Part shown: in pieces, positions 1 to 64,000 of the stretch
How the letters are laid out: every line of letters begins with the position of its first letter
How positions within the stretch are numbered: position 1 is the stretch's first letter
DNA from: Echinarachnius parma
Taxonomy: Eukaryota; Echinodermata; Echinoidea; Clypeasteroida; Echinarachniidae
DNA: 64,000 bases
Assembly: GCA_037951105.1 (NCBI GenBank)
Contig: JBAMJV010009680.1
Location: 57,195-121,194 of the forward strand
Direction: 5' to 3'
Made by a program: the position numbers and the translations under genes
The notes under the pieces: generated by a model
Seen by the model: the letters and a program-made list of their open reading frames with translations, nothing else
The model's database searches: none
What the model was told of the DNA's origin: nothing

Positions 1-617
1 GAGGGGCATATTTAAAGAATATTGACTGCCCTTGATAGAGACACGGAAAATATTGCCTGAACTAGATTCATATTGCCCGAGTCGAAGATACATGATGATG
101 GTGGTGGTGGATGTGGCGATCAACTATCATGAATATGTTTGTACGGTAGTGATGACCATGCTATTTATGGTGATAGGGATGTATTAGAGGAATCTATTAA
201 TACTGTCCAAATCATAAAAAAAAAATACATACAACTATTTTGGTTTGTTTGAACCTTGTTGCATTCGTATTAGCAGTATTAGTAACATACAGTATTCGAT
301 ATTTGTAATTTATCTTTCATTAAAAAACCAAGATGCACGACTTAAAGTGTCCATTTTGTTATATATCCACGTACATAACCATATACACATCCAGTACAAT
401 GAGTTTGTGAATATAACTCAACATGTTTGATCATAACTTCAGTCATTATAACATCGTCATTACAAGTGACACGTTCAGACATTACTCGGTGGACATATCC
501 GAACAACAGATACACGTTATACCAACCATTCATTACTTTATGTACGTGGCAATATTACTAGATAGATCCCTTCAAATCATTATGTATTGTCCAAGAAGCA
601 GAAAATGGTATTTATAC

Positions 618-986
618 CTCATTTAGTATATTCGGTGGAAGGTTTTCCAGGATATCGATCATTGATGGAGTCTCAATATATGTGGCAGTAGCTGCATTGC
701 CTTTGACGTGGATTCTCTCTTGCCTTTCGGATGATTCCGTACGTCTGACTGACACTTCCATGTCTTGCAGGTTCTGTGTAGAACGCAACCATGCCCAGTC
801 TCTGCACTCCCGAGGAAGGCCAAGGAACTTCAAGCATCTAATGCTGGTCAAGTGAGGCAGCGAAGTGACGGATGTTGGGTCTGTGATGGTCACCTTCTGT
901 AGGTTTGAGAAAGACTGTATGCCATTACCAAGTCTCTCTGGTAGAGTAGATGTCAGACGCGGAGCTTGTATTTCAATACATGTTAC
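618..986 (-). CDS. LRR-like exon of NLR gene (copy 1, leftmost)
   Basis: Internal exon of 369 nt (123 codons), phase 0 at both ends. On the minus strand it follows a pyrimidine-rich stretch ending in CAG and stops before GTATAAA, with an open frame throughout. The protein begins V-T-C-I-E-I-Q, then has leucine-spaced segments (FSNLQKVTI, LTSIRCLKFLGLP), a W-rich stretch (DWAWLRS), a charged RRTESSERQERIHV block and ends near NILNE. The leucine spacing resembles an irregular leucine-rich repeat, which in NLRs is the ligand-sensing or autoinhibitory part; that function is inferred. Nearly identical copies lie at 12879-13247 and 16633-17001 and a diverged one at 21851-22219. No stop codon or terminal exon is visible to the left, so the gene continues beyond the window edge. 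Confidence 0.7.
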
Positions 987-1169
987 CTGTCGAAGAATGA
1001 CAAGTGAAAAAGAAACATCATAATGATAAATATTATCTGCAAGTATATGTTAAAGAAGTATACATTTAAAGAAACCAACAATCAACGGAAAACTTCAAAA
1101 GAAGAGTAAATGAGATAAGGACAAATATGTGATGCACAAATAGTTACGGCTAATTAACGTCGACGTGGT

Positions 1170-1320
1170 CAGGTGGTGTAACATGATTGGTAGAGCTCGC
1201 GGCTTTCCAAGTGTTAGATCCCGAGTTCAAAACCTGTACATGCCCACTTCGTTAGTCGAGCATGTCAATCAATTCCTAATTGCTAATCTCTACATTGGAG
1301 AATATATTAGTACGATTATT
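1170..1320 (+). repeat. tRNA-derived SINE fossil (cassette A1)
   Basis: A tRNA-like head with an A-box-like ATTGGTAGAGC and a B-box-like GAGTTCAAAACC is followed by a central part (CCCACTTCGTTAGTCGAGCA ... AATTGCTAATCTCTACATTGG) that matches the better preserved SINE at 54355-54675. Copies occupy the same place in the other cassettes (17190-17330, 22650-22790). A spurious 84-codon open frame starting with TTG overlaps it. Confidence 0.55.
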
Positions 1321-1602
1321 TTATTGGCAGCGTTATGACTTGTTTACTACACTAGAGATGAAGGAGAACGAAATTCCACTCTGTGTGTTTGTACTGTACC
1401 TGGCGATCATGGGTTATGATAGAGAAAGAGGTTTTTGTACTGTGAAGGATCAGTCATTATTAGGTAATATCTACTGCCTACAGCGCAGAAATGTATTACA
1501 TGTTGATTCGTCAGAATTTCCGCAGATTTATTAAAAAGGTTTTATAGTAAACTTGACTTAGGTTCATAGATGGTGTGTCCCCGATATATCAGATTCCACT
1601 CT

Positions 1603-1617
1603 CCCCCCCCCCCCCCC
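1603..1617. repeat. Poly(C) tract
   Basis: Run of 15 C. The equivalent run in the second cassette (17610-17629) is 20 C, and in the third (about 23126) it is interrupted, so its length is unstable between copies. Confidence 0.9.
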
Positions 1618-1789
1618 TTATATTCCTAAGTCTTAAAGCCCTCAATTAATTTACATTGTCATCAATGAGACACTATCTAAACAAATTTTTGTAGATGTCT
1701 CTCTGGTCTATAATTGCTCAATGTTCTCTGGAAACATGATATCATCGACACCCTGACAGCTTGACGTTTCACCATCTAACTTTTGTAAC

Positions 1790-2231
1790 ATAATCTCTTT
1801 TGGGTAAATATATTACTCATTGCGAATTTTGGATGCGTACAATACGTCGCCATGACACCCCCGACCAGCCGGCTCGCAACGGTTGATTCCAGCCAGTATC
1901 GAGCCAGCGGTCCGTTGATTGGTCGAGCTCGCTATGGTTCCCGCCTAGCAAGCAAGCCGAGCCAGCACCTCGCTGATTGGTTTAGCACCCGTGTACACCG
2001 GCCAATAGAATTTGCCCGTTATGGACCAATTAGGAACAAACTCGCTCATGCGAGATAACGCGGTTTGGAGCCGCATGAGAGCATAAATAGGATTGTTTTA
2101 CGTTACTTTATATCACTTGACAAAGTATTGCAGCGGCATACGAAACGTCGTGATGTTTTAGATTCCAGGTTGACCATACATTGCGAGACAAACGAATATC
2201 ACTGGCGATATTATTTCCGATAATCTCTTTT
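1790..2231 (+). mobile_element. 418-bp retroelement-like insertion with promoter motifs and 12-bp target duplication
   Basis: Sequence 1802-2219 is bracketed by direct repeats ATAATCTCTTTT at 1790-1801 and 2220-2231. The related cassette near 23345 has a single copy of this site, so it is an empty site and this is an insertion. Inside are ATTGG/CCAAT motifs at 1918, 1976, 2002 and 2026 and a TATA-like CATAAATAG at 2082, in promoter-like order. Just downstream (2117-2146) is TTGACAA, a stem GTATTGC/GCATAC with a 4-nt loop, then GAAAC. This resembles the CUGANGA-stem II-GAAA core of hammerhead ribozymes known from Penelope-like elements and retrozymes, with two core mismatches. Identity as such an element is inference. 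Confidence 0.55.
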
Positions 2232-3157
2232 TGGTTCACTATTACGTTGTTTGCCTAGGGACTGGGACAGTCTGCCATCTAGTGTCAAAGATGGTGCCAT
2301 TCTTTCACCATTCATACATTACTTTTCCGTCTAAAGTCTTCTTTCATCTCTGTTCAGTATGCACAGCCCTTTGATTACAACATTCATTAAGTTGCACGCG
2401 TTTGAAATGCACCTTCGCTTTTGTACTCCCTCTCTACAAGTGAACAGAGTTTTGGTATTGTCATACAAGTCGATATTTAATTTTGTATTGCGATCGAGTG
2501 ATCGAGTGGTAATGATAATGTTCACTGTCCTTATTATCGCGATGCAAAGCAATGCATAATGTATTTGTTTATGTTTCACTCATGTTAGGTTATAGTAATT
2601 ATTTGTCATCTTGCTACGTAACCTTATTCATTTCTAAATAGCAATATGTATATAAGCCATATTTATCGATATAATCCTTTCATCAACTTATTTCTCTTTT
2701 AATCTGGTTAGACAATTTAAACCCTCTTTACATAGGAGCTGTGTCATTTACGTTCCGTAATGCTGCATATCCTGGCACCAGAGTATGTGGATCCACGTCT
2801 CCAAGGGCAAAAGTAATGAACTTCATGTTTGTGAACCCTGGCCCACGAATACTGCTTCCCGCTATTTCTTTTATCTCAGTTTTACCTGTATTTTTTTTAT
2901 AAATTGCATCATGTTAATATTGGTGTTCTATTGTACAATGTACAATGCTTTTTTGGTCGAATACATAGTAATACACAAATGCTAATGGTAAGAATTAATC
3001 TGAACTTGCTACGCCACTTGATCTCTTATCTTCCATGCCTATCTATTTGTCATGTTTTTCCATGCATTTGGTGTGTTGTCCTAACCATGCATACAAACAA
3101 CTTATCCATATGTGCAAGGCATACAAACAAACTAGAGGATTGTCATAATATCAGCAT

Positions 3158-3734
3158 TCTAGCGTTCTAGGTCCTAATACGGGACTGTAGTGCAGTGCGC
3201 GGTAATAGTACGTGTAGTATGTACATGTATTGCAAGCCCCGTTTGTTCGCCTTTCGTTTCGGAGTCGCGCTAACACACGGAGACAAGTCCATGAGGCGCA
3301 TATATATTACTGTTTTTTTGCGGAATGGAAGGAAAAATCATAATCTTAATCCACCCGATAGTTGGATCTCATATTGGAGAGTGAATTGCTGGTAAGTACC
3401 GTATCATATGTATAGTTTTAAGCACAATTAGCGTGCACAAAAATATTTAGTTTCAGTTCTCTATCAGGACGACGTAGATCGCTAGTGACTCGCGCTAGCG
3501 TTCTCTAAAAAGTGATGTCCGGACGTCAAACACTTTTATATAATATTTTGAAAGCAAATTGCACAACAATTAGAGCATTTGATTGGAAATTATTATCATT
3601 TCCCATGTTTTTTTTTGATGATCTTTCATATGGAACTGAAATCAACCAAATCTGTTGGAATTAATTTGGGGGGGGAGGGGGGGGGGGGGGGGGGGGGCGC
3701 TTCGGAAAATACCAATACCCAACGCTCCCTTTAA
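3158..3734 (+). mobile_element. TTAA-1 long-form MITE, 5'-truncated
   Basis: Matches the inverted complete copy at 23462-24292 and the truncated copy at 14778-15192. The left terminal repeat is missing; the right end reads ACGCTCCCT followed by TTAA at 3731-3734. It contains a G-rich run at 3668-3697 where the complete copy has a shorter one, so the homopolymer has expanded inside the element. Confidence 0.7.
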
Positions 3735-3892
3735 CTGTAGCTTAATATTATGTTATTGTATATCAAATTAAAAATACAAAAACCCTCTTCGCCATTAGCA
3801 TATATAGAATCCCGGAAAATCATTCATGCATGGCTTTTCACGGTCAATTAAGCACCGCAAGGTCTGTTTTCAAAAATACCAAAAATTGACCA

Positions 3893-4560
3893 TCCATTTA
3901 ACCATTTAAATGTTGACAAGCATGATGCATGATATACACGCTATATTCATGACATAGCATACATATTTCATTACAAATTCGATTTGTTTTTTTAGTTTCA
4001 TCTCAATAGAAAAAGTGTAAATGAAGACAAATTGTGAACGTTGTAGGTTTTATTTCCATCCAAATGTAACACAATGGGGAATTCCATGGCTTAGGTGTAT
4101 TCGTCGCAACTAACAGTTTGTGCCCTTATTTCAGCATGAAACTTGGTATACATGGTTATCAAGAATTCTACCGCAGTCCAAAGATCTTCAACATCTGATG
4201 TCACCCTTGGTCAACCATTTGGGCAGTCTCTAACATGTTATTTATCTAGATAACTATAGTTGAAACTGCAAGGGACACATGAAACAGACAAGCTTTATGC
4301 CTCAAAAACAGACCAATGTGGTGATGTTCTTATAACCGGCCCCTGTTTTATTGGAAATGTATATATATATATATATTTTTTTTTTAGGTTGAATGGTGTC
4401 ATACAAGATTTGCCCCGCACATCTTGTTTTAAGCAAGACGCTTACTCATTGCTGTCAAATGGTGCGGCCATCCATTGTGTTTGCTATTTTTGAAAACAAA
4501 CCTTGTTATTTTTAACTGATCATGGCGGTTCATGCATGAACGATTTCACCTTTGATTTAT
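3893..4560. repeat. Duplicated intronic segment C, copy 1
   Basis: About 668 bp matching 15197-15875 almost base for base, including a short TA run followed by a T run whose lengths differ. In the second locus the segment lies directly left of cassette A2, so it probably belongs to the same duplication unit. No coding potential is seen; a 77-codon open frame here is not supported. Confidence 0.85.
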
Positions 4561-4569
4561 CCCTGCTGG

Positions 4570-5045
4570 AAAGTTCACACAGTGAAAACACATTTCATAC
4601 TGTGAAAAAACATTTCACAATGTGAATGAAATGTTTTCACAGTGTGGACACAGCCACACTGTGGTAAACCACATTGTGAAATTTTGATTTCACAATGTGA
4701 AATTTGTTTTCACATTGTGAAATGTGTTTTCACATTGTAAAATGTGTTTTCACATTGTGAAATGTGTTTTCACACTATGGCCACATTGTGAAAATTATTC
4801 CACAATATGAAAACAAGGTTTTCACAGTGTGAATTGATTGCGACATATATTTCACAGTGTGAACAGTATAATTCACAGTGTGGCCTCTCTGTAAAATATA
4901 TTTCACATTGTGAAAAATATAATTCACCTTGAGGAAAATATTTCACATTGTGAACTGGGGAACTCACAATGTGGCCACTCTGTGAACAAAAAAATGACAA
5001 CTCCATGGAAAATATTCACAGTGCGAAAAATATATTTCACTTTGT
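4570..5045. repeat. Palindromic satellite TTCACANTGTGAA, cluster 1
   Basis: Dozens of occurrences of the 13-bp palindrome TTCACA-N-TGTGAA and its halves, spaced irregularly by about 8-25 bp and joined by short AT-rich links. Units are imperfect and not in a fixed register, unlike an ordinary tandem repeat. The same motif forms a second cluster at 11010-11590. Confidence 0.85.
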
Positions 5046-5673
5046 GCAGTTATAAACAATTGAATGAACCTGTATATAGAGGTCACATGTATGCAGTGGC
5101 CACCTGTCTTACTTCCCCTTGGTGGACAGAGGTTTGATTGTATAGCTATACAACTTTGTACACACCAATAGTGTTTCGATATTATTGTATTTTTTTGTAT
5201 TTATTGTTATTTCGCATATTTAAATATATTTTAAAGATGGTTAAATATTTAATTACAAACATAAACCAATGTTTAACTCTAAGCGGTTTGGATTGTATCG
5301 ATGCTAGAAGGTACTCTTATACAAAGGCATGCAGGATTTGTACAAGGGGGAAGGGTGTCGTTGAAGAGTTTTTGATAAGGAAGGGGAGGGTGGGGGTCCA
5401 TCAACATTTTTTTTAGAGGGCCATAGATGTCGGTGAAGATTTTTTCAAAGCCCGTCCGAGATCCGAAAAAATATTTGAGGCCGAGGCCGAGATCCGTTGT
5501 TTTCGGGGGGCGGTTGACACCATTTGTTATGATGGTCAAGACGAAGTGGCCTCGAGGAGGGGGGGGGGGGGGGGGGGGGGGGGGTAAACCCCCAAACGGC
5601 CCCTTTTTCAGGAAGGGGGGATTGAACCCCTCAATCCTCCACGGGTTCCCCTATGCCCTAATATATATATATA
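5046..5673. other. Unassigned sequence with poly(G) run
   Basis: No gene seen. Contains a G-rich stretch and a run of 26 G at 5559-5584. The stretch reading TTTGAGGCCGAGG near 5473 recurs in reverse complement near 42865, which suggests an unidentified dispersed repeat. Confidence 0.5.
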
Positions 5674-5923
5674 TAACTCCCTCCCCATGAATTAATTGAG
5701 TACAAAGGGCCGAGAGATTGGCTTGCCAATGACCTGAATTCGGATCTGTCTTCAATCACACGGTCACCGTGGCCTAGTGGTTAAGGCGTCAGCGTTCCAA
5801 GCTGGAGACCTGGGTTCGAGTCCTGGCGGAGACCAATTTTTCGACCAGTGCCTTTTTTCATTTGGAGGATTAAAGGGAGGAACAATGCTTATTAAGCTAC
5901 GCCTATCATTCTTCTTTCTCAAT
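5674..5923 (+). repeat. 250-bp repeat unit carrying a tRNA-like sequence, copy 1
   Basis: Direct repeat of 6082-6330 with only a few differences, 408 bp apart. Each unit has about 90 bp before the tRNA-like body, a T run just after it, and about 70 bp of downstream sequence. The conserved flanks fit either a duplicated tRNA locus or a short tRNA-derived SINE without a poly(A) tail. Confidence 0.8.
5763..5834 (+). tRNA. tRNA-like sequence, anticodon TCC (Gly-like)
   Basis: A 72-nt sequence can fold as a cloverleaf. The acceptor arms GTCACCG and CGGAGAC pair with one A-A mismatch, the D arm contains GGCCTAGTGGTTAAGGC, and the anticodon arm TCAGC-GTTCCAA-GCTGG places TCC at the anticodon. The T arm has GTTCGAGTCC. 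A T run about 20 nt downstream (near 5852) could end Pol III transcription. The acceptor mismatch and the repeated flanks make a tRNA-derived repeat at least as likely as a working gene. Confidence 0.45.
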
Positions 5924-6081
5924 CATTTATGATTATTCTTTGCATTATTATTTAAAATATTGGAAGAAACTAAAGCTGTATGTATTAGTTCACTTTTCGC
6001 TTATATATATATATGTTCTAACTAATACTTGAATCACTCCTTTGTTATCCAGCTGAAGTACAGGCGGCTTGCTTTGTTCGT

Positions 6082-6330
6082 AACTCCCTCCCCATGAATT
6101 AATTGAGTACAAAGGGCCGAGAGATTGGCTTGCCAATGACCTGAATTCGGATCTGTCTTCAATCACACGGTCCCCGTGGCCTAGTGGTTAAGGCGTCAGC
6201 GTTCCAAGCTTGAGACCTGGGTTCGAGTCCTGGCGGAGACCAATTTTTCGACCAGTGCCTTTTTTCATTTGGAGGATTAAAGGGAGGAACAATGCTTATT
6301 AAGATACGCCTATCATTCTTCTTTCTCAAT
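6082..6330 (+). repeat. 250-bp repeat unit carrying a tRNA-like sequence, copy 2
   Basis: Second copy of the unit at 5674-5923. The tRNA-like body is at 6170-6241 with acceptor GTCCCCG/CGGAGAC (one mismatch) and a C-T mismatch in the anticodon stem, so it is less intact than copy 1. A TA dinucleotide run (6332-6368) and C-rich runs (about 6390-6411) follow. Confidence 0.75.
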
Positions 6331-6332
6331 GC

Positions 6333-6372
<40 letters not shown>

Positions 6373-6879
6373 TATTGATTGGTTCACCGCCCCCCCCCCC
6401 CACCCCCCCCCCTGGCTACGCCTATAATCGTACAATTATTTGCAAAGGACTGCAATTTAACTGTCCAGGCTATACGACAAATACCGTTTGTAAAATGTGC
6501 ATTATGTGCTGTATAATGTAAAGTACGTACACAATGATCGTACCGAATCTAGACATCTCCACCCAAGGCTAACTCGATCCTTTATACCAACTCCATCGAC
6601 CCCAAATTTACAAATAGTCTCGGGAAGACCATTTTATACTCATTTGATTAGGTTTTATTTAGAAAACAAATATTTGAAATGCCGAAAATTAAACCATTAC
6701 ATCGTTGTTCGAGTTATCTTGATTTGATAGGTCAGACTCCGACCCGTACCGATTCGGTTTGGCCGAGTTTGTAACGGTCGAGCTGTGTAGCACCCACAAT
6801 GACAATACCACGCGGCCATCGGGTTCGACTTTATTTGAAAAATTACTTAATTTGAGTTCTGTCATAAAATCAATGGCAG

Positions 6880-7165
6880 AATTGGCTCTATTAAAAAAGT
6901 GGGTCCTCGTAAATTAGATGGAGACTATAAGCAAGTGTTGGGGCATGGAAACGGACACGAGCGAGACATGATGGACAAAGCAAAGCCGAATGTCGGAATT
7001 CAAAATGATGATGATGTGACGACGATCGAAGACGTGCAACGGCAGCGGCCCCACGGCCAGAGCATGCAGCGTGCCGCGGCGCGGCGGGCGAAGGTGCTTG
7101 ACTGTTCTGTGACTCGTGTGTAAATGACGTCAACTGAGCCAATGACGTGAACTGGTGAGTGCATC
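6880..7165 (+). other. GC- and CpG-rich island, possible exon
   Basis: This stretch is clearly richer in GC and CpG than its neighbours, has a 75-codon open frame (6899-7123), and ends near a consensus splice donor ACTG|GTGAGTG at about 7153. I recognise no domain in the translation, which is low in complexity (acidic, then Arg/Gln-rich). It could be a first exon or promoter island of an unrecognised gene, or chance. Confidence 0.25.
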
Positions 7166-7849
7166 ATCTTTGACTTTGCTATTACTTAGTTAGCCATTAG
7201 TATTTATAATGTTCCAATACCTTCCTATTGACTTTGAGTAAACTGGCTCTAATAATTATTGATACAAGTTACAACTGTCTATTACTTGAACTTACCAAAA
7301 TGGCCTAAGTTATTCTTGAAATGTCGGAATTATGGAGAAATCTGCATTATAGTGCAATAAAAATTGCTAGGTATTCAACCGCTTTTCAAATTTTGACTCA
7401 AAAGCTTTGCCATCGAATTGAATTTTTGTTCCTCTAGCTAGTATGACTTCGGGAACATTAATGTTTTGCTCGTATAAATCGACCAAAGCATGAACATGTG
7501 TTATTTTATTGCCATATTGCTATATTCCCCATATAAAAAGATAAATTTAAACGTTAAACATTACATTTGTGTGATTGCTTGCGTAGCTCATGATTGTTAT
7601 GCTCTCGCCCGGCAGGTGCGGCGGCTCATGCTTTGAGCGCATTGTCAAAAATAATAGAAAACATAGGGCAACATTTTTGGGGAAAAACGTCGGTGCATCG
7701 GATCGGAACGGCTGAAGGCGGGGAAAAAACATTGGACATCGGGTCGGCAGTGAAATCCCACATCGGTTAATTATGCCCTAGTTGTCACATTTCTTTCAGG
7801 TATTATAGAGTGGATATGCAGCTTTGAACATAATATACTTATTACCTAT

Positions 7850-9025
7850 CATTTCAATGATTACAAGTTCAAACTAGCATTAAAAGTTCACCAAGCATCG
7901 GAATGCTACACTGCTGGTACGCACCACACGCAAGATGGCGCGGTGCGTCTGATATATGAATCCAAACCTCCTTTAAATGATTTATTAACATTTGTTTCTC
8001 TCATTCATTTCTGAATAGAATACGTTGTGGGAAGGTGGCTAGGAGCGGACTCCACAGAGATACATGTTCAGAGAAAAGATCGGCCAAAGCAGAGGTATGC
8101 CTCTGCCATCTTCAAAACCGGGGTCTGAACGGCAGTAAGGAGGAGTCGACCATTGCACCACACACGTCTCCACTCTGGTGACTCATCGACTGCCTCGCAC
8201 TAGTACCAAGCCCGGGGTTCCGGGGGCTACGACTCGCGAGAACCGTATGCAATTACCAGGCCTGGATCTGCGGCACTGTGCTGAGATGGACATGTCTGCT
8301 GGTTAGTATTGTGGTCTTACAAAACAAAATCATTTCTCTAGGATGTTACATTCACCCTTTTGTTATAGGAATTGTACAAGACTGGGCCCAGTGCCTTGAG
8401 GAAAAATCAAGATATTATTTGCCAATTACTTAAGACAAGTAAAGTGAACATCTGAATATATTTCATGGGGTATAACTTGTTCATAATAAACAACTTGTGA
8501 CCATGGATTAACAAAGCGAAAAGACGCAAAGCTAATGCACATAAGAATTACGGCAGCGACTACATTTGGCGATCTGCTTGGCTCTGGCTTACGGGACAGT
8601 GTTATGTTCGAATGAAAGATGCAATGGGATTGGATAATATTTCAGAGAGTGTTTTGACCTTTTTCTGAAAAAATTGTTATAACCCAGGTAATAATTTAGT
8701 AATGTGTGGGAGGGCAAAATTACAATTTGGAAAAGATTCGCTGGGATTTAATGCTAAGCTAATTGTTGTCTTATTTTTTTCAGTAGATATGTAGCTGTTG
8801 ACATATATTCATCACCTACAGGTGATTTTAATGATTACAAGTTCATGCTAGCATTTAAATCAGAATATTAGATATATTAACATTTGTATCTCTCATTTAT
8901 TTTGATTCATATCTGAATAGGAATATGTGGGATAAGATTAGCAGGAGCGAACTCCACAGAGGACATCGGGACATCAAAGAGTGACAGCCAACTTCACCGG
9001 GGTCTTGGGAGCCCCTAAGCAGGGT
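7850..9025. repeat. Degenerate direct duplication (7850-8110 and about 8795-9025)
   Basis: Two stretches share, in order, ATGATTACAAGTTCA, a T-rich region with TCTCTCAT, TGAATAG and GGAGCG-ACTCCACAGAG. Both have an acceptor-like TTTCTGAATAG or ATCTGAATAG before a purine-rich block. Either an exon-plus-intron duplication of an unrecognised gene or an old repeat; the reading frames are short. Confidence 0.4.
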
Positions 9026-9988
9026 AATGCATCAACCAAATACCAATGCCGGTCTAGAATAAACAAAAGGTTATCCTAATTACAATTGGGTACACCACTA
9101 TCACAGCGAATACAGGAGGCCGCCATTTATTTGTCTGCCTGCTGTATCATTACGTCTGCACGGACAACACTAATCGGTCAATGATGCATCGGTCTTGGAG
9201 GACTCAAAAGGCTGGAAAGTTGCTGTAATTTTCAGTCATGTAATCTGGTGCATGAGCCCTGAAGTAAAGAAAATACCCGGAAATAAGCAGAATCCTTAAT
9301 TTGCAAACGGGTAGTCCCATGTGTGGAATATCATGTATGGTTTCTGTTTCTCCTATGGGGAGACCCCTGATAATTCGAAACAAAAATCTTGTGAACTGAA
9401 AGATCATGATTTTTATGAACTAATAATAAGATTTTCAATCGAGCTAATTGTTTCTTTTTTTTAGTTTATGTCCACCTTCCCGTGGAAATGCCGGAGATAA
9501 GTAGAGAAAAAAAAGGCCCAGGAATCAAAATCAAGACCTCTGGAGGTATAGGTGTATAAATTAATGGAGCCATAAATTGTGTGTACCTAAAATAGAGATG
9601 TTTCCAAAATGTATTGCCAGAGAAAAACATTTTCCTCATCTTAACCCTAACCAGGCTGGTAAGGGGAAAGGGGGGGGGGGGGGTGGAATCCTACCCCCCC
9701 TTGACGTTTTGTGCAATAATTATGCAATGTATGCACTGCCGCATGATTCATACATTTTTATATTGAAGACTTGCGCAAGTTTTCCAACCATATTTGCGAT
9801 GACCGGGTATACGATAATGAAGTCACGTGTGATTTTGTGATTTGTGTACAAAACCTATGGATTTTTTCCTAGAAAAACCTTTATTTTCATTCTAAATACT
9901 GCATACAGTAGTTGACAAAACAAAGAAATACAAATTAAAATAAAGGACAATTTTGGCTGTCACAATTTTAATGTTGAAAACCTGTTAC
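9026..9988. other. No gene recognised
   Basis: AT-rich sequence with short open frames only. A G run followed closely by a C run at about 9669-9702 is the only feature noted. Confidence 0.5.
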
Positions 9989-10521
9989 AGTGATCCAGGT
10001 AAAGTGTGTAACTCCACGAAAAATACTTGGAGCTTCCTCGTTTCTCTTCTGCCGTGTTGTTTAGCTTATGGTAAGAGAAGAATAAAATAGGGTTATATTT
10101 GTTCAAATGTCCCTTTAGTATGAAGATAATTATCATTGAAAATCATTATTTCAAAAGCGTTGATCAACGCTTTAAAAAAAAAAGTACAATTGTTGTAGCT
10201 AAACACGTCCGAGCCAGCACGCGTGGGAAACATTCCAGACGCTACTGAACTTTGATCCAACGTGCGCAAATTCCTTGAATTCTCTACAGTCTGTAAACAT
10301 ACACGAGTGTGGCTGATTATTACTGCTACAAATCCATGACAGGCCATCAGTATTCGGTGATAAAATATGAACTCAATATTCGTTTTTTTCACTAGGTTAA
10401 CAGTGTTCGTTTTCTTTCAAACTTTCACAAATCTTTCAATTGTATTTTACAATGATATTGTTATAGGATTGAGGTCTCAAATGTCATTTTGTGCAATATC
10501 TGACACTTTACCTGGATCACT
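9989..10521. mobile_element. TTAA-3 MITE, copy 1
   Basis: A 533-bp element with 19-bp perfect terminal inverted repeats AGTGATCCAGGTAAAGTGT (9989-10007 and complement at 10503-10521). The right flank is TTAA and the left flank TTAC. A second copy with TTAA on both sides is at 28550-29102. No transposase frame, so it is non-autonomous. Confidence 0.8.
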
Positions 10522-11009
10522 TTAAATGAGTCATACAGAAAATTCTTGCACAAAATTAGTATATATTCTGACAATATTTAGTGATTTACAGATGAAAAAG
10601 GGATTTCTGCATAAATTTGAAGAATTAATTAATATCTGACACTTCACAGGTGCACCTTTAATTAGAAATGTATTATTTTGTGGCATGCTATCTGTGTGCT
10701 GAATATCCCGGCGGCTGCTCGCTTGTCGATCGGTCTTGACCAATTTTTATATAATAGCATTATATTCTGAAGGTATGTATATGTATGTCCTTTGTGAAAA
10801 GTACATAAATGCTAACTTTTGAAATACATGTACTCTAAAATGCTATGAAATGTAAATATGTTTTAGATGTGCTTTTATGATATATATCTATTAATTAAAG
10901 TTAATTTTATAAGTAAACATTGACTAATGATCATTTGTCCTTTATATTATGTACTAAGCTCTACAAAACTACATTTTCCTAATATGACAAATGTAACATT
11001 GTGGAAGTT

Positions 11010-11590
11010 AAAAACTACTTATTTCAATGTGGCAATTTCACGCAGTACGCTATGAAAGTCCACACAGTGAACAATTTCATTTTTTCATTTAATATGGTGA
11101 TGGATGTTTCACATTGTGAGGTTTTCACAATGTTGAATTCTATCATTTTTAATATGGTCACACAGTTTCACAGTGTGGTCCACAGTGTGATTCACACTGT
11201 GAGTGAATCTCCACAATGTAATTGTTGGGATTTCATGGTGTAGTGACACTGTTTCACAGTGTGAACCACAGAGTGATGCACGCTGTGTTTCATACTGTGA
11301 ATGAGTGTGTTCTTTTCACAGTGTGAATCTTCACTATGTGAATCTCCACAATGTTGAATTCAAGCATTTCACAGTCTGGTTCACAGTGTGATTCACACTG
11401 TGAACCGCATTGTGATTCACATTGTGAACCACAGTGTGAACGACGCGGCCACGCTGTGAAAACGCCCGAAATACACAGTGTGGATGAGTGAATGAGTATG
11501 TTGTTTTCACAGTGTGGTTCACAGTGTGAATCACAGTGTGAATCAAAGTGCAGTTCACAGTGTGAATCACACTGTGATTCACACTTACTT
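11010..11590. repeat. Palindromic satellite TTCACANTGTGAA, cluster 2
   Basis: Same palindromic motif as 4570-5045, here denser toward the right, where TTCACAGTGTGAA-type units follow each other closely. The repetitive HTV/HSVN peptides on both strands are by-products of the repeat. A C run (about 11610) and a repeat end reading TACGCCACTGCC follow. Confidence 0.85.
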
Positions 11591-11844
11591 CAATTTGTCT
11601 GACGAAATATCCCCCCCCCCCTACACCCACCCCTTGAAAAAATCCTGGGTACGCCACTGCCTACAAGTAGCTAGTTCGAATGTCAAATACATTAATTGAT
11701 TTATTTAATATTGATTGGTTGGTGTGATTGTTTCATTATAATGATTGACTGATTAATTGATAGATTGACTCGATTCAATAACCATAAATAAACACTATTA
11801 ATCAAATCATTGTTTTATTACTTTTAAACTCATTGATCACTGCA

Positions 11845-11875
11845 ACTCACTCACTCACTCACTCACTCACTCACT
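11845..11875. repeat. (CTCA)n microsatellite
   Basis: About seven to eight perfect ACTC repeats in an otherwise non-repetitive AT-rich stretch. Confidence 0.9.
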
Positions 11876-11879
11876 TTCA

Positions 11880-12432
11880 CAGGCATGCACATACAACGCC
11901 GTTAAGGGCCAGTACGCTCAGACGTCGAGCACGGGAACTTCAGGCGTATGCGAACTGAATTGTCCGTTGCGTGTAGCAATTCAGCTGGAAATCAACATTT
12001 GCCAAAATCCACGCACGACACGTCTTTAGAAATACTCCAATAACAAGACAAATAATGCAAGTGGTATGGTTGTACATTACCTAAATGACAGAACTGCATA
12101 TTATCGTCTCAGATTACTCTGAATTATGCACGTACATATTATAAACATAATGATTGAAAAGATTTGATAAGGGGGTATCGGCATCGACAAATCTCTTTGT
12201 GCGTGTGTGTCTAGTCTTAGTAACAAGCGTTTGCAATTTAACAAATCTTGATTAAACGCTCACGTCACGATTTGGTTAACGCGACACTTCGAGTTTTACC
12301 GGCATGGAAAACGACAAATTGTTGGGTCACTTTACCCTACACTTCGTAGATTTGGGTGACCTGTTTCACAAAAGGTACAGAACCGTTCACGTGACGTTAA
12401 CGTGAACGTGACGTGACTGTTCGTACCAAGCC
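11880..12432. other. Unassigned sequence with a small ACGTG palindrome cluster
   Basis: No gene seen. At 12380-12420 the sequence GTTCACGT, a 7-nt spacer and ACGTGAAC form a perfect inverted repeat next to further ACGTGA motifs; E-box- and CRE-like strings are therefore packed together. It directly precedes the cassette junction at about 12433. Confidence 0.4.
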
Positions 12433-13376
12433 GATAGGGATGTATTAGAGGAATCTATTAATACTGTCCAAATCATAAAAAAAACATACATACAACTATT
12501 TTGGTTTGTTTGAACCTTGTTGCATTCGTATTAGCAGTATTAGTAACATACAGTATTCGATATTTGTAATTTATCTTTCATTAAAAAACCAAGATGCACG
12601 ACTTAAAGTGTCCATTTTGTTATATATCCACGTACATAACCATATACACATCCAGTACAATGAGTTTGTGAATATAACTCAACATGTTTGATCATAACTT
12701 CAGTCATTATAACATCGTCATTACAAGTGACACGTTCAGACATTACTCGGTGGACATATCCGAACAACAGATACACGTTATACCAACCATTCATTACTTT
12801 ATGTACGTGGCAATATTACTAGATAGATCCCTTCAAATCATTATGTATTGTCCAAGAAGCAGAAAATGGTATTTATACCTCATTTAGTATATTCGGTGGA
12901 AGGTTTTCCAGGATATCGATCATTGATGGAGTCTCAATATATGTGGCAGTAGCTGCATTGCCTTTGACGTGGATTCTCTCTTGCCTTTCGGATGATTCCG
13001 TACGTCTGACTGACACTTCCATGTCTTGCAGGTTCTGTGTAGAACGCAACCATGCCCAGTCTCTGCACTCCCGAGGAAGGCCAAGGAACTTCAAGCATCT
13101 GATGCTTGTCAAGTGAGGCAGCGAAGTGACGGATGTTGGGTCTGTGATGGTCACCTTCTGTAGGTTTGAGAAAGACTGTATGCCATTACCAAGTCTCTCT
13201 GGTAGAGTAGATGTCAGACGCGGAGCTTGTATTTCAATACATGTTACCTGTTGAAGAATGACAAGTGAAAAAGAAACATCATAATGATAAATATTATCTG
13301 CAAGTATATGTTAAAGAAGTATACATTTAAAGAAACCAACAATCAACGGAAAACTTCAAAAGAAGAGTAAATGAGA
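12433..13376. repeat. Duplicated LRR-exon cassette, partial copy A1'
   Basis: About 944 bp nearly identical to 171-1115, starting abruptly at GATAGGGATG and ending abruptly after AGTAAATGAGA. It includes the whole exon with its splice sites and about 370 bp on its 5' side of the window, but not the SINE or retroelement insertion of the full cassettes. Confidence 0.85.
12879..13247 (-). CDS. LRR-like exon of NLR gene (copy 2)
   Basis: Internal 369-nt exon, phase 0 at both ends, with acceptor CAACAG and donor GTATAAA on the minus strand. As far as compared, the translation equals copy 1 (618-986); silent or near-silent changes occur around 13099-13110. It carries the same leucine-spaced segments, the W-rich stretch and the charged block. 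Phase symmetry means it can be spliced between its neighbours without a frame change. Whether it is used in transcripts is unknown. Confidence 0.7.
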
Positions 13377-14773
13377 AATGGCATGTCTTGGTTGATATTT
13401 TAGTATGTAAACATTGATTTTGTTTCCCTATACTTTGCTTGCTTTTGGATTTTACACACATTGGGTTTATTGGGAACCTCACTGAAGTAAAAATTGTATA
13501 CAATCAAATTACAAAAGTTTAAAAATAGACGAGAAAACAAATAGTATCATGTTTGGAACTGGATGGTTACGTGTCTTATCAACATTGTATTCATTAAAGA
13601 TATCAAATGAGATATTTTATTTTTATTTTTCGATGTTGTATCTAAAATTGTTGAATATAGGTGTGGTATGTGCGAAATAACCAAGCCGATTGTTGTTTAA
13701 CAAGTTGATTAACCTCCTGCCAACACTTACTTTAATTACTACACATAAATACTCCAATTTGCTGTTGAATTTGAATAAATTTAGAGTGAAATTGGTTGCG
13801 AAATTACGAAATGTATCATTACATTGAAAGATAGCTGTTACATGGCTGGACGAAATTTAGCATGATTGTAACGAAACCGTAAACAGATTGACGAGTTTGA
13901 TTGAGAAAAAAACGAAACTGAATGACCAATGATGTACATTCTTAACCAAATGTAAAACTGCGCTTCGTTTCATTGCAAATGTGAACTCGTACATTTAACA
14001 TTTGGCAATCTATTTCAAAACCGTGCAATTTTAGATTTGCGATATTAACGCCCATTTTAGTGAAGCGGTAGCAAGCGGAGATAAAGTTGTCATGTATGTG
14101 TAATTAATACTTGTGATCATCATACATTCAGTAATCGGGACCCGAATGAATAGTATGCAAACTTGTCTCATTTATGCATTCCATGTAAGGGCGTAGGCGT
14201 AGGAAGCATCTCCAAGAAACTAGTACAAGAGTAGTAAAGTGATGACAATGCAATCTTGTGCTATACTATTATGATATGAAAGATTCCAGAATTGATATTA
14301 AAGACGAATTAAGTTTGAAAATATATGTACGGAGTCCGTGTAGAGTTGTTTAAATTCATTTAGAGGGTGGCATTAATATTTAAAGAAAATTTGCACAAGT
14401 ATAACTCTTGATTCGAAATACCAAAATATTCGGGCAAAATAACGCCACCCCAACGTGATTTCCGAGCAAAGGTGAATACGTTTTGCTTTATTCGGCTGAT
14501 CATTCCATGATGGGACTCGAGCATAATTATTGTCAGGCCACAATCCTCTCGTTGTTGGGCAGAAAGTTTATTACCACTGTGTTTGCTACCCATTTTGTTT
14601 GCCAGATGAAATTTGTAAAAGACGATATTCGGGAAGAGGATCATTTCCTTTGAAAAATGTGCTCGTTATTGTGCGTATGTGTAATGTAATATACATAATG
14701 CTTTTTCCTTATTGACACACAATGCTGAGCGTCAATGTTTCACGTACCTGTTTCTGCCATAATAATGCAATCC
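13377..14773. other. Intron-like sequence, nothing recognised
   Basis: AT-rich sequence between two LRR-like exons with no recognisable repeat or coding region; short open frames lack any domain signal. Confidence 0.5.
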
Positions 14774-15192
14774 ATTAAAGCGGTAGTTGAGTATTGGTCA
14801 AACTTAACTTTAGTAACCAAAACCTGCACGATTACGGTACAAACTAATAGTTATTACTTCACCATGCTTGAAAAGTATACACAATTACAAACCACAAAAT
14901 AAAACCCCTGTTATCATTCAAAAAGAGCCGTTACAACTCGAATGGTCAAATTAACGCCAGCGCGAAGAACTAGTGTTCTAGGTCCTACGGGACTGTAGTG
15001 CAGTGCGCGGTAATAGTACGTGTAGTATGTACATGTATTGCAAGCCCCGTTTGTTCGCCTTTCGTTTCGGAGTCGCGCTAACACACGGAGACAAGTCCAT
15101 GAGGCGCATATTATCACTGTTTTTTGCGGAATGGAGTGAAAAATCATAATCTTAATCCACCCGATAGTTGGATCACATATTGGAGAGTGAAT
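14774..15192 (+). mobile_element. TTAA-1 long-form MITE, 3'-truncated
   Basis: Begins with TTAA (14774-14777) and AGCGGTAGTTGAGTATTGGT, matching the terminal repeat of the complete copy at 23462-24292. It is cut at about 15192, where segment C begins. It lacks the G run and the right terminal repeat. Confidence 0.7.
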
Positions 15193-15196
15193 TTGA

Positions 15197-15875
15197 AATT
15201 GACCATCCATTTAACCATTTAAATGTTGACAAGCATGATGCATGATATACACGCTATATTCATGACATAGCATACATATTTCATTACAAATTCGATTTTT
15301 TTTTTTTTAGTTTCATCTCAATAGAAAAAGTGTAAATGAAGACAAATTGTGAACGTTGTAGGTTTTATTTCCATCCAAATGTAACACAATGGGGAATTCC
15401 ATGGCTTAGGTGTATTCGTCGCAACTAACAGTTTGTGCCCTTATTTCAGCATGAAACTTGGTATACATGGTTATCAAGAATTCTACCGCAGTCCAAAGAT
15501 CTTCAAAATCTGATGTCACCCTTGGTCAACCATTTGGGCAGTCTCTAACATGTTATTTATCTAGATAACTATAGTTGAAACTGCATAGGACCCATGAAAC
15601 AGACAAGCTTTATGCCTCAAAAACAGACCAATGTGGTGATGTTCTTATAACCGGCCCCTGTTTTATTGGGAATGTATATATATATATATATATATTTTTT
15701 AGGTTGAATGGTGTCATAAAAGACTTGCCCCGCACATCTTGTTTTAAGCAAGACGCTTACTCATTGCAGTCAAATGGTGCGGCCATCCATTGTGTTTGCT
15801 ATATTTGAAAACAAACCTTGTTATTTTTAACTGATCATGGCGGTTCATGCATGAACGATTTCACCTTTGATTTAT
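15197..15875. repeat. Duplicated intronic segment C, copy 2
   Basis: Matches 3893-4560; the TA run is longer and the T run shorter here. It lies about 140 bp left of cassette A2, which indicates that A and C were part of one larger duplication unit. Confidence 0.85.
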
Positions 15876-16632
15876 ATTCTGCCTGTAGAAGACTAAATTT
15901 CCTTTAATTTGAAATAACGATAATGTGCACTCTGTCGCACATAAATATTAAATATGTCAACTTAAACAAGTGTCCAGTTTCCTTCTGTGCGGAGTATACA
16001 TTATTGATTGCTATGAGGGGCATATTTAAAGAATATTGACTGCCCTTGATAGAGACACGGAAAATATTGCCTGAACTAGATTCATATTGCCCGAGTCGAA
16101 GATACATGATGATGGTGGTGGTGGTGGATGTGGCGATCAACTATCATGAATATGTTTGTACGTAGTGATGACCATGCTATTTATGGTGATAGGGATGTAT
16201 TAGAGGAATCTATTAATACTGTCCAAATCATTAAAAAACATACATACAACTATTTTGTTTTGTTTGAACCTTGTTGCATTCGTATTAGCAGTATTAGTAA
16301 CATACAGTATTCGATATTTGTAATTTATCTTTCATACAAAAACCAAGATGCACGACTTAAAGTGTCCATTTTGTTATATATCCACGTACATAACCATATA
16401 CACATCCAGTACAATGAGTTTGTGAATATAACTCAACATGTTTGACCATAACTTCAGTCATTATAACATCGTCATTACAAGTGACACGTTCAGACATTAC
16501 TCGGTGGACATATCCGAACAACAGATACACGTTATACCAACCATTCATTACTTTATGTACGTGGCAATATTACTAGATAGATCCCTTCAAATCATTATGT
16601 ATTGTCGAAGAAGCAGAAAATGGTATTTATAC

Positions 16633-17001
16633 CTCATTTAGTATATTCGGTGGAAGGTTTTCCAGGATATCGATCATTGATGGAGTCTCAATGTCTGTGG
16701 CAGTAGCTGCATTGCCTTTGACGTGGATTCTCTCTTGCCTTTCGGATGATTCCGTACGTCTGAGTGACACTTCCATGTCTTGCAGGTTCTGTGTAGAACG
16801 CAACCATGCCCAGTCTCTGCACTCCCGAGGAAGGCCAAGGAACTTCAAGCATCTGATGCTTGTCAAGTGAGGCAGCGAAGTGACGGATGTTGGGTCTGTG
16901 ATGGTCACCTTCTGTAGGTTTGAGAAAGACTGTATGCCATTACCAAGTCTCTCTGGTAGAGTAGATGTCAGACGCGGAGCTTGTATTTCAATACATGTTA
17001 C
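16633..17001 (-). CDS. LRR-like exon of NLR gene (copy 3)
   Basis: Internal 369-nt exon with phase 0 at both ends; same splice motifs as copies 1 and 2. The translation differs from copies 1 and 2 at a few residues, including V to L in the EVSVRRTESS block and Y to D in TYIETPS. The near-identity of intron sequence around it points to recent copying. Function as part of an LRR sensor region is inferred from position downstream of a NACHT exon. Confidence 0.7.
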
Positions 17002-17814
17002 CTGTTGAAGAATGACAAGTGAAAAAGAAACATCATAATGATAAATATTATCTGCAAGTATATGTTAAAGAAGTATACATTTAAAGAAACCAACAATCAA
17101 CGGAAAACTTCAAAAGAAGAGTAAATGAGATAAGGACAAATATGTGATGCACAAATAGTTGCGGCTAATTAACGTCGACGTGGTGTGACATGATTGGTAG
17201 AGCTCGCGGCTTTCCAAGTGTTAGATCCCGAGTTCAAAACCTGTACATGCCCACTTCGTTAGTCGAGCATGTCAATCAATTCCTAATTGCTAATCTCTAC
17301 ATTGGAGAATATATTAGTACGATTATTTTATTGGCAGCGTTATGACTTGTTTACTACACTAGAGATGAAGGAGAACGAAATTCCACTCTGTGTGTTTGTA
17401 CTGTACCTGGCGATCATGGGTTATGATAGAGAAAGAGGTTTTTGTACTGTGAAGGATCAGTCATTATTAGGTAATATCTACTGCCTACAGCGCAGAAATG
17501 TATTACATGTTGATTCGTCAGAATTTCCGCAGATTTATTAAAAAGGTTTTATAGTAAACTTGACTTAGGTTCATAGATGGTGTGTCCCCGATATATCAGA
17601 TTCCACTCTCCCCCCCCCCCCCCCCCCCCTTCTATTCCTAAGTCTTAAAGCCCTCAATTAATTTACATTGTCATCAATGAGAGACTATCTAAACAATTTT
17701 TTGTAAGTGTCTCTCTGGATATATAATTGCTCAATGTTCTCTGGAAACATGATATCATCGACACCCTGACAGCTTGACGTTTCACCATCTAACTTTTGTA
17801 ACATAATCTCTTTT

Positions 17815-18683
17815 GGGTAAATATATTACTCATTGCGAATTTTGGATGCGTACAATACGTCGCCATGACACCCCCGACCAGCCGGCTCGCAACGCTTGAT
17901 TCCAGCCAGTATCGAGCCAGCGGTCCGTTGATTGGTCAAGCTCGCTATGGTTCCCGCCTAGCAAGCAAGCCGAGCCAGCGCCTCGCTGATTGGTTTAGCA
18001 CCCGTGTACACCGGCCAATAGAATTTGCCCGTTATGGACCAATTATGAACAAACTCGCTCATGCGAGATTGGAGCGGTTTGGAGCCGCATGAGGGCATAA
18101 ATAGGATTGTTTTACGTTACTTTATATCACAAAGGGTGCGTACATTCTGTCGATGATAGTGGTCATAATATACATAGTATATTATAAAAGATATATAAAT
18201 TTATATATGCATCATAATAAAAAAATAAATGATAGCTCCTTTGGCTATTATATATGTTTGTATGCGTTTATCGGTGTGAGCGCGGGTGCGCACATATTGA
18301 TAACCGTAGGTGGGAATGATTATAAAGATGAATACTTATATTATTATTTTTTACAAGGAGACAGGGAGTGCGCCCTCGTTTGGCATCCACGGACGCAACC
18401 ACGTTTCCCCCATCACGATGGGGGTTTTTCGTGGCCTCCGCGAACTAGTGCATTCGCACTAGTCAGGTGCCAAACGCCTTGCCCATTGTATATGTTTGGC
18501 CTTCGGCCAATTATATAGACATGGCGTAAATAGTCAATTTTGACTGAGTCGCCATCTAAAATAAAAACTAACTAACTCACTTGACAAAGTATTGCAGCGG
18601 CATACGAAACGTCGTGATCTTTTAGATTCCAGGTTGACCATACATTGCGAGACAAACGAATATCACTAGCGATATTATTTCCG
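17815..18683 (+). mobile_element. Retroelement-like insertion in A2, itself interrupted
   Basis: Counterpart of 1802-2219, bracketed by ATAATCTCTTTT at 17803-17814 and 18684-18695. The CCAAT/ATTGG and TATA-like motifs are kept. It is split by a 446-bp insertion at 18131-18576 placed immediately before the hammerhead-like TTGACAA motif. Confidence 0.55.
18131..18576 (+). mobile_element. 446-bp nested insertion with multibranched RNA fold
   Basis: Absent from the otherwise matching site at 2109-2117 in cassette A1, and flanked by TCAC at 18127-18130 and 18577-18580. The left half is very AT-rich and the right half GC-rich with nested inverted repeats. A 9-bp stem (18377-18385 with 18468-18476) encloses two arms. 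Arm one stacks CGGA/TCCG, CCACG/CGTGG and CCCCCAT/ATGGGGG (18390-18440). Arm two is ACTAGTGC-ATTC-GCACTAGT (18444-18463). A further hairpin TTGGCC-TTC-GGCCAA is at 18496-18510. The end is A-rich with CTAA repeats, like a short retroelement tail. A 121-codon frame across it is incidental. Identity unknown: a SINE with a structured RNA, or an organelle-type hairpin sequence, are possible. Confidence 0.6.
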
Positions 18684-19359
18684 ATAATCTCTTTTTGGTT
18701 CACTATTACGTTGTTTGCCTAGGGACTGGGACAGTCTGCCATGTAGTGTCAAAGAGGGAGCCATTCTTTCACCATTCATACATTACTTTTCCGTCTAAAG
18801 TCTTCTTTCATCTCTGTTCAGTATGCACAGCCCTTTGATTACAACATTCATTAAGTTGCACGCTGTTTGAAATGCACCTTCGCTTTTGTACTCCCTCTCT
18901 ACAAGTGAACAGAGTTTTGGTATTGTCATAATAGTCGATATCTAATTTTGTATTGCGATCGAGTGATCGAGTGGTAATGATAATGTTCACTGTCCTTATT
19001 ATCGCGATGCAAAGCATTGCATAATGTATTTGTTTATGTTTCACTCATGTTAGGTTATAGTAATTATTTGTCATCTTGCTACGTAACCTTATTCATTTCT
19101 AAATAGCAATATGTATAATAGGGCCATATTTCTCGATATAATCCTTTCATCAACTTATTTCTCTTTTAATCTGGTTAGACAATTTAAACCCTCTTTACAT
19201 AGGAGCTGTGTCATTTATGTTCCGTAATGCTGCATATCCTGGCACCAGAGTATGTGGATCCACGTCTCCTAGGGCAAAAGTAATGAACTTCATGTTTGTG
19301 AACCCTGGCCCACGAATACGTTTATTAAAATTGTAATTTATCACTTGAATACAAAGATA

Positions 19360-19636
19360 TCAACGTGTTGTTAATCCCATTGATCCCACCGCCGCGATAA
19401 AGCGCATATTTTTTAGAACGTTAGGTTTGATTTAAAAACGATTATCACGAAATGCTACTTTACTTGTTTATCTTTGGACACACCACAAATGAAAATGTAT
19501 TGTACAACGATATTCTATATGGACAAATTGCGATGTTTGTACAATTAAAGCTCAGCATGTTATACTAATTGATGCGTAAAACACATTTTCCCTTTGGTTC
19601 TAAAACTCACTGTATGTTTTATATTAAAACGTTCAA
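19360..19636. repeat. Duplicated intronic segment E, copy 1
   Basis: About 277 bp matching 25829-26107 at moderate divergence, beginning TATCAACGTGTTGTTAATCC. The two copies lie on the same side of successive LRR cassettes, consistent with an older duplication of exon plus intron. Confidence 0.75.
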
Positions 19637-19947
19637 ACGATTTGGACAACGTATTAAGTCCATTTAAATGGTCCAGGATTGACATTTATTAACATCATAT
19701 TGGTGATCATCAAATAAAAAACCCGGGGCAGACTCTCCAGTGTTGTTTGCACTGACACTGTCAACGTAGTGAGCCCTACTTTTTATAACCCCGGTAATAC
19801 ACATTTACTCCCTTCAATATTGCATAACAACTATCTCCACTCCAGGCGGAGTAATACAACTAATTGTGCCATTATAGTATAGTCTGAACCGTGGGTGTTT
19901 TTTTTTTTACCATGGATGCAGAATATTGAGTAATCTATCTCATAAAT

Positions 19948-20841
19948 ACAGAGTGTCCCAGATATAACGAACCGGATTTCACGGCAGAAAGTTTCTGTCA
20001 TAATGCATAATTTCTTGCATAAGATATACATGTATGAAAAGCTCTGTTTCTCTTCTTTCATTTGATGTACAATTTATGGTACATAATTCACACATTACTG
20101 AATTACAACAATGGAAATTGGTGTTACCAAAATTCAATTTGCACCCAGAAATCGCAAGTTTAGGTGATTGTTTAGGGTAGTAATCGTACTTATTTTGAAA
20201 ACGGACAGACATCGTATAATAATCATGATAGTTCATATGTTTATATTTTATATGACACCTCATTATTACAAAATAAATGATTGATGACAGAAAACGAGAA
20301 CAATGAAAACTTGCTTGATTTCAGCCAAATGAGTAACTTTCCTGACCTACCATGTTTCCCATGTTTTCCCTGATCATCATGCTTGTATATATTCACTTAT
20401 GCATCAAGTCCATTTTCACTGTTTAGTCAGGAAAGCTGAGCGACTTTTTATTTAACTATCCACTCATTTTGGCAGAAAACAGGCATGTTTACTTTGTACT
20501 TGTTCTCTTGCATACATTGTGTATTCTGTGTGCATGGAGTGTCATACAAAAAATAAAAATATCAATTTGTATTCAATGTTTTTCTTTTTTTTTTAAAGTA
20601 CGTTTACTTCCCTAAATACTCATCCAAACTTGCAATTTTTGCGTGCAAATAGAATTTTGGTAACACCAGTTTCCATTGTTTTAATTCAGTCATACGTGAA
20701 TTATGTACCATAAGTGGTATATCAAATGAAAGAAGAGAAACAGAGCTTGTCATTCATGTATATCTCATCAAAGAAATTATTCATTATGACAGAAAATTTC
20801 TGCCATGAAATCCGGTTTCGTTTTTTTCTGGGACACTCTGT
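19948..20841. mobile_element. Foldback element FB-1, copy 1
   Basis: An 894-bp element whose two halves are long imperfect inverted repeats, with termini ACAGAGTGTCCCAG and its complement and TA on each side. Inner sequence is also inverted (CAAATGAG / CTCATTTGG-type pairs). A second copy is at 54843-55745. No coding sequence seen. It ends about 20 bp left of the broken LRR exon. Confidence 0.8.
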
Positions 20842-20862
20842 ATAGTAAGCAGCATGTGTGAC

Positions 20863-21087
20863 ATTATGCTGCATATTCAGAAGTAGGGCCTTCAATATAT
20901 TGATCAAGGGAGAAGTCTTAATATGTGTGACAGTAGCTTTGTTGCCTCCGACGTGGATTCTCTCTTCCCTTTCTGATGATTCAGTTCGTGTGATTGTCAA
21001 CTGGCGAAGGTTTGAAAAGACCGGAGGCCATCACATAGTCTCTCTGGTAGATGTCAAGCGCGGAGTTTGGATTTCAATACATGCTAC
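20863..21087 (-). pseudogene. Broken LRR-like exon
   Basis: Recognisable by its start after CAG (VACIEIQTPRLTST) and its RTESSEREERIHV-GNKATVT block. Small deletions put a stop after about 18 codons, and roughly 45 codons covering the leucine-spaced centre are missing. The normal GTAAA donor is absent. It lies between the 21851-22219 exon and FB-1 and must be skipped if the NLR transcript crosses it. Confidence 0.75.
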
Positions 21088-21850
21088 CTGTTTTTCATCA
21101 AAACAATTAAACAAGTATCAATATATTTGTAAACTATATTCACGTATGTTGACGCACTCAACTAACGGAGATAGTGACGTGCACGGTCATACCGATTTCA
21201 AATGAATGTGAGAAAAACTTGGTAATTCGTTATTGTCCCATTCATGTTTGTATTGTTTGATTGTTTGTTTAACGCAAAATGCTCACTGCGTACTTAGTAC
21301 ACAGTCTAGCGACTAGCACAGAGGCCTGGGTTGGTCGCTCGCTATACATTAAGAAATTAGCGCACAAACAAACAGAGAGTCCAAAGCACCTACAAGTGAA
21401 TGCGAGGGGTAACCAGTGAATACGAGCAAACACGAACTACAGCGAATAGCCTTCCGCAAAAATATACGCAATCATTCGCAGTTTACTTTTTTCTTGCTAT
21501 CTGCGAAAACATGTTATCTACGAATACCCAGTTTCCCCATGATTTAATGCCATACTGATGTTTTATGAAAGCCTTGGTTACCATCATTTGGGTTGTAATC
21601 TATTGCCAAAGGATGTGTCTTCGAACCATAAGATGGGTTCGTTTAAAGTGGTCTACAATATAATATATGTCTATGTTCCTGTAGCAACATAATATACATG
21701 CAATGGTCATAAATTGTATATGCACAAAAGATCTCGCCAAACTCATACGCTCAAAGATAACAATAAAATTGCAGGACTTAAAAACAAAACAATAGGTCTG
21801 AAAATGCCGTGTACACTTTTCGTTGGAATCGACCATGAAGATTATTTTAC
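21088..21850. other. Intron-like sequence
   Basis: AT-rich, no repeat or coding region recognised between the broken and the intact LRR-like exon. Confidence 0.5.
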
Positions 21851-22219
21851 CTTATTTTGAACATACATCGGTAGGGCTTCCCAGATTTTGATCAATGCCG
21901 AAGTCTCAATATCTGTGGCAGTAGCTTTGTTGCCTTCGATGTGGATTCTCTCTTGCCTTTCTGATGATTCTGTTCGTCTGACTGACACTTCCAGGTCTTG
22001 CAGATCTTGCGTAGAACGCAGCCATGACCAGTCTCCGAACTCCCGAGGAAGACCAAGGAACTTCAAGCATCTGATGCTGGTCAAGTGTGGCAGCGAAGTG
22101 ACGGATGTTGGGTCTGTGATGGTCAACTGCTGAAGGTTAGAGAAAGACTGGATGCCATTACCGAGTCTCTCCGGTAGAGTAGATGTCAGACGCGGAGTTT
22201 GAATTTCAATACATGCTAC
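21851..22219 (-). CDS. LRR-like exon of NLR gene (copy 4, diverged)
   Basis: Internal 369-nt exon, phase 0 at both ends: acceptor TTCAACAG before GTAGCATGT and donor AATAAG|GTAAAA on the minus strand. It is the LRR-like exon nearest the NACHT exon. The translation starts VACIEIQTPRL, has LQQLTI and LKFLGLP leucine-spaced segments, the W-rich stretch DWSWLRS and ends ALPMYVQNK. The last residues resemble ALPDELKTK at the end of the NACHT exon, so the two boundaries are probably related. It differs from the other three copies at several residues and is therefore an older branch of the exon family. Confidence 0.75.
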
Positions 22220-22649
22220 CTGTTGAAGAATGACAAGTGAAAAAGTAACATCATAATGATAAATATATGATCCGCAAGTATCTGTTAAAGAAGTATACAT
22301 AACAAAAAACACTCGATCAATAATCAACGGTAAACTTCAATAGAAGAGTAAATGAGATAAGGACAATTAAGTGATGCACAGATATTAACAGCCAATTATT
22401 GAATACAGCTTGGTGTTTTGTGGTCGGACTGGCTGTTGGGGAGGAGGGGGGGGGGTAAAATGTTGGAGACACGCTTCATATATTTAGTAATTAATAATTA
22501 CTTTTTAAGGATTTTCACCTCATGTTGTCTTCTTTATTTATTGTCGCATCATTAGGGAGAATAAACCTCATCCTGTATGTACGCCAATAAGAGAGTAATG
22601 CCCACAGTCAAGACCCTGGATTGTAATCATGGTAATATTTACGTGGTAT

Positions 22650-23458
22650 GACAGGATTGGTATAGCTCGCGGCTTTCCAAGTGTTAGATCCCGAGTTCTA
22701 ACCCTGTAAATGCCCACTTCGTTAGTCAAGCATGTCAATCAATTCCTAATTGCTAATCTCTACATTGGTGAATATATTAGTACGATTTTTCTATCGGCAG
22801 CGTTATGACTTGTATACTACCTTGGAGATGAGAGAGAACGAAATTTCACCCTCTGTGTTTGTACTGTACCTTGTGATCATGGGTTATGCTAGTGATAGAG
22901 GTTTTTGTAGTGTGAATGATCAGTCATTATTAGGTAATATCTACTGTCTGCAGCGCAGAAATGTATTACATTTTAATTCGTCAGAATTTCCGCAGGTTTT
23001 TATTTAATTTGAATAAGACCAAACAGCATAATAGTACCCGCTTGACTTATTAACGACCTTTTAATGTTAACTTGACTGTATAGGTTCATAGCCGGTGTGT
23101 CCCCAATATATCAGATTCCACTCACCCCCCCCCCCCCGCCCCCCCTCCCCCTTCCCTTATCCCTAAGTCCCTTAAAGCCATTAATTAGTTTACATTGTCA
23201 TCAATGAGAGATGACATCAATCTCCTTTGGTCCTTTTTTGTAAGTGTATATATTATATACTTGCTCAATGCCCTCTGGAAACATGATATCATCGTCACCC
23301 TGACAGCTTGATGTTTCACCATTTAACTTCTGTCATGTCTGTAACACAATCTCTTTTTGGTTCACCATTACGTCGATGGCATAGGGACTGGGACAGTCTG
23401 CCATCTACTGTCAAATATGGTGCCTTTATTTCACCATTCATACATTAATTTTCCGTCT
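22650..23458. repeat. Diverged cassette A3, left part
   Basis: Intron, SINE fossil (22650-22790) and C-rich run homologous to cassettes A1 and A2 but visibly diverged. It lacks the 418-bp insertion: the site near 23345 is single. It is cut at 23458 by a TTAA-1 element and resumes at 24297. Confidence 0.8.
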
Positions 23459-23461
23459 TAA

Positions 23462-24292
23462 AGGCCAAGTTGAGTTTTGGTAATTTCCAAAGTGCCCCCC
23501 CCCAACATCGATTGTAACGGATTTGGTTGATTTCAATTCCATATGAAAGATCATCGAAAAAAACATGGGAAATAATAATAATTTCCATTCAAATGCTCTA
23601 ATTGTTGTGAAATTTGCTTTCAAAATATCATATAAAAGTGGTTGACGCCCGGGTATCACTTTTTAGAACCGCTAGTGCGAGGCACTAGCGTTCTATGTTC
23701 TCCTAATAAAAGACTGAAACCAAATATTTGTGTGCACGCTAATTGTGCTTAAAACTATACATATGATACGGTACTTACCAGCAATTTACTCTCCAATATG
23801 TGATCCAACTACCGGGTGGATTAAGATTATGATTTTTCCTTCCATTCCGCAAAAAATCAGTGATATATGCGCCTCATGGACCAGTCTCTCCGTGTGTTAG
23901 CGCGACTGTGAACGAAAGGCGAACGAATGCGAATGGGGCTTGCGAGTTGCGTCAACGGCAGTGTTGGAGTCATACTTCTATGGTTGCGATACATAATATA
24001 CACGTACTACTGTATAGTATTACCGCACACAGTGACTGCACTACAGTCCCGTATTACCGCACACTGCACTATACAGTCCCGTATTAGGACCTACAACGCT
24101 AGTGCTTCGCGCCGAGTTAATTTGACACTTCGAGTTGTAACGGCTCTTTTTGAATGATAACAGGGGTTTTACTTTGTCGTTTGTAATTGTGTATACTTTT
24201 CGAGCATGGTGAAGTTATAACTATTAGTTTGTATCGTAATCGTGCAGGTTTTGGTTACTAAAGTTAAGTTTGACCAATACTCAACTATCCCT
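23462..24292 (-). mobile_element. TTAA-1 long-form MITE, complete
   Basis: An 831-bp element with TTAA at 23458-23461 and 24293-24296. The ends are AGGCCAAGTTGAGTTTTGGT and the complement of AGGGATAGTTGAGTATTGGT. Cassette A1 has a continuous site (CCGTCTAAAGTCTTC near 2331) where this copy has TTAA, element, TTAA, so insertion at a TTAA-like site is well supported. No transposase frame. Confidence 0.85.
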
Positions 24293-24296
24293 TTAA

Positions 24297-24435
24297 GTCT
24301 TCTTTCATTTCTGTTCAGTATGCACAGCCCTTTGATTATCGCAGTCATAAAGTTGCACGCTGTTTGAAATGCACATTCGCTTTTGTACTCCCTCTTTACA
24401 AGTGAACACAGTTTTGGTATTGTACACCAAACACA
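24297..24435. repeat. Diverged cassette A3, right part
   Basis: Continues the homology to 2336-2460 of cassette A1 (TCTTCTTTCAT...GTTTTGGTATTGT) until the CA-rich array replaces it. Confidence 0.75.
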
Positions 24436-24466
24436 TCAATACACAGACACAAACGCACACACGTAT

Positions 24467-24497
<31 letters not shown>

Positions 24498-25405
24498 TAC
24501 ATACGCGCGCACACACCCACACGCCCAAAAGCAAACACACAGCCACACACACACATGCGCGCACACACATGTACACACACATACAGACACACGCATGCAA
24601 ACACACGCAAACAATATACGCACACATACATACATACGCGCAAAGATACACATATATATACACACACTCACACAAAGAAACACACACACGCACAAAGACA
24701 CACCCACACGCCCAGAAGCAAACACACAGCCACTCAAACACACATGGGCACACACACGTATACACACACATACAGACACACGCATGCAAAAACACACACA
24801 GAAATATACGCACACATACATACATATGCGCAAACAGACGCATATATACACACACTCGCACAAAGAAACACACACACACACACAAACACACAGCCACACA
24901 CACACACACCTTAATACGCAAACAACACACACACACATGCGCACACACACATGTAAACACACACATACAGACACACGCATCCAAAAACACACACACACCC
25001 ACACACACACTCACTCACACAAAGAAACACGCACATGCACACACACACACACACACGCATACACACACTTATATATGCAAACAACACACATGCGCGTACA
25101 CACACGTACGCACACACATACAACACACACACACAAATATACGCACAAAGACATACATACTCGCAAATAAACACACATATACACACGCATATACACACAC
25201 AAACACGCACACATACAACACATACACGAGGAGATACACACTAACACACTCACACATACACACATGTACTCACACACACACGCATACATACACATACACT
25301 TGCACATAATATAAACACACATACACACACACACATACACACACGCACACACACTCATTCGTACACACATACAAACACACACATACACACACACATACAT
25401 GCATA
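24436..25405. repeat. CA-rich array with higher-order repeat
   Basis: About 970 bp of imperfect CA repeats with TA, GC and GA interruptions. Landmarks such as GCCC-A-AAGCAAACACACAGCC recur at 24523 and 24710 and AGCCAC at 24541, 24728 and 24892, giving a superimposed period of about 164-187 bp. Long open frames on both strands (poly-HT and poly-CV) are artefacts of the repeat. It lies in the intron next to the NACHT exon. Confidence 0.9.
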
Positions 25406-25828
25406 ATTTCTTGTTATATGTTTTAGCGTGCTCATAGTTTTCACCTTATACCCTACCATGTGCGGCTGTACTGCAAATCTAGCAACGGCCGTTTGAAGCT
25501 ACATTTTTCAAAATTATACCCCTAATTACGTATTCTGAATAGATGTTCTCAAAATGTCATGGTTCGATTTCTTTTTTTTTTGAGCATCAAGAAACTTTTG
25601 TTATTCATCTTTCAGTACACCAATTCTTTAAAAATTGTCATGGTTAGATTTCTCGTAATAATTTTCTGAGTGACAGAGGTTCAAAAGTGAAATTTCTCTT
25701 CCCATAGACTTAACACGTGGAGTAGCGCGTTGCATGATGGGTGTACGGCTTATGCATAATTCATTAGGGTCCAAAATATTGGAAAACCATGCTTTTCAGA
25801 AAGATTGGAAAAACAATCTTGCGCCTGA

Positions 25829-26107
25829 CTGATGGTATCAACGTGTCGTTAATCCCATTGATCCCACCGCCGTAAAGCGTTGTATAACTTGGGGTTGGAT
25901 TAAAAAAACCGATTATCATGGAATGCTACTTTATGTGTTATCTTTCAACACACCACTAATTAAAATGTAATATACGAAGTCATTAAATATGGACAAATTG
26001 CGATGTTTGTACAATTATAAACTCATGTTATAATCATTGATGTATAAAACCAAGTTTCGTTTTGGTTATAAAACCCACTGTATGATAATATACTATTAAA
26101 ACGTTTA
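25829..26107. repeat. Duplicated intronic segment E, copy 2
   Basis: Matches 19360-19636 with moderate divergence and ends exactly where a TTAA-1 MITE begins; the sequence that follows segment E in the other copy is not found on the far side of the MITE. Confidence 0.75.
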
Positions 26108-26675
26108 AAGGGGTAGTTGAGTTCTGGTAGAGAGAGAACAGTTTTAGTCAAACTGATTTTAGTAACCAAAACCTGCACCATTACATTACAACCTAATAGC
26201 TATAACTCCACCATGCTCGAAAGGAATACAAAACATATATACAAACGACTAAGTAAAAAGCCTGCTATCATTAAAAAAGAGCTGTTTAAACTAGAGAGGG
26301 CGCTTTAAAAAAATGCATTTGTTGAAACCAATTTGAATAAAATATTGTGCATGTGCATGATGTTTTGTTGAAATAGTGATTAGATAGAGAGATATTCAAC
26401 AACTATCTAAAAAACCTCTTTTTAAATTTGTTGAAAAGAGGAAGCATTTTAAACCGAATTTTAACGGCTGGTTAATACTTGTGGGGCCCCACATTTATTA
26501 CAAACGCATTATGTTTATGGATATTTCAGCCGTTTCTGAACCGATTTTGATCAAATAAAATTTATTCTGCGATTAAAATTGTATGCTCTTTCACATCTGA
26601 CACTCTTTTTCATTATCTCACAAAAATATTATTTTGTGTAGCGCCCTCTCTACGAAAACTCAACTATCAATTTAA
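26105..26675. mobile_element. TTAA-1 short-form MITE abutting the NACHT exon
   Basis: About 563 bp between TTAA at 26105-26108 and 26672-26675, with ends AGGGGTAGTTGAGTTCTGGT and AACTCAACTATCAA. Its right terminal repeat overlaps the end of the NACHT open frame: the last eight codons (FKLIVEFS) and the TAG at 26650 lie at or inside its terminus. Left flank is intronic segment E, right flank is coding. Confidence 0.85.
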
Positions 26676-26718
26676 ACAAATCGTATACTGAATTGTCGAC
26701 CCTAGCATCACACGCCAC

Positions 26719-28328
26719 CTTTGTCTTGAGCTCATCTGGCAAGGCTTTCATGCCAACGGCTGTGTAGAGAGTTGGTGATGTCAGTACCATAGACTCCGTT
26801 GAGATGAAACTATGTAGAATGTCGGAAACGTTGCCTTGCAAATCACGTGCCTCTGTAGACATGTCCATGATGATGCGAAACCGCTCGCTCTCCTCCAGGT
26901 ATGGAGATGACAGAATTGCACTCATGGCTTTTAGACAAGTCTGTGGATCTGACCCAGCAGCAAATCGGAGAAGGTTTTCGTAGTCCGCTATGGATTGCGT
27001 TTTGTTCACTAACAACTTGTCCAATTCTGTGAATCCCAACTTTTTGAAAAAACGATTCGTGTTCATGTAGCGCTCTGATACGTATTTACCTGCCAAATGT
27101 TCTTGAGCAGACTTATGGAAGTATTCGATTTGCCTTACTGCCGTGTGATTTTGATTCAAGGGATCACATGTTGCATTAGGACTAGATTCGGAGATGATAC
27201 CTAATATGAGCCCATTTGTTAAGGCTTTAGGGTGTTGTTTGAAATCGCTAGGTGCAAACAACAGTTTGTTACTGTCGGCAACCAGTGCTCGTAGAGCTAT
27301 CTCCCCGAGTTGTTGTTGTGTCTTTGTCAGCCAGGCTTTCGTATATTTAAGTATGTCCTTTTCTCTAATCTGATACCACAGATAGAGGAGGATTGCATTG
27401 AAAAGCTCGCTTTGCGTTTTTATGTCAGATAGCAAATTGGTTGGATAGTTCCATAGAGTGCAGGCCATCAAACAGAAAAGTGGAGTTGTTACTAACTCAC
27501 TAAGTAAATCGTTATTGTTCAAGAACGCTTTCAATTCCTGTCCTGATGATGACTTATCCGCAAAGAAGTCATCAATGAAGTGGTTTACGTTTTCTACAGA
27601 AAAACCCTCTATCTCAATTTTAGCATAGACTTTCGCGAGTTCCCCCTTGCATGCCTGGTTGAAATCCTTCTCAAGATGAGGTCGTGTCGTAATAACCACT
27701 CTCGACTGTCTCATGTCCTTGTTCTGAAGAATAGCGATAATATTACTTTGCTGCTCGCTGTCTTTTGTTAAAATACTATCACTGAACTCGTCAAGTCCAT
27801 CAAGGATGATCCAGCAAATATCCTGATTTTCTCGAATGAAGTGTTCAATATGTTTGGGAGTTAGATCTTTTACTTCTGTAAGAAGGTCTCTTTGTATTGC
27901 CTCTCCAAGTGACTGATTCTGTATAATGTCGCGAAGTCTAAGGATAAACAAGAGTGGTAGGTCACTTAACGGGGATCCCTGAACTTCATGCGCCCAATCA
28001 TAAGCCATTTTGGCAACTGCGGTAGTTTTGCCCTTTCCCGCTGCAGCATACATTACAATTCGAGTTGGTAACATTCCGTTTATTTCGGTTGTAAAAATAT
28101 CATTTACCGACTTTTCAAGTTCCACCTTATCTTGTTCTCCGCGATTATTTCCGACGGCATCTTTCTTGTACATTTTGAGTACTGTGTACACATCTTTCAC
28201 ATTGACGTAGTTTGACTGAACCCCTGGCATTCTGTTCACCAGGCAGATTCCTCTCTTATAGCGTTGAACTAGCATGTGGCGACATTTCCCGACGGTGAAT
28301 TGTGATGTGATGGGACGATCCATGTAGC
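26719..28328 (-). CDS. NACHT-domain exon of Death-NACHT-LRR receptor (NLR)
   Basis: A 1610-nt exon encoding an NTP-binding oligomerisation domain of the STAND class, as in cytosolic NLR sensors. The acceptor is a long pyrimidine tract ending CCAG before GCTACATGG; the exon starts two bases into a codon, matching the Death exon's 1-nt overhang. Counting from the upstream Met at 28398 (upstream part is intron), Walker A is AAAGKGKTT at residues 118-126, Walker B WIILDGLDE at 196-204, sensor-like RVVITTRP at 233-240, and a helical-domain motif EYFHKSAQEHLAGKY follows later. The usual first Gly of Walker A is Ala, while Gly-Lys-Thr is kept. A phase-0 donor-like AAG|GTGGCG ends the exon at 26719; otherwise the frame continues to a stop at 26650 within a MITE. 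Confidence 0.88.
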
Positions 28329-28549
28329 CTGGAATCAAATGAGAGAAGAAAAAAACGGATTTCGCCTTATGCAGTCTATATTCGTTACAGATGGACACGG
28401 AACATTTGACATTTGTGAGCTTGCTGCGATGACCGGTACTTGCTAGATTGACAGTGATATATTACTAGTAACAGTACTGGGTTCAGTATTGAGGATGTCA
28501 TGGCTGGGGTTTATTTTCTAAGTATGACATTATGGAAGGGTCATCTTAA

Positions 28550-29102
28550 AGTGACACAGGTAAAGTGTCTAATTCCACGAAAAATGCTTGGAGCTTCCTC
28601 GTTTCTCTTCTTCCGTGTTGTTCAGCTTATGGTAAGAGAAGATTAAAATAGGGTTCGGTTTTTTTCAAGTGTCCCTTTAGTATGAAGATAATTATCATTG
28701 AAAATCATTATTTCAAAAGCGTTAGCTAACGGTATTGATAAAAAGTACAATTGACGTCGCTGAATACGTCCTGCCAGCGCGCGTGAGAAATTTTCCCGAC
28801 CCACTGAACTTTGAGCCTAGTGTGCGCAAATTCCATGAATTCCGTACCATGAATTCCGTGTGTATTCACGGGTGCGGATATCGTCAAGATCAAACAGATG
28901 ATTATCACTGCAACAAATCTACAACAGACCATCAGTATTCGGTGATAAAATATGAACTCAATATTCGTCTTTTCACTAGGTAAAGAGTGTTCGTTTTCTT
29001 TCAAACTTTCACAAATCTTTCAATTCTATTTTACAATGATATTGATATAGGATTGAAGTCTCAAATGTCAGTTTGTGCAATATCTGACACTAACGGATCA
29101 CT
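28550..29102. mobile_element. TTAA-3 MITE, copy 2, in the Death-NACHT intron
   Basis: A 553-bp element related to 9989-10521, with TTAA at 28546-28549 and 29103-29106. Ends are AGTGACACAGGTAAAGTGT and ACACTAACGGATCACT. It lies between the two best-supported exons of the NLR gene, in the intron. Confidence 0.8.
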
Positions 29103-29106
29103 TTAA

Positions 29107-30132
29107 AATACATAAATTATGCGAAGCATTTTGTGTAATCGTACGTGAAGACGTAAAACATGTTCTTGTGTTGTTAAATGATTGTGTGTTTCCAAAGCGT
29201 ATGCAACGTGGAGTGGATGTTCGCTATCCACCTGCGGGTGTGAATTTGCACCAAGACAAATTTACCTGGTAAGGCGTGTCCTATTTTCATAGTACAATGA
29301 CATACTTGGTATTTACAACACGATGGACATCGTTCCATTTTTAATGAAATAATAAATCATTCTTATTTGAATGCAACATCGACATTTTAACAGCATTATC
29401 TTATACCACACACACTCCTCCATCCGATCATAATGGCCCCAAACATAGAAAGACCCTCAAATAGTATTGCTGTATACATCTTGAAATTGGCTAAAAAACA
29501 AACAGCTTATTGGGGCTCCACCCCTAAACCCCTGTTTAGGTTTCATTCTGTTAAAAACTATTTGCTGCCCCCCGTCTTTAGATTATGGGCATGCCAATGT
29601 TCAGCTTTTAGGTCCCTCACTGGTGTTTCTGGACAGTTCTCAAATTTGCCCCCCCCCCCTCCATCGCAAAAAACGATCAGCGCCTCTGCTTGCCAGATGA
29701 CAATGTGGATTAAAATAAAATATTGAAAATAGTGTGCCAGAAAAAAAAACTTGTTGACTGTTTATGTTCAGGATCCCATTCTCAATGTGCCACATATTGC
29801 CCATTGACTATGCAATTTACTTTGGCCACGTGTAACAGGAATCAAACATTATACAATGACAAGTCATTAGTATTGCGAACAGTCAGCAAATTGGGGCACT
29901 ATGCAAATATTGTATTATACAAAATAAGACAATGGTGTAAATTCTGATGATAATGATAATTCATGTAGAATAAAATCTGTCGTACAATATATATATTTGT
30001 TTTTCTAAAATTGATATCCTAATTGTTACTTATAATGTCAATGTAAATATACGAATTGCATGGGATATATATTGATATGCACCTATCTAACATGCTAACG
30101 AATCATAGATCATCGCGCTTTTGATAACCTAC
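29107..30132. other. Death-NACHT intron, remainder
   Basis: AT-rich sequence with a C run at about 29648. Short open frames carry no recognisable domain. Confidence 0.55.
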
Positions 30133-30452
30133 CTTTAACCCGAGATGGGGATGTCGATGTTCCCTCCGGCATGTCCAGTATAATTTGTAGCTGTGTAGAC
30201 AGCCCGACCTTCTCTAAAATATCCTGAAGAGCCTCCCTCTGCGCAGGTCCAGCGCCAAGCTTCGTCTTCCAGGCCATGAGAACCTCTGTTGCAGCCAACG
30301 TGGTGTCCTTGAGGTGTTTGGTCCATATGTTGTTAACCTCGTCCCAGGTTTTCCCGAGCTTGAGTCCTAGTTCATGAAGCTTGTCTTGCGGGACTTGTCT
30401 GCCTAGGGCCAAGATGACATCATCAGACAGGTCTATTGTGGATGCAGTCGTC
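30133..30452 (-). CDS. Death-domain exon of the NLR gene
   Basis: A 320-nt exon flanked by acceptor TTCACAATACAG and donor AAAG|GTAGGT on the minus strand. It encodes about 106 residues typical of a Death-fold adaptor domain: LSDDVILALGRQV, then LGLKLGKTWDEVNNIW, then an EVLMAWKTKLG helix and an ALQDILEKVGL helix. The tryptophan and leucine spacing fits the Death family. Such domains recruit downstream signalling partners by homotypic contact. One base closes a codon at the start and one base opens one at the end; the latter joins in frame to the NACHT exon. The exon carrying the start codon was not found upstream. Confidence 0.82.
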
Positions 30453-30548
30453 CTGTATTGTGAACACAGAGAAAACAACACATATATTAAACAGTTGAAC
30501 TATCAAAACATATATTCAATTAAGGTTAATGTTGGGCCATAATATAAG

Positions 30549-31561
30549 TTAAGGGGCCCAGTGGGGTATTCAACTTTTTTTTCATCAACATTGAGATTTT
30601 TATCTTAAAATGATCCATGGATTCTAAGCTTTAAGAAAATGTATACATTGTGGGGTAGAGGGTAGCTATTAAAAGGACAAATTAAGGATTTCGTTATCAA
30701 TGTTGTACATTTTGGGGCCGAAAGTGATTATTTTCTGGCTTAGATTGGAGATTTGTAATTGTACTTTTCATAAATAGACCAAATCAAAATGTCCCAAATC
30801 CAAATTGTTACCATCCAAATAGGGTATCTCTTTGTTTAGAGTGAAGCAGCAACATCTAATGTCATGCAGAAAATAAACATGGCAGTTTATAGGTGATTAA
30901 CATGCCCTAAACTTCCATTGAACCAACTTCTGACTATTTATCCCACTATTTTCCTATATTTATTCATGTCACATTTATCAAACAAATATCAATATTGTAT
31001 ATGACTTTTCAAGCTCATTTGCCGAAAATCAGATTTTTAAGACTAAAATTCTAAAAACTCAAAAAGTATTCACTCAAATGCAATGCAATTTTGAGAGATT
31101 GTTTATTTTTCTGAGATGAAGAGAATAATGATGGCTTTTAGGGGTATCTCTACAGAAAAAAAATTATGTTATGTTATGTGTCCCATTTCTGATTTTTTTT
31201 TAAATGTTGATTTCACTAGGAAGATGGATGAATATTAGAAAAAACCATCATAGGTTTGTTGGTCTATCATTGTAGTTTCTATGTTTACATTAACAAAGAT
31301 GTATACCCCTATAATTTTTAGAAGATGCGATTTGAATGATGGCATGTCAATTTTTTTATTTTTTTATTTTTTCAATATATTTGCCTTTTGAGCTCTTATT
31401 TTAAGTCCTATTGTCTAACTGTTTACTTTTTGGGATTCCTCACATCCTCAGCTTCCCAGCAGTATATGGTTTGTAGGGGGTAGCTTCAATAGTTTGAAAG
31501 ATATTCATGATTCCTTGAAAGTGCGCGAAAATGGCAAATAATACCCCACTGGGCCCCTTAA
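30549..31561. mobile_element. TTAA-2 element
   Basis: About 1005 bp between TTAA at 30549-30552 and 31558-31561, with inverted ends GGGGCCCAGTGGGGTATT and its complement. AT-rich interior without a transposase frame. The ends differ from TTAA-1 and TTAA-3. Confidence 0.8.
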
Positions 31562-32312
31562 GAAATTATATTATGCATACACATTTTCGAAAATATACCA
31601 GACATGCTTTTAATTTTATTGTGATGATAATTGTATTGAATCATAATGTAAACCAAGCATCATATTCACAAATGTTATTCCAAATCGTTCAAATGGTCAG
31701 GTCTCTAGTTGTTTTTATTTTTTATTTTAAAGGGAACCACCAGGCAAATAATAACACATGATAATGGTTGCGTACGAACCAAACATTTGCGAGTGCGCCA
31801 ATTCTATTCACGCGTACGTTTTGAGACAATAGCAGATTCCTTCGTCCTAGTCAAAAGGTAATCTTCGTATGCTGACCCCTTAACACTTGTTGTAATATGG
31901 TGATGCTTTTCCCAACTATATATTTGTTCTGTAAACCTATTTTTCTGAATTTATTTTGGTAGAATGCCCTACGCCAAATGTTACCTTTCATTTCAAAGAA
32001 ATATTTTGTTGGGTGGTGGTACCCTTTTACAGTCTTTATAATTAGCAATGTATACGTTGTTTCTGCAGTTGGAGCAGTTTTGATGTATAATATATATCCT
32101 TTTGTAAGAATTTCGTACAAAATATCTGAAATTTAACACAAGAGGGCACCCTCCAGACACATCAAATTATTATTTCTTGAAGCGCATACTAACCTTATAC
32201 TAATAATACGCAGTTTGAGTAGAATGCATAACACATTACTAACCCAGATCTGTATGCGCCTGTACTGTTTTACCATAGTTGTTTCGAATAATTGAGGTAA
32301 TAATGCAACGCA
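31562..32312. other. No gene recognised
   Basis: AT-rich sequence; a minus-strand open frame of 89 codons at 31851-32120 has no recognisable domain. Confidence 0.5.
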
Positions 32313-32958
32313 TTAAAGTGGCCAGGCAAACTAAACGCATGTTATCTTCTGTTCATCTATATTAGTGTACACATCAACTATTTGTAAACCACTTGACCCA
32401 AACATTTTGTTTATTTAAAAACATTTAAGTAATTATTTTTCTCCATATTGTGAAGCCCCCACTTCTGAAAACCTCTCCAGAGTAGAATTCTATTGTTGAC
32501 CTGTTGTGACATCATCAGCCATTCACTACTCAGTTACAAAAAAATTACCTTCACCCAAGCTGAGTGCCTAATCACAATAGCATCACACGGTTGAATAGAA
32601 TACCAACTCACACACCTTCAATTTCAATAGCTGTTGCTATGTCAGAAGAAAAACAGCTATTGCATGGAGGTATACAGGGCATGCTTTTGTGTGGATGTTC
32701 TTTTTGTACTTTCATTTTTTGTTAATCTCATGGTAGCTTACCAGTGATTGACAGATGATGTCACAACAGGTCAACAATATAATTTACTCTGGAGGTTTTT
32801 TTAGGAAGTGGGGCTTAGCAACATGAAGCAAAATAAATGATAAAATGTTTTAAAATATACAAAACATATTCAGGTCAAACCGTTTACAAATATTGAATGT
32901 GTACACTAATACAGATGAACAGAAGTCAACATACATTTGGTTTGCAGGGCCCCTTTAA
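32313..32958. mobile_element. TTAA-4 MITE with long inverted arms
   Basis: About 638 bp between TTAA at 32313-32316 and 32955-32958. Terminal arms (AGTGGCCAGGCAAACTAAA at the left, the complement of AGGGGCCCTGCAAACC at the right) extend inward for well over 100 bp, including TTCTGTTCATCT and TAGTGTACAC. Its right TTAA is shared with the left edge of the following 7-kb element. Confidence 0.75.
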
Positions 32959-33255
32959 AGCTGCGTTCCCACTAGAGCGAATTTTCGCGCGAATTTCCGC
33001 GCGAATATTCGCACGAATATTCGCACGGATCAAATTAGTGTTATTTGTATTAGAGCGTTCCCACTATGTAGCGGTAATTCGCTTTGCATGGCGAATATTC
33101 GCTAGCGAATTTATAAAATCGCTCTGAGGAGCGATTTTTTCCAAAATTCGCTGCGAATTTTTGTTGTTGACCAATCAGGAACAAGGGTGTGTCCGTGTGG
33201 GCGTGGCTAAAACGCTGGAGGAGATATTTCAAGTGTGTGTCTTCCTCGCTTAAAA

Positions 33256-33392
33256 ATGGCGTCGATGAATGTGGTGATAGAAACAAATCATCGGGAAAGA
33301 CGTCTTTATTTACTGTTCCTCCAGAGATTACAATAACCATGTGAAACAGAACTTAACGTTGGATGATTTTGAGGAAACACATTGTCAAAACG
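33256..33392 (+). other. Exon-like island with ATG and consensus donor
   Basis: An ATG in good context (AAAAATGGCG) begins a 26-codon frame MASMNVVIETNHRERRLYLL..., which closes at a TAA (33334). A strong donor GTAAGTGA follows at 33393. The position just inside the left end of the 7-kb element suggests a decayed first exon of a transposon gene. Confidence 0.35.
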
Positions 33393-33534
33393 GTAAGTGA
33401 GTTTTACTTTTTCAAGAGAAGAATCATGTTTTCGTCGTTCATGTCAAGCGTGCTAACTCGATCATAACAGTGTCTATTTTGTGTTGCACAGTTCATCAGG
33501 ATAATCTAGCCCAGCGCTCCGGCGAGGCTTTGTG

Positions 33535-34950
33535 GAAGTGCGCCCTAGGCCTAGTAAAGGCTTGAAGACCCATCAGAGCTGAGAGGGTTCACAACTTCAC
33601 AATGCCAGACTGAACTAGGCCTAGGCCCTAGGGCCCTAGGCCTATGCCTAGGGGAACACATCCGTGTGAATGTGGTGTATAGGATTGTATGCGACAACAA
33701 GGTTATACTTATACTAGTCTATAGAATAGGCTAGTAACCTAGTTAGCCTTTATTATTTTGTTCGAATTTTAGGACTACCGAGTACGGTGTAGTGAATCTA
33801 CACGCTATGGACTATGAATATGAATGATGCTAGGCTAGGCCTAGGGCTATGCTAGCCCTAAGCCAAGGCCCTAACTAAGGTTAACGCTTAGGCAAAAACA
33901 GCGTAATGAACTTATGAACAGTTACTAGACGACTACTTTTTACTTTAGTCTAGACTTTTTAGTCACAAGTAAAAGTACTAGACATAAGTAACAACTAGAA
34001 AAAGAATGTAGACTGCGTGGACTAGTACCGCACGGTCAACTCTGTCTAGGGCTAGGCTTATTAGTGTGCTCGATCTTGAACTCATATAATTCATCTTGAC
34101 TAAAACTAGTATAAGTTCTAGATACTAATCTATTATTAGTTTACTACTACTAGACTAGGTTAAAAGTAAATCTAACTAAAATAAACGGTTAAACCAGGCT
34201 AAACATTTAAGTATTTAACTAGTCTAGAGTCTAGAGCTAGAAAGTAGAAGTAAGTAATTGGTAAAAATTAAAATAGTAGAACCAAATTATGAGTTTGGAT
34301 GGGATTTAGATTTGTTCTGACATTTTTAGTTTTAAAATTCAAGTTTTATGTAAATTAATATCGAATTATAATTATAAAACTAAAACTAAAGGCAGCCAAG
34401 GGATCGTCAGGACTGGGCTGTGTCAAACAATGCGACAGTACACACTACTCACTAGAGACATGTCACATGATCATGGATAAAAATAGTCTATGAAATAACT
34501 GTAAAGTGTAATCAGCGGTGTGCGCCTGGTTACGTTGTGAAATACCTAACTTAAGCCTAATTAGGCTAGCCTTAGCATAAGGGCTGAGGCTCGGGCTAAA
34601 CATAAAGCCATTATTATATAACTTAGTCTTAGATCTGCATACCTACATTGATTATGATATTGCAATAGGCTACCATTGACATTGGACTAGCCACAACAAT
34701 AGTTACAGGAATAAAGGAATAAACTAGGACGGAGGTCTAACAAAAAGTAGTCTATAGTATACTGTGGGCCTAACCCCTAATTAGAATACTAAGTAATAGT
34801 AGTACAATCACTAGATAAATTTAGGCCTATATCAAAATCGTATTCTTCTCGGTGTAGACTATGTCGAGTCTTAAGAGACAAAGCCTAGATAGGACGACCA
34901 CATTTTACATTCTGCATCTAAGTTAAGCCTATTGTCGATCTATCTAGCAC
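33535..34950. repeat. CTAG-rich low-complexity tract
   Basis: Dense in CTAG, TAGGCCTA and ACTAGT-like strings; I count about 35 CTAG by eye in roughly 1.4 kb, against about 5-6 expected for random sequence. There is no fixed repeat unit. Stops (TAG/CTA) are abundant on both strands, so it is not coding. Confidence 0.7.
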
Positions 34951-35670
34951 TCGGTATCATATAATTATGCATAATTATGCAGCGCATGATTACTGTGCAT
35001 GTTCTAAATATAGATTCAGATGTTGTGTGTGATCAGCTGATTGATCAGCTGTTTCGGATGCAGTACGCGCACAATATGCAGTCATTCACCAGTGGTTTCA
35101 CCGATTGTATTATGCATGCCTAAGCCCTTACAATAATATGGCTAATTGCAGTAGGCCTATGTTGCCTTTTATGCTGACACTGTCTCTACAAATATGTTTT
35201 GATATGTTGATGTATTGGTAGTCGTTTTTTTTATTTATAACATTATACTAGGCCTATACAACAATTGTTGACATGATACTTAAAGTTACTACTTTGAATT
35301 AATGTCAACCATGGCGGCACTTTGTGTTCAGTGCTTAAATCCTTTTCATTGAGGCTCTTTTCCATAGATCTACCACACCCGGCCATGCCATGTATTTTTG
35401 TATTTATTGAAACCCAAGGGCATTTAATATTCATACGTAGGTGGGAGCATTCCTTTATTTATGAGGGTTTGGGGAAGGGGTATTATGTTACAATATATAC
35501 CTTATTATAGTTGGTCAGCAAGCATATATATATACTGTAGAAAGTAAAGATGCAGATACATTTATAATCTGAAAAAGTGGCGTAGCGTGGTCTGACTTGG
35601 GGTGGGGCACACAAATATTAACATTACATGATAATTGTGCTTTCTTCACAGATTAACCCTTTTTTCTTGC

Positions 35671-35727
35671 GTGTGTGTGTGTGTGTGTGTGTATGTGTGT
35701 GTGTCGGGGGGGGGGGGGGGGGGGGGG
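35671..35727. repeat. (GT)n microsatellite followed by 22 G
   Basis: About 33 bp of GT repeats, then a G run at 35706-35727. Just upstream, AGTGGCGTAGCGTGG (35576) resembles ends of a dispersed repeat also seen near 11640. Confidence 0.9.
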
Positions 35728-36129
35728 TAGGGCCCGGGGCTCCCTGAATTACGACATTGATAGGAATTAGTGATTTGCTTGTGACCACCAATAACCATGA
35801 ATATCCAATATATGATTTGGTTGCCTGATTGGAGCAAAATAAACATGAGATCAATAAAATGTTTATGCTACCTTAACTGCTACCTTGTCAGCTGTTGCAA
35901 CCTAAATAATACAAGTCTTACTTATCATACATGTTCCCATACATTACAACACTATCTATTCTACAGATCAAATATTCTTTTTAAAATGCGTTATATGACT
36001 TGTGATGTCGTGATTATGAAAAGGGCATTATTTTTATAAAGTTTGATATCTAGATTAATTTGTCAAACGAGTGCATGTAATACAACATGACAAATTAAAC
36101 TTGCTATTTGTTTATTAAATCCATTTCAG

Positions 36130-36213
36130 GACGTCAGGATTGAAGCCAACCAAGCAGAAGTCTCAGATATAGACAGGGTTCATCACAGTCCAGCGAAGCA
36201 GGGGTATTGTTAT
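36130..36213 (+). other. Exon-like island 2
   Basis: An 84-nt open stretch between CATTTCAG and TAT|GTAAGG, translating as DVRIEANQAEVSDIDRVHHS and eight more residues. The product is not recognised. Its frame does not join in frame to the next island at 36986, so a common coding sequence is doubtful. Confidence 0.3.
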
Positions 36214-36985
36214 GTAAGGTTTTTTTTTTCTATTTCATTAACCTTTTTACAGGGAACATAGAACAATAAATTGGCATATTTACAAAGCAAAAATATTTAA
36301 AACACAAAAGAGAGAAATATTTATTTCATCACATTGAAAAAGACTATTTCATACAAAATTTGTACCCAGCTCATACTTTTCTCTCTTCTTTGTATATTTT
36401 TTTAAAAAATGTATATAAGAGTATGAAGAGTGAATATTGTTCTGTACATGATGTTGGTCCTTGGATTGAGTTATGATAATCATAATAGTTATAAAAGGGA
36501 AATGGGCAAGTGTTCCACATTTGAAATGTTCCAACTTTACAATGTAGTGGGAGTATGCATTTTTAGAAATCAGTCTTGATTCCAAAAATAAAAAATGAAT
36601 GCTTTCACTGTGTCCATGTATTTGTTGCAAACACGTAGAAAATTGTGTTTTCTTCATTTCCATTTTTAGTTTTAGTATTTGAATTACAACTCATAACCTT
36701 TATGTGTTTGGCTTAAACAATCATATCATAGCATTCAAAATGATTTTCTGTATCAATGATTAAGTGCGGTGTAATTAATTTAACATACCTTCAAATTTAA
36801 TTATTTATTAAATTATTTTTAGTACTGTCCTCAGCCTGGAATGAAATAAAAAGTATATATAATGAAGCTTTTATGACCAAATTTACTATCAAGCCAATCC
36901 ATCTTGTATATAAATGTTGTATCTTTGAATTTATTCAATCTGAAAAACCGTTTAATGATTTGTATCTTGTATTATCATTTTACAG

Positions 36986-37097
36986 GTACAATAACAAGAA
37001 CCATGCAGCCGAGCTGAATGACAACTTAAAGGAGAAGGTGATTCCGAAAAAGCCCAATTTGGCCCAGAGCATATCATATCTTCATCACAAATTATAG
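36986..37097 (+). other. Exon-like island 3, ending in a stop
   Basis: Follows TTTTACAG and reads YNNKNHAAELNDNLKEKVIP... to a TAG at 37095-37097. Could be the terminal exon of an unrecognised gene inside the 7-kb element. A further island at 37197-37294 (CCAG to CAAG|GTAAAT) has one open frame (HVTYVLDSPFKSN...). Confidence 0.3.
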
Positions 37098-37465
37098 AAG
37101 AATAGACATTAATAAGGGGGAGGGGGGAGGTGTAAGGTAATTTTGAGTACTGGAATCATGAAATACAATGAATGAGATTTTCATTTGATTTTCCAGAGCA
37201 TGTCACATATGTATTGGATAGCCCTTTCAAAAGCAATATAGCGGCCCACCACCATAAAATCATGCTTGATGGAGAAAGCGGTGTATTTTCCAAGGTAAAT
37301 ATTGTATAATCGGCTATTTTGTATTATATTTGTACATTGGGCCAAATAAATTGAAGATTTACGTTATAGTTACGCCTTGTTATTATCCCTGCTTTCGATA
37401 TAATTTTTTTTGGAGGGGTGTTTCCTCCTTCTTGCTTGTCGGGTAAAAAACCCGTGGCGAGTCCA

Positions 37466-37487
37466 CCCCCCCCCCCCCCCCCCCCCC
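37466..37487. repeat. Poly(C) tract
   Basis: 22 consecutive C, preceded by GGGTAAAAAACCC, a small inverted repeat. Confidence 0.9.
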
Positions 37488-38860
37488 GTTGCCCTTATTC
37501 AACTTGACTACTTGAATATTTGCATAAACTTCTGACAGAAATTTGATTGACCGGTTATTTCTATTGTCGCCATACCGGCTGTCTATTTACAAGATAATTA
37601 CAATGTTTGATTTAAGTGACAAGTTCTACTTTATTCGAACACAATTGACGTATCTTGGATTTCGTATAAGGTACAATACAGAGCTAAATTGCGTTGGATG
37701 GCTAGTCCTGAATATGTTGTATTCATTGTCTTAAACCCCCAAGTTTTTGCAAATTGATCCATTTCTTGGAAGATATTCGAGTGAGATCAGATGAAATAAC
37801 TGACGACTTTACGATAATGTATAGCAGTAATATTGAGGATTAATACATTAATATTCTTGGTTCGTTTGTCACCATTTTGTCTACTGAATTTAAACAAAAT
37901 CATCTACTCATGTGTATTAGGTTTTCATAATTTCATTATTAAGTAAATTGCTTTTTGTATAGCCATAATTACTTGTAAAAGTTGTATTTGTACGTGTAAT
38001 TCAGATTACCATGACGTATAATTACTGTGTTCATTAATAACATTGGGCATCTCCCCTTCCCCCTATATCCTCTCTCTTTAGACTACCTTTAATCATGTTT
38101 GTTTTGAGTTTTTTCTTGTTTGTTTAAACATACGTTTATTGTATCATTATGCATGGATACGCTCAACTTTGAATATCTTAGGCATGGCAACACTACAAGC
38201 TTTCAGCTATAATGCCAGACCATTGAGTGTTTTTGTATCAACAGTATAACAGGTTATCTTATGTATGAAATTTATTGTTGTGAGACGTATAATAAATAAA
38301 TAAATAATTAACATTTTTATACACAGATTGACAGGCATGTGAATGTAATATCAAGAGTCGTAGAGGTAAACATACTGTAGCGAGTTTTTATTATTCTTAA
38401 TTTCATTGCAGACATTGTTCTATGTTCATAAATGTATTTTTTTTTTATCCCAAGAAATTTTTAATTTTTTTAAATGTTTGTAAAATATGATGAAACACAC
38501 TACGGAATAACTCGAATGCTATCAATAATTAACACATGTTGTAAAATACAGTTGTGCAGATATACAATCATCCATGAACTAGACCACCCCAGAATGTATT
38601 TGGATTAATTTACATGTCACTCTTTTTGTATTCATGTACCACTGTTTTCTTACTGCAAAACCATAAAATACAGGAACAAATTAGATGAAGAATAAACATA
38701 ATTGTGCTAATCTCCAAATTATGCCTGAAGTAATGAACTCTTGTGTATGAGTGGTAATTCATGATTGTTGATGTTTTATGTATATAACCGAATCCGATTA
38801 ATGGTCATATGTATTCGGGGGTACATTATGTCTTCCAAATTGATCGCACTAAACAGGATG

Positions 38861-38931
38861 CCCCCCCCCCCCCCCCCCCCAAAAAAACAAAAAAAAACAA
38901 CAACAAAAAAAAAAAAAAAAAAAAAAAAAAA
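38861..38931. repeat. Poly(C) then A-rich tract
   Basis: 20 C followed by about 50 bases of A with scattered C. The proline/lysine and phenylalanine/glycine peptides read here are artefacts. Confidence 0.9.
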
Positions 38932-39104
38932 CGGAAAGGGGTACTCGCCATAATAAAGAAACATGATGACTCATGTTCACGGGATAAGGCATCTTTTTCA
39001 ACGAAAAATGATACGAAGAAGAGTAAATTTGGTCGAGTAGTTTTTGTTTTAGGACGTAAGTAGTTAGGAAATACATATTGCAAATGCCTATGATGTGTAC
39101 TGTT

Positions 39105-39415
39105 TGGGTCACTGTGTGTGTGTGTGCGTGCGTGTGTGTTTGTGTGTTTGTGTGTGTATGTATATGTTTGCGTGTTTATGTGTATGTACTTGGGCATGCG
39201 TGCAAACAAATGTGATTGGGTATGCGTGTGTGTGTGTATATTTGCACGTGCGTGCGTATACGAATGTATGGATGTGCATGCGAATGTGTATGTGTGTCCG
39301 TGTGTGTGTTTTCTGGTAATGTGCTTTATGAGGGCGTGTTCTGTATTTTTGTAAAATGTGTGTGTGTGTGTGTGTGTATGTGGTAGTACTTTAATCTGTG
39401 TGCGGGTTTGTGTTT
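39105..39415. repeat. Imperfect GT-rich tract
   Basis: About 300 bp of TGTG repeats with A, C and T interruptions, resembling in type the CA-rich array at 24436-25405 but shorter and without an obvious higher-order period. Confidence 0.85.
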
Positions 39416-40014
39416 CTCAAGCTGACTTCGCAGAAGAAAAGGAGTGTGTGTATGACCTCATAATCTGTCCAAATTCAGGTCAAGAACTATTGTTTGTGCT
39501 GTCGTTTTTATGCCAAATCCAATGGTATAAATCAAACTGATTAGCAGCTAGGCTATATGGTCTAAATTAATCAAAATGTTTAATTATTGTGAATGTCACA
39601 ATACACATCATTAATATTCGATTGGCAATTTGTCAAGTATCGCAATAGCTATACCGTAAATCAGATAATTATATTATATTATGTTATAATTAGTACCAGT
39701 TGTTTAACAAAATATAATTAGTACTCGTTTATGAAGAAGATAAAGCCAGACACGTGATATTATCCTAATTGATTTGCCCTGATCTTCGGTTGTCAAGGAC
39801 AACGTACTAATTTGCATATACCCGGCGAATATTCGCTCTAGTGGGAACACTTTTCCGCCGCGAATTTTCGCAGCGAATATTCGCGCGGAAATTCGCCGCG
39901 GAAATTCGCTCTAGTGGGAACGCAGCTTAAAGCTTCTATTATATACAAACTTAAGTGCGTTTCTCCGTATAATGCCTTACTTTACGTACTTTCGCAGTCT
40001 TTTATTATCGCATT

Positions 40015-40034
40015 GCATGCTGGGAAATTATAGT
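40015..40034 (-). promoter_or_regulatory. ZNF143/Staf-like site
   Basis: On the minus strand ACTATAATTTCCCAGCATGC, close to the ZNF143/Staf consensus (ACTACAATTCCCAGCATGC) with a base change and one extra T. It is followed on the plus strand by CpG-containing sequence (CGCCGAGCTACG, GCCGCCG). It could mark a promoter, but no gene start was recognised nearby. Confidence 0.35.
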
Positions 40035-40039
40035 ACGCC

Positions 40040-43000
40040 CGGATCGCCGAGCTACGTAGCAGCCGCCGTTTTGTGTATAACGTCATTGCACCCTTAACTT
40101 TCTGGCATGACATCCAAAACTAAATGAAGATATTTATTCGTGAATATCAACCTTATGACACTGTCATTGCCCAACAAATTATATCGAGAACAATATACAT
40201 TTCCAAATTATTCAAGGAATACGATCGTTTGTTTAAAATTAAAGGATAAAACTAGAGTTTGATTGACAATACTGACCCTCCTTTCTCCTTGCATGCATGA
40301 CTGCCGTGTTTCGTATAACTGCAGAACTGCAATTTGCACATGATTTGAATTGATTTTTGTTTTTGTTTTTGCAAACCAGATCTAATTTAAATGTAATTAA
40401 ACCTGGTAAAACGTACATCCCAAATAAGGCTAAGACCTATCTAAAGGGCCTACCCTAGCTTGCCTCGGCTATGTCTAAGCTAGAAATTTCTTTTTTTAAC
40501 TTGACCAACAAAAACAAGTATCAAATTCAAGCGAGTAAAAATGTCCAATATAGGCAATACAAGACTCAAAGATTGAGGTGAAATATCCAAGAACAAGACC
40601 AGTTCAACTCCAAGTGACATGACTTTTGTTGAAATTTACAAACTGGATCTCCTTCAATAATGATAAAAGTCAGAGCCGGAGCAGAAGCCGTGAATGAGCG
40701 GGGGACTCCTAGCCAAGCCTGCCGCCGACCCGACTGGCGTAGCTCACTCTCAGACACCGTAGTAACTTACCGGTCACTACAATGCCAAAGACCGAGAGGA
40801 AGTGGCAACTTTGTTTTAAATAAAGCACATTAATTAATCGACAGAGTCGCCACAGAGTCTGGTTCTAGTTCAAATGATGTTCTACTCTAACGGCAGTTAA
40901 TTATCCTAAGTCTAAGACAGGAATAAATAGCATACAAATACAATTCCTGCATTTTGAGAATGCTCGTTGTTGTCGTCTGCTATCTCGATAATTCATCCTC
41001 ACTCAAAAATGGTTTTTGTACACACAGTTTTGCCGACAAAAATTGTGATTTCATGAAAATGCCGATGCGGTTTCTTTTAATACGACTATGATTGAAATGA
41101 GCGATTTTGTAAAAATGTCCCATATTGATGAAATGTCAAACAAAATAATATGTTTATTGTCAATCTGTACAAAATCGGACTTCTACTGTATTTATCAAAT
41201 CTACAATCTACGGAAAAACGTTACTGTCAACCGGGCGCCCTTAAAAATGGTCACACAAAATAATTCGCGATTTCTCATAGAACTGCGTGTATAACAAAAT
41301 ACGAGTTGTCCTTCCTGAAGGCAACACGGTCTCGTGTTTACGCCCTCAACGTTCGTTGGTTTATACCAACCTGTAAACTTGTTTATACATTTATCATCAC
41401 CATGATCACAAATGGGGGAAGGAAATTACACAGATAAACAAATGCATTAACGAACTTGCGTGATGGTATCTACCAAGTAAGTATACTTTGGCAACATAGG
41501 TAACTGGCAGTTTCTGTTACTTGCTCATTTTACAAAATTGTATTGGTACAGGAAATTGTTACATACTTTGGTAAAAGGAAGTATTTTACATCATAAATTT
41601 GGCTGATTTGTATTAGTTAACCTTTAAATGTTTGGATAACATAATAATTTTAGTCCAGGGAATAACGCGTTGTTTCCATTGATGCAATTGTCCCTCATGT
41701 CACTTGCTTTCTGTTGACAAAGTAGGCCATTAGAAACCTCTATTATTCATAAATATGCAATGCCTAGCCAGAGAACGTGCAAACGTTTGTATTGTTATTA
41801 CTTACTTTGAAGACGATTCTTCTGCAAAAGTTGCCATGGTGATATGAGGCCTTGTCCTACAGGATGATCTGTTGAAGAATGGAAGATTAACTCAATACCT
41901 GCATAATTTTTGAAAATCAAGAACATTATTGTGATTAATGTTATTCTTTAAAACGTAATTTATCCATATTCCGAACTTTTTTTAACAATCTTCTTTAAAT
42001 GATGTAGTGATATTGTCCAAATCCTCAAACAAATTTAATTGGAATTATAGCGGTTTTCTCATACCCTGTTGACCCGTTCTGGATTGGTGTCAAATAAACT
42101 TAGGCTGGATCTATGGAGAATGCATGTTTGAGAAAAATCAATCAATCCTGAACGGGTTAACCATAGCAAAATGATACGAATTTCATTTGTTCAAATGTTC
42201 CATTCCTTTAAAAAGATATTTACGATTGAGGTTTTCAGATGTTATACTATCAATTGGATAGCCGTAACCGTGTACACGGTCAGTGCACTGGGTAAGCGAA
42301 TATCACTTTGCAAGTTAGCTAATTGATGGGTCATATTACATCCGTTTAATTGGACATTTTCATACAATACCAAATGTACATATAACAATATATACATTGC
42401 ATGAACAATTCATCACTGTTTGCACAAGCATGGTAATTACGTTACTAGATTCCTGTGTATATTGATTGAAAACAACTGTTTCTGAGCATTGTTGATGCTC
42501 TGAGCTCATTGCATCAATACAACAATAACTTATAGTCGTTTTTGTTGTTATTTTTTTTTTTGCTGTCTGGGTCTGAATTTGTAAACTAAGTAAATTAATC
42601 ACCTAGTCTGACGAAGGAAAGTCGTGATTCCTCGGTCAGTAGGCCTAAAGCCCGATGGTAGCTCGGGTGGTAGCTACTCGTGAATGCTGCGCTATACTGC
42701 ACTTTGACTAAACGGTTTAACTGGGGACCATAGCCTATGATAGGTGTACCCAGAGGGGTTTGAACCCCCCCCCCCCTTTCAAATTGTAACTGGTCTCGAG
42801 ACAACATTTCAACGGTCTAGACCGTCATTATCGATGGTCTCGTCCTCGAAAAGTGTCGTCCTCGGCCTCAAATATCTAAAACTCTTGGTCTCGGCTTCTA
42901 AATACTAAATACTAAATTATCACAGAGAAAAAAAGGGCCAGGCGCATTGCACATGATTGAATTTGAGCATTTTATCCTCCCCCCCCCCCCCCCCCAACAA

Positions 43001-43080
43001 AAACAAATAAAAAAATACAAAAATACAAATAATAATTGTGAATAATTATACGATAACAATGGAATTATGGTCAAACTGCT
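40040..43080. other. No gene recognised
   Basis: AT-rich sequence with short open frames. A small inverted repeat, TTGACCCGTTCTGGATTG near 42069 with a near-complement CAATCCTGAACGGGTTAA near 42145, may be a small MITE. A 17-base C run lies at 42979-42995. Confidence 0.5.
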
Positions 43081-43089
43081 ACAACCATT

Positions 43090-43733
43090 TTATTTATTTT
43101 ATTCTAATTTATTCATGTCTTCTTTAGAAATACAGGGTAGGCAACCTTAATTTTAAAAAATGCTTTACAGGTGCGCCATGTATACAAATACAAAACAATA
43201 ACATATTAAATAAGCTACGTACATTGAACAAACTTTAGTCAACATAATATATAACAAACACACATTAAAATACACCTGCACAACACAAACAAATTAGTAC
43301 AAAAAATAAACATGCTTACTTAGCTTTACACAATCAAACGATGTTAAGAAAAGGAAAAAAAGACAAGAAGAAGAAGAGAGTGAGATAACATGAATGGTAG
43401 GTGAGAGGCTATTGAAATAAACCTCCGTGGACACGTAATCTAGCAAGGATTCAATTTACAAAAAAACAACTGGACATTATAGAATAGCATTGAACTGAAG
43501 GCAGCTTTTCTGAAATACTTTGAGTGAATTACTGTGTTGGACTATAATAGGAAGCTTATTGAATAAATAGCTACCGGGATAATAAATGGAACGTGTTTTA
43601 TATTCGGTTTTCGGTTGAGGAATAGTGCTATAAGTGGCGTATCTATTGTTATAATTTGCAATAAAAGGTCTTATCAATGATTCTAAGTAGGATGGTACAA
43701 GCTTATTGACTATGTTAAATACAAGAATACATT
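43090..43733 (-). pseudogene. LINE 3' end: reverse-transcriptase C-terminal remnant plus 3' UTR
   Basis: On the minus strand about 85 codons (43477-43730) read VFNIVNKLVPSYLESLIRP... and SYLFNKLPIIVQHSNSLKVF. This matches the pattern at the end of CR1/L2-like LINE ORF2 proteins, where a LWNxLPxxIRxxxSLxxFK-type segment precedes the stop. Beyond the stop about 390 bp of T-rich 3' UTR ends in CCCTGTATTTC, TGAATAAATT and an AATAAAATAAATAAAA tail. Stops lie just upstream, so this is a 5'-truncated copy. Confidence 0.65.
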
Positions 43734-43995
43734 ACTAGTACATGTATTTAATGCGATTCTCTATACTTTTTTGCCAATTTAATGAAGTCATCAAAAAACA
43801 TTGAGATGTATATCGATTAAAAATAGAATTTATTGACGAGTTTAAAAAAAAAATATGTTGTTCTGTATACCCTCAAAGGTTGAACTCCACACACAATTCA
43901 AATGTATAACCTCCAATAAAGTCTGCATGTGTTTTTTTCAAAAGTACCTGTTGTTGTGCTAATGAACTCATTTGCTCGGATGTCGTTATTCTATA

Positions 43996-44991
43996 CCGTG
44001 TGTCTCAAAAAAAAATATACACTTTTGAAATGGCTGCCAAATAAAAAAAAATATATAGTTCTGGGGGGAGAGGTTTATTTGTATGGAAAGCTCATAAATT
44101 CAACTTTCATATGACACCAAAAAGTTCGAAAATAATTCATGCTTGGGTATGCACTCTTCACTTTTGTAAAGGGTATGGACATTAGGTTGCGCAGGAATGG
44201 GCCTTCCAATTTGTGACAGGAAAGTCATTTGGAGCTTACGGAATTGAGGATGATATGTACAATTTATGATCAATTGTGAGGAGTTTGGGTTTGCTGAGTG
44301 AAATTTGTGGTTTATGGAATTAACATTTTATGCATGAGTGAACATGAATTGCATTTATTATTGTAGCATTGTAACTTTCCCTGGTAGACTCAGTGGTGTG
44401 TTCATGGGAGTCAGGACGGGGTGATGGTACATGGTGCAGGGGAGATGAAATGTAGGGTAGGACTTTGTTGGGTAGATGGGATGAGGGTCAAGAGGACATG
44501 TATGCCCCTCCCCCCCCCCCCCCCCCCCCCCTCTCTTTCTCTCTCTCTCTTCCTGGGTGTGCTTGTGCATATCTTGACAATTCATATTCGTTGGTCTCCA
44601 CTCCAGGGAAAGTTACAATGCTACAATAAAAAAAATGCAATTCCTGTTCACACATGCATAAAAGTTTGGGCTAATAAACCATAAAATTCACTCAGCAAAC
44701 CCAAACTGATCGCAATTGATCATGAATTTATCATATCATCCTCAAGTTTGTAAGCTCCAAAGGACTTACCTCTCACAAATTGGAAGGCTAATTCCTGCGC
44801 AACCTAATTTTCACACCCTTTACAAAAGTGAGCAGTGCTCACCCAAGCATGAATTATTTTCGGACTTTTTGGTGTCATATGAAAGTTGAGTCCATAAGCT
44901 ATCCATACATATAAACCTTTTCCCCCAGAATCATATATTTTTTTATTCGGCAGCCATTTCAAAAGTGTATCGTTTTTTTTTAGACACACGG
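43996..44991. mobile_element. TA-flanked foldback TIR element
   Basis: A 996-bp element with inverted arms of roughly 300 bp. Ends are CCGTGTGTCT and its complement, flanked by TA at both sides (43994-43995, 44992-44993), as with Tc1/mariner-type target sites. The middle has a 22-C run at 44510-44531. No transposase. Confidence 0.75.
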
Positions 44992-45638
44992 TAGATCAAT
45001 TCTCTTGGCACCGCTCGGCAAACATCTGAATGCACACTGACAATTGACACGGAATACTCGAGTGTTCAATGGTATGTCGGGCAGTAAAGCCTAGTGCCCA
45101 CTTTGCGATCTGGGCCTAGCGATCTAGAGCGATCTTGCCCGAATAGGAGCGATCCCCTGAGATCTGTGGTTAAGTCGCCAAGTGGGCACCAATGGCCGCA
45201 CCAGATCGCTGTAACTCGCGTCCGCAAGGGTGGTGTCGGTTGCGGTCGCCGGGGTTTTGACATGTTCAAAAATCTGGCGACCAGATCGGTCTCGATCGCA
45301 TTCGCGGCGATCTGGTGCGGCTATTGGTGCCCACTTTGCGACTTAACACAGATCTCAGGGGATCGCTCCTATTTCGGGCAAGATCGCGTAGTGGACATTG
45401 GGCTAGCGACCTTGGAATCACATCAGTTCGTAGTGAGTCAGCCCGATTCCATTGTGCACGCGATCTTTTCAGTGTGACTTCTTCGGGGTCATGCCTTGGC
45501 CCCATTTTGACGCATTGTCGATTAATACAATAGCCATGGATTCACGCTTGTTTGATTTGGAATTTGTTAAATTTGTTGGAATTTGTTGAATGTGCGAGCA
45601 TGACCAGTCATGGCTAGCCGTTTTAACATTTATTTCCT

Positions 45639-46070
45639 TTTCTTGATATCAAGAAAAGAATTCTTGGTTCTCGCAGGGCGCCTTTGAAAAGCAGTTTCGC
45701 ATAACTGAACATCGAATTCTTGATGTAAAGAAATCATTTTCTGTTGTTGACCAATGGTAATTCTTGGGCAGCTTGGGCTAGTATGCTCCCCTGGGAGTTG
45801 AGATGGTGCACAAGATAGTTGTGCGGGTTTGAACTGTACCTGATGACCAAGGGTAATAATGCGCCTCTGAATAGGGCACCTATATACATGGCGCTCTATA
45901 AATGCTATATATTATTATTATTATTACTATTTCAAGAATTCAATTCTTGATATCAAGAAATCGAATTCTGGATATTATGAATTTATTTCTTGATATCAAG
46001 AATTTAATTATTGATATATAAAAACATAATTCTTGATATCAAGGATTAGATTCTTGTTATCAGGAAATAT
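45639..46070. repeat. Palindrome cluster TTCTTGATATCAAGAA
   Basis: Several perfect or near-perfect copies of the 16-bp palindrome and AGAATTCT-type relatives, concentrated at 45639-45665 and 45930-46065. Analogous in style to the TTCACANTGTGAA clusters but with a different core. Confidence 0.75.
45755..45930 (+). repeat. SINE 3' part
   Basis: GCTAGTATGCTCCCCTGGGA ... GGGTAATAATGCGC ... GCGCTCTATAAATGCTATAT followed by TTATTATTATTA. Same family as 54355-54675; the tRNA-like head is missing. Another degenerate fragment is at about 46670-46795. Confidence 0.7.
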
Positions 46071-46799
46071 GAATAATTGTTCAAACGGCTTGCTATTTGT
46101 GCGATCCCGCCCGACATGCGATCGAGACCGATCTGGGCGGTGCTCACTGTCCGAATCTGCTTGCGAGTTTGCCCTTTCGAAGCCGGAGGTCGCCAGATTT
46201 CTCAACAAAACCTGGCGACCGCAACCGACACCACCCTTGCGGACGCGAGTTACAGCGATCTGGTGCGGCCATTGGTGCCCACTTGGCGACTTAACCACAG
46301 ATCTCAGGGGATCGCTCCTATTCGGGCAAGATCGCTAGGCGCAGATCGCAAAGTGGGCACTGGGTTTATTAAAAAAAAAATCGCAAAGCGCATTATGATG
46401 TCAAGACAAGCAAGAGCGAACAATACCTGGCTGTAATCCTCAACCATGCACGCATGCGTGGACATAGGGACAATAGGAAGTCGCCGTGAGATCGCATAGT
46501 GGGCACCGAAAAGATCGCGTACGCAATGAGATCGGGCTGACTCGCGGCGAGCTGGTGAGATTCACGAACCGAGATCGGTAGCAACTCGGGCTAGATCGCA
46601 AGCGCAGATCGCCTAATGGGCACTAGGCTTTTTGCTCCCCTATATAGTATCGTAAGTATGCAAGATAATAACGTGGATTGTAACTGTCCCCCATTGATCG
46701 CGGGTAAAAACGCGCCTCTGAACAATGTCAAGCTGAATTGGGAACCTACACACATGGAGCTCTAATTCAAATGCTATATGTTTGTTATATTGAAATGAA

Positions 46800-47820
46800 T
46801 ACAAAATTAATGGTATAATTTATATATCCATTATAAGCATGTGTATGTTAGCATATTTAAAACATGGCTGTACTATAATGTTACTCTTTGCGTATTCGGA
46901 AATGGTAATACAGTAAATGATAGACAAATATACTATACGACACACAAATATTTACTGCATTTCGTAGTAGAGCGTGGTGGGTATAATACACGAGTTTATT
47001 TAAAGTTCCACCATGTTCACTCGATCATTACTATCTCTATAATATGTTGCTAACTGAGTAGGCAAATGCTTGGGCTTCCATTCTGCATCATAGATAAAAG
47101 GGTAAGTTGGCAAGGTCCCCCCACCCCCCCCCCCCCTCCACCAGCCAAACTCCCCTTGGGTAATTCCTGCTACCACTGGAGCCCTCTCGTGTGATAATAC
47201 AAGCGAAATAACTCCATGAATCATTTGGCCTCGCTGGCCCACGTTGAAAACCCTTCACTCCTGTCAGGTTAATGTTTAGCCCCTGTGATTGTGTATAGTC
47301 TATGCAGGGCTATGGGAGTATGCTAGATTGAACAGTATGACTTACTCAGTAGGAGATGTTCCTGCGGCAGTTGCCATGGTGAGTATTGTCCTAGACTTCG
47401 TGTAAGCGTTAATTTGATGTAGACTGGAAAGAAAAAGAAAATAATGTATGCCAATCACAATTAGTTTAAAGTTACACATATAATGCAGCGATGAAGTATG
47501 GGAATCCATTCTACTAAACTCAGTACACATTATACCATTCTAGTAAAGATGTGACCAATCCGAACACTTCAATCATAAATAGTGTTGTTTAATGAAATGC
47601 AAATGCTACTCGACACCAGTAAAATGCGGTCTAGAGACCAGCTCAAAGTTGAAATGGAGGGGGTGTTCAAACCCCCAAAACAGTCATATGTTGTTTCCCC
47701 CCTGCCCCCTGGCATCCTGGATACGCCTTTGAAAAAGGCTGGATGACGTTGTGAACCAAGGGCGTCCATTTCTTCTCGCCATTGCGGGGGGGGGGGGGGG
47801 GGGGGGGGGCAACGGTTTTG
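46800..47820. other. No gene recognised
   Basis: AT-rich with C runs near 47120-47137 and a 24-G run at 47786-47809; proline- or glycine-rich open frames over the runs are artefacts. Confidence 0.5.
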
Positions 47821-47825
47821 AATTC

Positions 47826-48303
47826 AGCTGTTTAGAAATTGGAAGATTATTAAGTGCACATTGCAAGCATTATGTTATGAGCTGGATTTTGTCCAATATG
47901 AACTTTAGCATGATAGATACATATTATTTGCAAGCATTCTGATGGAATCCTGAATAGCATCAGTCATGGGATACCCACATTGGGAAGCTAGTTAGGGTTC
48001 CAGGGGCGGAGCCCCCGGAAACGTTGGGATTTGCAATATCCAGATATAAATATTTGTCTATATGTAAATATAGAGTTAACTTTTCTTTAGTTAATTGACT
48101 TTTGATTTAGCGGTTTAGAGATTGAGGGCACTGTCCAAGTATGGATGAATTTTAGTCTGATAGATAAATACTGTCGATTGCAATCATCCTGATGGAGCCC
48201 TGAATGGAATAAGTAGAGGGATACCCACATTGAAAGCTTATTGGCGGTACAGGGGGGCGAAGCCCCCGGAAGCTTTGGGATTTGTAATATCCTAAAATAC
48301 AAT
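47826..48303. repeat. Two-unit direct repeat of about 250 bp
   Basis: 47826-48060 and 48104-48303 share, in order, a TTTAGA-ATTG start, GATAGATA, CCTGAAT, GGGATACCCACATTG, a GGGCG-AGCCCCCGGAA hairpin and GGGATTTG-AATATCC. Similarity is clear but imperfect. Confidence 0.75.
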
Positions 48304-48450
48304 TAACTATTTAGTATTTAGCTCAACTTTAGTGAGCGAAGCGCAAACGCACATTGGGGCAGGATCGACTGAAAGATTGCCAAGAGAGAAGTCCTGAATA
48401 AAAGTATGTAACGAGTACAGGGCAGGGGCGGATCTAGCTTTTTGATAAGC

Positions 48451-48472
48451 GGGGGGGGGGGGGGGGGGGGGG
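48451..48472. repeat. Poly(G) tract next to a CAGGGGCGGATCTAG end
   Basis: 22 G shortly after CAGGGGCGGATCTAG (48423). A related CAGTGGCGGATCTATGG (49392) is also followed by a C run (49439-49457). The shared GGCGGATCTA string suggests ends of one dispersed repeat family with an unstable G/C run. Confidence 0.7.
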
Positions 48473-48510
48473 TTGACCCAATGACGATGCGAAGCCTCGT
48501 TCATTAATTA

Positions 48511-48675
48511 GGGCCGCGCTCCAGAAAGAGATACAAACGATTGTAAGTTATGATTGATCGTAAGTCAGAAAATGTACGCGTTTCTACCAATCAGATTTGC
48601 GCCTCTAGAACACGTGATCTGACTTACGATTAATGGGAACTTACAATCGATTGTATCTCTTTATGCAACGGGGCC
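48511..48675. mobile_element. Small MITE, 165 bp
   Basis: Inverted ends GGGCCGCGCTCCAGAAAGAG and the complement of GGCCCCGTTGCATAAAGAG, continuing as ATACAA-CGATTGTAAGTT and its complement. No coding capacity. Confidence 0.75.
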
Positions 48676-49039
48676 AAGATATGTTAGCAATAAGTCTTTA
48701 CTAATTTTAAAGACTGCACCAATGAAATCATACAAATCATACATGTCGTATTAAAAAACCATTAAACACAGTTTCGTAAACACAGAAAGCTAATATGAAG
48801 GAATAACATGTGATGTTGAAGTAAGTTGGTCAAGATGTCTTGACTTGTTGACCAACTTATAAAGTATGACCTGTTCTGACGCACGTCATCATGAAATGAT
48901 ATTATTCCGTGATCAGAATCTCCGAATTTGGCTTTGTTTGGGTATTCGGCTTTGTTCATGGTGCTCTCTTCTTTTTTACCGTAACGTTAATTTGGACATA
49001 ACTGCAAAACATAGTCGTAGTAGGAAAAGGCGGGGTCTG

Positions 49040-51390
49040 GGAGCTGCAGCTTGCCAGCATGGCCCTGGGAAGCGGGGGTGCTGGGGGTGCTGCAGCACCC
49101 CTGGACATTTTGCAGGGGGCGCTCAGCACCCCCTGCAAAATGCTGTGTATGTTATAATGTATATCATTATGCTTCGTTTTATACGAAACTGTCACACAGC
49201 CGACAGCCACAAATGACGCTTTTTGTGTGTGTGTTACTTTGGGATAATTTGGATATATGCAACTTATGGTTAAACGATATTGGGCAGGAAGGTCAGCTTG
49301 CTACAACTTCTGTAAACTATTTAATCTTCACAAAGATCAGTTACTCAGACGAACATATTAGCACCAGACAGGAAAATGCCCCTTGACATAATCAGTGGCG
49401 GATCTATGGGAAGGGGGGATGTTTAGGGGGTTTAAACACCCCCCCCCCCCCCCCCCCTTGGGCTGCCAAGGGAAAATATATCACTGAAAAAAAGTGAACA
49501 AGAATTACTTACGGGGGTTCAAAATATCAAAAAAATCGCCGCTTCGCGGCTATCACTGAAAAAGTTGTTAAAAATCACTTACGGGGGTTCAAAATAGCAA
49601 CAAAAAATTCACCGCTTCCCGGCTATCGGGTGAAAAAAGTGAACGAAAATCACTTACGGGGTTTAACAAAATAATAATAATCGCCGCTTCGCGGCTATAT
49701 TATCACTGAAAAATGTTTTTATAAATCACTTACGGGGGTTCAAAAAAGCACAAGAAAAATCGCCCCTTGACGGCTATCACTGAAAAAGGTGAACAAAAGT
49801 CGCTTACGGGGGTTCAGAATAGCCACAAAAAATTCCCCGCTTCGCGGCTATCAGTGAAATAAGTGAACAAAAATCACTTACGGGGGTTCAAAAAAGCCAA
49901 AAAAGTCGACGCTTTGCGGCTATCATTGAAAAAGTGAACAAAAATCACTTAGGGGGTTCAAAATAGCAAACAAAAAGTCGCTGCTTCGCGGCTATCACTG
50001 AAAAAAGTTTTACAAAATCAATTACGGGGGTTCTAAATAGCAAAAATTCGCCGCTTCGCGGCTTTCAGTGAAAAAAGTGAACAAAAATCACTTAGGGGGT
50101 TCAAAATAGCAACAACAAATTCGCGGCTATCAGTGAAAAAAGTGAAAAAAAATCACTTACTGGGGTTCAAAAAAGCAAAAAAAAAATCGCCGCTTTGCGG
50201 CTATCACTGAAAAAACTAAAAATAAAAATCAGTTACGGGGGTTCAAAAAAGCAACACAAATTTCGCGGATATCAGTGAACAAAGTGAAAAAAAATCACTT
50301 ACGAGGGTTCAAAATAGCAACAAAAATTCGCCGCTTTGCGGCTATCACTGAAAAAAGTGAAAAAAATAATAAGTTACGGGGGTTCAAAAAAGCAAAAAAA
50401 TCGCCGCTTCGCGGCTATTTATCACTGAAAAAAGTTTTTAAAAATCACTTACGGGGGTTCAAAATAGCAACAAAAATTTCGCGGATATCAGTGAATAAAG
50501 TGAACAAAAATCACTTACGGGGGTTCAAAAAGCAAAAAAAAAATCGCCCCATGACGGCTATCACTGAAAAAGGTGAACAAAAATCACTTACGGGGGATAA
50601 AAAAGCAAAAAAAAATCCCCGCTTCGCCGCTATCAGTGAAAAAAGTGAACAAAAATCACTTAGGGGGTTCAAAATAGCAAACAAAAAGTCGCTGCTTCGC
50701 GGCTATCACTGACAAAAGTTTTACAAAATCAATTACGGGGGTTCTAAATAGCAAAAATTCGCCGCTTCGCGGCTTTCAGTGAAAAAAGTGAACAAAAATC
50801 ACTTAGGGGGTTCAAAATAGCAACAAAAAATTCGCGGATATCAGTGAACAAAGTGAACAAAAATCACTTACGGGGGTTCAAAAAGCAAAAATAAATCCCC
50901 GCTTCGCGGCTATCAGTGAAAAAAGTGAACAAAAATCACTTACGGGGGATAAAAAAGCAAAAAAGTCGACGCTTTGCGGCTATCAGTGAAAAAAGTGAAC
51001 AAAAATCACTTACGGGGGTTCAAAAAAGCCAAAAAAGTCGACGCTTTGCGGCTATCATTGAAAAAGTGAAAACAAATCACTTAGGGGGTTCAAAATAGCA
51101 AACAAAAAGTCACTGCTTCGCGGCTATCACTGAAAAAAGTTTTACAAAATCAATTACGGGGGTTCTAAATAGCAAAAGTTCGCCGCTTCGCGGCTTTCAG
51201 TGAAAAAAGTGAACAAAAATCAATTACGGGGGTTCAAAATAGCGACAACAAAAATCGGTGCTTCGTGGCTATCGCTGAGAAAAGTGAACAAAAATCATTT
51301 ACGGGGGTTCAAAATAGCAACAACAAAATATATACGTATATATAGGCTCAGCACCCCCGGTACAAAAATCGTTCCCAGGGCCCTGCTTGC
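49040..51390. mobile_element. Possible TIR element hosting a satellite array
   Basis: Left flank TTGCCAGCATGGCCCTGGGAA (about 49049) and right flank TTCCCAGGGCCCTGCTTGCCA (about 51371) are imperfect inverted repeats. Both are followed inward by GGGGGTGCTG / CAGCACCCCC. Between them lie a CAGTGGCGGATCTA-type repeat end and the ~1.9-kb satellite. A single element carrying an amplified internal array is the simplest reading, not proven. Confidence 0.45.
49480..51340. repeat. ~70-80-bp satellite with GCCGCTTCGCGGC hairpin
   Basis: About two dozen imperfect units, each with AAAATCACTTACGGGGGTTC, AAAATAGCAA, a CGCCGCTTCGCGGCTATC segment and ACTGAAAAAAGTGAAC. The GCCGC-TTC-GCGGC part is a perfect 5-bp hairpin with compensated and uncompensated variants among units. 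Some neighbouring units repeat as blocks (for example 50641-50830 resembles 49930-50110), so there is a higher-order pattern. Lys/Arg/Gly-rich peptides read from it are artefacts. Confidence 0.9.
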
Positions 51391-51404
51391 CAGGGAGTTT
51401 TAAA

Positions 51405-51560
51405 AACGGCCATATACGGACAAAAAGCACGTATTATAATTCGCACAAAAATTACGTCATATTCGGTCAAATCAATGTCACATTCCGGCAAAATGGTAAC
51501 ACATTCGTCATCGTAGGGCAATATAACCTAATTCCCGTGCAAATAGGTTTCGTATGTTGG
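51405..51560. repeat. Short degenerate tandem, ~23-25 bp
   Basis: Successive CAAAAA-N-ACGT-ATT-CGG-like units, diverged from each other, directly after the satellite's right flank. Confidence 0.4.
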
Positions 51561-51564
51561 CAAA

Positions 51565-52475
51565 ATTGTGTTATTTGCGAACTAAGCTGTACAACTAGTA
51601 TAGTTTGGGGGAATTAATTAGACGAGGACCATGATTTTTGCGTATGCCTGTGTGCCTGTCAGGTGAAAATCGAGAAGGAAACATATTCAGGGAAAAGACG
51701 CCACCAGATGGCATTTACGTACAAAAGCATTACTCTTTAAATTCAAATTCGACTAAATTTAGAGAGATTATTTGATAAAGATATATGGATGGACCTTTTA
51801 CTATTTATTTATTTCATACACCAAACAAGAACTTGCTCGCGAATTAAACGAATACATTTTCCTTAATTATGTATAAGTAGGTTTATTCTAATGTAACAAG
51901 TAAAGTTTTGAAAAGGCGTTTCATTTGAATTATTTCATAACGGACACCCCCCCCCCCCCCCGCCTCCCCAACAAATATACAAACAACACAAAACAAACAA
52001 ACACACGAACTACGACACGCGCATTACTAACCAAATCAACGGAATACACGGAGTCTTATGCTGTCGTGTACTGTCCACGACAGCATAAGACAATATGCAG
52101 GAATATGCTTACCGTCGTCAGGTCAGCTGCAAACTCGTTGATTTCAAACGATGAATCCCAAAGGTTTTGCCTATCTGGTCTACTATCACACAGTAGAACA
52201 GCAATTAATAAATCCAGAATTCATTTGCATACAAGCATATCCAGTTGAGCTGCCATACAATTTAGCGTGTCGCATTGAAATACAATGTTAAGATGTATCT
52301 GGTTCACCTTTTCGTTCAACGCAACTTCAAAATGTTTCATTCAAGTCTAGATTTGTTAATCAAAATCGAGTTAGAGAGTCTCCAAAATATAACACAAATG
52401 AAGAAATTCAGATTATCAAACACATTTAGACTAGTTAAAGTACAGTCGGAAGTACGGTATTTGATAATAAATACT
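51565..52475. other. No gene recognised; one strong hairpin
   Basis: AT-rich sequence with a C run at 51947-51961. A perfect 16-bp inverted repeat GTCTTATGCTGTCGTG (52053-52068) and complement (52076-52091) encloses a 7-nt loop. It is shorter than a typical animal pre-miRNA. Confidence 0.55.
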
Positions 52476-53374
52476 CAAAAAGAAAATGCGAAGGAGAATT
52501 TAAACTTCTTTGGTTTTCTCCAAAATTCCTTCGAATTTGTTGCATTTATTTATGATGACACAGGCAGGACTATAATTTGAGAACCCTTCACGCGTTGCTC
52601 TTGAGTTGGAATGAGCAATACAATTTGTCGGCCGCCTGCATAAACATATAAAATGGCGGAAACACTGATGCAATGGGCGGGATTGCATGCGGCGTCGACT
52701 GAGATTTGCTTAACTCTTCACGCGTTGGTTGTTCAAATGTACTATATACTTATACAAATCTACAGAGCAACATGATATCTCTAAGGGTTAATTGCATATC
52801 TCCTAACCAATCAGGAGTGGCGTGGATGATGTCTTACTTTGTGACCGGTAAATCAATATCATACACAAATACAAATAAAGGGGCGTGTAACGAATAGTTA
52901 ACTCTTTGCATACAGCACCTACGGACGGTGAGTGCGTGTTAACGTGCATTATGAGTTGTAGAATTTTTATGTAAATGTTAGCGCAGTAAGAGGTCAAGGA
53001 GTCAATAATCATGTGATGCTTTGCAAAGGTTTATCAAATATGGGAGTGAGCCAGGTTGGTTATGATGTATGGGCCTCCTCACACAAACATCCCCGATCTT
53101 CCTCCTCCAATATCTACATACATTTCACAGATTGTAATCGCCCTCTATATTTTACGTAACAAGTTCAGCAAACTAATATCTTAATTTGTCAGTAATAATG
53201 TGATACCTTGGAAAATTTTACACAAATTGGAAGTGGGCCATGATATCTGGGGTCTCTTCAAACAAACATATCTAATCATCCTCCTTCAATCTCTGAAAAC
53301 ATTATAATCAGGCAACAGTTAGATTCGATACATTTTTAAACCAGCAATATGTAAGTCATTACATGTTCCATATG

Positions 53375-53933
53375 TTAAAGGGATAGTTGAGTTCTGGTAA
53401 GGAGAGTACAGTTTTGGTGAAACTGAATTTTAGTAACCAAAACCTGCATCATTACATTACAAACTAATAGTTATAACTAGAAAGGAACACAAAATTACAA
53501 ATGACGTAGTAAAGATCATGTTATCATTCAAAAAGAGCCGTTAAAACGAAGAGGGCGCTCTCTAAACACTCATCGGTTTCAACCATTTTGAATAAAATAT
53601 TGTGCATGTGATGCTTTGTTGAAATAGTGATTATATATAGAAATAACCAACAACTATTTAAATACATAATTTGTAACTTTTTGAAAAGAGGAAGCATTTA
53701 AAAAAAATTTTAACGGCTGGTTCAAAATTCTCTAATAAACCTGGGGCCCCAGGTTTATTACAAATTGTTATATTTATGGATATTTCAGCCGTCTCTGAAC
53801 CAATTTTGATCAAATAAAGATGATTTTATTATTTAAATATTATGCTCTTTCAAATTGTACACTCAGTTTTTCATTAACTCACAAAAAAAAGTAGTCTAGC
53901 GCCCTCTCTACCAAAACTCAACTATCCCTTTAA
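53375..53933. mobile_element. TTAA-1 short-form MITE
   Basis: TTAA at 53375-53378 and 53930-53933; ends AGGGATAGTTGAGTTCTGGT and the complement AACTCAACTATCCCT. Interior closely resembles 26105-26675. Confidence 0.85.
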
Positions 53934-54354
53934 TAATGACGAATTTACAAAATGTGTTGACCGGGAATCGAACCCTGGTCTCTATTCTGAGTTCCGAAGT
54001 TTGACGACCGCTGGGCTAGAGTTATATGGGTTAAAATAATGTGAGCCAAGTGTCGTCTAAAGCCGGGAATCTTCAAGCAACATGTAAGTGTGTTTTATTA
54101 TCATAATTATAGTACTCCTTCTTTAAATATACTAGCTGCAAATGGAACTCCTAGCTCAAATAAAAGTTGATTTATATAAACATTAATCAAACCATAATAA
54201 TAAATGATACATATACTTTCAATTCATACAGCGCCTTTGATTGATCATCATCTTATTTCGGTCAACAGACACAAATACATTGTCAACCTGCACTTTAAGT
54301 ACCTGTACTTTAATTGTCCTTTCTGAACTCCCCGGGGAATACTCAGACTAGGCA

Positions 54355-54675
54355 ACGTATTATGAGATCCCGAGTTCGAACCCTGCCCACTGCCTTTGTC
54401 CTTCAGCAAGACAATTTATCCACAATTGCTGCTCTCTACCTAGGTGTATAAATGGGTACCATGGTCGGGTGTTAATTAGCCTGTAGCGCCATCATCGGTG
54501 GCAGCTCGGCTAGTATGCTCCCTGGGGAGTTGAGAAAGTATGCAATATCATTGTGTGGGTTTGAAATGTACCTGTTGACCATGGGTAATAATAATTAAAT
54601 AATTATTTAAGCGCTTAGAGGCTCTTTGCAATTTGCGCTATATAAATGTCTATTATTATTATTATTATTATTATA
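54355..54675 (+). repeat. tRNA-derived SINE, best-preserved copy
   Basis: A B-box-like GAGTTCGAACCCTGCC, then CTTCAGCAAGACAATTTATC, CTCTCTACCTAGGTGTATAA, GGGTACC, a middle part with GGGTAATAATAATT, GCGCTATATAAATG and a (TTA)n tail. The layout, tRNA head, central domain and LINE-like tail ending in a trinucleotide repeat, is that of widespread metazoan SINEs. The A box is degenerate. Confidence 0.7.
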
Positions 54676-54842
54676 GGTGCTTACATTATTATGTATACCC
54701 ACCATACCTACTATCCACTGACTATACAAATACCAAACAAACACAAATAAATAATCGTATAATCTGAAATCGGTTACGTCAACTACACGATCCCGCGTCT
54801 CCGGTTTGGACCCCTACACTAAACAAGGCAACAACGGAAACT

Positions 54843-55745
54843 ACAGACTGTCTCAGATAAAACGAAACCGGGTATCATGGGAGAAATTTTCTGTCATAAT
54901 GAATAATTTCCTTGATGATATATATATATGTCTGGAAAGCTCTGTGTCTCTTCTTTCATTTGATGTACAACGTATGGCACATAATTCAAGCATGACTGAA
55001 TTAGAACAATGGAAAGGGGTGTTACCAATATTCCATTTGCACGCATACATTTTAAGTTTGGGTGAGTTTTAAGGGTTGTAAACGTACTTATTTTTAAAAA
55101 GGACAAACTCCACATAAAAGTTCATATTTTTATCTTTTACATGACACCTCATGATAAACAAATAAATGATTTATGCCAGAGAACGAGTACAATGAAAACA
55201 TGACTGATTTCTGCCCAAATGAGTGAAAGTTGAGTAAGAAGTCGCTCAGCTTTCCTGAATTAGCAGTTGACAATGGACTTTGATGCATGAGTGAATTTAC
55301 ACAAACATGGGGATCAGGGAAAACACGGGAAACAGGCTAGATCAGGAAAGTTACTCATTTGGGCTGGAATCAAGCATGTTTTCATTGTACTCGTTCTCTG
55401 GCATAAATCATTTATTTTTTAATCATGAGGTGTCATATAAAAGATAAAATTATGAATTTGTATGCGGTATTTGTCCTTTTTCAAAATAAGTACGTTTACT
55501 ACCCTTAAAACCCACCCCAAAACCTCACCCAAACTTGCAATTTCTGCGTGCAAATAGAATCTTGGTAACACCTCTTTCCATCGTTCTAATTCAGTCATGC
55601 GTGAACTATGTGCCATAAGTTATATATCAAATGAAAGAAGAGACACAGAGCTTTTCAGACATATATATATCATCAAGGAAATTATTCATTATAACATAAA
55701 ATTTCTGCCATGAAACCCGGTTTCGTTTTTTCTGGGACAGTCTGT
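54843..55745. mobile_element. Foldback element FB-1, copy 2
   Basis: 903 bp with inverted termini ACAGACTGTCTCAG and the complement of ACAGACTGTCCCAG and long imperfect arms, matching 19948-20841. The two arms of one copy are about as similar to each other as to the other copy. Confidence 0.8.
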
Positions 55746-55852
55746 TTAGTGGTTTTCAACGTACTATACTCTTAATAGTTGAACTAAATATTTCATCGGA
55801 AACAATTTTAGATTCTTTAGTTCTTTTTAACGTGAATATTGATATTTGTATG

Positions 55853-56379
55853 TTAAAGGAATAGTTAAGTTTTGGTAGAGAGGACCCTACACAAAAAAAT
55901 TTGTTTGTAAGATAATGAAAACTTTATTTGATCAAAATCGGTTCAAAAACGGCTGAAATATCCATAAACATGACCATTTGTAATAAATGTGGGGCCCCAC
56001 AAGTATTCGATAATTTTGAACCAGCTGTTACATTTCGTTTTAAAATGCTTCTTCTTTTCCAAAATTGTCAAAAGAGGTTTTTCGATAGTTGGTGATTATC
56101 TCTCTATCTAACCACTATATCAACAAAACATCACATGCACACTGTTTTATTTTAAATGGTTTAATCATATGCGTTTTTTGAAAGCGCCCTCTTTACTTTA
56201 AACAGCTCTTTTTGAATGATAACATGCTTTTTACTTAGTGGTTTGTATTGTTTTTATTCCTTTTGAGCATGGTGGAGTTATAACTATTAGTTTGTAATGT
56301 AATGGTGCAGGTCTTGCTTACTAAAATTCAGTTTGACCAAAACTGTACTCTCTTTACCAGAACTCAACTATCCCTTTAA
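55853..56379. mobile_element. TTAA-1 short-form MITE
   Basis: TTAA at both edges (55853-55856, 56376-56379); ends AGGAATAGTTAAGTTTTGGT and AACTCAACTATCCCT. The paralogous site near 61190 has CATCGCTGTGCATAATAC without the element. Confidence 0.85.
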
Positions 56380-56808
56380 CATCGCTGTGCATAATACCCT
56401 TTTACGTTCAGAAGAACATATTTTGAAAGTCAACTTCATCCCCATCCATGCAGCCTTAGGTTACCGGGTCAATGGGATAGGTGGAGCCTAAGACAACACA
56501 AACCTTTCGATCTCTCTATCAGCACAATAAACTCCCCTATATAATATATAAAGACGAATCTAATTAGAGTCGTTGAAGTACCCTTCTTAATTTGCCCTTC
56601 TTACAAAAACAAATATTGCATATTTCCGTTGTACGTTATCATGGTTATGATAATATTTGGAAACTCAACAGTATCCATATACATTTTGCTGGCCAGGATG
56701 CCAAGCCAGATGAGATAGGAGTAACCTAAAACAATAGGGGACTTTGGATCTTTCTACCAGCACTAATTGACTCCTGTCAAAGATAACACATATGTAATTA
56801 GCAATCGT

Positions 56809-57352
56809 TTAAAGGGGTAGTTTAGTTTTGGTAGAGAGGGCGCTGCACATCACAATTTTTTTGTGAGGTAATGAAAAACTGAGTGTCGAATTTGAGAGAA
56901 CATGCAATTTTAATGGCAGAATAAACTTTATTTGGTCCAAATCGACCCAGAAACGGCTGAAATATCAATAAATATATCTGATCAAATAATTATTTGGGGC
57001 CCAAATAATTAGATGATTTTTAGAAAAAAATTAAAAAATGCTTGCACTTTTTCAAAAATTTTCAAAAGCGTTTTTTAAATAGTTGTTGATGATCTTTCTA
57101 TTTAATCATTATATCAATAAAACATCACATGCATAATTTTGTATGAAAAATGGTTGAAACCAATGCCTTTTTAAAAAGCGCCCTCTTGTGTTTTAATGGC
57201 CCTTTTTGAATGATAACAGGCTTTTTACTTAGTCGTTTGTAATTTTGTATACCTTTCGAGCATGGTGGAGTTATAACTATTAGTTTATAATGTTACTGTG
57301 CAGGTTTTGGCTACTAAAGTTCAGTCTTACCAAAACTAAACTACCCCTTTAA
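56809..57352. mobile_element. TTAA-1 short-form MITE with paralogous near-empty site
   Basis: TTAA at 56809-56812 and 57349-57352. The paralogue at about 61600 reads GCAATCGTTGAAGTGCC where this copy has GCAATCGT-TTAA-element-TTAA-GTGCC, which fixes the target site to four bases (TGAA in the other copy). Confidence 0.88.
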
Positions 57353-57818
57353 GTGCCATTTTGTTATCTTTCTATCGAAGATATATCACATATATGGACC
57401 GTTTAACGTCATGATTAATATTTTGAAAGTCAACATCATCCCTATCAATTATGCGGGACTGTGTGCCTGGGATAGGTGGAGCCTAAAACATTGGATACTT
57501 TGCCTCTTTCTATGAACACAATTTGTCTCTCTTGTCTTAGATAGTACGAAACTAATGAGCAGTCGTTGAAGTACCGTGTTTTGATCTTAGTTCCCAAACA
57601 TAATACATTGGACAGCAAGTCACGATTAATACTTTGAACGTCAATATCATCCCTCCCGTTTACATGCAGGCCAAAGTAGCCGGGTTAAGATAAGACGACT
57701 TCATTTTGAGTACGTTGAAGTACAATAATATTTGATGTTCCTATATATTGGGAGTAAATAGCAAAAAATCATGTTGGCAAGTTGCTCTGATATGTAATTG
57801 CATGCGTACGTACTGCGT

Positions 57819-57853
57819 GGGGGGGGGGGGGGGGGTGGGGGGGGGGGGGGGGG
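57819..57853. repeat. Poly(G) tract, 17 G + T + 17 G
   Basis: Longest G-rich run in the window. The paralogous position in duplication D (62103-62122) has 20 G. Confidence 0.92.
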
Positions 57854-58019
57854 AGAAGACCAAACCTTGACATTGACAAGCAAGTTATTTTTAGGCCAAA
57901 CATAAACAAATGAGCAAATTAAATTAGTGTTCATGTTAAGGCGGTAATGTATACACATTCTTTAAACAAAATGTGGTTATTATCATTTGTTAAACGGTGG
58001 TCAAATAGCAGTAAGTTCA

Positions 58020-58230
58020 TGATCTACATCAACATCATCATCTTGATCATCACCAAAGTTATCGTTATCATCTTCAAATGTATCGTAAACATTATAATAG
58101 TGATCACCACCGTTGCTATCACCATCTTGTTCACTATCAGCATTAACACAATCATCATCATTACCATCATCTAACCTGATGTTCCCCACTACCATCATCT
58201 TTATCAGCAATACATCCAACTGCCACATTG
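58020..58230. repeat. ATC-rich cryptic trinucleotide tract
   Basis: CATCAACATCATCATCTTG-type sequence, corresponding to the longer tract at 62285-62665. Acidic and hydrophobic peptides read across it are artefacts. Confidence 0.8.
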
Positions 58231-58629
58231 GATGATAGAATACTTGGCATTAATGCAATTATTATAAACATTTTTTTAATGGTTTGTTAAGAAAACGTCT
58301 CGAATGACGTAGGTACATCGTTCACAAAAGCAAAGTTTTGACCTACTTGACATTCCTAGAATGTTGCATTATCGTAATGTGGTCGTTTTTCATTACAGTT
58401 AGGATGAACTCTTGGTACAAATTGACTTGAAATTTTCTGTCTATTTCAACCTAATAATTATGCCACGATGTAACTGATTACAACATGTTGCAAACACTGT
58501 ATCCATGTGACAGATATGTGACATATATGTACCACCAATGCAGCATTAAAATGGTAATGTAAAATCGCAGAGGTGTGTTTATTTGAAATGGTACAGATTC
58601 TCGGAATCTATACCTCGCACAAAAAGTTC

Positions 58630-59315
58630 CGCAATCGAGGTTCGCACATTAATAACTTTTTATTACGCTATAACCATTCAGAAATGTTGTATCATTGGAA
58701 AGCGTGAATCCTCCTCTTTACATTGATATAACATTTGCTATGAATATTTTATCATGGAATGTGCATCGCATCCAAATGTAGGGCAGAGTCAAAAGTGAAA
58801 TGTTGCAAAATGCACTGATTTTGTCAACAGAGTGCCTTCCTTGGCTTGAATGGGGGTGAGGTGGTCATGCATTCAAGCCACGTTTTAATCTTCAAAACAA
58901 AAGGAAGGCACACTGTTGACAAAATCAGTGCATTTTGCAACATTTCATTTTTTACTTTGCCCTACATTCGGATGTAATGCACATTCCATGATAAAATATC
59001 CATAGCAAATGTTATATCAATGTAAAGAGGAGGATTCACGCTTTCCAATGATACCAAATTTTTGAATGGTAATAACGTAATAGGCATTCAAGCCACATTC
59101 AAACAAAAGGAAGGCCCTTTGTTGACAGAATCAGTGCATTTTGCAACATTTCACTTTTTACTTTGCCCTACATTTGGATGCAATGCACATTCCATGATGA
59201 AATACTCATAGCAAATGTTATATCAATGTACAGGGGAGAATTTACGCTTTCCAATGATACCAAAATGTATCAATGGTAATAACCTAATAGAAAAGTTATT
59301 AATGCGCAAACCTCT
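58630..59315. mobile_element. Foldback element with a third arm
   Basis: Arms of about 210 bp (58640-58860 and inverted 58875-59075) share TTCACGCTTTCC / GGAAAGCGTGAA, ATATAACATTTGCTATG and AATGCACTGATTTTGTC. A third copy of one arm, in the orientation of the second, runs 59085-59310. Terminal parts read TTGCGCATTAATAACTTTT-like. Confidence 0.7.
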
Positions 59316-59579
59316 TATCTTAGGTATATCTTAGTATATCTTAGGTTCATTATCATACATTTAATTGTAGGACTACATACCCTTCTTAACATGCACCGAT
59401 ACAAGTGGGAACACACCCATTTTTGTCTTGGCAAGGTGAAATACAGCACATTATTATATTCTTACACAAAAACAAAAAAAAGCTCCATGGCTACAAATCA
59501 AATGAAACAACTTTACCTCGGGTGATTTGTCTATGTAATTTTAATTTTGGCGCCACCTAGCGGGCTACGTACTGTAAAA

Positions 59580-62500
59580 TAAAATGCGAAGGGGAATTTA
59601 CTTCAGGGTGTTCAAAACTTCTATGACATCGTAGCATTCATGATGAAATCGGAGGATGATACTTTTATAACCCGGCACTCGTTGGTCTTGAGATGAAATG
59701 AACAACGTATTTCGCCGCCAGAAGAATATACATAAACAGATAAATGGCGGGAACAATACTGAATTGGGCGGGATCGCATGCAGCTTCGACTGAGATGTTC
59801 GTAACACTTCAAGTGCTGATAGTTAACATGTACAGTAACTTGTTAGTCATTCATAATTTAATATGATACCTCTAGTATGCAAAGTGTTCATATAAGATTT
59901 CCTAACCAATAAGGAGTGACGTGAATGATGTCATAATTTGTGAGCGGTAAATAAATATGAAATACAAATACAATTAAGGGGCGTTATTGTATAGTTAACT
60001 CTTTGCATGCATAACCTATGGACGGTGAGTGTCAGTTTACGTGCGTTATGTGTTGGGGAATTTGGAAGCGATGGTATCAGCGCAGTAAGAGGTCAAGTAG
60101 CAATTAGTCAGTAATCATTAAAGTGCTTTTCAGAAGTTTACCAAATTTGGAACTCAGCCAGGTTGATATGATAGCTGGATCACTTCAAACAAAACTATTC
60201 CTCCTTCAATGTCTGCATAAAGTTCACAGACATTAAGCTGCTCTCATACACGATATTCAGGCAACTGTTATATTCTATACAATGTTATTCAACTGCATTA
60301 CGTCTTTACTTGTTCCATATGGAATTTATATTATATTTTGACTGGGAATCAAACCCCGGTCTCTATTTTGAGCTACGAATATTGTTACGAAGATTTGCGA
60401 ACTTGGATGTGAATTGCAACTTTTACTGTCACACAGGTAGCTGCATCTCTGAACAACAATTTCATGTCTATCATTGTTTAAATCTCACTTAAAGTTTCGG
60501 TAGCTGCGAATTTAACTCATAGCTCGAATAAATAATGCTATAACATAACATAATATAATCATAAATCATACTTGTTTGTATATGATTAAGCATCACCTCT
60601 GAGCGCTTTACAGTTTAAAGTGTTATTATCTTGGTTATCAGATACACAGACATTGTCAACATGCACTTAAAGTGCCCTTTCCCAACTCCCCGGGAATACT
60701 CGAACCAGGCAACCTATTATTGGGGCTCTCATTCTCACATTTACCCACTATTTTACTATAAATATGCAACAAAAACAACAACAAATAATCTTATGATCTA
60801 AAATCTGTTATGTCGGTTATCGGTTATGTTTTTTCGTTAGTATTCATGGCTAGTTCGAAATACTATTTATGTATATGATGATGTATTTCTCTAATTATTT
60901 TATTATATTTTGACGTTTCGTTATACCTCATGAGTTTATTAATGTTATTTCCATGTTTGTAAATATTGTTGCAAATGACACTGCAATCCAGCTTGTAGTT
61001 GTGAATGTGACATTCTGTTGAATAAAATACTATTATTATGTCCACGGCTCGATCCCGTGTCTTCAGTTTTGACACCTATCTTAAACCGATTGTCAACGGA
61101 GACCTCGAGGTCTACGAATGCCTCTATTATTTATAGTGGAACTGAATAAATGAATATTAAAAAGAAAAAATATATTACTATTTGAACGTTTTCATCGCTG
61201 TGCATAATACCCTTTTACGAAAAACAAATAACATATTTTGAAGTCAACTACATCCCCATCCATGCAGCCTTGCATTCCCGGGTCAATAGGATAGGTGGAG
61301 CCTAAGACAACAGATAACTTTGGCTCTCTTTATCAGCACAATAAAGTCCTATGTATAAGATATACAGACGAATCTAATTAGAAGTCGTTGAAGTACCCTC
61401 CATTGCTTTTCATACACAAACAAATATTGTATTTTACCGTTGTAAGTTATGATTAATATTTTCAAACTCAACTGTATCCACATACATGTTGCTGGCCAGG
61501 GTGCCAAGCCAGATTAGATAGGTGTAACAATGGAGGACTTTGGATCTTTCTATCAGCACTCGTTGACTCCGGGCTAAGATAATACAAATGTAATTAGCAA
61601 TCGTTGAAGTGCCATTTTGTTATTTTTCTATCAACGATATTATACATATGGGACCGTTTAACGTTATGATTAATATTTTGAAAGTCAACTTCATCTCTAT
61701 CTATTATGCGGGCCTCAGTGCCTGGGTCTTGGGATGGGTAGAGCCTAAAACATTGGACACCCTTGACTTTATCTATGAACAAACTTTGTCTCTCTTGTCT
61801 TAGATACGACAAAACTGATTAGCAGTCGTTGAAGTACCATGTTTTTGATCTAAATATCCCAATTATGTATTATCATGATTATGTATTGGGCAGCTAGTCA
61901 TGAGTAATACTTTAAAAGTGACATCCCGCCTGTGTACATGCAGGCCTTAGTGTAGCCTGGTTAAGATAGGACGGCTTTATTTTGATACGTTGAAATACAA
62001 TACTATTTCATTTTCCTATATATATTTTTTGTGTGTGTAAATAGCCTAAAATCATTCTGGAACGTTGCTCAGATATGTAATTGAATGCGTACGTATTGCA
62101 ATGGGGGGGGGGGGGGGGGGGGTGGTGGGATGAAAAGGCCATCCCTTGATAGTAAAAAGCAAAATATTTTTAGTCCAAACATAAACTAATGAGCAAATTA
62201 AATGAGTGTTCATGTTTTAGCGGATATGTATAATGCACATTCTTAAAAATAAAAGGTTGTTATTATCATTTGTTAAACGGTGGTCAAATAGCAGTAATTT
62301 CGTTATCATCACCATCATCATCATCATCATTTTTATCATTGTTATCATCATCATAGTTATCGGTATCATCTTCAAAGAATCGTAAACATGATAGTGATCA
62401 CCACCGTTACTATTATCATCATGTTCACATTCAGAATTAATACAATTATCATTACCATCATCTTAGTGTGTACCACCACATCTGTCCATCACCATCAGCG

Positions 62501-62665
62501 TTATCACCATTACAATCACATACTCATCATCAGCAACAACGTCAATATCATAATCATCATCTCAATCTTCATCGTCATCATCATCATCATAATCATCATC
62601 ATCATTAACAATTCATCGATATCATAATCATCATCACAATCTTCATTATCATCACGATCATCTGA
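59580..62665. repeat. Segmental duplication D, copy 2
   Basis: Counterpart of 52480-58250 without the MITEs, foldback element and SINE. It includes a tRNA-like degenerate fragment at about 61040-61115 (CTCGATCCCGTGTCTTCAG ... GGAGACCTCGAGG), a 20-G run (62103-62122) and an ATC-rich tail (62285-62665). Confidence 0.75.
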
Positions 62666-62849
62666 CATTCTGTCTTCATGAATAAGTTACAGCAAATAAG
62701 TGTCAAAAAGTCTAGTATATCCTCGGTTTCATATCCCAACCAACTGATGCAACATATAAGATACCATAAGAACACACATAGCTTGGATATTATACAGTGG
62801 TGGGTTATATTATAACCAAGTTGTATTGTCATATATTTGTTTGTATTAT

Positions 62850-63710
62850 TAATATTTTGAGCTCCGAAGATTGTTTGCGAACTTGGTTGTGCACGTCAAT
62901 TTTTAATGTCACACAGAAAAAAGTATATTTAAACAAAGTCCATGATTTCATGGTTATCATTGTATACATCTCTCTTCAAGGACCTCTCTTTCAGGACCTG
63001 CAAATTTAACTCCTAGCTCGAGTAAATAATGCTGTAACATAACATTGTATAATAATGAATCATACTTTTATATGTAAATAACGCATAACAGTTAGTCAGG
63101 AACCACACTATAAATGTTCACCTTCTCACATTTACCAGTTTGCAACTGACTATACAAATGCTACACAAAAACGTATATCATGACCTAAAAGCGGTTTAAC
63201 CACGACTCGACCCCATGTCTCAGGTTGTTAACCCATACGCCTAAACCATTTGGCCACGGAGACCTCGTGGCCCTATAGAATAAATCCTTTTAACATAAAA
63301 CTGAACATTTCATCAGAAACAATTTCACCTAGTCATTTTGAAAATAATTATAATTGTGTTTTTGTTTTGTTTTCATCGCTATGCATAATGACCCTTTTAA
63401 GTTAGTAATGATACATTGTGAAAGTCTCCTTGATCCCTATCCCTATCGATGAGCTCGATGAGGTGGAGCCTAACACAAAAATAAAAAAAAATGTTACTCT
63501 TAATATCAGCGCAATGTTCCCCCTGCATAAGATCATACAAGTCTATTCAGAGTTGATTGAAATACACTTGTTTTATGATTCTGTCCAAACAATTTTGCAG
63601 CTCCCAACCGTCCCATGTTATAATAAATATTTTGAATTTCAACTTCATCACTATCCATTTTGCCCTATAAATGAAGAGCTTAATTGCAAAAGGGGGTAGA
63701 TCCACTTGTT
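62850..63710. repeat. Segmental duplication D, partial copy 3
   Basis: Begins ATTTTGAGCTCCGAAGATTG, includes AATTTAACTCCTAGCTCGAG, a minus-strand tRNA-like fossil at about 63200-63270 (GGTCTCCGTGGCC ... GGGGTCGAGTCGTGG) and TCATCGCTATGCATAATGAC. More diverged than copies 1 and 2. The 93-codon frame at 63418-63699 has no counterpart in the other copies. Confidence 0.6.
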
Positions 63711-64000
63711 CAACTTTGGATGGAGTACAGCAGGTTCTTTGTCAAACTGTGTACACATGCCTATGGGAAGGTAAATATGGATCGTCCCATATTTTGAATT
63801 TGATTGTGTAATTTATCTTAAAATTTGGATTCCATAGATAGTTACGTAGCTTATTAATGTCCTGATATCGCTAATTCAATTTGTATAGCAAGTGGATTTA
63901 GCCCCTTTTGGAACTAAGCTCTTCAAATACAAACACATGTTCAAACAAATGTTATTTATTTAACTATCCTTCAATTGGCTGGGCTGTGAAGAGCTAAAGC
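63711..64000. other. No gene recognised
   Basis: AT-rich end of the window without recognised features. Confidence 0.5.

Follow-up and report, generated by a model that had tools for sequence, protein, structure and literature searches.

LINEs generate target site duplications of variable length and may carry AT-rich microsatellites at their 3' ends, as described in the relevant part of PMC8969392. The terminal rules of Helitrons are given in the same part of that source: canonical elements display 5'-TC and CTRR-3' ends and insert between A and T, while those of a second type display a 5' T, hairpins near both ends and asymmetric terminal inverted repeats, and insert upstream of T. Mitochondrial DNA (mtDNA) of sponges and, as cited there, of fungi harbors repetitive hairpin-forming elements (PMC2800124, in the section concerned), and the section of PMC2567098 on primate numt junctions reports microhomologies of 1-7 bp.

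The locus considered here is a 446-bp insert in one of two direct copies of a cassette, A1 (from base 1) and A2 (from 16015), both situated in the window, i.e. the whole 64-kb stretch of DNA that was analysed. Self-BLAST aligned the copies at 97.7-97.8 % identity on each side of position 18131: A1 1-2116 matched 16015-18130 (97.7 %) and A1 2113-2852 matched 18577-19319 (97.8 %), the 446 bp filling exactly the gap between the two matches. Because these matches overlap by 4 bp (A1 2113-2116), TCAC flanks the insert at either end in A2 and is single in A1, a pattern expected from microhomology or from an insertion that duplicates 4 bp of its target. The initial annotation had claimed that the insert is absent from the matching A1 site, and this was borne out by a clean empty site in a cassette of 97.7 % identity. 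Its description as a nested insertion was likewise supported by the 4-bp direct repeat, by the A1 empty site and by the absence of the host segment from a third paralogue, B. The shift of both structure and composition at the TCAC junctions makes insertion more likely than deletion in A1, without proving it. No further copy of the insert was detected within the 64-kb window. Coordinates are collected in Table 1.

Table 1. Features of the 446-bp insert and of its surroundings (window positions)
Feature	Position	Strand	Basis or remark
Insertion of 446 bp, in A2 but not in A1	18131..18576	+	self-BLAST and empty-site comparison
TCAC, left copy of 4-bp direct repeat	18127..18130		single in A1 at 2113-2116
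TCAC, right copy of 4-bp direct repeat	18577..18580		self-BLAST
AT-rich first domain, closed by long-range helix 18134-18151/18360-18376	18134..18376		minimum-energy fold
GC-rich second domain: closing stem, stacked arm 18388-18442, hairpin 18444-18463	18377..18476		minimum-energy fold
Third hairpin, core TTGGCC/GGCCAA	18487..18519		minimum-energy fold
Fourth hairpin (ATGGCG/CGCCAT, TAGTCA/TGACTG), close to insert 3' end	18521..18555		minimum-energy fold
A-rich end, AATAAA at 18560, AACTAACTAAC at 18566-18576	18556..18576	+	sequence
ORF of 121 codons, opened by first ATG of insert	18153..18518	+	probably not coding
TATA-like box CATAAATA	18096..18103	+	sequence
Five CCAAT/ATTGG motifs, starts 17931, 17989, 18015, 18039, 18068	17931..18072		motif scan, A1/A2 alignment
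Outer insertion (419 bp once the 446 bp are subtracted)	17819..18683		A1/A2/B alignment
Left copy of 16-bp direct repeat flanking outer insertion	17803..17818		15/16 identical to right copy
Right copy of 16-bp direct repeat flanking outer insertion	18684..18699		15/16 identical to left copy

The outer, promoter-like segment is missing from B at a site near 23346. Alignment suggests that it represents an insertion relative to B, the alternative being a deletion in B between the 16-bp repeats. The insertion point of the 446 bp (18127-18131, ambiguous through TCAC) lies 31-35 nt downstream of the first base of the TATA-like box, and TCACTT in A1 resembles an initiator. The CCAAT/ATTGG motif at 18068 is displayed by A2 and absent from A1. 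A point placed at random in the outer element of 419 bp would fall within 4 bp of the start position in ~2 % of cases, a figure that concerns one case chosen post hoc. Sigma-70 type sites (4 versus 2.6 in shuffles) and terminator-like hairpins (3 versus 1.2) were near shuffle levels in the region 17800-18700.

The predicted minimum-energy fold contained the stems named by the initial annotation, namely the closing stem, the stacked arm, the 8-bp hairpin and the hairpin following it. Within the first domain, hairpins were predicted at 18165-18185, 18191-18208, 18229-18251, 18268-18303 and 18312-18351. The closing helix of the second domain (18377-18387/18466-18476) counted 11 pairs in the model, the outer nine being uninterrupted Watson-Crick pairs followed by one G-U and one G-C. 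Its stacked arm was made up of helices 18390-18393/18437-18440, 18399-18403/18430-18434 and 18407-18413/18418-18424, and its perfect 8-bp hairpin paired 18444-18451 with 18456-18463. The 6-bp stem of the third hairpin extended over 18496-18501/18505-18510. GC content was 29 % in the first half of the insert and 49 % in the second.

Comparison with shuffled sequences indicated structure beyond chance. The whole insert (446 nt) folded at -149.2 kcal/mol (z -7.94), a stability equalled by none of 100 shuffles, while the segment 18355-18520 displayed a z of -5.40 (0/200 shuffles as stable) and, on the reverse strand, of -4.81 (0/200). The insert contained six perfect hairpins that do not overlap (arm length 6 or more, loop 2-10), at least six being reached in 3 out of 2000 block shuffles; its three GC-containing hairpins were matched in number by 7 out of 2000 local shuffles. 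The earlier statement that the insert is unlike anything else in the window was nevertheless not upheld. When the window was scanned as 770 tiles of 166 nt (30 shuffles per tile), the best insert tile, 18427-18592, which runs 16 bases past the insert end, ranked fifth with a z of -6.3; the four stronger tiles (starts 58765, 11372, 4566 and 45900) were all located at inverted repeats found by self-BLAST. Five of the 285 half-overlapping tiles of 446 bp displayed at least six perfect hairpins, and at least three GC-containing hairpins were present in 15, including the tile at 18287. A cruder count of perfect inverted repeats gave 10 for the insert, compared with 8 and 28 at the 95th and 99th percentiles of the window. 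The structure of the insert is significant against chance yet not unique within the window.

No fold tile of the window is stronger than the one (z -11.8) at a 422-bp palindrome, 58661-59082, that is 87 % self-inverted. Repeated inverted self-matches were found at 4574-4974 and 11107-11585, where the fold tiles at 4566 and 11372 displayed z values of -8.6 and -8.9, respectively. Two further repeats of the fold-back type, 54843-55745 and 19948-20842, are mutually related imperfect palindromes of ~900 bp, self-inverted over their full length at 82 % and 75 %, respectively.

Other features of the window comprised a NACHT-domain exon at 26650-28458 (-) (Pfam E 2e-18) and four related ORFs of 145-164 aa at 612-1049, 12873-13310, 16627-17064 and 21842-22336 (-), of which the two that were scanned matched no Pfam family. 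As judged from sequence, the exon and its related ORFs are an NLR-type gene region with duplicated parts. The NACHT match points to an animal with many NLR-type genes, possibly an amphioxus, echinoderm, cnidarian or sponge. A minisatellite with units of ~72 bp occupied 49479-51329, one frame being open for 188 codons in a stretch. Two tRNA-Gly (TCC) genes or tRNA-derived repeats, at 5762-5835 and 6169-6242, were included in a ~255-bp direct repeat of 98 % identity, the copies of which start 407 bp apart.

The best explanation, tentative as it is, is that the 446 bp quite possibly represent an unassigned mobile element, short and non-autonomous, that inserted recently into A2 after the A1/A2 duplication. 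It is favored by the clean A1 empty site and the 4-bp direct repeat, by a hairpin density exceeding that of shuffles, and by the 3' junction, at which hairpin 18521-18555 is followed by AATAAA and then by AACTAACTAAC. The element was possibly retroposed: its 3' end, consisting of a hairpin, an A-rich stretch and a short AACT repeat, suggests target-primed reverse transcription. An RNA would in that case have been copied by LINE-type machinery recognising its end by the 3' hairpin, and TCAC would have been duplicated on insertion. The copy would have landed near the initiator position of a candidate CCAAT/TATA promoter-like segment, within an older insertion, and would have inherited its hairpins from the source sequence. 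That both strands fold agrees with what hairpin-rich DNA should do. Should the promoter-like segment be active, transcription from it may now start at roughly the insert's first base.

Several observations weigh against a mobile element. No second copy was present in the window, and the direct target duplication looked for at the ends of SINE- or LINE-derived retroposons was found as TCAC, only 4 bp and hence short. The 3' tail AATAAAAACTAACTAAC comprises only 2-3 repeat units, and the AACT stretch, besides being short, gave matches at chance level (with at most one mismatch, two in the window, both at the insert 3' end, against a chance mean of 1.66). The AT-rich part harbors two additional AATAAA motifs (18216 and 18224). 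Good Pol III boxes were not detected in the insert: compared with the A and B box consensus, the best A box displayed two mismatches and the best B box three, and the best B-like site was situated upstream of the A-like one, the wrong order for a tRNA-derived SINE. As for other element types, the insert ends, AAAGGGTGCG and AACTAACTAAC, displayed no terminal inverted repeats such as those of TIR DNA transposons or MITEs, and no boundary placement within the TCAC ambiguity produced the TG...CA ends of a solo LTR. Kinship of the insert 5' end with that of the outer element (repeats D3 and D6) was discarded, 143 out of 200 shuffles scoring equally.

The facts in favor of a mobile element also fit a deletion in A1 between two TCACs or an end-joining capture of DNA. 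In the first case, which is unlikely, the 446 bp would be ancestral and lost from A1, and the outer segment would form one unit with a CCAAT/TATA promoter, a structured transcript from about +1 and AATAAA near its end. Such a unit agrees with an insert that begins near the predicted start site, opens a 121-codon ORF with its first ATG and displays an AATAAA starting 16 bp before its last base. The deletion, however, would need to coincide with both ends of a structured block, given the shift at the TCAC junctions; the 6-bp inverted repeat across the joined empty site is weak (20 out of 470 A1 junctions have one); the ORF lacks periodicity and two more AATAAA are located inside the insert.

The length of this ORF was reached in 3 out of 3000 shuffles, which drop the hairpins and may therefore understate the frequency of such ORFs in hairpin-rich DNA. 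It displayed no three-base periodicity (chi2 1.9, p 0.93, the usual 5 % limit being 12.6). The power of the test is only moderate: applied to 13 tiles from the NACHT exon, it gave values of 5.5-29.2, five of them below 12.6. Pfam yielded nothing above cut-off (one sub-threshold match, E 0.077), and no relatives were confirmed among 15 pattern matches in viral contigs and 55 in prokaryote contigs. Despite the unusual length, the protein-coding reading was rejected and the ORF is probably non-coding.

Capture at a double-strand break of a hairpin-rich organellar fragment, mitochondrial or plastid, from the host or an associate, followed by end joining with a 4-bp microhomology, is rather unlikely. 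GC-rich hairpins within AT-rich sequence resemble the mtDNA elements treated in the section of PMC2800124 mentioned above, and the 4-bp TCAC is comparable with the 1-7 bp given for primate numts in that of PMC2567098. The CpG observed/expected ratio of the insert (1.29 versus 0.82 in the window) may also be counted in favor of capture, although 9 % of tiles reach 1.29 and the outer segment stands at 1.33. On the other hand, the 3' AACT stretch is unexpected for organellar DNA, no motif evidently recurs among the hairpins, in contrast to the elements in that section of PMC2800124, and the six insert frames (standard code, X at stops) gave no organellar gene above the Pfam cut-off, the plastid-type subunit NdhL being found below threshold (E 0.1).

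A bacterial, phage or plasmid origin was rejected: phages and plasmids gave one chance-level match each (E 0.4), and at E 0.01 nothing was found in E. coli genomes. Five exact patterns taken from the insert had 0 matches in viral contigs, a search that diverged relatives would escape. None of these phage, plasmid, E. coli, viral and prokaryote collections is intended to cover animal genomes.

A non-autonomous element of Helitron type, whether canonical or of the second kind, is improbable. Placing the boundary at 18127 gives a TC start (TTTATA/TCACAAAG) and an A/T empty site (TTTATA/TCACTTG), which is a loose feature, this boundary being one of several. A hairpin is situated near the 3' end and CTAA precedes that end by one base. 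Nonetheless, the insert ends with CTAAC directly before TCAC rather than with CTRR directly before T, and its 3' hairpin stops 21 nt short of the end, the hairpin of Helitrons usually lying about 10 nt from it. Clear asymmetric terminal inverted repeats of the second type were not detected either, the best match between the 5' 60 and the 3' 80 bases being 7 out of 8.

It is very doubtful that the 446 bp constitute a functional structured non-coding RNA gene or RNA element. The z of -7.94 across 446 nt with a multi-domain predicted fold speaks for it, as does the higher stability of the + strand (-149.2 versus -129.4 kcal/mol, a difference of 19.8), but a strand difference as large was displayed by 24 out of 300 global and 30 out of 300 block shuffles, and strand preference was consequently rejected as evidence. 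Values of z were -6.5 (+) and -5.7 (-) with global shuffles and -6.8 (+) and -5.7 (-) with block shuffles, while energies calculated with DNA parameters were nearly equal (-70.9 and -71.2). Since the strand difference is also reached in shuffles and the DNA energies are nearly equal, the data single out no RNA on one strand; hairpin-rich DNA explains the fold no less well than a selected RNA. Where the initial annotation had proposed a branched RNA, the branched fold, predicted beyond chance, was retained, whereas its RNA nature was not, as both strands fold and differ within the range of shuffles. An RNA gene is also disfavored by the single copy in the window, without homologue, and by Rfam, which gave no match at gathering level in the insert, ribozymes included, and four below it, the lowest E being 1.1, with 17.2 bits where the cut-off is 80.

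A resemblance to group II introns (GTGCG near the insert 5' end) was dropped for lack of an Rfam match, and a hammerhead retrozyme was rejected, the sole window match to the hammerhead core motif CTGANGA...GAAA lying outside the insert at 11599. Least probable of all is a selfish, highly structured RNA of ~440 nt and of an undescribed class that would have been retroposed at a promoter start, would be transcribed by the host promoter from about its first base and could be remobilised by it.

If the insert is an ordinary mobile element, it is another young insertion by which segmental duplicates of a NACHT-gene region differ, with A1 and A2 usable as an empty and filled site pair. Should the fold be kept in other copies, or should start-site targeting prove real, it would represent a mobile structured RNA capturing promoters.

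Among the known systems, Helitrons of both types, as presented in the part of PMC8969392 cited above, resemble the insert by a possible TC start, an A/T target and a hairpin near the 3' end, and differ from it by their CTRR end and by the place of the hairpin, which in the insert lies 21 nt from the end. The hairpin elements or GC clusters of mtDNA in the section of PMC2800124 likewise display series of perfect hairpins, GC-rich ones occurring within AT-rich sequence; the insert differs from them in having no evident common motif and no organellar gene above cut-off and in lying in a nuclear-looking region that bears NACHT genes. SINEs and the 3' ends of 5'-truncated LINEs differ from the insert, which is devoid of good Pol III boxes and of a known head, duplicated only 4 bp and is present once in the window, but they share with it the short insertion, the target duplication, the 3' hairpin and, less clearly, the A-rich or tandem-repeat 3' end.
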